Shown here: positions 1 through 56,192 of the stretch, piece by piece | Layout of the letters: each line of letters starts with the position of its first letter | Position numbering within the stretch: position 1 is the first letter of the stretch | NCBI GenBank assembly: GCA_013003535.1 | Contig: JABDIY010000004.1 | Span: 1-56,192, forward strand | DNA: 56,192 nucleotides | Direction: 5' to 3' | DNA from: Acidimicrobiales bacterium | Lineage (GTDB): Bacteria; Actinomycetota; Acidimicrobiia; Acidimicrobiales; SZUA-35 | Notes under the pieces: generated by a model | Seen by the model: only the letters and a program-made list of their open reading frames with translations | Databases searched by the model: none | What the model was told of the DNA's origin: nothing | Made by a program: the position numbers and the translations under genes

Positions 1-90
1 ACCGGTGAGGAAGGTGAGCAGCCAGAAGCCGACTGAAACGATAAGGAGGAACGTGAAGACGACCGTGGGAAAACCCAGCGATACTTCCAT
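1..90 (-). CDS. N-terminal fragment of a membrane protein (cut by window start)
   Basis: Thirty codons are visible from an ATG at 90 reading off the left edge. They encode a strongly hydrophobic helix (residues about 5-30, with FPTVVFTFLLIV). The short polar start followed by a Phe/Val/Leu-rich segment resembles the first membrane helix of YqiJ/OB-fold or DUF1449-type membrane proteins, but 30 residues do not allow a family call. A perfect inverted repeat lies about 45 bases upstream at 132-146. The reading is a fragment only because the window ends. Confidence 0.5.
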   Translation of the reverse strand, partial: MEVSLGFPTVVFTFLLIVSVGFWLLTFLTG

Positions 91-131
91 GAACCTGTCC
101 AACGCGCACCTCTCTGGCCTACTGGCCGCTT

Positions 132-146
132 GTTACTGTTAGTAAC
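132..146. promoter_or_regulatory. Perfect palindrome, candidate operator
   Basis: GTTACT-GTT-AGTAAC is a perfect 6-bp inverted repeat with a 3-base centre. It lies between the divergent 3' end of the flavodoxin-like gene and the start of the membrane-protein fragment (start at 90). The size and symmetry suit a dimeric repressor of TetR or similar type. No regulator gene is visible in the window, so the assignment is inference from symmetry and position. Confidence 0.4.
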
Positions 147-253
147 GTCGGCGCCTGTCGCAGAGTTCCTGAGCTATTCCCGATTTCGATGAGCACAGCT
201 ACCCAAATCCGAGTCTCTCCGCAACGGCGAACGGCCCGGAGGGAAAGTAGAGC

Positions 254-967
254 TTAGAACTGGGCGGCGTTGGTGACGCTTTCCCAGTCGGCACCAACGT
301 TGCCCTTGTCCGGGAAGCCCCCGAGGTCGCGAAGTATCCGAGCAGTGTGCATCAGATTCCAGGTCATGATCGTGGTGTTCTTGTTGGTGAAGTCGTTGTC
401 GAATCCGAACGGCTTGCCCGTGTCGGGGTTCTCGTCGCCGTAACTCGGCCCGGGACCGGCCTCGCCAATCCAGCCGCAGTCGGCCTGAGGCGGAACCACG
501 AACCCGATGTGTTGGAAGGCGTAGAGAAGCTCCATTCCCACGGCCTTCACGCCATCCTCATTGCCGGTCACGATGCACCCAGCGGTCTTGCCATAGTAAA
601 GGTACTGGCCCTTGTCGTTCTTCTTGCCACTGCTGGCATACAGACGTTCGATCGCCAGCGTTGCCAAGCTGCTCTTCACGCCAAGCCAGATCGGACTACC
701 GATCACCAGGATGTCGGCGGCCATGATCTTGGCCTGAATTGAGGGCCATTCGTCAGCCTCGGCCTCGTTGTCGGCCACGGCATCGGTCACCATGCCGAAG
801 CCGATCTTGTGGTCAAGCATGTGGATCGTCTCTACGGCGACCCCTTCGGCTTCCATGATCTTGGACGACTTACTCATCAACTTCTGGGTATGGGAGTCGG
901 CGTTGTTTCGTTTCAGGGATGCGTTCAGGTAGACGGCGGAGAGGTCGGCGAAGTCAGTCATGCTCAT
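254..967 (-). CDS. Flavodoxin-fold NAD(P)H-dependent oxidoreductase
   Basis: A 237-residue protein with the flavodoxin-like fold of the NADPH-dependent FMN reductase / NAD(P)H quinone reductase group. The phosphate-binding loop is LNASLKRNNADS (about residues 14-25). ILVIGSPIWLGVKSS (86-100) and CIVTGNEDGVKAVG (131-144) match the second and third flavin-contact loops. It probably binds FMN and reduces small acceptors in the cytoplasm; the substrate cannot be read from sequence. ATGs at 967 and 961 are both possible starts. It is a single gene running toward the membrane-protein fragment and is not obviously in an operon with the HTTM pair, whose stop is about 20 bases upstream on the same strand. 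Confidence 0.8.
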   Translation of the reverse strand: MSMTDFADLSAVYLNASLKRNNADSHTQKLMSKSSKIMEAEGVAVETIHMLDHKIGFGMVTDAVADNEAEADEWPSIQAKIMAADILVIGSPIWLGVKSSLATLAIERLYASSGKKNDKGQYLYYGKTAGCIVTGNEDGVKAVGMELLYAFQHIGFVVPPQADCGWIGEAGPGPSYGDENPDTGKPFGFDNDFTNKNTTIMTWNLMHTARILRDLGGFPDKGNVGADWESVTNAAQF

Positions 968-988
968 GGTCTACCAACGATCCTCACC

Positions 989-1942
989 TCACCCAAATTC
1001 CTGCTGGACGCGATGGGATCGGAGGAGCGAAACCCGAGCGACGGCTCGGCGGATGAATCGCAGAATCGAATGGGCGTCGCCGGGTCGCATGAATGCCACG
1101 TAGCCGATGAGCATCCCTGGAAAGAAATAGCCCAGGCGCATCGCGTAATCGAACGAGAAATGAAGAGCAATACCTAAAACGATCGCCAGCAACCGGGTAC
1201 GACGATTCCACAGCAGCAACGGCAGTGTGATTTCCAGCCCGAAGGCTATCCATGTGGAGAGGCTGCCCAGAATCACGTTCTCGCGGACGAACCCCGGTAC
1301 GTAGAAGCGCTCGAATTCCTCCAGCCCCAAGGCGATCGAGGCCGCCGTGCCGTTGTGCCAGCGACTGCCCGGCGCTTTGGCGATTGCGGTAGCTATGTAG
1401 ATTGCACAGAGCTGGAACTGGAAGACTCGAAGCACCCACGCTGGCCCAAGCGGCCAGCGCCGTTCTCCTCCGGGCTCGGTCCTCCTCCCCCGCGGTCCGA
1501 TCGAAAGATACCGGGACGGGGTGAGTACGGCGAAGACCGCGAAGTAGAACGCCCAGAGCCGGAGTAGGACGTCGCTGGCGTTCATCATGACGATCAGGTC
1601 CTGCTGGAGCGACATCATGGTGTACCAGATCAGCGGGGCCGCCAGTTTCACGAATCGTCCCGCCGTGAGTGACAGAGCCGAGACGATGAGCACCACCACG
1701 GCTACGACGGCCGCTTCGTCTTGGCGGAACCACTGCAGAGCACCAATTCTCCAATTCGAATAGCTCGGCTGGGCAAAGAGACCGTCATGAAAATAGAACG
1801 CGGCGAAGTCTGGCAGCAGAGCGAGACCCCAAAGCAGGCTGGTAAGCCCCAACAAAATGCGGATCCAAGTGATGTTGATGGTGGATTTGGGAGCGAACCA
1901 AAAGGTGTTCCACCGCTCCAGTCCGCGGCCGAGAATGCTCAT
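989..1942 (-). CDS. HTTM-domain membrane protein (vitamin K-dependent gamma-carboxylase-like)
   Basis: A 317-residue polytopic membrane protein. The start is taken at the ATG at 1942 (MSILGRGLERW), which overlaps the upstream stop as ATGA; a longer open frame exists but its extra residues are antisense-like. Family marks include FYFHDGLF, then YIATAIAKAPGSRWHNGTA with the conserved Lys and Trp-x-x-Gly, and HFSFDYAMRLGYFFPGML in the last helices. The family (HTTM, related to gamma-glutamyl carboxylase) is named for its membrane topology; most bacterial members have no known reaction. The partner gene at 1939-2484 is translationally coupled and the two probably form one membrane complex. Confidence 0.8.
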   Translation of the reverse strand: MSILGRGLERWNTFWFAPKSTINITWIRILLGLTSLLWGLALLPDFAAFYFHDGLFAQPSYSNWRIGALQWFRQDEAAVVAVVVLIVSALSLTAGRFVKLAAPLIWYTMMSLQQDLIVMMNASDVLLRLWAFYFAVFAVLTPSRYLSIGPRGRRTEPGGERRWPLGPAWVLRVFQFQLCAIYIATAIAKAPGSRWHNGTAASIALGLEEFERFYVPGFVRENVILGSLSTWIAFGLEITLPLLLWNRRTRLLAIVLGIALHFSFDYAMRLGYFFPGMLIGYVAFMRPGDAHSILRFIRRAVARVSLLRSHRVQQEFG

Positions 1943-2484
1943 GATCCCACCACTGCAAACGGGACAGAAAGCATCTCCTCGTCCTGCCACGCGCTCACCG
2001 TGCCGGAGCCGGGCTCGGGCACCTTCCTCGTTCTCCGATAGAGGACGATATTCGTGACGTCCCGACCGGAGTACTGCTCCCTGATCCACAGCGCCGTCGG
2101 CCGAAGCAGCCGACGATTCTCGTCCCGCCTGACTCGTGACTCGAACTTTCGCCACCGAAACTCTCGGTAAGCGCCGACGAAGGGGTCGCCATGAGGGAAC
2201 TCGTACCGCTCCACGGTCCCGTCAGCAAAAGTCACGTCGGCTTCAACTCGATACGAGGTACTCACCGGGTTCGGTGCGAACACTCCCCAGTCCTGGCCGA
2301 TTCCGACAACCCACACCGTTTCCTGAATCGGAGGGCGGAGCAGGTCACGGGCGTCGCCGTCAGGAAAATTCCACACGACCACGAAGTACATGAACGCGAC
2401 AAAGAGGACAGAAAGGAGGACTCGACCGAGACGCGTGTCCACGAACCATCCCGGATCGTCCGTTGTGGTGCCTTGATCTTCCAC
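1939..2484 (-). CDS. Single-pass membrane protein, partner of the HTTM protein
   Basis: A 181-residue protein with one N-terminal membrane helix (about residues 19-39, RVLLSVLFVAFMYFVVVWNF) followed by a soluble domain containing WGVFAPNPVSTSYRVEADV and a charged tail. GVFAPNP-type motifs with a following beta-rich domain are common in small proteins encoded next to HTTM genes; the function is unknown. The start is GTG at 2484. The stop overlaps the HTTM start by four bases (ATGA). A TACTCT hexamer lies 8 bases before the GTG. Confidence 0.65.
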   Translation of the reverse strand: MEDQGTTTDDPGWFVDTRLGRVLLSVLFVAFMYFVVVWNFPDGDARDLLRPPIQETVWVVGIGQDWGVFAPNPVSTSYRVEADVTFADGTVERYEFPHGDPFVGAYREFRWRKFESRVRRDENRRLLRPTALWIREQYSGRDVTNIVLYRRTRKVPEPGSGTVSAWQDEEMLSVPFAVVGS

Positions 2485-2492
2485 GCTGGCCG

Positions 2493-2498
2493 AGAGTA
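2493..2498 (-). promoter_or_regulatory. Possible -10 element (TACTCT) for the HTTM pair
   Basis: TACTCT lies 8 bases upstream of the GTG at 2484 and there is no Shine-Dalgarno sequence between them, as expected for a leaderless or nearly leaderless message. No clear -35 is visible. The spacing is 2 bases longer than the 6 seen repeatedly elsewhere in the window. Confidence 0.3.
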
Positions 2499-2509
2499 CT
2501 CCAGGTCTC

Positions 2510-3559
2510 CTAGGGCTGGATGAACACCTTGCCTCTCGGGTCGGCGAGTGCCTCTACCAGCGTCTCCACCGCCGAATCGAGTTTCACAGTGGCGCCGACT
2601 TCGGTGCTCCAGCGGCCGTCGCTGAAACGAGCCTGGACCTCGGCGAAGACGGCGAGTTTCTCATCAAGCGCTGCTCCGCTGAGCCATGGAGAGAGCCAGA
2701 AACCTTTGATCACCTTGTTCCGGAAGATCAACTCGCCCGTATTGGGCAGCGGAGGCGTTTCGGGACTAAGCGACCCGTAGATCATCCACGTGCTGTCTTT
2801 CCCCATGGCATTGAACACCTGGGTCGACGTAGCGTCGGCCACGGCATCGATGAAGAACCGGGGTTTGCGTTCCTTCATGGTGGAGGTGAGTTCGGCGGCG
2901 AAGTCGTCTTCGGTCTGGTTGAGAATTACCGTTGCGCCAAGATCGGTCAGTACCTGGTTGTGAACATCGCGGCGCACGATACAGATCGAGTCCAGCCCAC
3001 TGTCCCTTGCAAGAGCAACGATGAACTTGCTCACCTGGCTGGCGCCGGCGGTAAGGACGATGCCGGGTGAACCGGCCGCCTTGGCCTCTTCGAACATCGC
3101 CGCTGCCGTGAGTGGATTCACGATGAAGCCGGCGGCGTCGTGGTCGCCAACTGAATCCGGCTGGGGTATGCACAGCATGGCCTCCGCGACGGCGTGGGTG
3201 GCCCAGGTGCCAGTGCCGTCGGGTGTAGCAGCGAAGCTGACCCGCGTGCCGATCAGCGACTGGGCATACGGATCCTCCCCGGCGGCGATTACCGTTCCGA
3301 CTCCCTCGAAACCAGCCGGTTTGCCGGCCCTCCGAGGTTGACCGTACTCGCCCTTGAGAAAGTGCAAATCCGAAGGATTGATGGGGGCCATCGCCATCCC
3401 CACCAAAACCTGGCCAGCCGCCAAGTCTGGGACGGCGATCTCTTTGAATTCGAGATACGGCTCCATCGTCTCAAAATGTATCCCTCCCTCAGGGTTCGGG
3501 TTGTAGCCGTCCTGCTTCACGACGAGAGCCATTATGGAATCGGGAATGCCGGATGTCAT
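2510..3559 (-). CDS. Medium-chain dehydrogenase/reductase, zinc-free quinone oxidoreductase type
   Basis: A 349-residue MDR-superfamily protein. The N-terminal GroES-like domain has APINPSDLHFLKG (58-70) and GFEGVGTV (83-90), typical of the zinc-free quinone reductase / enoyl-reductase branch; the zinc-ligand cysteines of alcohol dehydrogenases are absent. The nucleotide-binding domain starts at GIVLTAGASQVSKF (166-179), where the usual glycine pattern is relaxed. It probably reduces an activated double bond or quinone with NAD(P)H; the substrate is unknown. The start ATG at 3559 has TACGCT exactly 6 bases upstream and no ribosome-binding site, so the message is probably leaderless. Divergent from azlC across only 41 bases. 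Confidence 0.8.
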   Translation of the reverse strand: MTSGIPDSIMALVVKQDGYNPNPEGGIHFETMEPYLEFKEIAVPDLAAGQVLVGMAMAPINPSDLHFLKGEYGQPRRAGKPAGFEGVGTVIAAGEDPYAQSLIGTRVSFAATPDGTGTWATHAVAEAMLCIPQPDSVGDHDAAGFIVNPLTAAAMFEEAKAAGSPGIVLTAGASQVSKFIVALARDSGLDSICIVRRDVHNQVLTDLGATVILNQTEDDFAAELTSTMKERKPRFFIDAVADATSTQVFNAMGKDSTWMIYGSLSPETPPLPNTGELIFRNKVIKGFWLSPWLSGAALDEKLAVFAEVQARFSDGRWSTEVGATVKLDSAVETLVEALADPRGKVFIQP

Positions 3560-3565
3560 GAGTTG

Positions 3566-3571
3566 AGCGTA
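3566..3571 (-). promoter_or_regulatory. -10 element (TACGCT) for the MDR gene, leaderless type
   Basis: TACGCT followed by exactly 6 bases and then the ATG at 3559. It sits in the 41-base divergent gap with azlC, and the azlC hexamer occupies roughly its -35 position. No ribosome-binding site is possible in the 6 bases. Confidence 0.5.
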
Positions 3572-3588
3572 GGAGGGACTGTCCTTAG

Positions 3589-3594
3589 TACGGT
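3589..3594 (+). promoter_or_regulatory. -10 element (TACGGT) for azlC, leaderless type
   Basis: TACGGT, 6 bases, then the GTG at 3601. Faces the MDR hexamer; the two hexamers are 17 bases apart, so polymerase cannot occupy both at once. Confidence 0.5.
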
Positions 3595-3600
3595 GTTCCG

Positions 3601-4335
3601 GTGCCGACCGCTGACTCCACCGGCGCTACATTGCCCGCCCCATCCGACACTGAGATTCGAAGCCGCATCCTGCGCCAAGCAGCCTCGATTGGGCTCGCCG
3701 TCTCCCCTTTTGCCCTGGCTTTTGGCATTCTGTGCGCCGAAGCAGACTTTCGCTTGATCGAGGCGATCGGCTTCTCGTCGATCGTCTTCGGTGGCAGCTC
3801 GCAGTTCGCCTCGGCCCTTGTACTGGCTGACGGTGGAACCGTTACAGCAGCCGTTGTGGCGGGCGGTCTCTTGGCACTCCGATCATTGGCGTTCGGCGTA
3901 GTTATGGCTCCTGCCTTATGGGGGCCATTTTGGTGGCGGGCCGCTGTATCGCAGTTGATGATCGACGAATCTCTGGCCGTTGGCGCCCTCCAAACCGACC
4001 TCCGATGGCGGCGGTTTGGCTATCTCGCTGGCGGCATCGGTGTCTTTGTTCCGTGGAACCTGTTCACCATCCTGGGCTTTACGATCTTCGGCGGCGCCGG
4101 TGACTTAGTTACATCGCTTGGAATCGACGCCACAATCCCGGCGGCGTTTCTGGCGCTCCTCTGGCCCCGTCTCAGCGATCCCAAACAACGCCTGATCGCC
4201 GGCGTTGGTGCCGTTGTCGCGATCGTGGGAGCACCGCTGCTGCCTCCGGGTATTCCGATCGTGTTGGCCGCAGCCGCGGTGGCATTGCTCAGGCCATGGC
4301 GGAAGCAAACAAGTCATCTAGCGGGTGTGTCGTGA
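3601..4335 (+). CDS. azlC: AzlC-family branched-chain amino acid exporter, large subunit
   Basis: A 244-residue polytopic membrane protein of the AzlC family, which with AzlD exports branched-chain amino acids or similar compounds. Marks include GLAVSPFALAFGILCAEA near the start, FGGSSQFASALVL, and SQLMIDESLAVG, all characteristic family positions. The start is GTG at 3601 with a TACGGT hexamer 6 bases upstream. Its stop overlaps the azlD start as GTGA, the usual azlC-azlD arrangement. Confidence 0.88.
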   Translation: MPTADSTGATLPAPSDTEIRSRILRQAASIGLAVSPFALAFGILCAEADFRLIEAIGFSSIVFGGSSQFASALVLADGGTVTAAVVAGGLLALRSLAFGVVMAPALWGPFWWRAAVSQLMIDESLAVGALQTDLRWRRFGYLAGGIGVFVPWNLFTILGFTIFGGAGDLVTSLGIDATIPAAFLALLWPRLSDPKQRLIAGVGAVVAIVGAPLLPPGIPIVLAAAAVALLRPWRKQTSHLAGVS

Positions 4336-4643
4336 GGAATCCACTGCTTACCGTGTTGGTTCTAGGGGCCATAAGTTACGCGTTGAAGTCTGCCGGTCCT
4401 TTGCTTCTCGGTGGCGATCGGACCCTTCCGGCATGGTTGGATCGAACCGCGGTCCTACTTCCGGCCCCGCTGATCGCCGCCCTCGTGGCATCGTCTACGT
4501 TCGTATCCGATCGCCAGATATCGGTGGATGCCAGAGCGGTTGGTCTGGCGGTTGCCGCCGTCGCCCTGTGGCGCAAGGCTCCTTTCATCGTGGTGGTACT
4601 ACTAGCGGCGGCGGGTGCTGCGCTTACCCGCCAACTTGTTTGA
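4332..4643 (+). CDS. azlD: AzlD-family branched-chain amino acid exporter, small subunit
   Basis: About 103 residues when started at the GTG at 4332, which overlaps the azlC stop (GTGA); an ATG at 4296 in the same frame would add 12 polar residues not expected in the family. Three to four hydrophobic segments, with AISYALKSAGPLLLGG near the start and a central LLPAPLIAALVASS helix, fit AzlD. Works with AzlC as a two-component exporter in the cytoplasmic membrane. The APH-fold kinase gene follows after 9 bases and probably shares the transcript. Confidence 0.8.
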   Translation: MRNPLLTVLVLGAISYALKSAGPLLLGGDRTLPAWLDRTAVLLPAPLIAALVASSTFVSDRQISVDARAVGLAVAAVALWRKAPFIVVVLLAAAGAALTRQLV

Positions 4644-4652
4644 GGTTAGGCC

Positions 4653-5549
4653 ATGGCCTCGTTTAACTCACCAGCGTCTGAGGTGAGTATCGATGCGGAT
4701 CTGGTGAAGCAGCTCCTGTCAGATCAGCACCCGGACCTGGCCGATTTGCCAGTGCAGTTCGCCTCCGAAGGTTGGGACAATGCACAGTTTCTCTTGGGGA
4801 AAGATTTAGTAGTCCGGCTTCCCCTTCGCCTGGCGTCGGCCAACCTCATCCTCCACGAACAGCGCTGGCTCGGCCAACTTGCCCCGCGCCTCCCATTGCC
4901 TATACCGGTGCCCGTTCGACACGGCAGACCCTCGGACGCCTTCGGCTGGCCCTGGAGCATCTGTCCATGGGTTGAGGGACAGGACGCACTACATGCTCCA
5001 ATCGAAAGCTCGACCACCGCCGCGTTGCAGATGGCCGTCTTTCTGCGGGCTCTACACACCGCGGCACCATTAGATGCGCCGGCCAATCCGTTTCGTGGTG
5101 TACCGCTGGCCAAGCGCAATGATCTAACCCTGTCGGCAATCGTTTCTGCCGAAGAAGCCGGGTACCTCACCCCTCGCCAAGCGTCGCAAGTGCGGAAGCT
5201 ATGGGCCGACGCCGTGGGGGCTCCGATTCACACCGGACAGCCGGTCTGGCTTCACGGAGATCTTCATCCTGGGAACGTAATCGTTGCGGATGATCGCATC
5301 GTTTCGATCGTGGACTGGGGGGATATCACCTCCGGCGATCCGGCCTGCGACCTTGCGATCTTGTGGCGGATGTTCGATGCGCCCGCCCGAGCGCAGGCCC
5401 TCGATGCTTTGAAGCTTGATGAGACCTGCCTTCTCCGTACGCGTGGTTGGACGATCGCGATTGCGATGATGTTCCTGACCAACTCCGCTGACAGGCCACT
5501 CTATTTGAGCATCGGCCACCGTTCACTCAACGCTGCTCTGGAGCAATAG
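4653..5549 (+). CDS. APH-fold small-molecule phosphotransferase
   Basis: A 298-residue aminoglycoside-phosphotransferase/choline-kinase fold protein. The N-lobe has VVRLPLRLASANLILHEQRW (53-72, Glu69 likely the helix-C glutamate). The catalytic loop is HGDLHPGN (201-208) and the metal-binding motif is IVDWGD (219-224). GAGG-type ribosome-site bases (TTTGAGGTTAGG) precede the ATG. These residues show a working kinase, but the family includes many metabolic kinases (choline, macrolide, aminoglycoside, ethanolamine), and its position behind azlCD gives no reason to call it a resistance gene. Substrate unknown. Confidence 0.8.
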   Translation: MASFNSPASEVSIDADLVKQLLSDQHPDLADLPVQFASEGWDNAQFLLGKDLVVRLPLRLASANLILHEQRWLGQLAPRLPLPIPVPVRHGRPSDAFGWPWSICPWVEGQDALHAPIESSTTAALQMAVFLRALHTAAPLDAPANPFRGVPLAKRNDLTLSAIVSAEEAGYLTPRQASQVRKLWADAVGAPIHTGQPVWLHGDLHPGNVIVADDRIVSIVDWGDITSGDPACDLAILWRMFDAPARAQALDALKLDETCLLRTRGWTIAIAMMFLTNSADRPLYLSIGHRSLNAALEQ

Positions 5550-5607
5550 CCTTCGCGTTCACAGCATCACCAACCACGACACGAAATCCGCCCCTACAGC
5601 GATGGAT

Positions 5608-6519
5608 TCAACGATCCCCAGTAACGCCGGAGCCCGTCCCCAAAAGTTCTACAAATCGTGTAGCCGATGAAGGATCGGAGTCGAAGAAGAACGACGGCTC
5701 GATGAGTTCAACCTCTAAGACCTGCGGCCCGCCCACACCCGGCACCAGATCGATCCGGGCATAAAGGAGCGGTCCGAAACGATCCGTCAGCCAGGAGTTC
5801 ACGGCATCGGCGGCAGCTCGCTCCTCTACGCTCAGATCCGCCGGCTCGATCTCCTCCGGAACGAATAAGCCGTCAACAGACTGTGCGCCCGGCAGCAGGA
5901 GCGCCGCCTTGGCGAAAGCGTGGTCAAACGATCCGTTGAAATACACACAGCCTCGTTCACCATAGGAATCGACGCCGGCCAGGTAGGGCTGAACCATTGC
6001 TACTCGATCGGAGTCAACGATCGACTGCACTGCCTTGGCGATAGCCGAACCGTCCCCTGCATCCAAGCGGTAGGTGTCATTGGACCCAGCGGAAACCGTC
6101 GGCTTCACCACCACTTCTACGCATCTCCATCGTCCGATGCGAGTAAGCGCATTCAGAAGTTCCGTTGGCGGCATCAGGTGAGAGACGAAGGCGGTGTCGA
6201 CAACTGGCAAACTCGCCTGGCGCAGTTCGGTAACGTAACGCTTGTCAACGTTCCACTCCACAACCTCCAACGGATTGAGGAGCTCTGTCTGAGAAGTGAT
6301 GTGCTCCAGAACCGCTCGGAACTCATCCAGCCGGGTGAAGTAGTCCCAGGTTGCTCGGAGAATCACCTTGGTGTAGCTCGCCCATTTGGCTTTTGGGTCA
6401 TCCCAGGCGACCACGTCATACTCCAGCCCTGCGGCGTCGAGCGCCGGGAACAAGAACGGGCCATCGGTGTCCAGATCCATGGCATCTGTGCAGGCGAGCA
6501 GCGCAATGCGGGCAGGCAT
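5608..6519 (-). CDS. ATP-grasp domain protein (glutathione-synthetase-like ligase)
   Basis: A 303-residue protein. The N-terminal part is a pre-ATP-grasp domain with RATWDY (55-60). The ATP-grasp region shows VDKRYVTELR (91-100), EVVVKPTVSAGSNDTY (135-150) with the nucleotide-binding lysine, and YARIDLVPG with EVELIEPSFF (253-278) carrying the Mg-binding acidic residues. The layout resembles the glutathione-synthetase / cycloserine-biosynthesis DcsG-like group, ligating a carboxylate to an amine. The substrate is unknown. The start overlaps the stop of the upstream dehydrogenase by one base (TGATG), so both are likely to act in one pathway. Confidence 0.78.
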   Translation of the reverse strand: MPARIALLACTDAMDLDTDGPFLFPALDAAGLEYDVVAWDDPKAKWASYTKVILRATWDYFTRLDEFRAVLEHITSQTELLNPLEVVEWNVDKRYVTELRQASLPVVDTAFVSHLMPPTELLNALTRIGRWRCVEVVVKPTVSAGSNDTYRLDAGDGSAIAKAVQSIVDSDRVAMVQPYLAGVDSYGERGCVYFNGSFDHAFAKAALLLPGAQSVDGLFVPEEIEPADLSVEERAAADAVNSWLTDRFGPLLYARIDLVPGVGGPQVLEVELIEPSFFFDSDPSSATRFVELLGTGSGVTGDR

Positions 6520-7541
6520 CAGCGACGGACCCGGCCCGGCGGAATCACCTCGTAGCCGGGTTCCTCAGGTTCATCATCGACCATCTCGGCCGGGAAACCC
6601 TCAGCCACCACCCGATGGCCGGTGGCTTCCTCGAGGCGCCGAATGATGTTCGGTGAGAGTTCACGCTCGCCGTAACGAGCGATCCCGTCGGCAAAGATCT
6701 CATTGAGAAGCGGGGAAATCTCCAGTGGGACGTGGTGATCCTCGGCCAACTTCTGAAACAGCCCGATGTCCTTGGCGACGAGATCCATGGTGAAGCTGAT
6801 GTCTCGGCTGCCGTTGAGGATTACCTGTCCCTCGGTTTCGTGAACAAACGACGTTCCCGATGAGATGGCGATTGCCTCGTACGTGGTTCCCATGTCCAGG
6901 TCCATCGCTTTGGCCGTCGCCAATGCTTCCGCGACGGAGACGAGGTTGGCGGTTGCCAGGTAGTTGGTCATCACCTTGAGAATCGACGCGCTCCCAATGT
7001 CGCCCGTGTGCAGAATCCGGCGGCCGAGTGCGGTGAGTACCGGAAACGCTCGCTCGAAAGTAGGTCTGGTGCATCCGGCGAAGATGCTGATGTTGCCGGT
7101 ATCGGCCCGGTGGCATCCTCCCGAAACCGGACAATCGATGGCTTCGGCGCCCGTTGCTCGAACCCGCTCGGCGATGCGCATCACCTCGCCAGAATCAGTG
7201 GTGGACATCTCGGCCCAGATCTTGCCCGCAGAAAGGCCGGCGATCACACCGTCAGGCGCTTCCATGACGATCGAGCACGCCGTGGGGCTGGGGAGGCAGG
7301 TGATCACCATGTCGCTGGTCTGCGCGATCTGCATCGGAGAGTCAGCCCAGCGGGCACCTTTGGCCAGGAAAGGCGCGGCCAGCTCAGGGTTGAGATCGCG
7401 CACCGTCACGGTGTAGCCGTTGCGGAGCAGACTGCCGGCCAGTTTGGAGCCGACGTTGCCGAGGCCGATGAAACCTACTGACTTCACCACCTCATGCTGA
7501 GTCCCCGAGTCCACGGGCGACGTTGCAACAGACGACATCAT
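6519..7541 (-). CDS. Beta-hydroxyacid dehydrogenase (3-hydroxyisobutyrate dehydrogenase family)
   Basis: A 340-residue NAD(P)-dependent enzyme. FIGLGNVGSKLAGSLL (24-39) is the Rossmann GxGxxG loop; DCPVSGG (137-143) is the substrate-binding motif; GSASILKVMTNYL (183-195) holds the catalytic lysine (about 189); all are in family order. Most likely oxidises a small beta-hydroxyacid or tartronate-semialdehyde-like compound. Two ATGs (7541, 7538) start the frame. A TACCCT hexamer lies 8 bases upstream within a GGGTAG/CTACCC inverted repeat shared with the divergent methyltransferase gene. Coupled by 1-base overlap to the ATP-grasp gene. Confidence 0.85.
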   Translation of the reverse strand: MMSSVATSPVDSGTQHEVVKSVGFIGLGNVGSKLAGSLLRNGYTVTVRDLNPELAAPFLAKGARWADSPMQIAQTSDMVITCLPSPTACSIVMEAPDGVIAGLSAGKIWAEMSTTDSGEVMRIAERVRATGAEAIDCPVSGGCHRADTGNISIFAGCTRPTFERAFPVLTALGRRILHTGDIGSASILKVMTNYLATANLVSVAEALATAKAMDLDMGTTYEAIAISSGTSFVHETEGQVILNGSRDISFTMDLVAKDIGLFQKLAEDHHVPLEISPLLNEIFADGIARYGERELSPNIIRRLEEATGHRVVAEGFPAEMVDDEPEEPGYEVIPPGRVRR

Positions 7542-7550
7542 GGCTGCGAA

Positions 7551-7567
7551 GGGTAGTGCATCTACCC
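7551..7567. promoter_or_regulatory. Inverted repeat between divergent genes, candidate operator
   Basis: GGGTAG-TGCAT-CTACCC, perfect 6-bp arms with a 5-base centre. It overlaps the TACCCT hexamer (7550-7555, minus strand) that would serve the dehydrogenase gene and ends 6 bases before the TAGGCT hexamer of the methyltransferase gene. A protein bound here would affect both. Confidence 0.4.
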
Positions 7568-7572
7568 CTCAA

Positions 7573-7578
7573 TAGGCT
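7573..7578 (+). promoter_or_regulatory. -10 element (TAGGCT) for the methyltransferase pair, leaderless type
   Basis: TAGGCT, exactly 6 bases, then GTG at 7585. No ribosome-binding site fits between. Confidence 0.5.
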
Positions 7579-7584
7579 GAAGCG

Positions 7585-8199
7585 GTGGCCCACTATTTCA
7601 GCGATGACGTCGACGCAGACAGCGTCAAGTCGCAGCCGGCCACTGTGGAGCTCAACGTGCCCGGAATGACCGCCACACTGGCCACTGACCGGGGTGTCTT
7701 CTCCGCCGGTCAGGTGGACACTGGCAGTCGCCTTCTCCTGATCTCCGGGCCACCTCCAGTCGTCGGGGATCGAGTCATAGTGGACGTCGGTGCCGGCTAC
7801 GGCCCAATTGCTGTGACCCTGGCCAAGAAGAATCCGGGCGCCACGATCTGGGCCGTGGAGGTGAATCCCCGAGCCCGCCAACTTTGTGAACGCAATGCCA
7901 TCGCCCTCGGGCTCACCAACGTGCGTGTCGTGACACCTGAGGAGTTCCCGGAGAATCTCACCGTCGACCGCATCTGGAGCAACCCGCCGATACGAATAGG
8001 GAAGGCGCCTTTGCGGGAACTCCTATCGTCTTGGCTCACTCGGCTCGCCCCGGCCGGATCCGCCCACCTCGTGGTCCAGAAGAACCTCGGAGCCGACAGT
8101 TTGGCCAAGTGGTTGATCGCAGAGGGATACGGGGTGGAGCGACGGGCTGCTCAAAAGGGATTTCGGATTCTCGATGTCAAACCGAAAGCGGAGCTATGA
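7585..8199 (+). CDS. Class I SAM-dependent methyltransferase, RsmC-like
   Basis: A 204-residue protein matching the small-subunit rRNA m2G methyltransferase (RsmC/YbiN-like) C-terminal domain. SAM motif I is VDVGAGYGPIAVTLA (66-80); the acidic loop VEVNPRAR (91-98) follows; motif IV is SNPPIRIGK (132-140), the NPPI/F signature of base N-methyltransferases with GK behind it as in RsmC. The full-length E. coli enzyme has an extra N-terminal domain; this short form is normal in actinobacteria. The stop overlaps the next gene as ATGA, giving a two-gene RNA modification operon. Confidence 0.8.
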   Translation: MAHYFSDDVDADSVKSQPATVELNVPGMTATLATDRGVFSAGQVDTGSRLLLISGPPPVVGDRVIVDVGAGYGPIAVTLAKKNPGATIWAVEVNPRARQLCERNAIALGLTNVRVVTPEEFPENLTVDRIWSNPPIRIGKAPLRELLSSWLTRLAPAGSAHLVVQKNLGADSLAKWLIAEGYGVERRAAQKGFRILDVKPKAEL

Positions 8200-8720
8200 A
8201 ACCGCTGGGTCCCACAGAACTGAAGCGACTGCACCGGAGCTGGCGTAGAAAGACCGCCCACGATATGGCGGTCATCTGCGACGGCGTGCAGCAGCCTTTC
8301 AACGTGGGAAGCATCATGCGGAGCGCGGCGGCCTACGGGATCAAACACCTTTGGCTGGTGCCGCCTACGGCCGATCCCAGCAGCCCCAAAGTGCAGGTCA
8401 CGGCCAAGGGATGTGATCGTTTCCTGCAGATCGAACGGGCCGAGAGTGGTGCCGATGCCGTGGCGGCCGCAAAAGCTCTGGGGTACCAGGTGGTGGCAAT
8501 CGAACTTACCGCCGAAGCCAAACCGATCTTTGAAGTAGATCTGAATGGTGGCCCGGTGGCAATCGTGGTCGGCCACGAGGAACGGGGCGTCCATCGAGAC
8601 ACCCTCGCCGCCGTTGACCTAACCGTTTTCCTACCGCTTGTTGGCAATGTCGGTTCCCTCAACGTCGGCCACACCGCCACCGCCGCCCTCGCCGAACTCC
8701 GCCGCCAAGGCTGGTCCTGA
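8196..8720 (+). CDS. SpoU/TrmH-family RNA 2'-O-methyltransferase
   Basis: A 174-residue SPOUT-class enzyme started at the ATG overlapping the previous stop (ATGA). SpoU motif 1 is PFNVGSIMRSAAAYG, motif 2 IVVGHEERGV and motif 3 LPLVGNVGSLNVGHTATAAL, the last being the trefoil-knot SAM site with the conserved asparagine and serine. It methylates a ribose 2'-OH in tRNA or rRNA; the short single-domain length resembles TrmH/TrmL-like proteins. The reading frame remains open past the TGA for a further 79 codons (see the 8721-9083 entry). Confidence 0.85.
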   Translation: MKPLGPTELKRLHRSWRRKTAHDMAVICDGVQQPFNVGSIMRSAAAYGIKHLWLVPPTADPSSPKVQVTAKGCDRFLQIERAESGADAVAAAKALGYQVVAIELTAEAKPIFEVDLNGGPVAIVVGHEERGVHRDTLAAVDLTVFLPLVGNVGSLNVGHTATAALAELRRQGWS

Positions 8721-9083
8721 GCGAGGGGCGACATTCACAGTCTCACGACCTGTGTCCACAACATTCGGGGCGGTAGCAATGAGGCTTTCGCTCCGTTTCG
8801 TGATCTGCCTTGGTTCAACGATGGTTGCGGTGTTGCGGTGGGTGAGAGTTATCTTGTGATTCCTCAGCCGATCAATCAGTTTGTTGAGTCCTCTCCGTCG
8901 CAGTTTCGAACGGAGGAGGGACCGGGCACGACGCAGACCCGCCCGGGAACCTGAACCGTCCAAGAATTTCACGCCTGTCTTGGGTGCCGCTCCCCGGAGT
9001 GCTATTGGTTGTCACCACCGATATTCAATTTGATGCATTTTCCCTGGTCATAGGCTGTCACACCCTCTGATTAGGGTTAGAAC
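8721..9083. other. Stretch without a convincing gene before the HNH gene
   Basis: 363 bases. In the frame of the preceding methyltransferase an open stretch runs from its TGA to a stop near 8960 (about 79 codons, including APFRDLPWFNDGCGVAVGES) but has no start codon of its own. On the opposite strand a 113-codon frame (8631-8972) runs into the methyltransferase gene and has a poly-Gly stretch typical of antisense reading. Neither has a recognisable family. The last 15 bases hold the TAGGGT element of the HNH gene. It may be decayed DNA left from insertion of the HNH locus. Confidence 0.4.
9072..9077 (+). promoter_or_regulatory. -10 element (TAGGGT) for the HNH gene, leaderless type
   Basis: TAGGGT, exactly 6 bases, then the ATG at 9084. 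No Shine-Dalgarno sequence in between; no clear -35. Confidence 0.5.
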
Positions 9084-10373
9084 ATGAACCCGCCCGCTCC
9101 TCTCGCTGCTCCGGCAGATCCGGTTTCGGAGTGCTTGCGGGACCATGCTGCGCTGTTAGATCGGTCCCAGTTTCAAGCATTGGGTGAGGACGAGATCATC
9201 GATTTCGTGCGTTCCAACGAGCGGGTAATCCGACGTTTGGAAGCTGTTGGGTCAGCGGTGGCCAGTCGGCTTACCGAGCTGGGTGGGCTGAGCGCCGAGG
9301 ACGTGTTTTCCACCGTAGGCAAACACTCTACCGGCGAGGCCCGCCGGGTGCAGCGCCGTGGCGGTCTAGCCAACCGGCTGCCCACCCTCACTCGTGGTTT
9401 CCTGGCCGGCACCATCCCCACTGCAAACTTGGACACCGTGGCGTCGGCTCGGCACAAGCTCCGTCACGATCCCGCGTGGGAGGCGGCGTTCGATGCCAAG
9501 GATGCGTCGATGACGCGCAAGGCCAGCCGGATGAATCCAAAACGGTTCGCCGGCTGGATACGAGATCTGGTGGACCGGATCTCCGATGACGGTCAGACCG
9601 AGCAGCAATCCGATGCCGATAAGAACAGTTTTCGGTCGTGGACCAACAGCGAGGGCCGCTGGCAAGCCAGATTGGACCTCGATCCAATGGCTGGGGAGAA
9701 GTTTCAGAACGCCATCGACGGTGAAGCTCGCTCACTGGCCAAGCAAGCCACGTTGGCTGGCGAAACGGCCCATCACGGCGAGAACCTCAACGCAACAGCG
9801 GCATGTTCGCTGGTCGATTCGGCCAGCGGCACCAAGGGTCGTCCGTCAATCAACGTGGTCGTCGACCTCGACACCCTCCGGCACGGCCCATGGGACGGCA
9901 CGATCAAAAGAACAGGCGGTGGCAACAACATCTCATTGCCATCTCTCCACCAATTCCTGTGCGATGCGTGGATTACCCACACCGTCCTCCACGAAGACGG
10001 CAGGGCACTCGCCGTCGGGCGCAAATATCGGACCGCCACCGACGCTCAACGTGACGCTCTTCGCATCATGTACCAAACCTGTGCCATGTGCGAGGTCCAG
10101 TTCGACCACTGTGAGATCCACCACATCATCGAATGGGAACACCACGGCCCCACCGACCTCAACAATCTCATCCCCCTGTGCAGTGTCCACCATCAACGGA
10201 TCCACCACGGCTGGCAACTCAAACTTGATGATCAACGAAACCTCCATTGCTCCCGTCCCGACGGACGGCACTGGAAAACCCTGCCCCTTCCGTCCGCCGC
10301 CTCATGCCGAGCGCGGCACGAATACCGCCAACGAAAAAGAGCCCATGAACGACAACCGTCCACAACCGACTAA
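9084..10373 (+). CDS. DUF222 / 13E12-repeat HNH endonuclease-like protein
   Basis: A 429-residue protein of the actinobacterial 13E12 family. The first 300 residues are the helical DUF222 region (with SERVI-like RRLEAVGSAVASRLTELGG near 50). The HNH domain begins around residue 332 with CAMC, followed by HCEIHHIIEWEHHGPTDLNN and LCSVHHQRIHHG, so the zinc cysteines and the His-His/Asn-His catalytic positions are intact. Such genes are multicopy in actinobacteria and behave like scattered selfish or recombination-associated elements; no in-cell role is established. It lies between the methyltransferase pair and priA, flanked by weakly coding DNA. Confidence 0.85.
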   Translation: MNPPAPLAAPADPVSECLRDHAALLDRSQFQALGEDEIIDFVRSNERVIRRLEAVGSAVASRLTELGGLSAEDVFSTVGKHSTGEARRVQRRGGLANRLPTLTRGFLAGTIPTANLDTVASARHKLRHDPAWEAAFDAKDASMTRKASRMNPKRFAGWIRDLVDRISDDGQTEQQSDADKNSFRSWTNSEGRWQARLDLDPMAGEKFQNAIDGEARSLAKQATLAGETAHHGENLNATAACSLVDSASGTKGRPSINVVVDLDTLRHGPWDGTIKRTGGGNNISLPSLHQFLCDAWITHTVLHEDGRALAVGRKYRTATDAQRDALRIMYQTCAMCEVQFDHCEIHHIIEWEHHGPTDLNNLIPLCSVHHQRIHHGWQLKLDDQRNLHCSRPDGRHWKTLPLPSAASCRARHEYRQRKRAHERQPSTTD

Positions 10374-10447
10374 CCCGGAACGGCCCATCCGGGCCACATC
10401 CGCCCGCCCTCCGTCAAGTGAACGAATGAGCTCTCCCGCACCCGGGT

Positions 10448-10655
10448 ATGAACCGATCCAGGACCACAACCCCGTGCGGGCGAGACCTCCGTTACGTGCT
10501 CACCGACTACATCTCCCGCGGCTATCGAACCATCGCCTACCTCGTGGAACAAACTCGCCGAAGAAGGCTACACAGTCTGGGATCGCGCTTCTAACGACAA
10601 CGTTGAAGAGTCGATCGACCGCCAACATCCCAACACAGCTCATGACCCGCACTAG
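10448..10655 (+). pseudogene. Frameshifted small ORF between the HNH gene and priA
   Basis: An ATG at 10448 opens a frame reading GRDLRYVLTDYISRGYRTIA and then LVE at about 10549. A +1 change into the third frame near 10550 continues as KLAEEGYTVWDRASNDNVEE and ends at TAG 10653-10655, giving about 68 residues in total. Both halves look protein-like and join smoothly (YLVE-x-KLAEEGY), which suggests one small gene with a single-base insertion. No family is recognised. Its stop overlaps the stop of the convergent priA gene. Could also be chance or a sequencing error. Confidence 0.4.
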
Positions 10656-12385
10656 GCACGAGGCGGATCCACCGCTACCGAGACCCGAGAATCCTTCGGC
10701 CGGGGTATGGCCGAGAGTGCTGCAGCCACCGTCGCTCGGTCCGGGCCCTTCACCAAAAACTTGTTGGCACTGTCGGGTCCAACTACCTCCAACCCCAAAC
10801 GTTCCCGCAACGGCTCCACAAAAGCGTCCGAGCCGGTACCGCCCACCTGTGCCAACCCGCCGAAGGGGGGAAGATTCGTGTGCGCTCGCAACTCCAACTC
10901 GCTCGAGGTGAAACCTTCCGGGTTGGCTTTCATGGCGGCTTGGAGAACACGATGATTCGGCGATCGAGTCTGCACCAGAACCCGACCTCCATCTGCCCGT
11001 GGCCCCACGATGGTGCAGGCCCGCAACAGCAGAGCCATCGCCTGCTCAGCGGCTCGGTAACGGGGTGCCAACAGTTCATTGTCGAAATCGAGAAAGGCCA
11101 CCGTGCGAGCCGATGCCACCCGATGCAGGAGCGCCTCGGTGCCTACAACCACACGATTGTCTAGGCCCTCACCGCCCGCCGATGTACCAGTGACTTCCCC
11201 CACTGGCTCCCGGAGTAGGACGCTCAGTTCTTCGGCGACTTTGGTGACACCCAACCGCAGCCGCTTCAGTTTGGTGCTCCCGCACTCGGCACAGACCAAC
11301 GGTCTGGATTCGCCAGACCGTCGCGCCACCAGTTTCCCATCTAGCTCCACCATGAGCTCTTGACGGTCCTGGGTTCGAATCAGTTCGCCGCAAACGGCGC
11401 AAGCCATCATGACCGAGCGGCCCTTCCGATTCAGAATGCAGAGCGCTCGGCCGCCCTCCCGCAACCGTCGGCTAAGCGCCCCGGTGAACAATCCGCCTCT
11501 ACCAGGATCGTCATCCCGGCGATCCACGACTTGCACGATCGGCCAGCCTTGGCGTTCTGCGGACCGGTCGGGTAGGCGCACGTCGGGAACTCGATGGATC
11601 ACAGCAGGGCTGGGGCTGGCACTGACCAGAAGGCACGGGATCCCAGCCCGGGATGCTCGCTCGATTGCGACGTCCCGAGCATTCCACGTGGGGTTCCGTT
11701 CATTGATCAACCCATCATCGTGCTCGTCGATAACCACGATCGACGCGAGATCGGGAACACTGGCAAACGCCGCCGAGCGGGCCCCGAGAACTACTCCGCC
11801 GGTGAACCCACCCGCCCACTCCTGAGGAAATCGATGGGTCCGTACCCCGGCTCTGGCCAGGCGACCGGCGTACCGAGCTGCGGTCATGTGATCTGGGGCG
11901 ATCACTATCGCCGGACCGAGCGCAGCGGCGGCCCGTACGATCTCGAATCTGTCGCTCGCCGGAGCGCTGCGAACGACGCGGGGACCGCTTCCGTCGAATA
12001 GTGAAACCGCTCCCATCGCTGGACCAGCCGCTACCGGAGCAGGACTTGGCCCCGGCAGGCGGTGGATATACGGCTCGGGACTGGCGGTGCCAAGAACCGC
12101 CGACCATCGTCCGGCCCACTCTTTGGCCACCCATTCAGCGAGATCCACAACCTCGGGGAGCGGCCCGAAGGAAGACGCCTTGAGCAGGGGTTCCAGCTTT
12201 ACCCCTTCCGGTGGCTCAGTGTCGACTCCTACCACCCAGCCAGCAGTGCGCCGCCCGTTGATCGAAACTCTCACGATCGTGCCTACCCGGATGGGAGGGC
12301 CACTCAGGTCGTTCGGGACCGAATAATCGAATGCCTTGTTGAGCCCGGAGACGTCGGGAAGGACTCGGACCACCTGTTCCTTCAT
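10652..12385 (-). CDS. priA: PriA-like primosomal protein, helicase-inactive actinobacterial type
   Basis: About 577 residues when started at the ATG at 12385 (MKEQVVRVLPDVSG); a GTG at 12430 would add 15 arginine-rich residues. The N-terminal DNA-binding domain has NKAFDYSVP and GTIVRVSINGRRTAGWVVG. The Walker A motif of true PriA is absent, while the Walker B-like VIDEHDDGLINE and WNARDVAIERASRAG remain. Only four zinc cysteines are visible (CAVCGE, CAECGS) against eight in E. coli PriA. Loss of helicase motifs is established for actinobacterial PriA, so it is probably a DNA-structure-binding restart protein rather than a helicase. It follows metK closely, as in related genomes. Confidence 0.88.
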   Translation of the reverse strand: MKEQVVRVLPDVSGLNKAFDYSVPNDLSGPPIRVGTIVRVSINGRRTAGWVVGVDTEPPEGVKLEPLLKASSFGPLPEVVDLAEWVAKEWAGRWSAVLGTASPEPYIHRLPGPSPAPVAAGPAMGAVSLFDGSGPRVVRSAPASDRFEIVRAAAALGPAIVIAPDHMTAARYAGRLARAGVRTHRFPQEWAGGFTGGVVLGARSAAFASVPDLASIVVIDEHDDGLINERNPTWNARDVAIERASRAGIPCLLVSASPSPAVIHRVPDVRLPDRSAERQGWPIVQVVDRRDDDPGRGGLFTGALSRRLREGGRALCILNRKGRSVMMACAVCGELIRTQDRQELMVELDGKLVARRSGESRPLVCAECGSTKLKRLRLGVTKVAEELSVLLREPVGEVTGTSAGGEGLDNRVVVGTEALLHRVASARTVAFLDFDNELLAPRYRAAEQAMALLLRACTIVGPRADGGRVLVQTRSPNHRVLQAAMKANPEGFTSSELELRAHTNLPPFGGLAQVGGTGSDAFVEPLRERLGLEVVGPDSANKFLVKGPDRATVAAALSAIPRPKDSRVSVAVDPPRA

Positions 12386-12433
12386 CGTGGACACGGCCTC
12401 AGCCCTACGCCGTTGGCGCAGAGCGGCCACATC

Positions 12434-13654
12434 TCAGAGTCCGAGGGTGGACTTCAGACCGTCTACTCGATCGGTGCGCTCCCAAGTGAAGAAGCCGTCG
12501 TCGGTGGCGGGTCGACCGAAGTGACCATACGCTGCCGTCGGAACATAGATTGGACGACGCAACTCGAGATCGTGGAGAATTGCTGCCGGACGGAGGTCGA
12601 AAACCTCAGCGACAGCAGCGTTGATCTTGGCCGGATCGACAGCCTCGGTGCCGAACGTTTCGACCATGATCGAAATGGGATGGGCCACACCGATGGCATA
12701 CGCAACCTGCACTTCACAACGGTCGGCTGCTCCCGCCGCTACGAGGTTCTTCGCCACCCAACGGGTGGCATAGGCGCCTGAGCGGTCCACCTTGGACGGG
12801 TCTTTGCCACTGAAGGCGCCCCCGCCGTGGCGAGCGGAACCGCCATAGGTGTCAACAATGATCTTGCGCCCAGTGAGACCGGCATCTCCCACCGGACCAC
12901 CGATCACGAAGTGTCCCGTGGGATTCACCAGGACTTCGTACTCATCTCCGGCGAACTGCTCGGGGACCATCGGTCGGATCACGTGCTCGATCAGATCGGG
13001 ACGGATCATCGAGTCTCTATCGATTCCTTCGTCATGTTGGGTGGAGATCAAAACGGTTCGCAAACGGACCGGTTTCCCGCCTTCGTAGTCAAAGCTGACC
13101 TGGGTTTTCCCGTCCGGGCGAAGGTAGGGAACGGTGCCTGCTCGTCGCACCTCGGCGAGCCGTTCGGCCATCCGATGGGCAAGGTGGATCGGCAGAGGCA
13201 TCAACTCAGACGTCTCGGTGCAGGCATACCCGAACATCATTCCCTGGTCGCCGGCGCCTTGTTCGTCGTAAGGATCTCCTGAGGACGACCCGGACCGGAT
13301 TTCCTCGGACTTATCGACGCCCATGGCGATATCGGCGGACTGTTCATCGAGGCTGACCATCACACCGCAAGTTGCCCCGTCGAAGCCATAACTTTCAGAG
13401 TCGTACCCAATCCGAGTAATCCGGTCCCGAACAACCCGCGGGATGTCTACATAGGCTTTGGTGGAGATCTCCCCGGCCACGATGGCCATCCCGGTGGTCA
13501 CCAGAGTCTCGCACGCTACCCGGGCGTCCGGATCCTCGGCCAGGATGGCATCGAGAATCGAGTCCGAGATCTGATCGGCCATCTTGTCTGGGTGGCCCTC
13601 GGTCACCGACTCAGAGGTAAAGGTGAAGGTTCCGTTCACTGCTTTTGGTTTCAT
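12434..13654 (-). CDS. metK: S-adenosylmethionine synthetase
   Basis: A 406-residue enzyme making SAM from methionine and ATP, full length for the family. [16 protein letters not shown] (16-31) is the first ATP/Mg motif, [16 protein letters not shown] (133-148) the signature, and [19 protein letters not shown] (277-295) the P-loop-like phosphate motif; all catalytic residues are present. The ATG start overlaps the coaBC stop by four bases (ATGA), so there is no room for a SAM riboswitch directly before it. Confidence 0.97.
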
Positions 13655-14898
13655 TTCTGTTTGGGATGTTTAGTTTTCAGCCTGTCGGCAATTACTTCGC
13701 AGATTCCACTGGCGATCTGCTCTTTGGATCGTAGGGACAGCGACACCTCAAATCCGTCATTTCCGTAGATCGTGACGGCATTGGTGGAGTGAGCAAAACC
13801 CACCTGGTCGGCTGCGACATCATTGGCAACGATGAGATCGAGATTCTTTCGATGCAGCTTTGACTGGGCGTTCTGGGAGACATTCTGCGTTTCGGCAGCA
13901 AAACCCACAAGCAGCGATGTGAGCTGCCCGGCCGCTTTCAGGGTCCCCAATTCCTCGAGAATGTCTACGGTTGGGTGCAGCGTCAGCGAAGGGATTCCAG
14001 CGACTTTCTTGATCTTCTGATCGGAGGCGGATTGCGGGGCGAAATCGGCGACGGCTGCGGCCATGACGATGACGTGGGCAGCGGCGCTTCCGCTCATGAC
14101 GGCTTGATGCATTTGTGCAGCTGTTTCTACATCGATCCTCCGGATTCCCGACGATGACGGAATGGCCGCGGTAGTGACGAGCGTGACTTCGGCCCCGGCG
14201 AGTTTGGCGGCCTCGGCGATTGCATGACCTTGCTTGCCAGAAGACCTGTTGCCGATGAAACGAACCGGATCGATCGGCTCTCGGGTACCACCGGCGCTGA
14301 CCAGTACTCTCTTGCCGGCCAGCTGGTGGGCGTTGGGTCCGATCGTGGTGAGTACTGCCTCCACAACAGTTTCGGGGGCGGCGAGCCGTCCCTTACCTAT
14401 GTCGCCGCCGGCGAGACGCCCATCCTCGGGCGGGACGACTATCACTCCCCGCTCCGCCAATACGTCGAGGTTTTCCATCACCGCCGGGTGTTCCCACATC
14501 TCGGTATGCATGGCCGGACACACGATGACTGGGGCTTCGGTGGCGATCAACGTGGCCGATAGCAGGTCGGCCGAGCGCCCGGTTCTGAGATCGGAAATGA
14601 TTCTGGCAGTTGCCGGGCACACAACGACTACGTCGGCGGTTTGGCCAAGTTGCGTGTGTGGAATGGTGACCTCGTCAGTCCAGAGCGACGTTTTGGGAGG
14701 TTCCGAAGCCAACGCGCGAAAGGTGGTCTCGCCCACCATGTTCAAGGCGGCGTCAGTGAGAACCGGCACCACGTAGGCACCGAGGTCAATCAACCTGCGA
14801 CAGACCTCGATGGCCTTATACGCCGCAATACCACCGGTCACACCGAGGACAACTCGTTTACCGGCCAGCGGTAAAGGAGCGTTACTCGGCTGCGTCAC
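13651..14898 (-). CDS. coaBC: Bifunctional phosphopantothenoylcysteine decarboxylase / phosphopantothenate-cysteine ligase
   Basis: A 415-residue two-domain protein of coenzyme A synthesis. The N-terminal CoaC flavoprotein domain (about 1-185) has [18 protein letters not shown] and the active-site [13 protein letters not shown]. The C-terminal CoaB ligase domain (about 190-415) has [33 protein letters not shown] and [15 protein letters not shown]. The start is a GTG at 14898 that overlaps the 3' end of rpoZ by 17 bases. The same rpoZ-coaBC-metK-priA order is widespread in actinobacteria. Confidence 0.95.
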
Positions 14899-15205
14899 CC
14901 GCAGCCTCAGCGTCGGCTTTGGCGGCAGCTTCAGCGGCGGCGACTTCGAGGGGATCAGGGAGCGCTACCCGAATGATCTTGTCTGCGGCGATTTCTTCGA
15001 ATGCAATCGACAAGGGCTTGCGGGCTACCGAGGCGACCTGTGGGGGCACATGGGCGCCAACGCCCTGAGAGTTCAGATCACCGAAGTAGGCATTGATCTG
15101 TCGGGCCCGGGTGGAAGCGAAGGTGCACAACCCGAACTTGGAATCGGTGCGGCGAAGGAGCTCCTCGACACTTGGTTCCATCATCGAATCGGTGTGCTCA
15201 GTCAT
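14882..15205 (-). CDS. rpoZ: RNA polymerase omega subunit
   Basis: A 107-residue protein. EELLRRTDSKFGLCTFASTRARQI (near 14-37) carries the omega core, which clamps the beta' C-terminus; VARKPLSIAFEEIAADKI is the second conserved helix. The last 25 residues are an Ala/Glu-rich tail. The start ATG overlaps the gmk stop (ATGA). Confidence 0.95.
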   Translation of the reverse strand: MTEHTDSMMEPSVEELLRRTDSKFGLCTFASTRARQINAYFGDLNSQGVGAHVPPQVASVARKPLSIAFEEIAADKIIRVALPDPLEVAAAEAAAKADAEAAGDAAE

Positions 15206-15768
15206 AAGTCCTCCAGCATAGCGCTGGAATCGGCGCCAGCAGTGATGATGCGATACAGCTCCTCAACCGATTCTTCTACTGTGTTGTTGACAACGACGAT
15301 CGCCCCGAGCTGCGCTCCAGCACTAGCTTCTTCGGCAGCTTTGGTCAGCCGTTGAGCTACCATCTCGGGCGGATCACCGCGCTTTTCAAGTCGGCGACGC
15401 TGGGCCTCCGGGCTTGGCGCCTGGAGAAAGATCAAGATTGGATCATCCACCAATTTGAGCACCTGACGAGCACCCTGGACGTCGATCTCGAGAATGATGT
15501 TGGCCCCGTTCGGGGCCTCGGGAATCGGCGTGCCGTAGAGGTTGCCGAGAAATTCAGCCCATTCGAGAAATCCGCCTTCTTCGATTCGTTTTTCGAACGC
15601 CTCCCGAGATACGAAAACATAGGCATCATCGGATTCGCCGGGCCGTTGAGCACGAGTGGTCCAGCTTCGACTCAGCCAGAGTTCGGGATACTTGGCAACG
15701 AGGGCCGCGACAACCGTTCCTTTCCCGACGCCGCCGGGGCCGGAGATGACAACGACCCGTCCGCTCAG
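15202..15768 (-). CDS. gmk: Guanylate kinase, apparent CTG start
   Basis: A 188-residue kinase converting GMP to GDP. The P-loop is VISGPGGVGKGTVVAAL (about 6-22); WTTRAQRPGESDDAYVFV is the GMP-binding region, FLEWAEFLGNLYGTP and ILEIDVQGARQV follow in normal order. The frame contains no ATG, GTG or TTG before the P-loop, either just upstream or through the last 40 codons of mihF. The only sensible start is CTG at 15768, which overlaps the mihF stop as CTGA and gives an N-terminus of normal length (Met-Ser-Gly-Arg then the P-loop strand). Translation is probably reinitiated by coupling to mihF. Confidence 0.9.
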   Translation of the reverse strand: MSGRVVVISGPGGVGKGTVVAALVAKYPELWLSRSWTTRAQRPGESDDAYVFVSREAFEKRIEEGGFLEWAEFLGNLYGTPIPEAPNGANIILEIDVQGARQVLKLVDDPILIFLQAPSPEAQRRRLEKRGDPPEMVAQRLTKAAEEASAGAQLGAIVVVNNTVEESVEELYRIITAGADSSAMLEDL

Positions 15769-16079
15769 GAGAACGCCTCGAGTAGAGCGGCTCGCTGTTT
15801 TGCGCCCAGGCCAGACAGGCGTCTGCTCTCGGCGATACCGAGTTCTTCCATGGATCGTCGCGCTCCGACCTTGCCGACGCCCGGGAGCGATTCGAGCACT
15901 GCGAGAACTTTGATTTTGGCGATCACGACGTCGGCGTCTGCTTGGTCGAGAAGTTCGGGGAGCGTGACGCTTCCCATTTTCAGGCGATGTTTGATTTCGG
16001 AGCGAACTTTGCGAACCAGGGCGGCTTTTTCCAGCGCGGCTCGGCGTTGCTCGTCGGTGAGCTTGGGTGGTGTTGGCAT
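15765..16079 (-). CDS. mihF: Actinobacterial integration host factor (mIHF-like)
   Basis: About 104 residues from the ATG at 16079 (MPTPPKLTDEQRRAALEK); an upstream ATG at 16097 would add 6 residues. The basic helical N-terminus followed by the helix-two-turn-helix SLPGVGKVGARRSMEELGI is diagnostic for the mycobacterial IHF family, a small nucleoid-associated DNA-bending protein essential in mycobacteria. It sits directly before gmk, the conserved actinobacterial order. A separate promoter may lie in the 38-base gap after pyrF. Confidence 0.92.
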   Translation of the reverse strand: MPTPPKLTDEQRRAALEKAALVRKVRSEIKHRLKMGSVTLPELLDQADADVVIAKIKVLAVLESLPGVGKVGARRSMEELGIAESRRLSGLGAKQRAALLEAFS

Positions 16080-16135
16080 ATATCTACCGTAATGCAACTG
16101 ACACGAAACGGATAGTCAGCCCTGCTCAGATTGTT

Positions 16136-16840
16136 TTACAGCTCGGCGAAGAGTGCTCGCGCGGCCGCAACGGGATCATCGGCCAGGGTGACCGCCCGGC
16201 CGATCACCAGAAGATCTGCGCCCGCGTCAAGTGCCTGTTTCGGTGTGACGGCTTTGGGCTGATCGTGGCGTTCAGCACCCGCCGCGCGAATCCCCGGGGT
16301 CACCCGAATGATACGGGGTGCCATCTCGCCGACGCTCTTCAGGTCGGCTGCAGAACACACGATCCCGCCGCAGCCAGCTTCGATGGCAAGGCGGAGACGA
16401 TTGGGCACGATGTGATCGGGAGCAGAGTCGTCGCTCGTGAGAACGGTGATGGCGAGAGCCGTAGGAGGAGCCAGTCCCGCGTTGGAGGCACCTTCAGCCA
16501 AGCCCTCGGCGCCGGCCCGCAACATCGCAGCTCCGCCGTGGGCGTGCATCGTAAGGTACGACACGCCCAGCGCACCCGCCACTCTGGATGCCTTCTTGAC
16601 GGTGGTTGGTATGTCGTGAAGCTTGAGGTCGAGAAAAACGTCGAGACCGTGATCCACCATGGCCCCGATGGCGTCGGGTCCGGCGGCGGTATACAGCTCC
16701 AACCCGACCTTGACCACACCAAACCAGGGCTTCAAATCACGCGCCAGGCGGTTGGCGTGGACGAGATCGTCAACATCGAGCGCCAAGGCCATTTTCTCGC
16801 GCAGCGATGCTGGCAGTCCGTTCGTTGCAGTTGTAGACAT
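16136..16840 (-). CDS. pyrF: Orotidine 5'-phosphate decarboxylase
   Basis: A 234-residue enzyme, last step to UMP. LALDVDDLVHANRLA (17-31), VKVGLELYTAAG (43-54) and the catalytic DLKLHDIPTTVKKA (70-83, Asp-x-Lys-x-x-Asp) are intact, of the E. coli/B. subtilis class rather than the larger mycobacterial class. MHAHGGAAML and TPGIRAAG follow. It starts 8 bases after the pyrD stop, the last pyr gene of the operon. Confidence 0.95.
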   Translation of the reverse strand: MSTTATNGLPASLREKMALALDVDDLVHANRLARDLKPWFGVVKVGLELYTAAGPDAIGAMVDHGLDVFLDLKLHDIPTTVKKASRVAGALGVSYLTMHAHGGAAMLRAGAEGLAEGASNAGLAPPTALAITVLTSDDSAPDHIVPNRLRLAIEAGCGGIVCSAADLKSVGEMAPRIIRVTPGIRAAGAERHDQPKAVTPKQALDAGADLLVIGRAVTLADDPVAAARALFAEL

Positions 16841-16848
16841 GAGGGGAG

Positions 16849-17787
16849 TTACTTTCTACGTTCGACCGGTGAGAGGTCAGCGGTCCCGATCAGGTCGGCG
16901 AATCGTTCGACCCCCTGCTTAGCACACCACTCCTGGGTGCCGCGGGTTAATCGGAAACACACCCGGGGGTCAGCGAAGTTGGCGGTACCAACCTGAACTG
17001 CGCTGGCACCAACGAGAGCGAATTCGATGACGTCGTCGACGCCGGTCACTCCCCCCGCAGCCACGATCGGCGCCGTCGGGTGGGCAGCATGGACTTCGGC
17101 CACCGCTCTCACCGCCAGTGGGTGTATTGCGGCACCAGAGACGCCGCCGGCACCGTTGCCGAGGCGAGGCCGACGCGTGATGGGATCAACACTGAGACCG
17201 AAGTACGTGTTCGCTACTGTCACTGCTTCAGCACCCGCTTTCAAAGCAGCTCCTGCAACAGCGGTGAGTAAACCGCCAGCATTGGGGCTCAGCTTGGCCC
17301 ACCGAGGTCTTCCTGTGGCTGCGGTGGCGGCGATAACCGAAGCGGTGGCGTCCACCGAGTGCGCAAAGAGTTCGTTGCCCTTCTCGGTATTAGGGCAGCT
17401 GATATTGACCTCGACCGCAATAACTTCGGGGGGCAACGAAGCCACCATCGTTGCCGCCTCCTCGTATTCATCGACTGAGCGCCCCCAGATCGAGACGACG
17501 ATTGCCGCTCCCGCCTTGATCAGATCGGGAAGGTGATCCCGGCGCCATGCGTCGATACCCGGGCCCTGCAGGCCAACCGAGTTGATCATTCCAGCAGGTG
17601 TTTGATGCACTCGGACTGGGGGGTTCCCTTCCCATGGTCGTGGGAGCAATGATTTCACCACCACGGCGCCGAGCGTGCCGAGATCACCAAAAGCGCCGAG
17701 TTCAGCACCATGACCGGCCGTTCCCGAGGCTGGCATCACCGGCGAAGCCAGTTGGATCGAACCGACGCGGCAGGAGATGTCGGTCAA
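16849..17787 (-). CDS. pyrD: Dihydroorotate dehydrogenase, class 1 type
   Basis: About 312 residues with the start taken at TTG 17787, which overlaps the carB stop as TTGA and gives the family-typical N-terminus (Met-Thr-Asp-Ile-Ser-Cys-Arg-Val-Gly). A GTG at 17841 would add 18 residues inside carB. FMN-site motifs include [26 protein letters not shown] and [13 protein letters not shown]; the Cys in NISCPN is the class 1 catalytic base (class 2 enzymes have Ser). Class 1B enzymes pair with the PyrK electron-transfer subunit, but no pyrK is in the window. Oxidises dihydroorotate to orotate. Confidence 0.9.
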
Positions 17788-20700
17788 CGCAATGCCCGTA
17801 TCGATTGGAGCGAACGAACCTCCAGCGGTGCCTTGGTCCACTCGGCCAAGCCGATCGAGATGGCCTCGGCCGCCGCCAGCGTGGTAATCAACGGTACGGA
17901 GTGAATGGAGGCCGCCGTACGGATGTAGGACCCGTCAGCGCGAGCGCCGCGACCCTTCGGCGAGTTGATGACGAGCGACACCTCCCCCGCTTTGATGGCA
18001 TCGACTGCCGTGCGAGCACCCCGCCGGTTTTCCTCGTCACCGAGTTTGGCCAGAACCTCCCGCACCGTGATTCCAGCCTCGGCCAGCGCCTGAGCGGTGC
18101 CTTCGGTGGCTACGAACCGGTAGCCCAAGGCGGCCAGGTTCTTGGCAACCTCCGTGCCCCGAACCTTGTCGCGGTCGGCGAGGGAAAGAAAAATCGAACC
18201 GGTCTCCGGGTGGTCCGGGGATAGCTCCATTCCGGCTCCCAACTGGGCCTTCACGAAGGCCAGCCCGGGTGAAACATCAATTCCCATGACCTCGCCCGTG
18301 CTACGCATCTCCGGCCCCAGGAGCGCATCGGTCTCCGGGAAACGGTTGAACGGCAGTACGGCTTCTTTGACCGCATACAGGCCAGAACCGGTATCACCGG
18401 GAACCGGCAGCCTGACGAGTCCCTCGGCTTCGACCTCAGCCAGCGTGGCGCCGGCCATCAGCCGGGCCGCAATCTTCGCAAGCGGTCGATCGGTTGCCTT
18501 GGCCACGAAGGGAACGGTCCGGGACGCTCGTGGGTTCGCCTCGATCACGAAGACCGCATCGCTCCCATTACCGTTGCCGCCAACCTGTACCGCAAACTGG
18601 ACGTTGATGAGACCCACCACGTCCAGTTCCGTGGCGATGCTTCGCACGTGATCCTCCAGAACAGCGATGGTGGCTGCGGACAAGTTGGGGGGCGGAAGAA
18701 CACAGGCCGAGTCTCCGGAGTGGACCCCAGCCTCCTCGACGTGCTCCATCACACCGCCGATCATGGTGGCGCCCGTGTGATCACGGAGGGCGTCTACGTC
18801 TACCTCAGTGGCGTCGTCGAGGAACTGGTCGATCAGAACCGGTCTCTCGGCGGACAATCCCCCTTCGCGACCCAGCGTGCCATCGGCGGCCATCGCCTTC
18901 ATGGCGGTGCTCAGGTCCTCGTCGGAAAAGACGATCTCCATCGCCCGACCGCCCAGCACGTAGCTTGGTCGAAGCAACACCGGATACCCCACTTCGTTGG
19001 CGATTTGGGTGGCCTGGGCCACACCATTCGCGGTGCCACCGGGTGGTTGGGGTAGCTCGAGGCGTTCACACAGCGCAGCCCAGGTCTCGCGATCCTCGGC
19101 GGCATCAATGCTGGCTGGAGACGTCCCGAGCACCAGGTCCGCCGGCAGTAGCGATGCCAGTTTCAGCGGGGTCTGACCGCCGAGACCAACGATCACTCCC
19201 ACCGGATCCTCAACCTCGATGACGTTCATGACGTCTTCGTAGGTCAGCGGCTCGAAATAGAGACGATCAGAGGTGTCATAATCGGTACTGACCGTCTCGG
19301 GATTGCAGTTGATCATGACTGTCTCGAAGCCGGCGTCAGCCAGAGCGAAACTGGCATGGACACAGCAGTAGTCGAACTCGATTCCCTGGCCGATCCGGTT
19401 TGGCCCCGAGCCGAGAATGATCACGCGGGGCTTTCGGCTGGGACGCACTTCACTTTCGTCTTCATAGGTGGAGTAGTGATACGGCGTAAACGCCTCGAAC
19501 TCTCCGGCACATGTATCAACGGTCTTGTAGGTTGGCGCAACCCCGGCTGCCAATCGCGTTGCACGAACGCTGGCTTCGGTACATGCATCGCCGTCGGATC
19601 GGCTCAGCAGCCCTGCCAGTTGGGTGTCGGAGAACCCCAGTTGTTTTGCTCGGCGCCACTGCAACCTGGTGAGGCCGGTAATGTCTAGCCCGCTGAGCGC
19701 CGCCGCCTCTTGAGTGATGGCCAACATCTGGTCGATGAACCACGGATCGATTTGGGTGAGTTCGTGAATCTCCTCGACCGAGAGCCCCCGTCGCAGCCCT
19801 TCTTCCACCTGGAAAAGCCGTTGGGGCGTGGCGATAGACATCGCCTTCTGGAGATCGACGTCGGAAAGGTCATCGAACGGATTCGACTCGGGCCCGTAGT
19901 TCAGCCCGACGTATCCCTGTTCCAAGGACCGACAGGCCTTCTGAAGACTCTCGGGGAACGTGCGCCCGATCGCCATGACTTCACCAACGCTCTGCATGGA
20001 GGTCCCCAGAACGCCTTTGGTGCCGGGGAACTTCTCGAAGTTCCAGCGAGGAATCTTGATCACCACGTAATCGATGACCGGCTCGAAACTGGCCGGTGTT
20101 GCGGTGGTGATGTCGTTGGTGATCTCGTCGAGCGTGTACCCGATGGCCAACTTGGCTGCAATCTTGGCGATTGGGAAACCCGTGGCCTTCGACGCGAGTG
20201 CGGAGGACCGGCTCACCCGGGGGTTCATCTCGATCACCACCATTCGACCAGTTTCGGGATGCACGGCGAACTGGACGTTGGACCCACCGGTCTCCACTCC
20301 GATGCGCCGCAACACCGCAAATGCAGCATTACGCATCTCCTGGTACTCAACGTCGGTCAGCGTCTGGATCGGAGCGACCGTGATGGAATCACCCGTATGC
20401 ACTCCCATAGGGTCGATGTTCTCGATGCCACAGATGATCACCTGATTGTCGAGACGGTCCCGCATGACCTCCAGCTCATATTCTTTCCACCCCGTGATGG
20501 ACTCCTCAACGAGGATTTCGCCAACGGGGCTGGCATCAATGCCGTTCTGACAAATCGTCAGAAATTCTGCAGGGGTAGTAGCGATTCCCGTGCCGCGGCC
20601 GCCGAGGATATAAGCCGGCCGTATGATCACCGGCAGGTCGATGGTTTCGAGGACTGCGTGCGCCTCGTCCATGCTGGTCGCTATTCCGCTCCGAGGCACG

Positions 20701-21125
20701 TCGAGGCCGATTTCTATCATCGCGTCCTTGAACTTGCTTCGGTTCTCCGCCGTCTCGATCGCCTCGGCGTCCGCACCGATCATCTCGACGCCATGCTGCT
20801 CGAGCACACCCAACGCATCGAGTTCCATGGCCAGATTGAGCGCTGTCTGCCCACCCAAGGTAGGTAACACGGCTTGGGGCTTCTCTATCTCGATGATTCT
20901 GGTGAGAACCGATGCGGTCAGAGGTTCCACGTACGTGGCATCCGCAAAATCGGGGTCGGTCATGATCGTTGCCGGATTGGAGTTGGCCAATACCACTCGA
21001 TAACCCTCTTCGCGAAGAACCCGGCATGCCTGAGTACCTGAATAATCGAACTCGCACGCCTGGCCGATCACGATCGGCCCGGATCCGATCACCAGGATGG
21101 TGGAAATATCGGTTCGCTTGCCCAT
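17784..21125 (-). CDS. carB: Carbamoyl-phosphate synthase, large subunit
   Basis: About 1113 residues from the ATG at 21125 ([17 protein letters not shown]); the longer open frame is out-of-family. Two homologous ATP-grasp halves are visible: [20 protein letters not shown] begins the first and [20 protein letters not shown] the second, each followed by the [18 protein letters not shown] or [18 protein letters not shown] metal/ATP motif. The C-terminal domain (about 950-1113, with [20 protein letters not shown]) is the MGS-like allosteric domain. Makes carbamoyl phosphate with CarA for pyrimidines and arginine. Starts one base inside the carA stop (TGATG). Confidence 0.97.
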
Positions 21126-22267
21126 CAGTTCCCTCTTTCTGCCATGAGATCCTGGAAACGCTGGAAGAGGTACCGACTGTCGTGCGGCCCGGGGCTGGCC
21201 TCCGGATGGTGTTGCACACTGAACGCGGGAGCTCCATCCACCCGTATTCCTTCGCAAACACCGTCGTTGAGGTTTACGTGCGTTACGTGCGCCCGGCCGC
21301 CGATCGATTGGGCATCGACGGCGAAGTTGTGGTTCTGACTGGTGATCTCCACCTTGCCGGTGGTCTCATCGCGAACCGGATGATTGGCGCCGTGATGGCC
21401 AAACGGCAGCTTTACGATCGTGCCGCCGATCGCAGTGGACAATAATTGATGACCCAGGCATATACCGAAGACGGGAACCTCCCCGAGCAATTGCTTGATG
21501 GTCTGGGTGGCATAGGGAACGGTGCCTGGGTCGCCGGGGCCGTTGGACAGAAATACACCGTCGGGATTCATGGCGAGAACTTCAGCTGCGGGCGTGGCTG
21601 CAGGTACCACCTCGACCGTGGCGAATTGGGCCAACTGTTGACCGATTGAGGTCTTCATTCCGAAGTCAAGAGCCACAACGCGGAATGCACCATTTCCAAT
21701 GGTGTAGGCCCTCGGCGTGGTCACGGTTGCAACGAGATCAACTCCGTCGGTGCCCGGCTCGCGATCTGCGGCCGCGGCGAGTTGTTCCAACGATTGTGCG
21801 TCGGGTCCCTCGACAGCGCCGAATGCCCCGACCACGGTTCCGGTGGTACGAATGAGGCGGGTTAGCCGGCGGGTGTCAATTCCACTGAGGCCGGGGAGGC
21901 CTTGAGTTTCCAGGAAGCTCTGGATGCCTTGTTCGTTTCGGTAGTTTGAAGCTCTTCGAGATAGCTCTCGGACGATGACACCCCGGCTGAAAACCCCCCG
22001 GCTTTCGGCATCGTTCGCATTGGTGCCGTAATTACCAATGTGGGGATAGGTGAACGTGATGATCTGCCCGGCATACGACGGGTCCGTAATAATCTCTTGG
22101 TATCCCGAGTGAGCCGTATTGAACACCACCTCACCGGCGGCGATTCCGCCCGGAGGGCTTGCCCCGATGAGCTCTCCTTCAAAGACTGAACCGTCGGCCA
22201 GCACAAGCGCCGCAGCCGTGGGAGTCCTGCCGATGGCTACACCTCGATCGCCGATCGCCGCGGTCAT
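21125..22267 (-). CDS. carA: Carbamoyl-phosphate synthase, small (glutaminase) subunit
   Basis: A 380-residue protein. The N-terminal CarA domain has [20 protein letters not shown]; the class I glutamine amidotransferase domain has [11 protein letters not shown], the nucleophile Cys in [13 protein letters not shown] (about 269) and the His/Glu pair in [15 protein letters not shown]. It releases ammonia from glutamine and channels it to CarB. Its start overlaps the pyrC stop (ATGA). Confidence 0.97.
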
Positions 22268-23562
22268 CGGGTGACCTCGAAATTCGCCAACACCTGTTCG
22301 CCTCGATAGAACGTGTGGCGGACCCGACCGTTGAGTTGGCGCCCCTCAAATGGGGTGTTTCGAGCGATGCTGGCCAGATTGTCGCCCCGGACGGTCCAGC
22401 GATGTTCCAGATCGATGACTGCAATGTTGGCGTGCCGACCCGGAGACAGGGCCGACCCCTGATGGTCGCTGAGCCCGGCGATGGCGGCAGGCCGCCATGT
22501 GAAGAGGGCGAGAAGGTCAGTGAGAGGGAGCTCCAGCTCGGTGTAGGCCAATGCGAACGCCGTTTCGAGGCCGAGCATCCCCGGCGGGGCATCGTCGAAG
22601 GATCGATCCTTCGATTCTGGGGTATGCGGGGCATGATCGGTGGCGATGGCATCGATCGTTCCATCGGCGAGACCGGCCCGTACCGCGGCCACATCATGGG
22701 CCGTACGCAGTGGCGGGTGCACCTTGAAAACCGGATCGAAGCCAGCGCAGCTGGCATCAGTGAGGGTGAAATGATGAGGCGTTGCCTCGGCGGTAACCGG
22801 AAGGCCGCCAGCCTTGGCAGCCCGAACCATCGCCACACTGCCGGCGGTCGAGAGGTGCTGAAAGTGGACATGTACGCCGGTAAGTCGAGCGAGAGTGATG
22901 TCGCGCATGACCATCAGGTCCTCGGCTTCGGAGGGTTGCCCACCCAATCCCAGCTTGGCGCTCCACTCCCCCTCATGCATCACGCCGCCCTCGGTCAGGG
23001 CCTCCACCTCGCAGTGTTGAGCTAGAACGACCGGGGACCCGCCGTTGGGCAGTCCGCCGGCGTATTCCAAGGCTCGGCGCATGAACCGCGCATCCTGCAC
23101 GCCGTTGCCATCGTCGGTAAAGATCCGCACGCCGGCGCCAAGAAGCTCACCCATTGGCGACAGCTGTTCACCGTTTCGACCGATCGAAATAGCCGCCGAC
23201 GGTGAGATCTCACAGAGAGCCTGCCGGCCGGCGGCGAGGACCTGTTCGACGACTGACGCCGAATCCATGGCGGGGTTGGTGTTGGGCATTGCGACAACGG
23301 CGGTGAACCCGCCCCGTGCTGCCGCCCGGCTGCCCGTGAGGATTGTTTCAGCAGCCTCCAAACCCGGCTCCCGTAGGTGAACGTGCAGGTCGACAAATCC
23401 CGGCGAGACCACCAGCCCTTCGCAATCGATTTCGGTTTCTGCGGCGAGGCCGGTTCCAACTTCGGTGATCATGCCGCTGCTGGTATCGATCACCACGTCG
23501 GCGATTCGGTCTCCGGCGTAGTCGATCAAGCGCCCGTCTTTCAGGACAATGGTCTGGCTCAT
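22264..23562 (-). CDS. pyrC: Dihydroorotase
   Basis: A 432-residue amidohydrolase closing carbamoyl aspartate to dihydroorotate. DLHVHLREPG (57-66) provides the first two zinc histidines; MPNTNPAMDS is the substrate motif; IATDHAPHTPESKD carries the catalytic Asp. This is the class I (longer, B. subtilis-type) enzyme, usually associated with PyrB. Start overlaps the pyrB stop (ATGA). Confidence 0.96.
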   Translation of the reverse strand: MSQTIVLKDGRLIDYAGDRIADVVIDTSSGMITEVGTGLAAETEIDCEGLVVSPGFVDLHVHLREPGLEAAETILTGSRAAARGGFTAVVAMPNTNPAMDSASVVEQVLAAGRQALCEISPSAAISIGRNGEQLSPMGELLGAGVRIFTDDGNGVQDARFMRRALEYAGGLPNGGSPVVLAQHCEVEALTEGGVMHEGEWSAKLGLGGQPSEAEDLMVMRDITLARLTGVHVHFQHLSTAGSVAMVRAAKAGGLPVTAEATPHHFTLTDASCAGFDPVFKVHPPLRTAHDVAAVRAGLADGTIDAIATDHAPHTPESKDRSFDDAPPGMLGLETAFALAYTELELPLTDLLALFTWRPAAIAGLSDHQGSALSPGRHANIAVIDLEHRWTVRGDNLASIARNTPFEGRQLNGRVRHTFYRGEQVLANFEVTR

Positions 23563-24647
23563 GAAGCGGTCTCCTGCACCGGGGTGGCGGCGGTCGGTTC
23601 GGTGAGATTGAGGGTTTGTGTGGAGTCGAGAACGGGCCCGTCCCCGGTCGCGGCATCACCGTCTGGGGCTCTTTGGCCCGGATTCGAGACGGCGTCAGGG
23701 TCGAAATCCCCGCTGACGTCGCGGAACTGGCCCGGACCGAGCAACTGGTACATGACGGCCATTCGCACGCTGACCCCCGCAGCAACCTGGGCCGTGATGA
23801 GCGAGGCCTCTGAATCGGCGACATCAGCATCGATTTCGACGCCACGGTTGATGGGGCCGGGATGCATGACCACGGCGTGGGACGCCATCTTGGCAGCTCT
23901 GTCAACCGTGAGGCCATACATCGTCCGGTACTCCCGAATGCTCGGCAGGGCGGCATCGGCTATGCGTTCGTTCTGAATCCGAAGCATGTAGGCAACATCG
24001 ATCGAGCCGATGACCGAGTCGATACTGCGGACCACTTGGACCGGGTCGCCAAACATCTCTGTTGAGGAGTGCGGTGGCAGCAACGTATGCGGTCCGCAGA
24101 CCAGCACCTCGGCCCCCATCTTGGTGAACAGCGCAACATTGGAGCGAGCCACCCGAGAATTGAGGATGTCACCGCACAGCAGCACGCGTTTGCCGGCGAT
24201 ATCTCCGATTGTGGTCCTCAGCGTGTAAAGATCGAGCAACGCCTGCGTGGGGTGCTGATGGCGTCCGTCGCCAGCGTTCACTACCGCTGCAGTGGTGTAC
24301 CGACTTATCGCGGCCGGCACGCCGGGGTGGGGGTGGCGAACAACCAGGGCATCGACTCCCATAGCACTGATGGTTTCTACCGTGTCCCGAATTGATTCGC
24401 CCTTACTCAACGATGACGCACCGGCAGCGAAGGTGGCCACATCGGCAGAGAGCCGCCGAGCGGCGAGATCGAAACTCGATCGGGTGCGGGTCGAGTCCTC
24501 GAAGAACGCCATGATCACCGTCTTGCCGCGAAGAGCGGGCACCTTGGGGACCGACCGCCGCAGCACCTCTGCAAACGACGTGGAGAGTTCCATGAGCCGT
24601 TCCACGTCGTCTACGGACAAATCGTCGATTGACAGAAGTTGGTTCAT
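23559..24647 (-). CDS. pyrB: Aspartate carbamoyltransferase with a C-terminal tail
   Basis: A 362-residue enzyme. FFEDSTRTRSSFDLAARRL (48-66) is the carbamoyl-phosphate site; HPHPGVPA, HQHPTQALLDLY and MHPGPINRGVEI complete the active site. The catalytic domain ends near residue 310; about 50 extra residues rich in Asp, Pro, Thr and Gly follow (FRDVSGDFDPDAVSNP onward), absent from the B. subtilis and E. coli chains. The tail is low in hydrophobic residues and probably disordered. Condenses carbamoyl phosphate with aspartate. Start overlaps the pyrR stop (ATGA). Confidence 0.95.
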   Translation of the reverse strand: MNQLLSIDDLSVDDVERLMELSTSFAEVLRRSVPKVPALRGKTVIMAFFEDSTRTRSSFDLAARRLSADVATFAAGASSLSKGESIRDTVETISAMGVDALVVRHPHPGVPAAISRYTTAAVVNAGDGRHQHPTQALLDLYTLRTTIGDIAGKRVLLCGDILNSRVARSNVALFTKMGAEVLVCGPHTLLPPHSSTEMFGDPVQVVRSIDSVIGSIDVAYMLRIQNERIADAALPSIREYRTMYGLTVDRAAKMASHAVVMHPGPINRGVEIDADVADSEASLITAQVAAGVSVRMAVMYQLLGPGQFRDVSGDFDPDAVSNPGQRAPDGDAATGDGPVLDSTQTLNLTEPTAATPVQETAS

Positions 24648-25219
24648 TGGTGTCCCCTCTGCATTTCGCCTAGCTGCACTCCGTCGAGGGTGGCGTTGAC
24701 AACCTCGGCTCGTCTGGTGGGCAGGTTCTTACCGACAAAGTCGGGCCGAATCGGCAGCTCGCGATGGCCCCGATCAACCATGACCGCCAGCTGAACCGCT
24801 CGCGCTCGGCCTTGATCGATGAGCGCGTCCAGCGCCGCTCGGATGGTTCGACCGGTGAACAACACATCGTCGACGAGCACGACGATACGACGATCAACAT
24901 CGAAGGTGATCTCGGTGTCTGCTTCGGGGAGGACCGGTCGTAAATTGATGTCGTCGCGATAGAAGGCAACATCGAGTTTGCCGATCAGAACCTCGGTCCC
25001 TTCGATATCTCGAAGCTGGCGCGCGATGGCGGAGGCAAACGGGACTCCCCCGGTCTGCAACCCGATCACGCAGACGTCTTGGAGACCCTCGTTGCGCTCG
25101 ATGATCTCATGAGCCATACGCCGAATTGCCCGGGCCACTGCGTCGCGATCCAACACGGTGGTCTTGGGCACAAAAACGCCCCCAAATGGGGGCGATAATT
25201 GGCGTTCTCGTTCAGCCAC
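24644..25219 (-). CDS. pyrR: PyrR, pyrimidine operon RNA-binding attenuator / uracil phosphoribosyltransferase
   Basis: A phosphoribosyltransferase-fold regulator. The PRPP loop is VVLVDDVLFTGRTIRAALDAL; GLQTGGVPFASAIARQL and VAFYRDDINLRP are also family positions. Two starts compete. GTG at 25219 has AGGAG six bases upstream (25230-25226) and gives 191 residues, close to the mycobacterial length, but the next 16 codons then span a terminator-like hairpin. GTG at 25171 gives 175 residues starting Met-Pro-Lys-Thr-Thr, right after the hairpin's U-tract. The first is preferred for its ribosome site and overlap with the leader ORF. PyrR bound to UMP/UTP lowers pyr expression, and the leader upstream has the expected binding loop. 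Confidence 0.92.
   Translation of the reverse strand: MAERERQLSPPFGGVFVPKTTVLDRDAVARAIRRMAHEIIERNEGLQDVCVIGLQTGGVPFASAIARQLRDIEGTEVLIGKLDVAFYRDDINLRPVLPEADTEITFDVDRRIVVLVDDVLFTGRTIRAALDALIDQGRARAVQLAVMVDRGHRELPIRPDFVGKNLPTRRAEVVNATLDGVQLGEMQRGHQ
25177..25194 (-). terminator. Intrinsic-terminator-like hairpin at the 5' end of pyrR
   Basis: On the minus strand CGCCCCC-ATTT-GGGGGCG forms a perfect 7-bp GC stem with a 4-base loop, followed at once by TTTTT (25176-25172). This is the strongest terminator-like element in the window. It lies about 25 bases after the GTG at 25219 and ends 1 base before the alternative GTG at 25171. If pyrR is translated from 25219 ribosomes would mask it; if not, transcription of the whole pyr operon could stop here. 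Confidence 0.7.
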
Positions 25220-25262
25220 AGCTGTCTCCTGATTGGAGGCAGCCTCGATGTGGGTACTGCAT
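25212..25262 (-). CDS. Putative 16-codon leader peptide upstream of pyrR
   Basis: ATG at 25262 has an excellent ribosome-binding site, GGGAGGAG (25276-25269) with 6 bases spacing. It encodes MQYPHRGCLQSGDSCG and stops at TGA 25214-25212, overlapping the pyrR GTG start (25219) by 8 bases in another frame. The composition shows no run of a regulatory amino acid, so its translation itself, rather than a specific codon, is likely to matter. The first two bases of the ribosome site are part of the PyrR-loop stem. Confidence 0.55.
   Translation of the reverse strand: MQYPHRGCLQSGDSCG
25221..25243 (-). promoter_or_regulatory. Hairpin covering the pyrR ribosome-binding site
   Basis: Minus-strand GCTG-C-CTCC-AATCA-GGAG-A-CAGC: 8 base pairs with one C-A mismatch and a 5-base loop. 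The 3' arm contains the AGGAG that precedes the GTG at 25219, so the folded state would block pyrR initiation. The hairpin lies inside the leader ORF and would be opened by a ribosome translating it. Confidence 0.55.
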
Positions 25263-25278
25263 TCTTTTCTCCTCCCGT

Positions 25279-25304
25279 ATGGGCCTCTCGGACCCATTTC
25301 ACGG
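25279..25304 (-). promoter_or_regulatory. PyrR-binding-loop-like hairpin in the pyr leader
   Basis: Minus strand CCGT-GAA-ATGGG-T-CC-GAGA-GG-CCCAT, closed by ACGG just downstream (25278-25275). The upper part TCC-GAGA-GG closely resembles the Bacillus PyrR anti-antiterminator consensus (UCC-NGNGA-GG) with the loop one base shorter, the purine-rich asymmetric bulge (GAA) and lower stem are also present. The lower stem's ACGG overlaps the leader ORF's ribosome-binding site. Confidence 0.6.
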
Positions 25305-25312
25305 CTGGGAAG

Positions 25313-25318
25313 AATCTA
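25313..25318 (-). promoter_or_regulatory. Candidate -10 (TAGATT) of the pyr operon
   Basis: TAGATT on the minus strand places a start about 7 bases downstream, near the A at 25306, so the RNA would begin almost exactly with the PyrR-loop stem. No clear -35. A TTGACG at 25428-25423 is too far upstream to pair with it. Confidence 0.35.
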
Positions 25319-25359
25319 CTCCGGCACCCCCGCCGCTTCCTCAGGAGCGACCCGAGTCT

Positions 25360-25384
25360 GTGAGAATTCCTGGCCGATTCTCAC
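25360..25384. promoter_or_regulatory. Perfect inverted repeat upstream of the pyr promoter
   Basis: GTGAGAAT-TCCTGGCCG-ATTCTCAC: 8-bp perfect arms, 9-base centre, located between the aldolase stop (25425) and the candidate pyr promoter. There is no following T-run in either direction, so it looks more like a protein-binding site than a terminator, though an RNA hairpin at the end of the aldolase transcript is possible. Confidence 0.4.
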
Positions 25385-25424
25385 GCGGAGACGTCGAGCA
25401 GTCATCGTGGGTAAGGACGGCTCG

Positions 25425-26210
25425 TCAATACCCGCCAACGGAGGCCCCGGACTTGCCAGCCCGAACCCCGCTTATCGAGGATGTGGCATAGATCTGTGCA
25501 GCCTGGACATCTGAGGTGACGGTGACCATCTGGAATCCCATTTCGATCCGTGCGGCGCTCATCGCCGGGGTGCTGTGAACCCCCGGGGTGACGCCGTTGG
25601 CATTGGCCGCAGCGATAATCTTGGAAGCAGCTTCGAGGAATCGCTCATCCATCTGCTCCAGATTCGGCGGAATGCCCAAGGAACGGCTGAGATCGCTTGG
25701 TCCAACATAGAACGCCGCTATACCCGGTACCGCGGCGATGGCCTCGACGTTGGCAACCCCCTCTACCGTCTCGATCATGGGGATACAGATGATTTCATTA
25801 TCGGCCTCGGTGCCATAGTCCGGCCCAAGGGCGTCGGCGGCGACGATCGGGCCATTGCTACGAGAACCCGCCGGTGGATAGTGACACGCCGCCACCGCAA
25901 CCTGGGCCTGGGCCACCGTGTTGACCATGGGAACGATCACTCCCATCGCCCCGGCATCGAGCATTCGCCCGATGATCCCTGGTTCATTCCAAGGCACGCG
26001 GACGATAGGGATGGCCGGCTGACCTTCCATCGCCATGAGCATCGCCAACGCAGTGCTGTAATCTGCGGTTCCGTGCTGCATGTCAATACACACATAATCA
26101 GCGCCGCTGCCCGCAAGTTTTCGGGCTGTCAGCGGATCCGTTCCCGATAGCCATAATCCCAGCGTGGTCTCGCCACTCTTCCACTTGGATCTGAGTGTGT
26201 TCTCACGCAT
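25425..26210 (-). CDS. HpcH/HpaI-family aldolase
   Basis: A 261-residue class II, metal-dependent pyruvate-type aldolase of the HpcH/HpaI (2,4-dihydroxyhept-2-enedioate aldolase / citrate-lyase beta-like) family. GLWLSGTDPLTARKLAGSG begins the barrel; DMQHGTADYS provides the catalytic His; PMIETVEGVANVEAIAAVPG and FYVGPSDLSRSLG carry the metal-binding Glu and Asp. Cleaves or forms a 2-keto-3-hydroxy acid; the acceptor is unknown. It is inserted between nusB (25 bases upstream) and pyrR, and is not a usual member of this cluster. Confidence 0.85.
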   Translation of the reverse strand: MRENTLRSKWKSGETTLGLWLSGTDPLTARKLAGSGADYVCIDMQHGTADYSTALAMLMAMEGQPAIPIVRVPWNEPGIIGRMLDAGAMGVIVPMVNTVAQAQVAVAACHYPPAGSRSNGPIVAADALGPDYGTEADNEIICIPMIETVEGVANVEAIAAVPGIAAFYVGPSDLSRSLGIPPNLEQMDERFLEAASKIIAAANANGVTPGVHSTPAMSAARIEMGFQMVTVTSDVQAAQIYATSSISGVRAGKSGASVGGY

Positions 26211-26235
26211 CCCTCAGTATGCCGCTCGCGTGAGG

Positions 26236-26667
26236 CTAAGCAAGAGGGTCGGACGCACCGCTCTGGAGTTGGCGGCTGATCGCACCGAGAACACCATTGA
26301 CGAACCGGCTGCTCTCCTCGGCAGAAAACAACCCGGTGAGGTAAACCGCCTCAGCGATGACGACCCCCGTGGGGGTCTTTCCTTCGATGAGTTCGGCCAC
26401 CGCGATACGAAGGAGCGTGAGATCCATGAGGGCCATCCGGTGGAGATCCCAATGATCCGAAGCGCCCGCGATCAGCCCGTCAGCCTGAACCCGATGTCTC
26501 TCGGCGTCCACGAGCAACTGGACGGTCAGATCATCGGCCGGCACCACCAACGTGGCGAAGAGTTCTTCGGTGGTCAGCCCACGCATCTCCTGTTCATAAC
26601 CGAGCTCGAGAGCGTTTTCTCTGGCGGCCCGCCGACTCCCGATCTCGCCTCGGACCTGGGCTTTCAT
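26236..26667 (-). CDS. nusB: Transcription antitermination factor NusB
   Basis: A 143-residue all-helical protein. GSRRAARENALELGYEQEM is the Arg-rich boxA-RNA-binding start; MALMDLTLLRIAVAELIEG and TPTGVVIAEAVYLTGLFSAEES are the conserved second bundle with FVNGVLGAI at the end. Works with NusE (S10) on rRNA boxA. Starts one base inside the efp stop (TGATG). Confidence 0.93.
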   Translation of the reverse strand: MKAQVRGEIGSRRAARENALELGYEQEMRGLTTEELFATLVVPADDLTVQLLVDAERHRVQADGLIAGASDHWDLHRMALMDLTLLRIAVAELIEGKTPTGVVIAEAVYLTGLFSAEESSRFVNGVLGAISRQLQSGASDPLA

Positions 26668-27233
26668 CAGGCTCGAGTGATGTACTCGCCGGTGCGGGTG
26701 TCTACCTTCACGACGTCACCCGGCTCGACGAACAAGGGAACTTGGATGGTCAAACCCGTCTCCAAGGTTGCGTCTTTCTTGGCACCCGATACACGGTCGC
26801 CCTGCAAACCGGGCTCGGTCTCGGTGATGGTGAGGAGTACCGAGGCAGGCATGTCGCTACCGACGATCTCATCCCCATAGAACTGAATGGAAATGATGTC
26901 ACCCTCGCGTAGGTAGTTCCCCGCATCGCCCATCGTGGCTGCCGGCACGGTCATCTGCTCGTAGCTCTCGGCGTCCATGACGACAAAGTCGTCAGCGTCC
27001 TTGTAGAGGAACTGCTGGTCACGCTTCTCTATGAACGCCCGTTCCATCTTCTCACCGGCCCGGAACGTACGATCGACGACTGCCCCGGTCCGCATATTCC
27101 GCAGCGTGGTGCGTACGAAGGCGCCGCCCTTACCGGGCTTGACATGCTGGAACTCGTTGATCTGGAAGAGGCCGTCGCTTCCCAGGTCAATGGCCATGCC
27201 GTTCTTGAAGTCTGATGTGTTGATGGACGCCAT
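26667..27233 (-). CDS. efp: Translation elongation factor P
   Basis: A 188-residue three-domain protein of standard length. The tip of domain I is FQHVKPGKGGAFVRTTL (28-44), with Lys35 at the position modified in other bacteria; no lysine-modifying genes are nearby. Domain III has GLTIQVPLFVEPGDVVKVDTRTGEYI. EF-P rescues ribosomes at polyproline runs; the DUF4388 protein in this window has such runs. Confidence 0.96.
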   Translation of the reverse strand: MASINTSDFKNGMAIDLGSDGLFQINEFQHVKPGKGGAFVRTTLRNMRTGAVVDRTFRAGEKMERAFIEKRDQQFLYKDADDFVVMDAESYEQMTVPAATMGDAGNYLREGDIISIQFYGDEIVGSDMPASVLLTITETEPGLQGDRVSGAKKDATLETGLTIQVPLFVEPGDVVKVDTRTGEYITRA

Positions 27234-27274
27234 ACCGATCCGAGTCTAGGCAGAGATACCCGGTCTTCGGCCTT

Positions 27275-28387
27275 TCAGCGGGCAGCCAGTCCCTTGGGAA
27301 AGGTTGTCAATGGTTCGGCTCCGCTCGGGCTGACAAGAACCAGGTCCTCGATGCGAACCCCCCCGATGCCCTCGACATACGCGCCGGGCTCCACGGTGAG
27401 CGCCATCCCCACTTCCGCCGACCCTTCGGATCGAGGCGAGATGATCGGGTCTTCGTGAATGAAGAGCCCGACGCCGTGGCCGGTCCCGTGGTTGTACGTA
27501 CCATCCTGGCCTGTTTCCAGAAGGACAGAGCGGGTGGTGTGGTGCAACTCATTGAGATGGACACCGGGAGCCAGTGCCTCCACTCCAGCCGCTTGAGCCC
27601 TCGCAACATTCTGATACCAGTTTTCCTGCTCGGCCGTCGCCTTCCCACCGACCACCAGCGTGCGGGTCATATCGGATCCATACCCGTCTACCGTTGCTCC
27701 GAAATCGATAACCACCATGTCACCGTTTTCCATCACCCGATCAGACGGCCGGGCATGCGGTTTTCCCCCGTTGGGACCGCTGGCAAGGATCGTGTCGAAA
27801 CTTGGGCGCTCACTTCCCCGTTCTGCCATCTCCCATTCGAGCTGTCGGGCGGCTCGTATCTCGGTGACGCCGGGTCGAATCCACTCCAGCGTGGCATAGA
27901 GCGCGTCATCGGCAATTCTGCACGCCGCACGGAGCCGTTCAGTTTCGGAGGGGTCTTTGATCTGTCGCAGCGTTGCGGTGAGATCCTTTGTAGGAACAAG
28001 TCCTGCCGTGGCTCCGGACTCGGTCAAGGCCATCGTGAGCGATTCCAGAGCTGCCACGGTCATGTGATCAGCCTCATATGCCAGCTGGTCCGTGCTTAGC
28101 AACTGCGCAAGATGATCCGCAACTCGCTGGCCCGAATCGCTGCCGACAATCACGACCTCCACGTGGTCGGGTAGTTGTTCACCGGCCTGCACTGCGTAAC
28201 GACTATCGGTGATCAGTACAGCCTGGTCTGGATTGACCAACACCGAACCGAATGATCCCGTGAACCCGGTGAGCCAGCGGACGTTCAACGCGTCGGTAAC
28301 CAGCAGCTGCTGGTGGCCCGCGTCGACCACGGCAGAGCGGAGCCTCGCCAGGCGGTCTGCGAGCGGCGCCGGGCTCAAGGGATTCAT
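27275..28387 (-). CDS. pepQ: M24 metallopeptidase, Xaa-Pro aminopeptidase/dipeptidase
   Basis: A 370-residue peptidase with a creatinase-like N-domain and a pita-bread catalytic domain. Metal ligands are visible in VIDFGATVDGYGSDMTRTL (two Asp), NHGTGHGVGLFIHEDP (His), LTVEPGAYVEGIGG and VRIEDLVLV (two Glu). Removes or splits residues before proline. It lies between aroKB (ATGA overlap) and efp, an order seen in many Gram-positive bacteria. Symbol follows that context; pepP-type activity cannot be excluded. Confidence 0.85.
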   Translation of the reverse strand: MNPLSPAPLADRLARLRSAVVDAGHQQLLVTDALNVRWLTGFTGSFGSVLVNPDQAVLITDSRYAVQAGEQLPDHVEVVIVGSDSGQRVADHLAQLLSTDQLAYEADHMTVAALESLTMALTESGATAGLVPTKDLTATLRQIKDPSETERLRAACRIADDALYATLEWIRPGVTEIRAARQLEWEMAERGSERPSFDTILASGPNGGKPHARPSDRVMENGDMVVIDFGATVDGYGSDMTRTLVVGGKATAEQENWYQNVARAQAAGVEALAPGVHLNELHHTTRSVLLETGQDGTYNHGTGHGVGLFIHEDPIISPRSEGSAEVGMALTVEPGAYVEGIGGVRIEDLVLVSPSGAEPLTTFPKGLAAR

Positions 28388-29919
28388 CGGTCGTACACCT
28401 TGAATGCTTCGCGCAAGAGGGCATGGTCATCGACCCGCACGCTCTCCACCCCATCCGGCCCATCCAGGACGAACGTCACGCCGTCGAGCGCTTTCTTGTC
28501 ACGACTGAAGAGTTGAATGAGCGATTCATGGTTCACCCCGTCGGGCAGCGTGGCTGGCAGTTCATAGGCGTCTAAAACTCGGAAGTGTTCTTCGACACGA
28601 TCCCGATCGATGCGGCCCAGCAAACGCGCCACCTCCGCCGCGTACGGCAACCCAACGGCTACCGCCGATCCGTGCCGAAGCGTGTATCCCGTGACGGTTT
28701 CGAGCGCATGGGCCAATGTGTGCCCGTAGTTGAGAATGGCTCGTCTGCCGCTTTCGTGTTCGTCATCGGCCACCACGTCGGCCTTCAGCCGCACGCATGC
28801 AGCCACCCGGGCTGCCATATCCAGCTCGTCCAACCGGCCACCGCCCAGAAAGTGGTACTTCGCCAGTTCGCCCAGGCCGGCTTTGTAGTCAGCCTCGGGC
28901 AGCGTGGTGAGCGTCTCCGTGTCACAGAGAACCGCGGAGGGCTGCCAGAACGAGCCAACGAGATTCTTGCCCTCGGGAAGGTTCACACCGCACTTGCCCC
29001 CGATCGCAGCATCGATCTGACCTAACAAGGTGGTGGGAACATGGATGACGTTTACGCCGCGATGGTAAACCGAGGCAACGAAACCGGCCAGATCGGTGAC
29101 CACGCCGCCCCCGACGCCAACCACAACATCGTTTCGGGTCATCCCCCACCGGGCGAGTTGACCGCAAATCTCGGCAACGACCCGAAGATCCTTGGCGGTC
29201 TCACCGTCGGGGACGTGGAGAACCCGGTGCTCGATTCCCGGATCTACCGTCCAGGGAAGGTGCTCCTGGGTGATCACCGCCACTCGCCGAGCCGTGGCTG
29301 GTACGACCTCGGGCAGGTGGTGGCGAACCCCGTGGCCAGCATGAACGACGTAATCTCGTCCTCCTCCCACGCGGACCGGCTCATAGAAGACCGGGCCTGT
29401 GACCACCGGATCGAGTCCCAATATGTGAGCCAAATCGTCGACAACACCGGGGACCGGTCTCGACGTTACCGGCAGAACGTGATGCGCGACCGCTTCATAC
29501 AGATCGGCTCGTTCCTCCAACAATTCGGTAAGAGATCCCAGAGGATCGTCTCCCAGCAGCGGCCGGTCGGGATCTTTGCCGAGTCGCGCCGAGAGCTCCA
29601 TGGGAGATGCCTCCAGGTACACAACGGTTGCATTACCACGACGAAGCGCATCCCGGTTGGACTCGGTGGTCACTACGCCACCCCCGGTGGCGACCACGGT
29701 TGGACCATCTTGGAACAGCGCGTCTTTTAGCGCGGCCGTTTCACGAACTCGAAACCCGTCCTCACCTTCCGCGGCAAAGAGCTCCGGGATCGTGAGGCCG
29801 GCCCGTTGGACGATGACTTGATCCAGGTCCAAGAACGGCACACCGGTCCGCACTGCCAGCGCCCGCCCCACGGTGGACTTGCCTGACCCCATCAAACCCA
29901 CCAACACAACGCTCTGCAC
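28384..29919 (-). CDS. aroKB: Fused shikimate kinase / 3-dehydroquinate synthase
   Basis: A 511-residue two-domain enzyme of the shikimate pathway. Residues 1-170 are shikimate kinase: P-loop GLMGSGKSTVGRAL (8-21), DLDQVI (31-36), GFRVRE (55-60) and GGGVV (79-83). From about 175 to the end is dehydroquinate synthase: VGVGGGVVTDLAGFVASVY, VPTTLLGQIDAAIGGKCGVN, LNYGHTLAHALE with zinc His residues. These are separate genes (aroK, aroB) in most actinobacteria. Start GTG at 29919 has TAAGCT six bases upstream and no ribosome site. The stop overlaps pepQ (ATGA). Confidence 0.93.
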   Translation of the reverse strand: MQSVVLVGLMGSGKSTVGRALAVRTGVPFLDLDQVIVQRAGLTIPELFAAEGEDGFRVRETAALKDALFQDGPTVVATGGGVVTTESNRDALRRGNATVVYLEASPMELSARLGKDPDRPLLGDDPLGSLTELLEERADLYEAVAHHVLPVTSRPVPGVVDDLAHILGLDPVVTGPVFYEPVRVGGGRDYVVHAGHGVRHHLPEVVPATARRVAVITQEHLPWTVDPGIEHRVLHVPDGETAKDLRVVAEICGQLARWGMTRNDVVVGVGGGVVTDLAGFVASVYHRGVNVIHVPTTLLGQIDAAIGGKCGVNLPEGKNLVGSFWQPSAVLCDTETLTTLPEADYKAGLGELAKYHFLGGGRLDELDMAARVAACVRLKADVVADDEHESGRRAILNYGHTLAHALETVTGYTLRHGSAVAVGLPYAAEVARLLGRIDRDRVEEHFRVLDAYELPATLPDGVNHESLIQLFSRDKKALDGVTFVLDGPDGVESVRVDDHALLREAFKVYDR

Positions 29920-29925
29920 CGCCCT

Positions 29926-29931
29926 AGCTTA
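29926..29931 (-). promoter_or_regulatory. -10 element (TAAGCT) for the aroKB operon, leaderless type
   Basis: TAAGCT, exactly 6 bases, then GTG at 29919. Would drive aroKB-pepQ-efp-nusB-aldolase. No clear -35. Confidence 0.5.
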
Positions 29932-29973
29932 CTCAGGGGCCGCCGGACGGGGCTCCGATACCGCTCCCGGCAA

Positions 29974-29979
29974 TACAGT
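29974..29979 (+). promoter_or_regulatory. -10 element (TACAGT) for the Gfo/Idh gene, leaderless type
   Basis: TACAGT, exactly 6 bases, then ATG at 29986. Faces the aroKB element 42 bases away. Confidence 0.5.
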
Positions 29980-29985
29980 GGTCAG

Positions 29986-30966
29986 ATGGAACCGCTCCGA
30001 ATAGGACTGATCGGCGCCGGCGGAATGGGTTCGTTTCATGCCCGAACCCTGGCCACCATGCCCGGTGTGACGGTTTCTGTGGTGGCGGACCCGGTCGGCG
30101 ACGCTGCCGAATCGCTTGCCGCCGAACTCGATGCGGTGGGCATGATGGACCCGATGATGCTGGCAACAGCCGGCGGGGTGGACGGACTCGTGATCGCATC
30201 ACCGGATGAAACCCATGCGGAACTGGCGCTTGCCGCAATCGAACTGGGCACACCGGTGCTCTGTGAGAAACCGCTGGCCACCACCATGAGCGATTGCCGA
30301 CGAGTCATAGAGGCGGAGGCGACCGTCGGATCGAGACTCCTTCAACTCGGGTTCATGCGGGAGTACGACCTGGCCCACCGCCAACTCCAGGAGTCGATCG
30401 CCCAGTTGGGCAGGATCCACAGCCTGCGATGCGTGCATCTCAACACTTACGCTGATCAGCGAACCGATGCGGCGATCGTCAACCAATCCGCGGTTCATGA
30501 TTTCCACACGATTCGGTTCCTGAGCGGTGCCGACATCGTGGCGGTGACTGCCCACGTCACCCGCCAGGAGTCCGGTGGCATACGCCATTTGATCGTCCTC
30601 TGCACGCTCAGCTCGGGGGCTCATGCCACCGTCGAGTTCGACGATCACGGTTTCGCCTACGACGTCACTGTGGAAGTCACTGCTGAGAAGGGATCGGTGT
30701 TGACCGGGCCTCAGGTACGCGCCATCCACCGTTGGAACGGACAGACCCAAGTCAACATCGGCATGGACTGGTTCGGCCGCTTTGCTGACGCCTACCGGCT
30801 GCAGAACGAAATCTGGGTGGACTCGCTCCGGTCGGGGGTCACCGTGGGCCCCAGCGCCTGGGATGGTCTTGCCGCCACCGCCGTGGTGAACGCCGTGTTC
30901 GACTCGTTGGAAAAAGGTGGCTCCAGCAGCGTCTCTCTGCCGGACCGCCCCAGCATCTACGCCTGA
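29986..30966 (+). CDS. Gfo/Idh/MocA-family NAD(P)-dependent oxidoreductase
   Basis: A 326-residue protein. IGLIGAGGMGSFHARTL (6-22) is the Rossmann loop; VIASPDETHAEL (65-76) and PVLCEKPLA (85-93) contain the family's nucleotide and catalytic-lysine EKP motif; SAVHDFHTIRFL includes the active-site Asp-x-x-His pattern of inositol dehydrogenase-like enzymes. Probably oxidises a sugar or cyclitol; the substrate is unknown. It sits alone in the otherwise minus-strand aro region. Confidence 0.85.
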   Translation: MEPLRIGLIGAGGMGSFHARTLATMPGVTVSVVADPVGDAAESLAAELDAVGMMDPMMLATAGGVDGLVIASPDETHAELALAAIELGTPVLCEKPLATTMSDCRRVIEAEATVGSRLLQLGFMREYDLAHRQLQESIAQLGRIHSLRCVHLNTYADQRTDAAIVNQSAVHDFHTIRFLSGADIVAVTAHVTRQESGGIRHLIVLCTLSSGAHATVEFDDHGFAYDVTVEVTAEKGSVLTGPQVRAIHRWNGQTQVNIGMDWFGRFADAYRLQNEIWVDSLRSGVTVGPSAWDGLAATAVVNAVFDSLEKGGSSSVSLPDRPSIYA

Positions 30967-30983
30967 CTGCTCCCCGAAAACGG

Positions 30984-32093
30984 TCACCGGGGCAACCCCA
31001 GTACACGGTCACCAATGATGTTTCTCATGATGTCCGATGTGCCACCCATGATCGTGTACGACGGTGCGTACACGATGTTCAGCGACCAAGGCGTATCGAG
31101 CATGGCGTCGGCCCCAAGCACCCGACCGGCGAAATTCGCCACTCGCTGTTCGTGCTCGGTACAGAACGCCTTGGTGGCGGCGCTGAAGCCGCGGGGTGCC
31201 TGTTTGAGGACCTCTCGGTAGACCAGCAACCGTCCGATGCGATAACCGATCTCCAGCGATGCGATTTCGTCTCGGACCAGCCGATCGTGCGTGTCCGCCA
31301 ACGACTTTGCGTACTCGAAGACCATCCGGTTGGACACCAGGCGGTCAATTCCTCCTCGTTCGTGCTCCAGCTGCACCATGGTCTGCTTGAAAGCATTTCC
31401 TTCGACGCCGACCAGGTTTGCTACCGGCACCCGAACGTCGGTGAAGAAAACCTCACAGAAGTGCGAGTTCCGAACCGCATCCTTGATGGGCCGGACCTCG
31501 ATACCGGGCGTGTCCATAGGGACGATCACCTCACTGATTCCCCGATGCGGTGGTCCCTCTGCTGAAGTTCTACAGATCAAATAGCAGTAATCTGCGAGCG
31601 CGGCGTACGACGTCCAGATTTTCTGCCCGTTGATGATGAATTCGTCGCCGTGACGCACTGCGCTGGTCTTCAGCGACGCAAGGTCGGAACCCGAATCCGG
31701 CTCGCTCATGCCGATGCACCAGGTGGTATCGCCCGAAAGCATTCCGGGGAGATACTCCGCCTGCTGGTCAGCCGTCCCGTAGGCGATGAGGGTTGGTCCC
31801 ATCTGTCGGTCAGCAAACCAGCTGCCACCAATCGGTGCTCCAACCGAAATCATCTCTTCAGCCATGATCACACGCTCGATTGCCGGACGACCCCCGCCGC
31901 CAAACTCGGTGGGCCACGTCATGCCTATGAATCCTTCAGCGGCCAACACCTTGGAGAACTCCGGCACATGGCTGTTCAGCCAACAATCGAAGTGCACCCC
32001 ATGGTCGGCAACACCTTGCTCGGCAACCCGACGGGCCCGTTCGCGGAGGGCGACGAGTTCGGAACTGAAAGCAAATTCAAGACCAGTGGACAC
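30984..32093 (-). CDS. Acyl-CoA dehydrogenase family protein
   Basis: A 369-residue FAD enzyme. MTWPTEFGGGGRPAIERVI begins the N-domain substrate region, WCIGMSEPDSGSDLASLKT is the FAD/substrate signature, FIINGQKIWTSYAALADYCY the middle beta-domain, and MGGTSDIMRNIIGDRVLGLPR the C-terminal helix. Fits the FadE-type branch common in actinobacterial fatty acid and steroid breakdown; the acyl chain is unknown. Start GTG at 32093 has TAGGCT 7 bases upstream. Converges on the Gfo/Idh gene with a 17-base gap. Confidence 0.9.
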   Translation of the reverse strand: MSTGLEFAFSSELVALRERARRVAEQGVADHGVHFDCWLNSHVPEFSKVLAAEGFIGMTWPTEFGGGGRPAIERVIMAEEMISVGAPIGGSWFADRQMGPTLIAYGTADQQAEYLPGMLSGDTTWCIGMSEPDSGSDLASLKTSAVRHGDEFIINGQKIWTSYAALADYCYLICRTSAEGPPHRGISEVIVPMDTPGIEVRPIKDAVRNSHFCEVFFTDVRVPVANLVGVEGNAFKQTMVQLEHERGGIDRLVSNRMVFEYAKSLADTHDRLVRDEIASLEIGYRIGRLLVYREVLKQAPRGFSAATKAFCTEHEQRVANFAGRVLGADAMLDTPWSLNIVYAPSYTIMGGTSDIMRNIIGDRVLGLPR

Positions 32094-32100
32094 CGATTGG

Positions 32101-32106
32101 AGCCTA
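32101..32106 (-). promoter_or_regulatory. -10 element (TAGGCT) for the acyl-CoA dehydrogenase gene
   Basis: TAGGCT, 7 bases, then GTG at 32093, without a ribosome-binding site. Confidence 0.4.
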
Positions 32107-32140
32107 ATGGACAGTCAGGATTCCGCGAGAGAAAACACCG

Positions 32141-32884
32141 TCAGACTCCGGCGGGGTTGGTAATTGCGATCATTACAACTGCCCCCAAGACCATGAAGGG
32201 TCCAAAAGGAACCTCGGCCTTGCGACTGCGTTGAGCGATCATGCCAATCACCGCTCCGCTCAACAGGGCCACCAGGATTGCCGTCATCGTGATCTGCACT
32301 CCCCGAAAAGAATCGTCGGCCAGCCACCCAAGGAAAAGCCCCAGGCTGGGCGCAAGCTTCACGTCGCCCAACCCCATCCCCGGCGGGTAGATCCGGTTGG
32401 CGAGGAAGAAAAAGACGAAGTACAGACCGCCCGCCCACAATGCTGGCGCGATGCCAACCTCGAAATCATTGGGACCGCTGAGGGCCAACACCACGAAGAG
32501 CCCAAAGAACAGCGTAGGGAACGTGAAGATGTCGAGCAGCAGTTTGTGCTCGATATCCACGACGCTCATGACTGCGAGCATGGCGAAGAAGATGAGATAG
32601 GGCAGGAGTTGCCATGACCAACCAAAGGTCCACCCCGCAATCGCAAACAGGACCCCGGCCCCCAGGTCAGTAACCGGGTACCGCCAGGAACGATGGCCGT
32701 CGGGACAACGAGCGAACCACGAAACGATCGGCACCGGGAACGGGACCGGCAATCGTTGAGAGCACTGCGGACAACGAAGAAACGGCTCTGGAGTCTCCCG
32801 CTCTACGCTGCGGTCCACGAGTACACCCAGCAGCGGCCCCAGCAAAGGTCCCAGGAGAAAACAGACCGCCGCGGGAAGCGGCAT
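32141..32884 (-). CDS. A24-family prepilin peptidase
   Basis: A 247-residue membrane aspartyl protease. The cytoplasmic cysteine domain has FLRCPQCSQRLPVPF and WFARCPDGHRSWRYP. The catalytic aspartates are in MSVVDIEHKLLLD and GMGLGDVKLAPSLGLFLG (the GxGD motif). About seven membrane helices. Cleaves and possibly N-methylates type IV prepilin leaders; no pilin genes are in the window. A pilD-like gene near aroE/aroC is a known actinobacterial arrangement. Separated by 3 bases from the DUF4388 gene. Confidence 0.88.
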   Translation of the reverse strand: MPLPAAVCFLLGPLLGPLLGVLVDRSVERETPEPFLRCPQCSQRLPVPFPVPIVSWFARCPDGHRSWRYPVTDLGAGVLFAIAGWTFGWSWQLLPYLIFFAMLAVMSVVDIEHKLLLDIFTFPTLFFGLFVVLALSGPNDFEVGIAPALWAGGLYFVFFFLANRIYPPGMGLGDVKLAPSLGLFLGWLADDSFRGVQITMTAILVALLSGAVIGMIAQRSRKAEVPFGPFMVLGAVVMIAITNPAGV

Positions 32885-32887
32885 GGG

Positions 32888-33862
32888 CTAGGTCTCGCTT
32901 TGCAGGTACTTCATCAAGAGGCTGGCCTCGTCGTCAGCGGCAGCCGAACCGTCGGCATTCACGTTGGTCGAAGGAGGGGGCGGCGGAGGCGGCGGCGCAG
33001 TGGCCGAGAGACCAGAGAGGAGCGATGCATCGTCGACGGATTCACCGAACTGGCGAATCTCCTCGGGAGAGGGCGGTGCGGGCGGAGGTGTTGGTGGAAT
33101 CAGAGCCGCCGGGATCTCGTTGGCGACCTCAGACTCGAATTGCGGGAGGGCAACGACATTTGACGGCAGCTCCGTTTGCGCTTCGTCTGGAGCGCTCTCG
33201 GTCAAGAAGGAGGCTGTCAGCGAGTCCTCGGTGATGCTGGCTCGCGTGGCGGGCGCATCGACGGAGGCTTCGGCGAGCGCCATCTCATCATTTTCGGATT
33301 GCTCGTTCAAGCGATGGGTTGGCTCTTCGATGGTGACCAAACCGCGTTCGATGACACTCTTGATTCGTCGGCATCCTTTGAGTTCACCAACACCGATGCG
33401 GTTGTAGGTCTTGGACACGGTCCGACCCTCGCCAATGGCCACGACCGTCTCCCATTCGTGACCGGTCAGCATGACCTGATCGCTGGGAAGGGTCCGGTTG
33501 ACTGTGAGGAAATGATCCGGCGACTTGATGACCGTCTCGATCGATTGCCACTCCGCCAGAAGTTCGTTGCCCCGTTCAACGAGCGGTGCAACCTCCACTG
33601 GATCTGAGGGCGCCGGCGCTACGTCATCGCCGACGAAGGAGAAATTGCCGCTCTCGAACCGGAGCAGCTCGAACATTACGTCCTCCCAGTCTCCAGAAGT
33701 CGTGACATTGGAGGCCTCGGCTTGAACGAGCATTCCCTCGTCGACCCAGAGAGAGCCGGTACCGCGATCGCCACTGATACGAAGGTGTCCGCTCTTGCGT
33801 GTCCCGGCCAAGAGGTTCAACACTTCATCGAGTGTGAAGTTGTCGAGTGATCCCTGAAGCAT
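32888..33862 (-). CDS. DUF4388-domain protein with polyproline C-terminal region
   Basis: A 324-residue cytoplasmic protein. The first 95 residues (LQGSLDNFTLDEVLNLLAG, then GSLWVDEGMLVQA) match the DUF4388/PatA N-terminal domain found in gliding and signalling proteins. Residues about 100-190 are a helical, wHTH-like part. The rest is acidic and low-complexity with PTPPPAPPSP and an eight-proline run (PPPPPPPPS), ending in a conserved-looking DDEASLLMKYLQSET. Its place beside the prepilin peptidase suggests a role in pilus or motility signalling, by inference. Its translation should depend on EF-P. Confidence 0.7.
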   Translation of the reverse strand: MLQGSLDNFTLDEVLNLLAGTRKSGHLRISGDRGTGSLWVDEGMLVQAEASNVTTSGDWEDVMFELLRFESGNFSFVGDDVAPAPSDPVEVAPLVERGNELLAEWQSIETVIKSPDHFLTVNRTLPSDQVMLTGHEWETVVAIGEGRTVSKTYNRIGVGELKGCRRIKSVIERGLVTIEEPTHRLNEQSENDEMALAEASVDAPATRASITEDSLTASFLTESAPDEAQTELPSNVVALPQFESEVANEIPAALIPPTPPPAPPSPEEIRQFGESVDDASLLSGLSATAPPPPPPPPSTNVNADGSAAADDEASLLMKYLQSET

Positions 33863-33866
33863 TTTC

Positions 33867-34700
33867 TTACTTTCGTCTAGTAATCGCCTGACTCATAACA
33901 TCCAGTGGCGCCGGTTCCCCGGTCCAATGAGTAAATTGCTGAGCAGCTTGGTGAACAAGCATTCCAACGCCACCAATAACGGTAGCTCCTCGCTGGCCAG
34001 CTGCCAGCATTAACGGAGTTTTCCGCGGTTCGTAGACGATGTCATGCACGATGTGATCTTTACGTATCAAGTCGGCCGGAAGGGGGATACCTTGAGGATT
34101 CGGGCCTTTCCGCATCCCGACGGGAGTCGCGTTGATGATCAGACTGGACGCCTCCACCTGGTCAATTGGTCCCACCGAAGCAACTGCGGACACCGATGCC
34201 GCGGCCTGTGCAGATTCCGATCTTCTTGCCCACACGTGGATCTCCGCAGCTCCGGCTCTCCCCAACGCTTCTATGATCGCGGTTGCTGCGCCGCCGGCGC
34301 CGAGGACCGAAACGGTTCGACCCGCCACCGAGGATCCGGTTGCGATAGCGAACGAATTGACATATCCGTCACCGTCGGTGTTGTCGCCAACGAGTTCGCC
34401 ATCCGACCAATACACGCAATTGCAGGCTCCGAGGGCCTGTACCGATGCCGAGGGCCGATCCACCGCTTTGGCAACGTCCTGCTTGTGGGGCATCGTCACG
34501 CTGAGCCCTCCAATTCCCAGGGTTCGCATTGCCATCACCGCCGCCGCGCCACTACCTGGCATTACCTCATGGGCGACGTAAACCCAATCGAGGCCAGCAG
34601 CCGCGAATGCAGCATTGTGTAAGACCGGCGAGAGTGAGTGGCGGACGGGTGAACCGATCACGGCCGCCACGCGTGTGGCCCCGGTCGGGGCGATTAGCAC
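33867..34700 (-). CDS. aroE: Shikimate dehydrogenase
   Basis: A 277-residue enzyme reducing 3-dehydroshikimate with NADPH. VIGSPVRHSLSPVLHNAAF (14-32) and GLSVTMPHKQDVAKAVD (with the catalytic Lys) form the substrate site; NTDGDGYV is the catalytic Asp motif; VLGAGGAATAIIEALG is the Rossmann loop; INATPVGM follows. Start GTG at 34700 overlaps the mltG stop by 7 bases. Confidence 0.94.
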   Translation of the reverse strand: MLIAPTGATRVAAVIGSPVRHSLSPVLHNAAFAAAGLDWVYVAHEVMPGSGAAAVMAMRTLGIGGLSVTMPHKQDVAKAVDRPSASVQALGACNCVYWSDGELVGDNTDGDGYVNSFAIATGSSVAGRTVSVLGAGGAATAIIEALGRAGAAEIHVWARRSESAQAAASVSAVASVGPIDQVEASSLIINATPVGMRKGPNPQGIPLPADLIRKDHIVHDIVYEPRKTPLMLAAGQRGATVIGGVGMLVHQAAQQFTHWTGEPAPLDVMSQAITRRK

Positions 34701-35824
34701 AGTCCCAGGTCTCGGCAGACCTCTCGGGCTTCAATGAACTCTTGCTCGGTTTCAGCGAAAGTGTGGAACCCTTGCGGGTCGGTCAGCACATAGTAGAAAT
34801 AATCGGTTTCGGCAGGGTTGATGGCCGCCTCGAGCGACGCTCTCCCCGGCGAGTTGATGGGGGTAGGGGGCAACCCACGCACAGTGCGACATCCATAAGG
34901 TGACTCCTGGTCCAAGACCGAGCGTGTGAGTTCCACATCGCGATCGCCGGCACCGTAGATGCACGTGGCATCGATCCCCATGATCCACTGCTCCCGGATG
35001 CGGTTGTAGATCACCGACGCCACAAGAGGCCGTTCTTCGTCCTGGCGGGTTTCCGCTTCGATCATCGATGCCACGATCAGCACCTCGTATGCGGAATAGC
35101 CCAGTTTCGTTTCCGCCCCGCCGTACCCCAAGCCACCGGTGACCCTGGCGAACTCGTCACTCATCCTCTGGAGCACCTGATCTGCCGTTGCTCCCTTGGT
35201 GATCTCATAGGTGTCGGGAAACAGCAATCCCTCCCACGACGTCTCATTCTCCGGTCGATAGCGAGTGGCGACCTGGCCACTGCTCAAGGCCGCATTCAGC
35301 TGTGCTTCGGTGATGCCGTTGAGTTGGCGAGCCAGTTCGCTCACGATCTCGGTAGTCCAGAGTCCCTCGCGTACGATGAACTGGTCCACCTCGGGCGGCT
35401 TGGGACCGTCGTTGAGAACCGCGATCGCCTCTTCAGCTGAGGAGTTCAGGTAGAAGGTGTAGTCGCCAGCCTGAAAATTGCCCTCATCGTTCCATTCGGC
35501 AAAGTAACGAAAGAAGGTGCTGTTTGGAATTACACCGTTCTCGGCTAGCTGGGCGGCGATGTCTGATGTGGTGGCGCCACTCGCCACGTTGAGATCGATG
35601 GGGTCGCCGGGTTCGCCGACTGGATCGAGCTGGCGATCAAACCAGTTTTTCCCGGCGCTGATGGCGGTGTAACCAACAAAAAGGATCAGAACCGCCGAAA
35701 GCAGGCCGCCGCCAATACGCCAGCCGGCATGGCGAACGCGGACAAACTCATCCTCTTCATCCCAGTCCAGTTCGACCGGCGGCTCCGCAGGCGGAGTCTG
35801 GGTTGGTGCAGTCACGGAGTCCAT
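34694..35824 (-). CDS. mltG: Endolytic murein transglycosylase MltG
   Basis: A 376-residue single-pass membrane protein (YceG-like). A cytoplasmic Pro/Glu-rich start is followed by a membrane helix at about 33-55 (GGGLLSAVLILFVGYTAIS), a LysM-like region (NVASGATTSDIAAQLAENG), and the catalytic domain with SMIEAETRQDEERPLVASV (the catalytic Glu in this motif) and INSPGRASLEAAINPA. Cuts nascent glycan strands to end their growth. The alaS-ruvX-mltG-aroE order is conserved in actinobacteria. Confidence 0.92.
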   Translation of the reverse strand: MDSVTAPTQTPPAEPPVELDWDEEDEFVRVRHAGWRIGGGLLSAVLILFVGYTAISAGKNWFDRQLDPVGEPGDPIDLNVASGATTSDIAAQLAENGVIPNSTFFRYFAEWNDEGNFQAGDYTFYLNSSAEEAIAVLNDGPKPPEVDQFIVREGLWTTEIVSELARQLNGITEAQLNAALSSGQVATRYRPENETSWEGLLFPDTYEITKGATADQVLQRMSDEFARVTGGLGYGGAETKLGYSAYEVLIVASMIEAETRQDEERPLVASVIYNRIREQWIMGIDATCIYGAGDRDVELTRSVLDQESPYGCRTVRGLPPTPINSPGRASLEAAINPAETDYFYYVLTDPQGFHTFAETEQEFIEAREVCRDLGLC

Positions 35825-35830
35825 GGTAAT

Positions 35831-36331
35831 TCAGCCTTTCCCCAGGGCGTGGGCATGCCCGGAACCTCCTGAAGTCTCGCCATCGATCCAGGTCTGCAGG
35901 ATCACCGCGGCAGCGATTTGGTCCACCAGCTGCTTTCGGCGTTTGCCTTTTATTCCCATCTCGGTAAGGCGTTGCTCGGCGGTGACGGAGGTGAGGCGCT
36001 CGTCCTGAAGGTGCACATCAACGTGTTCGCCAAACGATCGTCGAATTTGCTCGATCTCGTCCAAGGTCGAGTGCGCGGCGGGTCCGATTTCGCCACTCGC
36101 CAACGAATACGGCACGCCGATCACCACGAAAGCGGCGTCACATTCCTCCACGAGCGCTCGCAACCGCTGATGATCGAGATTCGGGTTGCCGCTGCGACTA
36201 ACAGTTTGATACGGCGTCGCCAGGGTGCCGTTGCTGTCGCATAGCGCTACTCCAATCCGAACCGCTCCGAGGTCGATACCGAGACCCCGACCGGCGAACC
36301 GATCGCCCGCTCTCTGCTCAGAAGGTTCCAT
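35831..36331 (-). CDS. ruvX: YqgF/RuvX-family RNase H-fold nuclease
   Basis: A 166-residue protein. LGIDLGAVRIGVALCDSNG (18-36) holds the first catalytic Asp, FVVIGVPYSLASGEIGPAA the second region, and VDVHLQDERLTSVTAEQRL the third with Asp-Glu-Arg. Proposed Holliday-junction resolvase or 16S pre-rRNA 5' nuclease. Starts one base inside the alaS stop (TGATG). The first 16 residues before the domain are polar and may be partly untranslated. Confidence 0.92.
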   Translation of the reverse strand: MEPSEQRAGDRFAGRGLGIDLGAVRIGVALCDSNGTLATPYQTVSRSGNPNLDHQRLRALVEECDAAFVVIGVPYSLASGEIGPAAHSTLDEIEQIRRSFGEHVDVHLQDERLTSVTAEQRLTEMGIKGKRRKQLVDQIAAAVILQTWIDGETSGGSGHAHALGKG

Positions 36332-38931
36332 CAGCGAGCGTCAAAGACGCCCTTGGCCACCGCCAGCGCGGAGTCGAGGCCCTCGGCGTTCTTGCCTCCC
36401 GCCATTGCGAAATCGGTTCCTTTGCCGCCACCACCCTGGATCTCCTTGGCGGCGGGACCAACCATCGCACCCGCCTCGACTCCGGCGTCGGGGGTGACCG
36501 CAGCCGCAAGGGCCGCGCCGCCGCTCTCGGGGGCGCCGGCCAAGACAACGACGTTCACCTCCGGCTGATCGCGCACCGCCATAGCCAGATCTTTGAGATC
36601 GTTACGAGCCAGACCATCGACACGGGCGAAAATTGCGCCGTCGACCGCCTGGGAAGCCAACTCCGCGGCACGCCCAACTGCAAGCTTGCGCCGCAGTGCT
36701 GCGATCTCGTCCTGTTGGGCCTTGCTTTCGGCCACCCGTTTTTGGATTCCTTCGACCACCGACCCCACGGGAACGTTTAACGCCTCCGCCGCCTCTGCCA
36801 ACGTTGCCTGCTCCGACCGAATCAACTTGATTGTCTCGTCACCGGCGATTGCCTCGATCCGGCGAATGTTGGACCCAATCGAGCTCTCCGACACGATCTT
36901 TACGGGACCGATATCACCCAACGCCCGCACGTGGGTTCCACCGCAAAACTCGATCGACGGACCGGCGCGCAAGACTCGAACGCGCTCGCCGTACTTGTCG
37001 CCGAAGAACGCAATCGCTCCCATCGCTTCGGCCTCGGCGCGCGAAACTTCGGCATGGGTGGCCGGGGAGTTGTTGAGGATCTCGGCGTTGACCATGTCTT
37101 CGATCGTTATGATCTGAGCGGGGCTGAGAGCCTCGAAGTGGCTGAAGTCGAATCGGAGGCGATCGGGAGCGACCAACGAACCCTGCTGTTTGGCCCCCTC
37201 CCCCAAAACCTCTCGAAGCGCCCAGTGGATGAGATGGGTGGCGGTGTGATGCCGCCGGATGCGATTTCGTCTATCAACATCGATCGAGACGATCACCGAA
37301 TCGCCGGGCGCGAACTCGCCAGTTGTCATCTCCACCAGATGACGTGCGACCTCGGGAACCGCATAGATCGTGTCCGTCACACGAGCCTCGGCGACAACAA
37401 CGCCGGCTGCATCAACTTTCTGGATAACTCCGGTGTCACCGCTCTGGCCCCCCGCTTCGGCATAAAACGGGCTCTGGTTCAAGAAGATGCTCGGGGCGCC
37501 ATCGTCGCCGCCAGTGACTGCCAAGACCTCGGCCTGAACGTTGGTGAAGTGGTCTCTACCCACGAAGATCGTGAGGTTGCCATCCTCCACAAGTTGGCTG
37601 ACCACGTCGGCATCCGCCGCAATGACCGCGCCTTTCTTGCTGGCCTTGGCCCGCTCCCGTTGCTTGGTCATCTCTGTCTCGAACCCATCGATGTCGATGC
37701 CGTGACCTCGTTCGGCCGCTACCTCGGCAGTCACTTCCTTCGGGAATCCATAGGTGTCGTGCAGAGTGAACGCAACCGTGCCGGGCACGCTTGCTCCTGG
37801 CTCCAATCGAGCGAGTTCCTCATCGAGCATCTTGAGTCCGTTGGCGAGCCGACGCCGAAACTGGGTCTCCTCCCGCTCCACGACGGTTCGGATCAGGTCA
37901 TGGTTTTGCACGATCTCGGGATAGTCCGGCCCCATGATGTGCACGACGGCGTCGACCAACGACGGAGTGATGATGTCGCTGACGCCCAAGAGGTAGGCGA
38001 ACCGGGTGGCGCGTCGCATGATGCGACGAAGGACATAGCCGCGGTCCTCGTTGCTCGGAAAGACGCCGTCCGAGACCAAGAAGGTGGTGGTGCGGGCGTG
38101 CTCGGCAAGAACACGGAGCGCAAGATCGGAGGCCGGGTCGGCTCCCAGCGCGTAGCCGGTGACCTCTGAGGCCACGTGAATGAGCCGGGCCATCTCGTCG
38201 ATCTCAAAGACCGACTCTTTCCCCTGCAGGACCATGAGGATTCGCTCGAGCCCGGCACCGGTATCGATGCTCGGTTTCGGCAGTGGTTTGGAGTTCCCCT
38301 CGGCATCGGTCTCGAACTGCATGAAGACCAGATTCCAGATCTCCATGTATCGCTCGTCGGCTTCGGGGTTGGCCGGTCCCCCGTCGGGCCCGTACTCGGG
38401 TCCTTTGTCCCAGAAGATCTCCGAACTCGGCCCGTTGGGGCCGGTGTCGGCCATGCGCCACCAGTTGTCCTCATCCAGACGCTGGATTCGATCGGCGGGG
38501 ACTCCCACTGTGGTGCGCCAAATCTCGGCGGCTTCGTCATCGCTGAGGTGCACGGTGACCCACAGTCGTTCCGGGTCGAGACCAAGAGCTTCAGTCACGA
38601 ACTCCCACGCACTGGGGATCGCTGTTTTCTTGAAGTAGTCACCGAAAGAGAAGTTGCCCATCATCTCAAAGAACGTCAAATGACGCGAGGTCCTGCCCAC
38701 CTCGTCGAGATCGTTGTGCTTGCCGCCGGCCCTGACACATTTCTGGATCGAAACCGCTCGCAGCGACGGCGGCTTTTCGTCTCCCTGGAAGTACGGCTTG
38801 AATGGCACCATGCCCGAGTTGGTGAACAGCAGCGTCTGGTCGTGCGGGATCAGGCTGGCCGAAGGAATCGGCTGATGACCCCTCTCGACGAAGAAATCGG
38901 TGAAGACTTTGCGCAGTTCATTGGCTTGCAT
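36331..38931 (-). CDS. alaS: Alanyl-tRNA synthetase
   Basis: 866 residues from the ATG at 38931 (MQANELRKVFTDFFVERGH); a GTG at 38955 would add 8. Class II catalytic core: LLFTNSGMVPFKPYF and RHLTFFEMMGNFSFGDYF. Editing domain: RRHHTATHLIHWAL and EFCGGTHVRALGDIG (zinc ligands). C-terminal DHHA1 domain ends in GGGGKGTDFAMAGGKN. All domains present, normal length. Divergent from the trehalose gene. Confidence 0.96.
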   Translation of the reverse strand: MQANELRKVFTDFFVERGHQPIPSASLIPHDQTLLFTNSGMVPFKPYFQGDEKPPSLRAVSIQKCVRAGGKHNDLDEVGRTSRHLTFFEMMGNFSFGDYFKKTAIPSAWEFVTEALGLDPERLWVTVHLSDDEAAEIWRTTVGVPADRIQRLDEDNWWRMADTGPNGPSSEIFWDKGPEYGPDGGPANPEADERYMEIWNLVFMQFETDAEGNSKPLPKPSIDTGAGLERILMVLQGKESVFEIDEMARLIHVASEVTGYALGADPASDLALRVLAEHARTTTFLVSDGVFPSNEDRGYVLRRIMRRATRFAYLLGVSDIITPSLVDAVVHIMGPDYPEIVQNHDLIRTVVEREETQFRRRLANGLKMLDEELARLEPGASVPGTVAFTLHDTYGFPKEVTAEVAAERGHGIDIDGFETEMTKQRERAKASKKGAVIAADADVVSQLVEDGNLTIFVGRDHFTNVQAEVLAVTGGDDGAPSIFLNQSPFYAEAGGQSGDTGVIQKVDAAGVVVAEARVTDTIYAVPEVARHLVEMTTGEFAPGDSVIVSIDVDRRNRIRRHHTATHLIHWALREVLGEGAKQQGSLVAPDRLRFDFSHFEALSPAQIITIEDMVNAEILNNSPATHAEVSRAEAEAMGAIAFFGDKYGERVRVLRAGPSIEFCGGTHVRALGDIGPVKIVSESSIGSNIRRIEAIAGDETIKLIRSEQATLAEAAEALNVPVGSVVEGIQKRVAESKAQQDEIAALRRKLAVGRAAELASQAVDGAIFARVDGLARNDLKDLAMAVRDQPEVNVVVLAGAPESGGAALAAAVTPDAGVEAGAMVGPAAKEIQGGGGKGTDFAMAGGKNAEGLDSALAVAKGVFDAR

Positions 38932-38941
38932 AGCGGGTCTT

Positions 38942-38947
38942 AGTGTA
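38942..38947 (-). promoter_or_regulatory. Possible -10 (TACACT) for the alaS operon
   Basis: TACACT lies 10 bases before the ATG at 38931, giving at most a 3-4 base leader. Weak alone, listed because it fits the pattern of hexamers placed close to start codons in this window. Confidence 0.3.
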
Positions 38948-38985
38948 CGCCGCACCCTACGAGTGATTGTCCGGGTTTCCTGATC

Positions 38986-38991
38986 TACGCT
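38986..38991 (+). promoter_or_regulatory. -10 element (TACGCT) for the trehalose-phosphatase/GH15 gene
   Basis: TACGCT, 7 bases, then ATG at 38999. A TTGTCC at 38967-38972 is only 13 bases upstream, too close for a normal -35. Confidence 0.4.
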
Positions 38992-38998
38992 TCAGGCA

Positions 38999-41545
38999 AT
39001 GACAAGCGAGAGCCTCACTGACCTCGGCGATGCGCTCCGCCGACTCGCGTCGGAGCCCGTTTTGCTCGTAGCGTCAGATTACGATGGCACAATCGCTCCG
39101 CTTGTGGACGATCCATCCGACGCCGTTGCAGATCGCGAATCATCAGCAGCGCTGAAAAGGTTGGGACGGGCCGATCACACCTACGCCGCGCTGATCTCGG
39201 GACGTAGTCTGGCCGACCTCGAACTTGCGTCGGGTCTTGGAGACATCGTTCGCCTCATCGGCAGCCACGGCAGCGAATTCGACGTTGGTTTCACCAAGGA
39301 TCTGGATCCCGAGCGGGCAGAACTTCGGAACGCTTTGGTAGACGAAACTTTCCGGATCTGTGCCCGGACCGCCGGCCGGGTGGAAGAGAAACCGGCCGGG
39401 GTCGCGTTCCATCTCCGCAACGTTGACGAGGCCGGCCGAGCCGCAGCTCTCAGCGCTCTTGCGGAAGGCCCGCAGACCTGGGAAGGGGTCCACACCCGGA
39501 GCGGCCACGACGTGTTGGAGCTCACCATCACCTCGACGAACAAGGGCCATGCCCTCGAACGACTTCGGGCCGAAGTTGGTGCTACCGCGGTTCTTTTCAT
39601 CGGCGATGACGACACAGATGAAGATGCTCTCGTCACTCTCACCGGACCGGACGTGGGGATCCGTGTTGGCCCGGGTGAATCGGCTGCTCATTTTCGCGTC
39701 GAGTCACCGGACGAGGTTTCTCGCATCCTCGCTTTGCTCTCTGAACTGAGAAGCGACTGGCTCACCGGTGCGGGCCTTCAACCGCTCCAGCATCATTCGA
39801 TTCTGTCGGATCAGCGGACCGCGGCGATCGTCAATCCGCAAGGTCGAATCGTGTGGTTATGCGTGCCCCGAATCGACTCCGGAGCGGTATTCGCCGAACT
39901 TCTGGGTGGTCAGGCCGCAGGAGCATTCAGCATCGGGCCCCTCGACGGCTCCGCTCCGGTGGCCCAGCAATATCGACCGGGTTCCATGATCCTGGAGACC
40001 CGCTTCCCCGAGTTCACCGTGACCGATTACATGGACGTTTCGGGCAGTCGAGCCCAGGAACTTGCCGGCCGTACCGACCTTCTTCGAGTCATCGAGGGAA
40101 CCGGGCAGGCCATGATCGAGTACTCGCCCCGCCTCGATTTCGGCCGCGTTCCCACCTCTCTGGTGACAACCCCGAATGGCGTGCGAATTCAAAGCGCCAT
40201 CGAACCGCTGGTATTGCATTGCAGCGGGGAAGGGTGGTCAGGCCATGAGTGGAAGCTGGTGTCCTATGGCCCCAACCAGTCAGCCCGAGCCGTTGTAGAC
40301 CTCTTGCGGGGTCCGGTGGTCCTCGAACTCCGGGCCGGCACGGATTCGCTCGACGATCATCCGCGCCCAGAGTACGACCGCCAAAGTGACACGCACCGAT
40401 TCTGGACCGACCGCAGCGACCCTTTGGAACTGCCCGAATCCGCCCGAGAAGTGATCCGCCGGGCCGCAATCACACTTCAGGCCTTGCAACACGGGCCAAC
40501 CGGTGCGCTGGTGTCCTCGGTATCGACAAGCCTCCCTGAATACCTCGGCGGCGTTCGCAACTGGGACATGCGGTACTGCCGGATCCGCGATGCTGCCCTC
40601 AGTTGCCGAGCCCTCGCCGAGCTGGGGTCCGTGCAGGAAGGCCGGCGACTCCTCGATTGGCTACAAAAGGTGATTCTCGTTCGACCCGAGACCGACCGTC
40701 TGGCGCCGGTCTACCTCGTCACCGGCCGGCACCTTCCGCCCGAAGCGGAGATTACCGGCTTGGCCGGCTACGGGGGCGCCCGGCCGGTCCGTGTCGGCAA
40801 CGGTGCTGATCTACAGGTCCAACTGGACCTTTATGGGCAGGTTCTGGAATTGGTCGAAACGCTGCGCCAACGCGGTGAAGTCCTGACCCTCAAGGACTGG
40901 CGTTTGGTCGAAAAACTTGTGATCTCAGTTGCCCACCGTTGGCGAGAACCCGATCATGGAGTCTGGGAGATTCGCCGGGTCCCCCGCCACTATGTCCATT
41001 CCAAAGTCCACTGCTGGATGGCGGTCGATCGCGGGATTCGCATCGCCCGGCAGTTTTGTGACCGCGCCCCCGACACATGGCTGGCGCTCCGAACCGAGAT
41101 CGCCGAAGATGTACTGGCCAACGGGTGGTCCGAGAAGCGACAGTCGTTTACCGCTGCCTACGACGGTTCGGACTTGGACGTTGGAGCGCTGTCGGTTGGG
41201 CTGAGCGGCCTCATTCCCGCGGATGATCCCCGCTTTGCGGCAACGGTTGACGCGGTACGTCGGGAACTGCTCACCGGTGGAACGGTCTATACCTCCCACA
41301 GCGACGATGGACTCCCCGGCCGCCGCCATGGAGTTCACCTCGCGACGTCCTGGCTGATCGATGCGCTGCTGCTCACAGGTCGTCGAGATGAAGCCAAGGA
41401 GCTCTTCGCGATTCTTCGATCGCGGGTTGGGGCAACCGGCATCCTGACCGCACAGGTAGACCCGATGGAAGAACGGGCACTGGGGAACATACCGATGGCC
41501 TATTCCCACGCCGGCTTCATCTTCAACGCTCTGCACCTGCAATAG
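38999..41545 (+). CDS. Fusion of trehalose-6-phosphate phosphatase and a GH15-family domain
   Basis: An 848-residue protein. Residues 1-250 are a HAD-type trehalose phosphatase: VASDYDGTIAP (25-35, nucleophile Asp27), SGRSLADLELA and FIGDDDTDEDAL (about 199-210). From about 255 to the end is a GH15 (glucoamylase/trehalase) unit: beta-domain start SILSDQRTAAIVNPQGRIVW, catalytic barrel with VRNWDMRYCRIRDAAL, YGGARPVRVGNGADLQVQLD, and PDHGVWEIR holding the general-acid Glu. Near the C-terminus the usual Ala/Ser-Glu-Glu before Trp/Val-Asp-Pro reads Thr817-Ala818-Gln819, so the second catalytic Glu appears missing although LGNIPMAYSHAGFI after it is intact. No otsA is adjacent. Confidence 0.85.
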   Translation: MTSESLTDLGDALRRLASEPVLLVASDYDGTIAPLVDDPSDAVADRESSAALKRLGRADHTYAALISGRSLADLELASGLGDIVRLIGSHGSEFDVGFTKDLDPERAELRNALVDETFRICARTAGRVEEKPAGVAFHLRNVDEAGRAAALSALAEGPQTWEGVHTRSGHDVLELTITSTNKGHALERLRAEVGATAVLFIGDDDTDEDALVTLTGPDVGIRVGPGESAAHFRVESPDEVSRILALLSELRSDWLTGAGLQPLQHHSILSDQRTAAIVNPQGRIVWLCVPRIDSGAVFAELLGGQAAGAFSIGPLDGSAPVAQQYRPGSMILETRFPEFTVTDYMDVSGSRAQELAGRTDLLRVIEGTGQAMIEYSPRLDFGRVPTSLVTTPNGVRIQSAIEPLVLHCSGEGWSGHEWKLVSYGPNQSARAVVDLLRGPVVLELRAGTDSLDDHPRPEYDRQSDTHRFWTDRSDPLELPESAREVIRRAAITLQALQHGPTGALVSSVSTSLPEYLGGVRNWDMRYCRIRDAALSCRALAELGSVQEGRRLLDWLQKVILVRPETDRLAPVYLVTGRHLPPEAEITGLAGYGGARPVRVGNGADLQVQLDLYGQVLELVETLRQRGEVLTLKDWRLVEKLVISVAHRWREPDHGVWEIRRVPRHYVHSKVHCWMAVDRGIRIARQFCDRAPDTWLALRTEIAEDVLANGWSEKRQSFTAAYDGSDLDVGALSVGLSGLIPADDPRFAATVDAVRRELLTGGTVYTSHSDDGLPGRRHGVHLATSWLIDALLLTGRRDEAKELFAILRSRVGATGILTAQVDPMEERALGNIPMAYSHAGFIFNALHLQ

Positions 41546-41550
41546 CCCGG

Positions 41551-43518
41551 CTACTCCAGCTTCTCCAGGGCAAGTTCCCATTCTTTCATGGCGCGTTGAA
41601 GTCGTCGTTCCAGCGTCTCGTTCTTATCGATGAGATCGTGCATTTTGTCGGCGTCCGCATACACCTGAGGATCGGCCAGTTCGGACTGAACCTCCGAAAG
41701 CTCTGCCTCCAGCGTTTGGACTTTCCCCTCCAATTTGTCGATCTTCTTTTTGAGTTGGCGGACCTCATTGCCCGATGCCCTCGAGGAGGGCCTCGGAGCC
41801 TTGTCGTTTCTTTTCGCAGTGGTGACCTGTGAGGGCTTCGACTTGGGCTTCAGTTTGGGCGGCGAACTCGCCCCTGGACCCTTGGCCGTTCCGGAAGGAG
41901 AAGTGCTTCCACCGGGATGAAAGAGGTGTTCTTCTACGTCAGCGAAGAATCGAGCGGTGCCGTCCCGAACCTCAAGAACCTGTTCTGCAACGTTACGGAT
42001 GAGATGGCGATCGTGGCTGACGAGCAAGACGGTGCCCGGATACACACTGAGAGCGTCTTCGAGAACGTCACAGCTGGGAAGGTCGAGGTGGTTCGTAGGT
42101 TCGTCGAGGATCAAGAGATTCACGGGGTTGCACATGGTCTCGGCCAGAGCCAAGCGGGTCCGCTCCCCACCGGAAAGCTGCCATACAAGGCGCTCCACCG
42201 CATCACCTCGGAACCCGAACGATGCCAATACCGTACGGACGCTGCGTTTGCCGTCCATCTCGCTCCCGACCGACCGCCGGAACTCCTGTTCCACGGTGAG
42301 GCTGAGATCGAGAGCGTCCACCTGATGCTGGGCGAAATAGGCGACGTCCACGTTCTGACCCAAGGTCACCGATCCGCTCCGGGGCCGGAGATCGCCCAGG
42401 ATGGCCTTCAGAATCGTGGACTTGCCGGCCCCGTTCGGTCCGATCAAGGCAAGCTTCTGCCCCCGCTCCACAACCACATTCACGCCGGCGATAACAGCAG
42501 GTTCGTCGTCGTAACCGAAGTCGGCGTTTTCGATGTTCACCACCACTCGTGACGACCGGCGAGGTTCGGGGTACGCGAACTTCAGTTTGAGATTCACATC
42601 TTGGGGAACCTGGATCTCTTCCAATTTCTCGAGGGCCTTGATACGGCTCTGAACCTGTCGGGCTTTGGTTGCCTTGTAGCGGAAGCGTTCGATGAACTGC
42701 TCGGTGTGGGCTCGCTGCCGCTGCTGACTGGCCGCTTTGGCCGCCGCCTGGGTGATCCGCTCCTCCCGCTGGACAAGAAATTCCACGAATCCGCCCACGT
42801 ATTCGGTAGCAGTTCCCCAGGCCACTTCTACTACCCGTTCAGCGACCGCATCGATGAAGTCGCGGTCATGACTGACGAACAAGACAGAACCGGGAAAAGC
42901 TTGCAGTTGCGCCTCGAGCCACGCCACCGAATCGACGTCCAAATGGTTCGTTGGCTCGTCGAGCACGAGCACATCGGGCTTCTCCAGCAGCAAGCGAGCG
43001 AGCGCCGCCCGCATTTGCCAACCGCCCGACATTTCCGACAGCGGCCGGTCCATGTCCTGAGCAGTGAAACCCAACCCGCCCAGGATTCGCCGAGCCTCAG
43101 CTTCGATCTGGTATCCGCCGAGTTGCTCGAACCGGCTCTGCAGGTCGCCAAATCGTTCCAGTCGAGTCTCGTACTCGGGGTGGTCGACATGCCCCAACGT
43201 CTCACCGACGGCGGTTATCTCCGCTTCCATCGAGTTCAGGTGTGACGCTCCCGCCAACACTTCGTCGATGACGGTTCCCCCCCACGACTCGGTTAGCTCT
43301 TGAGGGAGATAGCCAACGACATAATCGTTGGGCCGGTGAACGCCACCGGCATCGGGTTCTTGGATCCCAACCACGATCTCCAGCATCGTGGTCTTGCCAA
43401 CCCCATTTCCGCCGATGAGAGCGATCCGGCGACCCGGCCGCAACTCGAAGGTGACGTCGCGGAACAGCAGGCGATTTCCGTGTTCCTTTTTCAACCCCGA
43501 GACCGTCAGCACAGCCAT
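41551..43518 (-). CDS. ABC-F family ATPase
   Basis: A 655-residue soluble protein with two ATP-binding cassettes and no membrane domain. First cassette: Walker A GGNGVGKTT (36-44), signature LSEMSGGW, Walker B VLVLDEPTNHLD. Linker (about 240-320) is Arg/Gln-rich, the P-site tRNA interaction motif region. Second cassette: GPNGAGKST, LSGGERTRLALAE, LLILDEPTNHLD. The C-terminal 95 residues are a basic Ser/Pro/Lys-rich segment and a coiled coil (about 590-655). Acts on ribosomes; whether housekeeping (Uup/EttA-like) or protective cannot be told. Converges on the trehalose gene with a 5-base gap. Confidence 0.92.
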   Translation of the reverse strand: MAVLTVSGLKKEHGNRLLFRDVTFELRPGRRIALIGGNGVGKTTMLEIVVGIQEPDAGGVHRPNDYVVGYLPQELTESWGGTVIDEVLAGASHLNSMEAEITAVGETLGHVDHPEYETRLERFGDLQSRFEQLGGYQIEAEARRILGGLGFTAQDMDRPLSEMSGGWQMRAALARLLLEKPDVLVLDEPTNHLDVDSVAWLEAQLQAFPGSVLFVSHDRDFIDAVAERVVEVAWGTATEYVGGFVEFLVQREERITQAAAKAASQQRQRAHTEQFIERFRYKATKARQVQSRIKALEKLEEIQVPQDVNLKLKFAYPEPRRSSRVVVNIENADFGYDDEPAVIAGVNVVVERGQKLALIGPNGAGKSTILKAILGDLRPRSGSVTLGQNVDVAYFAQHQVDALDLSLTVEQEFRRSVGSEMDGKRSVRTVLASFGFRGDAVERLVWQLSGGERTRLALAETMCNPVNLLILDEPTNHLDLPSCDVLEDALSVYPGTVLLVSHDRHLIRNVAEQVLEVRDGTARFFADVEEHLFHPGGSTSPSGTAKGPGASSPPKLKPKSKPSQVTTAKRNDKAPRPSSRASGNEVRQLKKKIDKLEGKVQTLEAELSEVQSELADPQVYADADKMHDLIDKNETLERRLQRAMKEWELALEKLE

Positions 43519-43566
43519 ACAGCCTAGGACGGAGGGACAGTGGTTCTACCCGACGAGGTGTGACGT

Positions 43567-44046
43567 GTGGGTGCCACAATGGAGACCGTGGAACAACTCC
43601 CCGTTTCGGTTCGAAAGCTTTGGCGATGGGGCGGCGCGTTTACCGGGCTGTTCTTTGGCCTCATCACCGCCGCCTTCACCATTGGTGCAGCAAGCGCATT
43701 GGAGCTCGGGATTGCTGGATATGTAGCGGCTGGAGTGCTGGTACTGGCAGTTGCCGCCGTTCCCGTGTGGTGGGCTGGAGTTCGCTACCGCAACTGGGGA
43801 TGGCAGCTCACCCCACTCTGGGTAGAAGCCAAACATGGTGTGCTGGGTCGCCACCGCGTCATCATTCCCCGCAATCGCATTCAAACAGTCACCACCAACA
43901 GCGGTCCGGTCGATCGAATGCTGGATCTGGAAACGATTACCGTGCACACGGCCGGAGTGGGCGCACCGAATCTCACCATCCCGCATCTGGCAACGGCAAC
44001 GGTGCAGCAGATCCGCACCGAATTGGGCAAGGGCGTCGATGAGTGA
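43567..44046 (+). CDS. Membrane protein with bacterial PH domain (YdbS-like)
   Basis: A 159-residue protein from GTG 43567, or 155 from ATG 43579. Two membrane helices (about 25-48 and 52-72) precede a bPH2 domain with RYRNWGWQLTPLWVEAKHGVL and HRVIIPRNRIQTVTTNSGPVDRMLDLETITVHTAG style motifs (LxxxxI-Pro-Arg-x-x-I-Q). Its stop overlaps the next gene by 8 bases; YdbS/YdbT pairs usually occur together. Cellular role unknown; B. subtilis YdbST links to resistance to some bacteriocins. Confidence 0.82.
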   Translation: MGATMETVEQLPVSVRKLWRWGGAFTGLFFGLITAAFTIGAASALELGIAGYVAAGVLVLAVAAVPVWWAGVRYRNWGWQLTPLWVEAKHGVLGRHRVIIPRNRIQTVTTNSGPVDRMLDLETITVHTAGVGAPNLTIPHLATATVQQIRTELGKGVDE

Positions 44047-45550
44047 ACTCGCCGGGCCAATAATCGATTCTGCGCCCCCGATCGACTGGAAGCGACCCCA
44101 CCCCTACACGCTCATCGTTGAGTTCGTGTCGTCATTGCGAGATCTCATCTTGCCGATTGCCTTCATCGCAACCAGACGGGGCGATTCTGCAGAGATATTC
44201 CCGATGATCGCCGTCCTCCTTCCCTTTGGTGCGGCGCTGGCTCGGTATTACAGCACCCGATATGCATTGACCAGTGAGGCGCTGCTGCACGAATACGGGG
44301 TGTTCAAGAAGAACAAGCAGGTCCTACCCCGCAAGAACATTCAGAACCTGTCAACCTCGGCGGGGCTGATCGCCCGCGCCACCGGCTTGGTGGAAGTCAC
44401 GGCCAGCGACGCATCCCAAGGTGGGGATGTCAAACTCCGGCTTCTCTCGGTTGAAGACGCCGATGCGTTACTCACGCTGCTCCGGTCGAGTCGCTCCGTA
44501 GCCGTTGCCGGCCCCCCCGGATTCGCCGCTCCGCAGGCTCCCAGTTTTGCAGCTCCCAGCGTCGATCCGTTCGAGGCAGCCCCGATCCACTCCACCCGGA
44601 TGGGGGATCTTGTGAAGTTCAGCGGAGCCACTTCGGGCGGCCCACTCCTGGGCATCGCCCTTCTCGTAGCGGCGGTCGTCATCTACTTCGCCGCCCCCGA
44701 ATTGCGAGAGGAGGTTTCGATGGGGACGATCGTTTTCGCCCTCGGTCCCGCTGCCGCCGTCGTCTTTCCCGCTCTCAATCCCATCTTCCGACTGGGCGGC
44801 TTCCGGTTGTGGAGTGACCCAGACCGCCTTCGGATCAAGACGGGTCTTCTCACCGAAATCCAAATGAACGCCCGACGAGACCGGCTACAGCTCGTGCAGG
44901 TAGATCGCCATGTGTTCGCTCGAATGCTCGGTCTGGAAGGTATCGCCTTCGAGACCGCCGATGTCGAGGCCGGTTCGGTCGGCGTCAAGTACCTCGCCCC
45001 TGCCGTTGCGCTGGATTCGTGGCCACGCTTTGCCGCTGATGCGCTGGGCAAGGTCGAGCTGAACGAGGACGACCTCCAACGGGTCAGCCCACTGACCGAG
45101 CGCCGTTCCTTGGTCCGATGGAGCATTGGAGGAGTTCCGATCCTCGGAGCACTGGTGGCCGCGGCAATGGCGGCGCCCAGCGGCAATCGCTCGGCCGTCG
45201 TGGCGATCGGTGCAGGAGTACTGGCGTTTTACGCCGCAACCGCTCGATGGCACGCCCGTCGACGGGCTCGCCGTTTGGGATGGGCGGTTGGTGATGAGCA
45301 GTTCCTGTTCCGAACCGGGGTGATTGCGGAGAAGCTTTATCTCATCCGCAAGGAGAAAGTGCACTATGTGCGGCTGAACCAGTCATTCTTCCAGCGTCGG
45401 CTCGGACTGACCTCGATCAGCATCGGCACCGCTGGATTCGGTGGCCTCGGTCGAGCAACCTTGCCGGACCTCGAGAATGCGGTGGCCGAAGATTTAGCCG
45501 ACCGGCTGAGCGTGGCTTCTGCCAATACGCCCTTGGCCAGAACCCTCTGA
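44039..45550 (+). CDS. Membrane protein with several bacterial PH domains (YdbT-like)
   Basis: About 503 residues from the ATG at 44039 overlapping the previous gene. Three bPH2 repeats are recognisable: YALTSEALLHEYGVFKKNKQ with LPRKNIQNLSTSAG; LRIKTGLLTEIQMNARRDRL; and QFLFRTGVIAEKLYLIRKEK. Each is preceded by paired membrane helices. A Pro/Ala linker (GPPGFAAPQAPSFAAPSVDP) lies at about 158-177. Together with the upstream protein it probably forms a membrane complex of unknown function. Confidence 0.82.
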   Translation: MSELAGPIIDSAPPIDWKRPHPYTLIVEFVSSLRDLILPIAFIATRRGDSAEIFPMIAVLLPFGAALARYYSTRYALTSEALLHEYGVFKKNKQVLPRKNIQNLSTSAGLIARATGLVEVTASDASQGGDVKLRLLSVEDADALLTLLRSSRSVAVAGPPGFAAPQAPSFAAPSVDPFEAAPIHSTRMGDLVKFSGATSGGPLLGIALLVAAVVIYFAAPELREEVSMGTIVFALGPAAAVVFPALNPIFRLGGFRLWSDPDRLRIKTGLLTEIQMNARRDRLQLVQVDRHVFARMLGLEGIAFETADVEAGSVGVKYLAPAVALDSWPRFAADALGKVELNEDDLQRVSPLTERRSLVRWSIGGVPILGALVAAAMAAPSGNRSAVVAIGAGVLAFYAATARWHARRRARRLGWAVGDEQFLFRTGVIAEKLYLIRKEKVHYVRLNQSFFQRRLGLTSISIGTAGFGGLGRATLPDLENAVAEDLADRLSVASANTPLARTL

Positions 45551-45575
45551 ACGGGAGGCCTTTGCGACTGGAGCA

Positions 45576-46052
45576 TCAGGAGAGCCGGCGTACGAGCTTT
45601 CTGAGCGTGGACGTGAGACGTTCGAGCTCTACAGGATCCAGCACGCTGAACATCTGCTGCTCTTCGAGGTTCTGCTCGCCGTAGGCGGCAGCCAACAGAT
45701 TGGTGCCTGCGGGGGTCAACGTGATCTGGACCAGTCGACCATCGTGAGGGTCGCGTTGCTTGTTCACCAGTCCTTTGGCGGCGAGGGTATTGACAACCCC
45801 GGACACAGCCGCCGTAGAAACACCGGACAGGCGGGCAATCTGTCGAGGTTCCAACTCGTCATACACCCAAACGGTGAACAGCACCCGGAAACCAGCGGTG
45901 GAAACGCCCGCAGGTCGGTGGACGGCACTCTCCAAGCGGCTCAGATAAAGGGTGGCCAGCCGGAACAGGTGAAACGATGCGGTGAACGCATCGGTATCTA
46001 TCTCAGGCCAGCTCGTTATGCGTTCGGCCGCTCGTTGTTCGAAATTGTCCAT
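45576..46052 (-). CDS. MarR-family transcriptional regulator
   Basis: A 158-residue winged-helix regulator. The wHTH is LEPRQIARLSGVSTAAVSGV (about 73-92) followed by the wing region NKQRDPHDGRLVQITLTPAG, typical of MarR (Asp-x-Arg wing). It lies 3 bases downstream of paaI and divergent from the paaK operon, so it is the natural candidate regulator of phenylacetate genes; many MarR-type regulators in this setting respond to phenylacetyl-CoA-like ligands. That link is inference. Confidence 0.88.
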   Translation of the reverse strand: MDNFEQRAAERITSWPEIDTDAFTASFHLFRLATLYLSRLESAVHRPAGVSTAGFRVLFTVWVYDELEPRQIARLSGVSTAAVSGVVNTLAAKGLVNKQRDPHDGRLVQITLTPAGTNLLAAAYGEQNLEEQQMFSVLDPVELERLTSTLRKLVRRLS

Positions 46053-46055
46053 TGC

Positions 46056-46460
46056 CTAAGAGCCCTCGGGCTCCCGGAGTCTCAGGGTTCGGCCGCGAAA
46101 CTCCGCCACCACACGTTCTGCATCGTCATCATCCACCACGGCGACCGAAACGTCGAATATCGCCAGTCTGTTCCGTTGCCGCCGCAGCACGGCGCGAGCC
46201 CGCAAGCGGGCCCCTTCGCTGACGGCCTCCATGAAATCCACCTCGGCATGCGTTGCGAGCGCCGGGGTCGAACTATTGGCGGTTCGCCCCATGGCAGCAT
46301 CGGCCAGCAGAAACAGAATCCCCCCGTGACAAATTCCGTGGTCGTTCAGCATCGAGGGCGCAACGATCATTTCGACCACGGTTCGCTGAGACGACTGTTC
46401 TATCACCTCAATACCTAGAAGAACTTCGACCGGCTCGGCTGGCCACGGCTCGACATCCAC
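46056..46460 (-). CDS. paaI: PaaI-type hotdog thioesterase
   Basis: A 134-residue hotdog-fold protein. NDHGICHGGILFLLADAAMG carries the conserved His-Gly-Gly and helix with Asp; THAEVDFMEAVSEGARLRARA follows. PaaI hydrolyses hydroxyphenylacetyl-CoA and frees CoA from dead-end ring intermediates. Start GTG at 46460 with TAGGGT six bases upstream. In operon with marR, divergent from paaK. Confidence 0.85.
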   Translation of the reverse strand: MDVEPWPAEPVEVLLGIEVIEQSSQRTVVEMIVAPSMLNDHGICHGGILFLLADAAMGRTANSSTPALATHAEVDFMEAVSEGARLRARAVLRRQRNRLAIFDVSVAVVDDDDAERVVAEFRGRTLRLREPEGS

Positions 46461-46466
46461 AAAACC

Positions 46467-46472
46467 ACCCTA
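46467..46472 (-). promoter_or_regulatory. -10 element (TAGGGT) for paaI-marR, leaderless type
   Basis: TAGGGT, exactly 6 bases, then GTG at 46460. It abuts the tandem repeats at 46480-46502. Confidence 0.5.
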
Positions 46473-46479
46473 ATGGAGG

Positions 46480-46502
46480 AAGCGATTTTCCAAGCGTTTT
46501 CC
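46480..46502. repeat. Tandem direct repeat in the paaI-paaK divergent region
   Basis: AAGCGATTTTCC immediately followed by AAGCGTTTTCC: 12 and 11 bases, identical but for one A. It begins 8 bases upstream of the paaI -10 and ends 24 bases before the paaK -35, a good place for a regulator acting on both. The adjacent MarR-family product is the obvious candidate, though MarR sites are usually inverted rather than direct repeats. Confidence 0.5.
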
Positions 46503-46526
46503 AGGCAAAGCCGTGTCGTTAAGGCC

Positions 46527-46556
46527 TTGACGATTTCTTTTCCTTCCGGCTACCAT
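46527..46556 (+). promoter_or_regulatory. Promoter of the paaK operon, leaderless type
   Basis: TTGACG (46527-46532), an 18-base spacer, TACCAT (46551-46556), then exactly 6 bases to the GTG at 46563. It is the best complete -35/-10 pair in the window and supports choosing GTG 46563 over the upstream ATG at 46473. Confidence 0.6.
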
Positions 46557-46562
46557 CCCAAC

Positions 46563-47864
46563 GTGACCGACAGCGCAGCGACGAATCTTCAGCCGGGCTT
46601 TTTCGCCGAGGAGATCGAAACGATGCCTCGTGAGATGTTGGAGACCATCCAATTGCAGCGGTTGCAGACCATCGTTCGGCGGCTCCGTGATCACGTGCCG
46701 GTGATGGCCGAACGCCTCGCCGGGATCGGTGATCCCGCCAGCCTTGACGACCTCACCAGATATCCGTTCCTGAAGAAGGAGGACCTGCGCAACAACTACC
46801 CGTTCGGACTCTTCGCCAGTCCCCGAGCTGACCTGGCTCGTATCCATGCCAGCTCGGGAACCTCCGGCAAGCCGACCGTTGTTGGCTACACCGCTGAAGA
46901 CGTGCGGATTTGGAGTGAGTGTGTTGCTCGCTGCCTCCGAGGCGCCGGAATCGAACCAGGGTGGTGGCTTCACAATGCTTATGGCTACGGCCTCTTCACC
47001 GGCGGGCTGGGCCTCCACGGCGGCGCCGAGATGGCCGGCATCGGGGTGATCCCGATCAGTGGCGGCAACACCGAACGTCAACTGATGCTCATCGAGGACT
47101 TCGCCCCGGAAGCCATCTGTTGTACTCCTAGCTATGCGCTCACGCTCGCCGAGCACCTGGCCGAACGACACAAGAAATCGCCGATGCAGGTAGGCATCCT
47201 CGGCGCCGAGCCCTGGACCGATTCCATGCGCTCCGCCATCGAGGCGCAGCTTGGGATGATCGCCGTGAACATCTACGGTCTTTCAGAGGTCATTGGTCCA
47301 GGGGTGAGCTGTGAGACGGCCCACCGGGACGGTCTGGTGATCATGGAGGACCACTTCCTCCCCGAGGTCGTAGATCCCGAAACCGGGGAGCCGCTCCCCG
47401 ACGGCGAGGTTGGTGTCCTCGTGCTCACCAGCCTTACCAAACAAGCATTCCCCGTCCTGCGCTACTGGACGGGCGATCTGTGTTCGATCCGACGGGACCC
47501 CTCCCCCTGTGGCCGCACCCATGCCCGCATGAGCGCGATCGTTGGCCGAGCCGACGACATGCTCGTAATCCGCGGCGTCAACGTCTACCCATCCCAGGTG
47601 GAGCACACATTGCTGACTATCAAGGGCGCCAGTCCGCATTTCCAACTAGTGGTTACCCGGGAAGGCAACCTGGACACCCTGATGGTGCGATGCGAACACG
47701 ATGGGACCGGCGGTCCCCCGGAAGTGATCCAGGCGGCCGTCGTTGCGGCGCTCACCAGCGCGCTCGGGATAACCGCCACGGTGAGCATTCATGAACCCGG
47801 AAGCGTGCCACGCTCGGAAGGCGGGAAACTCTCCCGAACGCTCGACCAAAGGAACCTGGCGTGA
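46563..47864 (+). CDS. paaK: Phenylacetate-CoA ligase
   Basis: About 433 residues from GTG 46563, the usual PaaK length; the open frame reaches back to an ATG at 46473 but that part covers the promoter. Adenylation motifs: RIHASSGTSGKPTVVGYT (P-loop), YGLSEVIGPGVSCE, YWTGDLCSI and RADDMLVIRGVNVYPSQVE. The C-terminal GGKLSR lysine is present. Activates phenylacetate to phenylacetyl-CoA using ATP, the first step of the pathway whose second step is encoded just downstream. Stop overlaps the paaA GTG start (GTGA). Confidence 0.93.
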   Translation: MTDSAATNLQPGFFAEEIETMPREMLETIQLQRLQTIVRRLRDHVPVMAERLAGIGDPASLDDLTRYPFLKKEDLRNNYPFGLFASPRADLARIHASSGTSGKPTVVGYTAEDVRIWSECVARCLRGAGIEPGWWLHNAYGYGLFTGGLGLHGGAEMAGIGVIPISGGNTERQLMLIEDFAPEAICCTPSYALTLAEHLAERHKKSPMQVGILGAEPWTDSMRSAIEAQLGMIAVNIYGLSEVIGPGVSCETAHRDGLVIMEDHFLPEVVDPETGEPLPDGEVGVLVLTSLTKQAFPVLRYWTGDLCSIRRDPSPCGRTHARMSAIVGRADDMLVIRGVNVYPSQVEHTLLTIKGASPHFQLVVTREGNLDTLMVRCEHDGTGGPPEVIQAAVVAALTSALGITATVSIHEPGSVPRSEGGKLSRTLDQRNLA

Positions 47865-48802
47865 TCAATTCATGGAACGACGATCAGGATTTTCAACGCT
47901 TCATCGACGCTGGAGGAATGGTGGAACCCCGCGACGAGATGCCCGAAGGCTACAGACACGAGGTCTTTCGATTCATCGAGTTCCACGCCAATTCTGAACT
48001 GATGGGGGGTCTGACCGAGCGAGACTGGATCCCCCGAGCGCCGGGTGTCCGATTGAAACAGATCTTTTTGGCAAAAACCCAAGACGAAATCGGTCACGCT
48101 CACCTTCTCTATCAGGTTGCCGCCGACATGGGTGTGAAATCCCGGACCGAAATGCTGGAGCAGCTTTTCGCCGGGACCAGCCGGTTCCATAACGTGTTCC
48201 ACTACCAAGCGGTCACCTGGGCCGACCAGATCGCAATCGCCTATCTGGTAGATGCGGCGGCCTTCGCGTCCCAACGAGCCGTGTTCGCGGAATGCTCCTA
48301 TGGTCCCTACAAGCGGGTGCTCAAGCGGATCGTGGCCGAAGAAGGGTTCCATATGCGCCACGGCGAGGAAATGCTGCTGCGGCTGGCCGAAGGAACCCGT
48401 ACCCAACGATCCATGTTCCAGGCAGCTCTTGATCGCTGGTGGTGGCCGGCGGTGCAGCTCTTCGGACCAGACTCTGACCCCAACGACCCGTTGTTGGCCT
48501 GGAAGATCAAGAGCCAGCCAAACGAACAGCTCCGACACGCCTACATCCAGAAGTATGTCCCGTTGTTGCAGGGATACGGATTCGAAATTCCCGACGCAAA
48601 CCTTCGCTTTGATGAACAGGCCGCCGACGGCAAGGGCGCATGGGTCACTACGGACATTGATTGGGAACCACTGATCGCAACGATGCGCCAGGGCGGTCCA
48701 GACAGCCGCCGCCGAATCATGACCGCAGCGGAGAACTATCGCGACACCGCCTGGGTGCGGGCTGCGCTCGAGACTGCCGCAACGGCCCGAGTTGCGTCAT
48801 GA
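47861..48802 (+). CDS. paaA: 1,2-phenylacetyl-CoA epoxidase, catalytic subunit A
   Basis: A 313-residue di-iron protein. The ligand helices are KTQDEIGHAHLLYQVAADMG and IVAEEGFHMRHGEEMLLRL (Glu-x-x-His patterns), with QIAIAYLVDAAAF between. Catalyses ring epoxidation of phenylacetyl-CoA as part of the PaaABC(D)E complex. GTG start overlapping the paaK stop; its stop overlaps paaD as ATGA. Confidence 0.94.
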   Translation: MINSWNDDQDFQRFIDAGGMVEPRDEMPEGYRHEVFRFIEFHANSELMGGLTERDWIPRAPGVRLKQIFLAKTQDEIGHAHLLYQVAADMGVKSRTEMLEQLFAGTSRFHNVFHYQAVTWADQIAIAYLVDAAAFASQRAVFAECSYGPYKRVLKRIVAEEGFHMRHGEEMLLRLAEGTRTQRSMFQAALDRWWWPAVQLFGPDSDPNDPLLAWKIKSQPNEQLRHAYIQKYVPLLQGYGFEIPDANLRFDEQAADGKGAWVTTDIDWEPLIATMRQGGPDSRRRIMTAAENYRDTAWVRAALETAATARVAS

Positions 48803-49269
48803 GCCTGGGAACAACAACGCTCGAAGGGCTCGTTCGCGCCGCGATAGCCACGGTGTTCGACCCTGAATACCCCGGGGTCTCGGTGGTGGAGCTCGGATTA
48901 CTCCAATCGGTCGCCGTAGAAACCGATGGTGAGGTACGGATCGGAATGATCCCTACCTACTCCGGCTGTCCGGCATTGAAGTTCATTGCGGCCGACGTCG
49001 AAACCGCCGTAGGGGCGGTGGCCGGAGTCTCGTCGGTCCGTGTGGACTGGCTTCGCTCTCCCGTCTGGTCGCAGGACCGGGTTGCGCATTCTGCCATCAA
49101 ACACCTCGAACGAGAATTTACCGTCACGTTGCGCCGGGCCGACGGAACGCTTCGCTGTCCTGTGTGTGGCTCCGACGCGGTGAAAGACACAAGCCTGATG
49201 GGTCCCAGTCGCTGCCGCTCACTCGCCTACTGCCCCAGCTGTCAGAATCCCATAGAGGTCATGCGATGA
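48799..49269 (+). CDS. paaD: PaaD, metal-cluster maturation factor of the phenylacetyl-CoA epoxidase
   Basis: 156 residues from the ATG at 48799. The DUF59/MIP18-like domain has VFDPEYPGVSVVELGLLQSV and PTYSGCPALKFI with the conserved Cys. The C-terminal zinc-ribbon is LRCPVCGS and LAYCPSCQNPIEV. Needed for making an active epoxidase, probably by iron-sulfur assembly for PaaE or metal insertion. Unusually placed between paaA and paaB. ATGA overlap with both neighbours. Confidence 0.9.
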   Translation: MSLGTTTLEGLVRAAIATVFDPEYPGVSVVELGLLQSVAVETDGEVRIGMIPTYSGCPALKFIAADVETAVGAVAGVSSVRVDWLRSPVWSQDRVAHSAIKHLEREFTVTLRRADGTLRCPVCGSDAVKDTSLMGPSRCRSLAYCPSCQNPIEVMR

Positions 49270-49538
49270 GAACGTACGAAGTCTTTCTCAAGAAAGCGGG
49301 CAAGGAGGAGTTTCGCCATGCAGGCTCACTCCAGGCACCGGATGCGGAAATGGCCCGTCTTCTCGCTCGCGACGCCTACAGCCGCCGAGGTGAGGGCTCC
49401 GAGATGTGGCTGGTGGACCGAATCCATATCATCGAAGGTGACAAGCAGTTGCTCGCAGCTACCGCCGATGTGAGCCATCGAGCCAACGACGGCAGCGCAG
49501 TGGCCGCTCGCCGCAAGCGACTGCGAAACGACGCATGA
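49266..49538 (+). CDS. paaB: 1,2-phenylacetyl-CoA epoxidase, subunit B
   Basis: 90 residues from the ATG at 49266. The family start MRTYEVFLKKAGKEEFRHAG, APDAEMARLLARDAYSRRGE and SEMWLVDRIHII match PaaB, a small bridging subunit. Overlaps paaD and paaC by four bases each (ATGA). Confidence 0.92.
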   Translation: MRTYEVFLKKAGKEEFRHAGSLQAPDAEMARLLARDAYSRRGEGSEMWLVDRIHIIEGDKQLLAATADVSHRANDGSAVAARRKRLRNDA

Positions 49539-50293
49539 CCCCTCCCCTGGAGTTGAGTGCCGCCGCCCACTCCTACCTCCTGGCATTTGCCGACGATGAA
49601 CACATGATGGGCTCGCGCCACGCCAACTGGATCGGTCTTGGCCCGTTTCTGGAGGAGGATCTCGCCTTCTGCTCGATTGCTCAAGACGAACTGGGTCACG
49701 CTCTGGCCCTCTACGAGATGCTCGTCCCGGCCAATGAGATCGATCGATTCGCCCTGCTCCGAGCGCCGGCCGACTACCGCAGCTGCGCGCTGGCCGAATT
49801 GGAGTGTGCAACGTGGGATCTGGCTCTGGTCCGCCACTGGATCTATGACCTGGCCGAAGGACTCCGATGGGAGGCACTGGTCCAGTCATCGGTGGAGGGC
49901 CTCGCAGAGCTCGCCGTCCAGGCTGAGCGCGAGGAGTCGTTCCACCGGTCCCACGCCCAGATGTACATGGAACGAGTAGTTCAGGATGAAGAAGGTCGGC
50001 GCAGGGTAGACGCAGCCCTCGCCGAGATCGCGCCTCATATTGGTACCGTCTTTGCCCCACCCGAGTTCGAGAACGACGCCCTGGAAGAGGGTGTGGCCAG
50101 TGAGTCCTTTGCCGATCTGGCGCTCCGTTGGTTCAACATGTTCGAACCGCAGGCCGCGGAGTTCGGCCTCACGCTTCCCGCCCTGTCCCTCGAGTCCTCC
50201 CTCGATGTCCGTTGTACTCGCACCCCGGGTTTCGCAGACTTTCATGCGTCACTCGGCGAAGTGATTTCGCTTGATGTCCAAGCAAACTGGTAG
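49535..50293 (+). CDS. paaC: 1,2-phenylacetyl-CoA epoxidase, structural subunit C
   Basis: A 252-residue ferritin-like protein, partner of PaaA. HANWIGLGPFLEEDLAFCSI, AQDELGHALALYEML and EREESFHRSHAQMYMERV are its helix motifs; the metal site is expected to be empty in PaaC although Glu-x-x-His is seen. No paaE reductase gene follows; a DUF3237-like gene comes next after 9 bases. Confidence 0.92.
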   Translation: MTPPLELSAAAHSYLLAFADDEHMMGSRHANWIGLGPFLEEDLAFCSIAQDELGHALALYEMLVPANEIDRFALLRAPADYRSCALAELECATWDLALVRHWIYDLAEGLRWEALVQSSVEGLAELAVQAEREESFHRSHAQMYMERVVQDEEGRRRVDAALAEIAPHIGTVFAPPEFENDALEEGVASESFADLALRWFNMFEPQAAEFGLTLPALSLESSLDVRCTRTPGFADFHASLGEVISLDVQANW

Positions 50294-50302
50294 GAATACC
50301 CC

Positions 50303-50698
50303 ATGCCCAAGCTGACCGAATTCGCAAACATCTCCGCCACCCTGCATTTCACCCCGATCGGAAAGGTTTCCGCGGGATTCCGACTCGACGTCCCTTTCGA
50401 AGGGTCCATAACATCTGAGCACTGGGAGGGTGACCGTCCCGTGGCAGGCCTCGACCGAGTGACGGTTGGCGCCGACGGAATTCAGAGCCTTCAGATCACT
50501 GGGCGTATCGGCACCGGTAAGCAAACGGTGGCCTACTCCGCGATCGGTCGAGGAACTGCGGAGGATGGACCACGGGAACTGATGACGTTCGAGACCGGTG
50601 ATCCCGATCTTGCCTGGCTGAACAGTGCCGTAGGCGTCGCCCTCGGCACGATCGAAAAAGACCAGCTCAACCTGACCGTCTACATCATCGAGGACTAA
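50303..50698 (+). CDS. DUF3237-like protein at the end of the paa operon
   Basis: A 131-residue protein, beta-rich with no membrane segment. KQTVAYSAIGRGTAEDGPRE, FETGDPDLAWLNSAVGVALG and a tail LTVYIIED match the DUF3237 barrel pattern, a family without an assigned reaction that often lies near aromatic or CoA-thioester degradation genes. It follows paaC by 9 bases on the same transcript. It could help deal with a ring-opening intermediate, by inference only. Confidence 0.55.
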   Translation: MPKLTEFANISATLHFTPIGKVSAGFRLDVPFEGSITSEHWEGDRPVAGLDRVTVGADGIQSLQITGRIGTGKQTVAYSAIGRGTAEDGPRELMTFETGDPDLAWLNSAVGVALGTIEKDQLNLTVYIIED

Positions 50699-50700
50699 AA

Positions 50701-50759
50701 CCACGGGTCTCTCCCCCGTGGGATCGGGTACGGAAGCCGGGAAACCAAGGTTTCTGCTT
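50701..50759 (+). terminator. Two adjacent hairpins, probable end of the paa operon
   Basis: First, CCACGGG-TCTCTCC-CCCGTGG (50701-50721), directly after the DUF3237 stop, perfect 7-bp stem. Second, AAGC-CGG-GAAACC-AA-GGTTTC-T-GCTT (50734-50759), ending in TTTG. Neither has a long T-run, as is common in high-GC actinobacteria. Confidence 0.5.
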
Positions 50760-50760
50760 T

Positions 50761-50776
50761 GTGACGCGTATGTTAC
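50761..50776 (+). promoter_or_regulatory. GlnR-box-like site upstream of the amino-acid importer
   Basis: GTGAC-GCGTAT-GTTAC matches the actinobacterial GlnR consensus GTnAC-n6-GTnAC (AC-n9-AC) exactly. A GTCAC at 50781-50785 adds a nearby third half-site and makes TGTGAC...GTCACA an inverted repeat. The site is 116 bases before aapJ. GlnR activates nitrogen-source uptake; whether this organism has GlnR is not shown here. Confidence 0.45.
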
Positions 50777-50891
50777 GGGGGTCACAGATGCGCAAGCGGA
50801 GCCGTGATTCCTGAGCTAGCCTCGCTTCGTCGCCGAGTTGGGGAGAGTTCAGCCACCCTGGCTGACCCGTCGGTGCAGAAGGAAGAAATTC

Positions 50892-52040
50892 ATGAGCTCA
50901 TCACTTTCGAAACTGCTGGCCCTGCTGTTTGCGTTCGCCCTCGTTGGCGCCGCTTGTGGCGGCTCCAGCGACGAGGCCACAGACGATTCGGGCGGCGATG
51001 ACGCAGCGCAGACCGATGACGCCGCCACCGACGACAGCGCCGCCGACGATGGCGATACGGTCGATCTCACCCAGGGTGGTGGGGTTCTTGCCGCTGTACA
51101 GGCCCGAGGAACCCTCAATTGTGGCGTTTCCGGTGCTGCGGTCGCCTTCTCATTCGTGGAAGCCGACGGTTCGGTGAACGGCATCGATGCCGACTACTGC
51201 CGGGCAGTTGCCGCTGCGGTTTTGGGCGATTCCGAAGCGGTCAACTTCACCAACCTCACCGCTGCTGAGCGTTTTGCCGCCGTGCAAGCTGGCGAGGTCG
51301 ATGTTCTGATGCGGAACAGCACGTGGACCCAGAGCCGTGACACCGAGGTAGGCATGGACTTCGGTCCCACCACCTACTACGACGGCCAGCAGCTCATGGC
51401 TCGGGCCGCCGATGGCTTCAGCAATTCCAGCGAAGTCGCTGAGATCGACGGGGCGGTTGTCTGCACCAACGCCGGCACTACTACCGAGACCAACGTCTCG
51501 GAGCTGGCCGGCGAACTGGGTATCGCCATCACCCTGCAGACCTTCGAAGACTACAACCAAGTAGTTGATGCCTTTATCGCCGGAACCTGCGATGTCATCA
51601 CCACGGACGGCTCAGGTTTGGTTGGCCGCAAGGCCCAGCAGCAGCCAGAAGGTGAGGAGTGGGTCATCTTCCCCGCTGCTCCGTTCTCCAAGGAGCCGCT
51701 CGGCCCGGTGTATGCTCAGAACGATTCCCAGTGGGCCGATGTAGTCAACTGGGTCGTCTACGCCACCGTCATCGCTGATGAGAGCGGTGTAACGAGCTCC
51801 ACCGTGGATGACGCACTGACCGGTGACAATGCCGAGATGGTCCGCCTCCTTGGCGGCGAAGGTGAACTGCAAACCAAGATGGGTCTCAGCGCCGATGCGT
51901 TCTACAACGTCATCAGCCAGGTAGGCAACTACGACGAGATCTTCGCCCGCAACCTCAACCCCGTTGGCCTCGAACGTGCCGGTTCCGCCAACGCTCGTTG
52001 GAACGAGGGTGGCCTCATCTACGCACCGCCAGCCCGGTAG
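50892..52040 (+). CDS. aapJ: Amino-acid ABC transporter, substrate-binding lipoprotein
   Basis: 382 residues from the ATG at 50892, with AGAAGGAAGAA just upstream as ribosome site. Signal peptide residues 1-21 end at a lipobox (ALVGAAC, Cys22), so the mature protein is membrane-anchored. Residues 26-60 are an Asp/Ala-rich linker. The type II periplasmic-binding fold (from about 65) has FVEADGSVNGIDADYCRAVA, VDVLMRNSTWTQSRDTEVG and VVCTNAGTTTETNVSEL, typical of AapJ-like general L-amino acid binding proteins. A strong hairpin follows the stop. Confidence 0.92.
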   Translation: MSSSLSKLLALLFAFALVGAACGGSSDEATDDSGGDDAAQTDDAATDDSAADDGDTVDLTQGGGVLAAVQARGTLNCGVSGAAVAFSFVEADGSVNGIDADYCRAVAAAVLGDSEAVNFTNLTAAERFAAVQAGEVDVLMRNSTWTQSRDTEVGMDFGPTTYYDGQQLMARAADGFSNSSEVAEIDGAVVCTNAGTTTETNVSELAGELGIAITLQTFEDYNQVVDAFIAGTCDVITTDGSGLVGRKAQQQPEGEEWVIFPAAPFSKEPLGPVYAQNDSQWADVVNWVVYATVIADESGVTSSTVDDALTGDNAEMVRLLGGEGELQTKMGLSADAFYNVISQVGNYDEIFARNLNPVGLERAGSANARWNEGGLIYAPPAR

Positions 52041-52089
52041 TCAGCGCTTTCACTTTGCTAGGCCCTGCCCTCGCAAAGTAAGTATCCAG

Positions 52090-52122
52090 GAGGGGGTGGG
52101 CCCATTCCGGTCCCACCCCCTC
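52090..52122 (+). terminator. Strong GC hairpin between aapJ and aapQ
   Basis: GAGGGGGTGGG-CCCATTCCGGT-CCCACCCCCTC, an 11-bp perfect stem with an 11-base loop, followed by GTCATCTT. It starts 50 bases after the aapJ stop. Its place suits a partial terminator that gives more binding protein than permease, or a 3' stabiliser of the aapJ message. Confidence 0.65.
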
Positions 52123-52232
52123 GTCATCTTCCGACACATCGACATATTATGACCTGTGTCACATCATTTGGATCCAAGTAGTGTGGTAGCCGCCCCTCGT
52201 GGCGCTGTCCAGATAGCAATCGGAGTCAGTAC

Positions 52233-53795
52233 GTGGCGTTAGCGCAACCAATTCCAGGCCGATCTCAACACGAGCGCCCGCCTCTTTGGCGTGACGCCGC
52301 GGTCCTCAAGTGGCTGATCCAGATCAGCGTGATGGTCGTTGTCATTGCGGTTCTGTGGTTCCTCTCCAGGGTCGCCAGCACAAACCTTGCTGCCAAGGGT
52401 TTCGAGGTCAATTTTGACTGGATGAGCGGCCCCGCCAATTTCCAGCTCGGAGAAGGAATAGACACCGTTCCGAATACTGCGGGTCGAGCTCTCTGGGCCG
52501 GAATGGTCAACACCCTTCGGATGGCTGGTGCAGGAATCCTCCTCGCCACGGCACTCGGCATCGTCGTCGGCCTCGCCCGGCTCAGCAGCAATTGGCTCGC
52601 CAATAAGATCGGCTCGGTATTCGTCGAGACCCTTCGCAATATTCCAGTGCTGGTGCAGATCATCCTCTGGTTCTTCATCATCAGCGAGCTCGGGGCATTG
52701 CGAAACGCCGATTCGCCGCTTGGCGAAAGCGGGCCCATTCCCGGCTGGCTCTACATCTCCCAGAAAGGAATCTCGCTCCCGCGAGTTTTCTACGCCGACG
52801 GATTCTACCAATTCATGGCCCTGCTGTTGATCCTGGCGGTGCCCATCTATTTCGTCAATCGCAGCCTCCACGCCAAACGCGATCGAGAGGGTGGCGAGAG
52901 CATCGCCGGAAGAGTCACACTCGGTTTGCTTCTGGTGGCTGCACTGATCGCCTGGTTCGCCAATGGAATCATGAGCTTTCTGGAAGTACCGCTCTATGCC
53001 ATCGAAGATGCGTGGCGAGCGATTCCCCAGCCACTGATGCAGACGGTTCTCATGCTCATCGCCCTCGGGGCCGCATTCGAGTTCGTCCGTCGCTTCTTGA
53101 ACAGCAGACGCACCCCTGCCGGCCTAGCCAAGCTCACCGACGACGACTACTTTCGGATGGTCTTCGCCGTGGTTCTAGCCCTTGCCGCCTCAGTGATCGT
53201 GTGGATCGTATGGCCCGGCCTCTCCAGCTGGATCATAAACTCGGGCGGAGACTTCTGGGGATGGTTCGGAGACAAATTTGGCGCTGATGTGAACGACGTG
53301 ACCCGGGGCTCTCGCCCAATCGATGCCATGCGGCCCACTATCGGAACCGGGCGTTTCTCGAACTTTGGACCAACCGGTCTCACGATGTCGGTCAACTTCG
53401 CCGCCGTATTTCTCGGGCTGGTCTTCTATACCGCTTCCTTCGTGGCTGAAATCGTCCGAGGCGGCATTCTGGCCGTCGCCAAAGGTCAGACCGAGGCGGC
53501 TGCTGCTCTCGGGTTGAGCCGCTCGCAGGCCCTACGCAAGGTGATCCTGCCCCAGGCGTTCCGGATCGTGATGCCGCCACTAGGCAATCAGTACCTCAAC
53601 TTGACGAAGAACACCTCGCTGGCAATCGCCGTGGGCATGACCGATATCGTCCAAGTCGGTCAGAGCGTGTTCAACAAAAACAATCAATTCCTGGCCGTGT
53701 TCATTATCTGGGGGGCGTTCTACCTCATCTGTTCGCTGACGATCTCGGTGATTGTGAACTATATAAATGGTCGCCTGGCCATAGTGGAGCGATGA
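52233..53795 (+). CDS. aapQ: Amino-acid ABC transporter permease
   Basis: A 520-residue HisM-type permease, longer than usual. The TM1/TM2 signature GMVNTLRMAGAGILLATALG and RLSSNWLANKIGSVFVETLRNIP are near 90-140; the EAA loop is TEAAAALGLSRSQALRKVIL with PQAFRIVMPPLGNQYLNL, near the C-terminus. Between these are several added helices and a soluble stretch (about 200-380). Start GTG at 52233 with GGAG 7 bases upstream. Pairs with AapM. Next gene begins 1 base after the stop. Confidence 0.9.
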   Translation: MALAQPIPGRSQHERPPLWRDAAVLKWLIQISVMVVVIAVLWFLSRVASTNLAAKGFEVNFDWMSGPANFQLGEGIDTVPNTAGRALWAGMVNTLRMAGAGILLATALGIVVGLARLSSNWLANKIGSVFVETLRNIPVLVQIILWFFIISELGALRNADSPLGESGPIPGWLYISQKGISLPRVFYADGFYQFMALLLILAVPIYFVNRSLHAKRDREGGESIAGRVTLGLLLVAALIAWFANGIMSFLEVPLYAIEDAWRAIPQPLMQTVLMLIALGAAFEFVRRFLNSRRTPAGLAKLTDDDYFRMVFAVVLALAASVIVWIVWPGLSSWIINSGGDFWGWFGDKFGADVNDVTRGSRPIDAMRPTIGTGRFSNFGPTGLTMSVNFAAVFLGLVFYTASFVAEIVRGGILAVAKGQTEAAAALGLSRSQALRKVILPQAFRIVMPPLGNQYLNLTKNTSLAIAVGMTDIVQVGQSVFNKNNQFLAVFIIWGAFYLICSLTISVIVNYINGRLAIVER

Positions 53796-53796
53796 C

Positions 53797-55626
53797 ATGA
53801 CTGACCTGTCCATTTCCCACGATCTCACCGAAGCGCTGGCTGAGACCTCACTCGCTCCCAAGCAGGCTGCCCATAGTCCGCAAGAGTGGGCCAAGCAAAA
53901 CCTCTTCTCGTCGGTCAGCAACACGATCCAGACCCTGCTCTTTGGATTCATTCTTGTCCTGATCCTCCAGTGGATACTCGGACTGATTTTCGCTGACGAA
54001 CGAGACTGGCACGCCGTAACCACCAACATGCGGCTGTTGTTCACCAACAACTACCCGGCGTCTCAATATGGCCGGATATGGTTCACATTCGGAGCGTTGT
54101 TGAGCACGGCAATGCTCACCGTTGCTGCCTTTCGATACTTCCCAACGTTCACCGTTCGGAAGATCCTCATCAACATTACCGGCACAGGTGCATTCATTGC
54201 CCTTGTCGGTGCGCTTGCCCCCATCAGCACAACGCCCCGTTTAGTGATGCTGGCCGTCGGGGCAGTCATCATGGCAGCAGCCGGGATGGCGGTGAACAAC
54301 CGGCCCGACGGCGACGAGGCCGCCGTGAGTCTGACGGCGGTCCTTTTGGTCGTTGCGGCTGCGGTACTCGCAACCATCTGGTTCGTTCCGTTCGGAAACG
54401 ACCGGCTCATCAACCTTGAAGCCGTCCTCGAGCCCGGCACCATCCTTTTGGAAACGAAGCTTTGGCTATCGTTGATGGTGGGGGTGACAGTTGTTGCCTA
54501 CTTCGCCGGTCGGGCGTTAGCGGGCGTCCTTCCCGAGAGCCCGTTCAAGCAGGCAATGGTGGGCTGGTGGATCCTCGGCCCGGCATTCCTCATCTTCCTC
54601 GTGATTCGCGACCCGGCGTTCGATTACGGGTATGTCTTCACCGTAGACATCCCCATCGCCCTGGTCTTCGGACTCGGCGGCGGAGCACTCCTTTATTTCC
54701 TGGCTCGGCCCGGGAACGAGGCCTTGGCGAGGGCCGTTGGCGTCGGCATCCTTGCGGTATGTGCTCTCACGTTCATATTGGGTGCAACGGGCTCCGTCTC
54801 GATGCTGCAAAAAATTCGGCTGACCATTCTGGCTCTCGGCCTGGTGGCACTGCTCGCTCCAACATTTTCCGGTGAACCGCGAGTCCGCCGCAACTTTGCC
54901 TATGCGTGGATCGGTGCCATCGCAATCAGCCATTGGCTGATCACCGCTATCAACACACCCAGCACATTGGAACTGAGAGCCGACAGCTTCCTCGGCGGGT
55001 TCATGATCTCTATCACCTTGGGGTACTACGTCATGCTGGCGTCCTTCCCCATGGGAGTGCTCATGTCGCTGGCGCGCACGTCGAAAATGCCTCTCTTTCG
55101 AGTGATGTCCACCATCTACATAGAAAGCGTTCGCGGCATACCGCTGATCGTGATTCTGTTCTTCTTCGACAACCTTCTGAATCTCTTCCTGCCCAACGGG
55201 ATGTCCGTCTCGAAGATCGCCGGCGTTTTCATCGGCTACACACTGTTCTCAGCCGCCTATATGGCCGAAAACATCCGCGGTGGTCTGCAATCTGTGCGTT
55301 CAGGACAGTTCGAGGCATCAGACGCTCTCGGGCTGACCACCCTTCAACGCACGGTGTTCATCATCCTTCCCCAAGCACTCCGCGTATCGATCCCCAACCT
55401 GGTGGGTCAAGCCATCGCCACGTTCAAGGAGACCTCACTCGTCTCCATCATCGGAGCCTTCGACATTCTCTACATCGCTCGAAACGTGGTGCCTGGCCAG
55501 ACAGCCTTCATCGGTCACTCCATCGCCCCGATGCTGTTTGTTTCACTCGTCTACTGGATCTTCGCCTACTCCATGTCCCGTGCCAGCCGCACCCTAGAAA
55601 CAAAGCTGGGCGTTGGAGCCCGCTAG
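53797..55626 (+). CDS. aapM: Amino-acid ABC transporter permease, enlarged
   Basis: A 609-residue permease; classical AapM is about 380-430. The first 390 residues are at least ten hydrophobic helices without family motifs. The ABC permease domain begins near SFLGGFMISITLGYYVMLAS; the EAA loop is FEASDALGLTTLQRTVFIIL followed by PQALRVSIPNLVGQAIATF. Forms the membrane channel with AapQ. Start ATG 53797. Confidence 0.88.
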   Translation: MTDLSISHDLTEALAETSLAPKQAAHSPQEWAKQNLFSSVSNTIQTLLFGFILVLILQWILGLIFADERDWHAVTTNMRLLFTNNYPASQYGRIWFTFGALLSTAMLTVAAFRYFPTFTVRKILINITGTGAFIALVGALAPISTTPRLVMLAVGAVIMAAAGMAVNNRPDGDEAAVSLTAVLLVVAAAVLATIWFVPFGNDRLINLEAVLEPGTILLETKLWLSLMVGVTVVAYFAGRALAGVLPESPFKQAMVGWWILGPAFLIFLVIRDPAFDYGYVFTVDIPIALVFGLGGGALLYFLARPGNEALARAVGVGILAVCALTFILGATGSVSMLQKIRLTILALGLVALLAPTFSGEPRVRRNFAYAWIGAIAISHWLITAINTPSTLELRADSFLGGFMISITLGYYVMLASFPMGVLMSLARTSKMPLFRVMSTIYIESVRGIPLIVILFFFDNLLNLFLPNGMSVSKIAGVFIGYTLFSAAYMAENIRGGLQSVRSGQFEASDALGLTTLQRTVFIILPQALRVSIPNLVGQAIATFKETSLVSIIGAFDILYIARNVVPGQTAFIGHSIAPMLFVSLVYWIFAYSMSRASRTLETKLGVGAR

Positions 55627-55645
55627 TCACCAAGGAAGCATCAAA

Positions 55646-56192
55646 ATGACCATTCTCGATGAAAATGCAATGTCACCAGAATTGGCGTCGCGGGCCGACA
55701 TGATCGTCTGCAAGGGCGTGAAGAAGTGGTTTGGCGATTTCCAGGCGCTCAAGGGCATCGATCTCACCGTAAAGGAGCGGGAAGTAATGGTGGTCTTGGG
55801 CCCTTCCGGTTCGGGTAAGTCCACGCTCATTCGTTGCATCAATCGCCTCGAGGTGCACCAAGAGGGCGACATCATCGTCGACGGGATCGAACTCACCAAC
55901 GATCTACGCAACATCGACAAGATCCGTTCGGAAGTGGGGATGGTGTTTCAACAGTTCAATCTGTTCCCCCATCTCACTGTCCTTGACAACATCACGCTCG
56001 CTCCAATCTGGGTTCGCAAGAAGCCCAAGACCGAGGCCGAAGCCACTGCGCATCAGCTGCTGACTCGCGTGGGCATCCCCGAGCAAGCGAACAAGTACCC
56101 CGGCCAACTCTCGGGCGGGCAGCAGCAGCGTGTGGCGATCGCCCGCTCGTTGGCGATGGAACCCCGGGTGATGCTGTTCGACGAACCGACAT
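55646..56192 (+). CDS. aapP: Amino-acid ABC transporter ATP-binding protein (cut by window end)
   Basis: The first 182 codons from the ATG at 55646, preceded by AAGGAAG. Walker [10 protein letters not shown] (about 52-60), Q-loop [16 protein letters not shown], signature [16 protein letters not shown] and Walker B VMLFDEPT are all visible, so the ATPase is intact up to the edge. Drives import through AapQM. Confidence 0.95.

Follow-up and report, generated by a model that had tools for sequence, protein, structure and literature searches.

A widespread trehalose phosphatase fusion with a probably silenced GH15 half in one genus of Acidimicrobiales

Introduction

What can a glycoside hydrolase domain do for a trehalose phosphatase once its own general base has gone? 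This question is raised by a gene of an Acidimicrobiales bacterium (assembly GCA_013003535.1), in which an OtsB phosphatase, a TREH_N domain and a GH15 domain are encoded by a single open frame. The gene lies in the window, that is, the whole 56,192-nt stretch of contig JABDIY010000004.1 that was analysed. A first-pass annotation had proposed that the GH15 part is non-hydrolytic, perhaps binding or sensing a sugar, or that it acts like a phosphorylase or transferase.

Results

Organization of the fusion gene

The gene, its domains and the residues considered below are listed in Table 1. The OtsB half was matched by PF02358 (85 bits; cut-off 27) and TIGR00685 (91.1 bits; cut-off 68.05), and the GH15 half by PF00723 (146 bits; cut-off 22). 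All HAD residues of OtsB (the DxD, Ser, Lys and GDD positions, namely D27, D29, T31, S67, K182, D203, D204 and D207) are present, and the originally described fusion of an OtsB domain with full HAD motifs to a GH15 unit was thus confirmed by both Pfam domains and catalytic residues. The Pfam match of GH15 covers residues 482-776 and ends at profile position 315 of 427; in four scanned fused relatives, it reaches position 424-426. The base motif reads GIL-T817-A818-Q819-V-D-P ... LGNIPMAYSH, exactly as first reported. Full-length relatives with 67-70% identity were found in three other genomes of the genus.

Table 1 Coordinates of the fusion gene, its domains and key residues in the window
Feature	Position	Strand	Basis or remark
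OtsB-TREH_N-GH15 fusion gene, 848 aa	38999..41545	+	open frame; Pfam; relatives
OtsB (Trehalose_PPase), residues 27-210	39077..39628	+	Pfam; catalytic residues intact
TREH_N, residues 249-469	39743..40405	+	Pfam
GH15 (alpha/alpha)6-barrel, about residues 482-846	40442..41536	+	start from Pfam; end from alignment and model
Met524, replacing the Tyr that hydrogen-bonds the general base	40568..40570	+	equals Tyr48 of KfIG
Arg528, replacing the subsite -1 Trp	40580..40582	+	column comparison
Glu657, general acid, kept	40967..40969	+	equals E178 of KfIG
Thr765, replacing a probable subsite +1 Arg	41291..41293	+	probable role, via index to DDase Arg791
Arg776-His777, new basic pair replacing Glu-Gly	41324..41329	+	fixed in 4/4 genus proteins
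Ala818, replacing the general base Glu	41450..41452	+	equals E335 of KfIG

Catalytic residues mapped onto known GH15 enzymes

Family profile alignments were used to map the window protein onto KfIG, the isomaltose glucohydrolase of K. flavida, for which the chain index minus 20 gives the KfIG numbering. E657, residue 818 and residue 524 correspond to E178, E335 and Tyr48, respectively, so the general acid in GVWEIR remains, as had been claimed. The KfIG mutant chains agree with this assignment: the E178A chain has Ala at the acid column, and the alignments of the Y48F and E335A chains begin or stop at the altered residue. A chance difference or an alignment slip at residues 817-819 was ruled out, as the motif aligns across all four members of the genus and the adjacent columns are maintained in the KfIG alignment.

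According to the excerpts of PMC12446779 used here, the Tyr equivalent to Tyr48 of KfIG hydrogen-bonds the general base of GH15, and the residue after the base Glu is Gln in KfIG, TtGA and AgGD. It is also Gln in many intact relatives. In the 'Glu-Glu' pair reported as lost, the base is therefore the first Glu alone; the loss of the general base stands, whereas the second Glu is not part of it.

The same excerpts place Trp540 of dextran dextrinase (DDase) along subsite -1, let Arg542-Asp543 bind O4/O6 and assign Arg791 to subsite +1 (PMC12446779). By W-x-R-D spacing, Trp540 was equated with W528 of the window alignment; R530-D531 are the counterparts of Arg542-Asp543 and are kept in the genus, and R765 matches Arg791 by alignment index, which would give it a role in subsite +1. 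Moreover, the DDase Glu that matches the GH15 base is a nucleophile; when it was mutated to Q, A, C or S, activity could no longer be detected with either maltotetraose or isomaltotriose (PMC12446779, excerpts).

Loss of the general base in one genus

The fusion is common in the family: 36 of its 39 genomes match the window protein at 1e-60 or better, 32 along the whole protein and four as fragments where contigs stop. The same fusion occurs in many Actinomycetota, Planctomycetota and others, and of 296 genomes drawn evenly across the phylum, eight matched at 1e-150, the window's included. The named fusions were found by patterns with an OtsB motif and without the GH15 acid or base; because the OtsB motif was included, this set is biased towards intact OtsB.

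Positions 817-819 were compared across fused homologues, as had been proposed with the original annotation. Of the 35 readable family proteins, 31 retain the general base, as do all 47 fusions outside the family and all 58 other GH15 proteins, the last being those whose best BLAST segment spans TREH_N-GH15 alone (two of them, L100 and L127, also match the OtsB part). These counts rule out a base loss common to all fusions. Glu occupies alignment column 818 in 137/137 readable sequences outside the genus. It is absent from all four genus proteins, being replaced by Ala in the window protein (L002), Gly in L003, and Ala in L004 and L005, with residues 818-819 reading AQ, GQ, AH and AQ, respectively; G004, the fifth genome of the genus and 81% complete, gave no match to the fusion. 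Since Glu is universal outside the genus and its loss in 4/4 is accompanied by differing following letters, the pattern is more than chance. Among the sequences sampled, base loss is restricted to the window's genus.

Both catalytic sites could be read in 35 family proteins, of which six lack the acid, four lack the base and 25 have both. The six acid-loss members (L016, L026, L027, L031, L144 and L149) carry Gln or Gly for the acid and keep the base. None of the 47 outside fusions and 58 other GH15 proteins lacks either residue. The fusions of other bacteria (Nocardia, Rhodococcus, Micromonospora, Amycolatopsis, Phycisphaerales and others) have the identical three-domain order, with 40-58% identity when full length, but differ from the window protein in keeping both carboxylates. 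The joining of a trehalose-making phosphatase to a trehalase had been called futile; because fusions with both GH15 carboxylates are the rule, this argument is not supported.

The trehalase label itself would be putative for any of these GH15 halves. The best NCBIfam profiles on the window GH15 were those of the archaeal GH15 trehalases TreH1 and TreH2 (NF041084 and NF041085; 311 and 253 bits), far under their curated cut-offs of 820 and 1000 bits.

Further changes around the active site

The base is not the only conserved residue altered in the genus. Specifically, Tyr at column 524, found in 135 of 138 readable others, is M, M, M and L; Trp at column 528 (138/138) is Arg in all four proteins; and Arg at column 765 (136/137) is T, S, N and N. 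Other conserved columns changed in 4/4 include M671 (H/Y/Y/Y), F779 (V) and Q833 (M/M/S/S), and E776 and G777 have become R and H in all four.

A set of 61 GH15 positions at least 97% conserved among 130 reference proteins was used for comparison. Seven of them (Y524, W528, M671, R765, F779, E818 and Q833) are changed in all four genus proteins, which depart at 11, 8, 8 and 7 positions. The reference proteins depart at 0.44 positions on average, a value that is low in part by construction because the reference itself defines the conserved positions; 96 of the 130 show no departure, and the maximum is seven (L127). Among the acid-loss members, departures number nine in L027, four in L016, three each in L026 and L031, and two each in L144 and L149, the last with 41 of the positions readable. 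Meanwhile, of 42 conserved OtsB positions, 2-3 are altered in the genus, all of them non-catalytic, and none is altered in the five acid-loss members that have an OtsB half.

Replacement of the base by another Glu or Asp, a possibility raised in the first-pass annotation, was also examined. No GH15-domain position combined an acidic residue in all four genus proteins with a frequency of acidic residues of at most 10% elsewhere, and a take-over by another Glu or Asp was rejected on the lack of a fixed acidic gain; His777 or an already conserved acid remain candidates. Because the Tyr partner, the subsite -1 Trp and the +1 Arg are lost as well and no Asp/Glu was gained in 4/4, the proposal that the GH15 part is non-hydrolytic appears the likeliest.

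Structure model

Residues 249-848 were modelled from an alignment of 47 rows with a pLDDT of 94.1 and a pTM of 0.94. The structural check suggested earlier gave a GH15 fold whose best VIA-align matches were GH15 enzymes: DDase (Z 39.8; rmsd 3.9; 525 aligned), KfIG (39.6; 2.3; 329), TtGA (38.5; 3.1; 523) and AgGD (37.0; 3.2; 523). Lower matches were the phosphorylase kinase (PhK) alpha subunit (8jfl; Z 29.4; 2.8; 311), cellobiose phosphorylase (29.0) and a GH65 enzyme (27.8). KfIG, the glucoamylase TtGA, the glucodextranase AgGD and DDase have the fold, the general acid and the Arg-Asp sugar contacts in common with the window GH15, which carries other residues at the base, at the Tyr that partners it and at the Trp of subsite -1. 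The altered side chains would take the places indicated by homology.

Evolution and gene neighbourhood

On a GH15 tree of 57 rows, whose bootstrap is not fully settled, base loss is one change (100/100; stem 0.63) and acid loss is five changes, three of which are demanded by well-supported branches alone. L027, which has lost the acid, is the sister of the genus at 87/89, and both branches are long. With the base lost once and the acid five times, GH15 catalysis seems to have been repeatedly dispensable in the family.

Inside the genus, identity is 71.9% for GH15, 67.4% for OtsB and 65.1% for TREH_N, compared with 77.3, 65.2 and 64.1%, respectively, between intact genera. GH15 is therefore the best-kept domain in the genus, though less so than in intact genera: the GH15/OtsB differences are 28.1/32.6 percent in the genus and 22.7/34.8 percent between intact genera. 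The GH15 dN/dS (NG86) was 0.09-0.16 in four of the six genus pairs, with dS of 1.5-1.8, near saturation, and 0.016 and 0.057 in the two intact pairs for which usable values were obtained. Purifying selection on the GH15 half of the genus can safely be concluded. Some relaxation of constraint is likely, because dN/dS exceeds that of the two intact pairs and GH15 diverges faster relative to OtsB.

On the side of the fusion that carries what we take, from reading the sequences, to be alaS, the genes are common to all three other genus members. On the opposite side, a gene likewise read as ABC-F was found in the two members whose contig extends that far, and also near the fusion in three intact genera. 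The fusion and the ABC-F gene adjoin in the window and in L157; in L156 (G002:C18, about 10361-14393), about 4 kb lie between them.

Trehalose-related genes

The window's genome (G000) is a draft of 221 contigs and 95.8% complete. Its profile search gave one PF02358 match and one PF00723 match, both in the fusion gene; a single OtsA-type match (PF00982) lies on a different contig (C129:12094-13461). A decaying second copy is not supported, given these single PF02358 and PF00723 matches in the draft and a neighbourhood like that of intact genera. Two acid-loss genomes, G031 and G032, carry an additional OtsB match, so reasoning from a sole OtsB leaves them out.

Of the 10 family genomes whose GH15 half is disabled, 9 had GH65 matches, compared with 8 of the 26 others (Fisher p 0.002). 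The test ignores relatedness and was chosen after the table was seen, and one of the 26 (G027) has its base truncated where the contig stops. In G000, the two GH65 proteins best match maltose phosphorylase and kojibiose phosphorylase, and GH65 compensation via a trehalose route is thus not supported.

Several other loci were recorded. A weak partial match to GH37 trehalase (25.2 bits; cut-off 21) lies at G000:C44:3579-4049 (in L179). In two genus members, a beta-phosphoglucomutase-like gene adjoins a GH65 gene (L173:3098-6249 in G002 and L174:1700-4860 in G001), which suggests an alpha-glucoside phosphorylase route. At L176:91-4085 (G031:C83), a 533-aa protein combining beta-phosphoglucomutase-like and OtsB parts is directly followed by a GH65 gene, an arrangement that we take to resemble a split M. 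tuberculosis OtsB1. The extra glycosidase-like domain of OtsB1 is reportedly GH65, unlike the GH15 of the window fusion. M. tuberculosis OtsB1 (Rv2006) is a large OtsB homologue of unknown function, and phosphatase activity resides in OtsB2 only, according to excerpts of PMC11046441.

Broken OtsB in Arthrobacter-type fusions

A mirror case was found in the Arthrobacter-type fusions (L056, which is the same gene as L161, together with L088, L099 and L162-L168), whose OtsB nucleophile motif is changed from DYDGT to NYGGT (DxD to NxG) and whose GDD has become GDA. The broken motif was seen in two named Arthrobacter (L088 and L099) and in all eight genomes of family f42 that matched among 120 searched. 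Every protein read (the set without L163) has Glu at both carboxylate positions of GH15, acid as well as base, and all eight searched genomes have a second OtsB match. In Brevibacterium (L086 and L091) and L092, the OtsB catalytic residues are kept. As OtsB is broken in the Arthrobacter type and GH15 in the window's genus, where the fused OtsB is the surviving half and the only OtsB detected, either half can be broken.

Discussion

The gene probably encodes a working OtsB phosphatase joined to a silenced GH15 pseudoenzyme that is structurally retained and kept by purifying selection. The fusion would be the genome's trehalose-6-phosphate (T6P) phosphatase, presumably making trehalose with the OtsA encoded on the other contig. 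In the ancestor of the genus, the GH15 half would have lost its base together with nearby residues of subsites -1 and +1, and no useful rate of glycoside hydrolysis is therefore expected. The simplest explanation for retention of its fold would be that it serves the attached phosphatase in a structural or regulatory way. Phosphatase activity, lack of hydrolysis and a retained role of the GH15 half are all inferred. Some features fit this explanation less well: E657, the general acid, persists alongside the Arg530-Asp531 pair that binds the sugar, which leaves some chemistry possible; R528, R776, H777 and V779 are fixed rather than random and may point to a new function; and constraint on GH15 is somewhat relaxed in the genus.

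A special case of the same explanation is that the pocket has been remodelled into a regulatory site for an anion, such as T6P or glucose 6-phosphate, which regulates or feeds OtsB. W528R and Y524M would open a basic pocket near C6 in subsite -1, with halves silenced in turn across the fusion family, GH15 here and OtsB in the Arthrobacter type. W528, which by homology lies beside C5/C6 in subsite -1 (PMC12446779, excerpts), is Arg in 4/4, R776 and H777 are fixed, and R530-D531 are kept. Additionally, the GH15 domain of the genus gained five basic and zero acidic residues, and five control sets of four proteins gained neither, although these sets were drawn without matching branch length and the stem of the genus is long (0.63). 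An anion-binding pocket formed by the new basic residues is possible. As the pocket geometry comes from homology, a T6P or sugar-phosphate regulatory site is considered unlikely.

It is likewise improbable that the half is an altered but working enzyme that acts on a different substrate, either with a new base (His777, for example) or by letting phosphate or some other acceptor serve as the nucleophile. The acid is kept in 4/4 genus proteins and H777 is fixed; retention of E657 with loss of E818 is a phosphorylase-like trait, and clan relatives with the phosphorylase folds of GH65 and GH94 are among the structural matches. A putative phosphate pocket in the place of the base might involve the new basic residues R528, R776 and H777. 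However, the sugar contacts in subsites -1 and +1 are changed alongside the base, and the model is structurally closest to GH15 enzymes rather than to phosphorylases; the phosphorylase- or transferase-like action originally suggested gained no positive support. Moreover, the acid-less relatives retain the fold too, so catalysis is not what preserves it there.

Simple decay, in which the GH15 half drifts without function and is on its way to being lost, would agree with the departures at conserved positions and the relaxation in dN/dS and relative rate. We consider it quite unlikely, as an uninterrupted frame spanning the whole protein is found in four genomes at 67-70% identity, GH15 is the most conserved domain in the genus, and dN/dS is well below 1, with dS near saturation. 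A sequencing or assembly artefact has a negligible chance, for although the genus members are draft genomes of 140-370 contigs, four of them agree on the base loss with different residues.

The silenced pseudoenzyme that we favour has a partial parallel. GH15-like domains without a hydrolase role are already known, for example in phosphorylase kinase, whose alpha subunit has a GH15-like fold; it belongs to a eukaryotic kinase complex and, unlike the window protein, has no sugar phosphatase fused. A literature search on this fold in phosphorylase kinase alpha returned nothing, and among the titles listed from open-licence literature, none described the OtsB-TREH_N-GH15 fusion or its silencing. 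The fusion itself is ordinary and widespread.

In these fusions of apparently opposing enzymes, either half has been independently silenced in different lineages. In the Acidimicrobiales family, the GH15 base was lost once and the acid about five times, and the OtsB catalytic residues stay. Together with the Arthrobacter-type fusions, this makes a natural test set for a non-catalytic role of the GH15 domain on the phosphatase, and it warns against naming such proteins bifunctional from domain matches.
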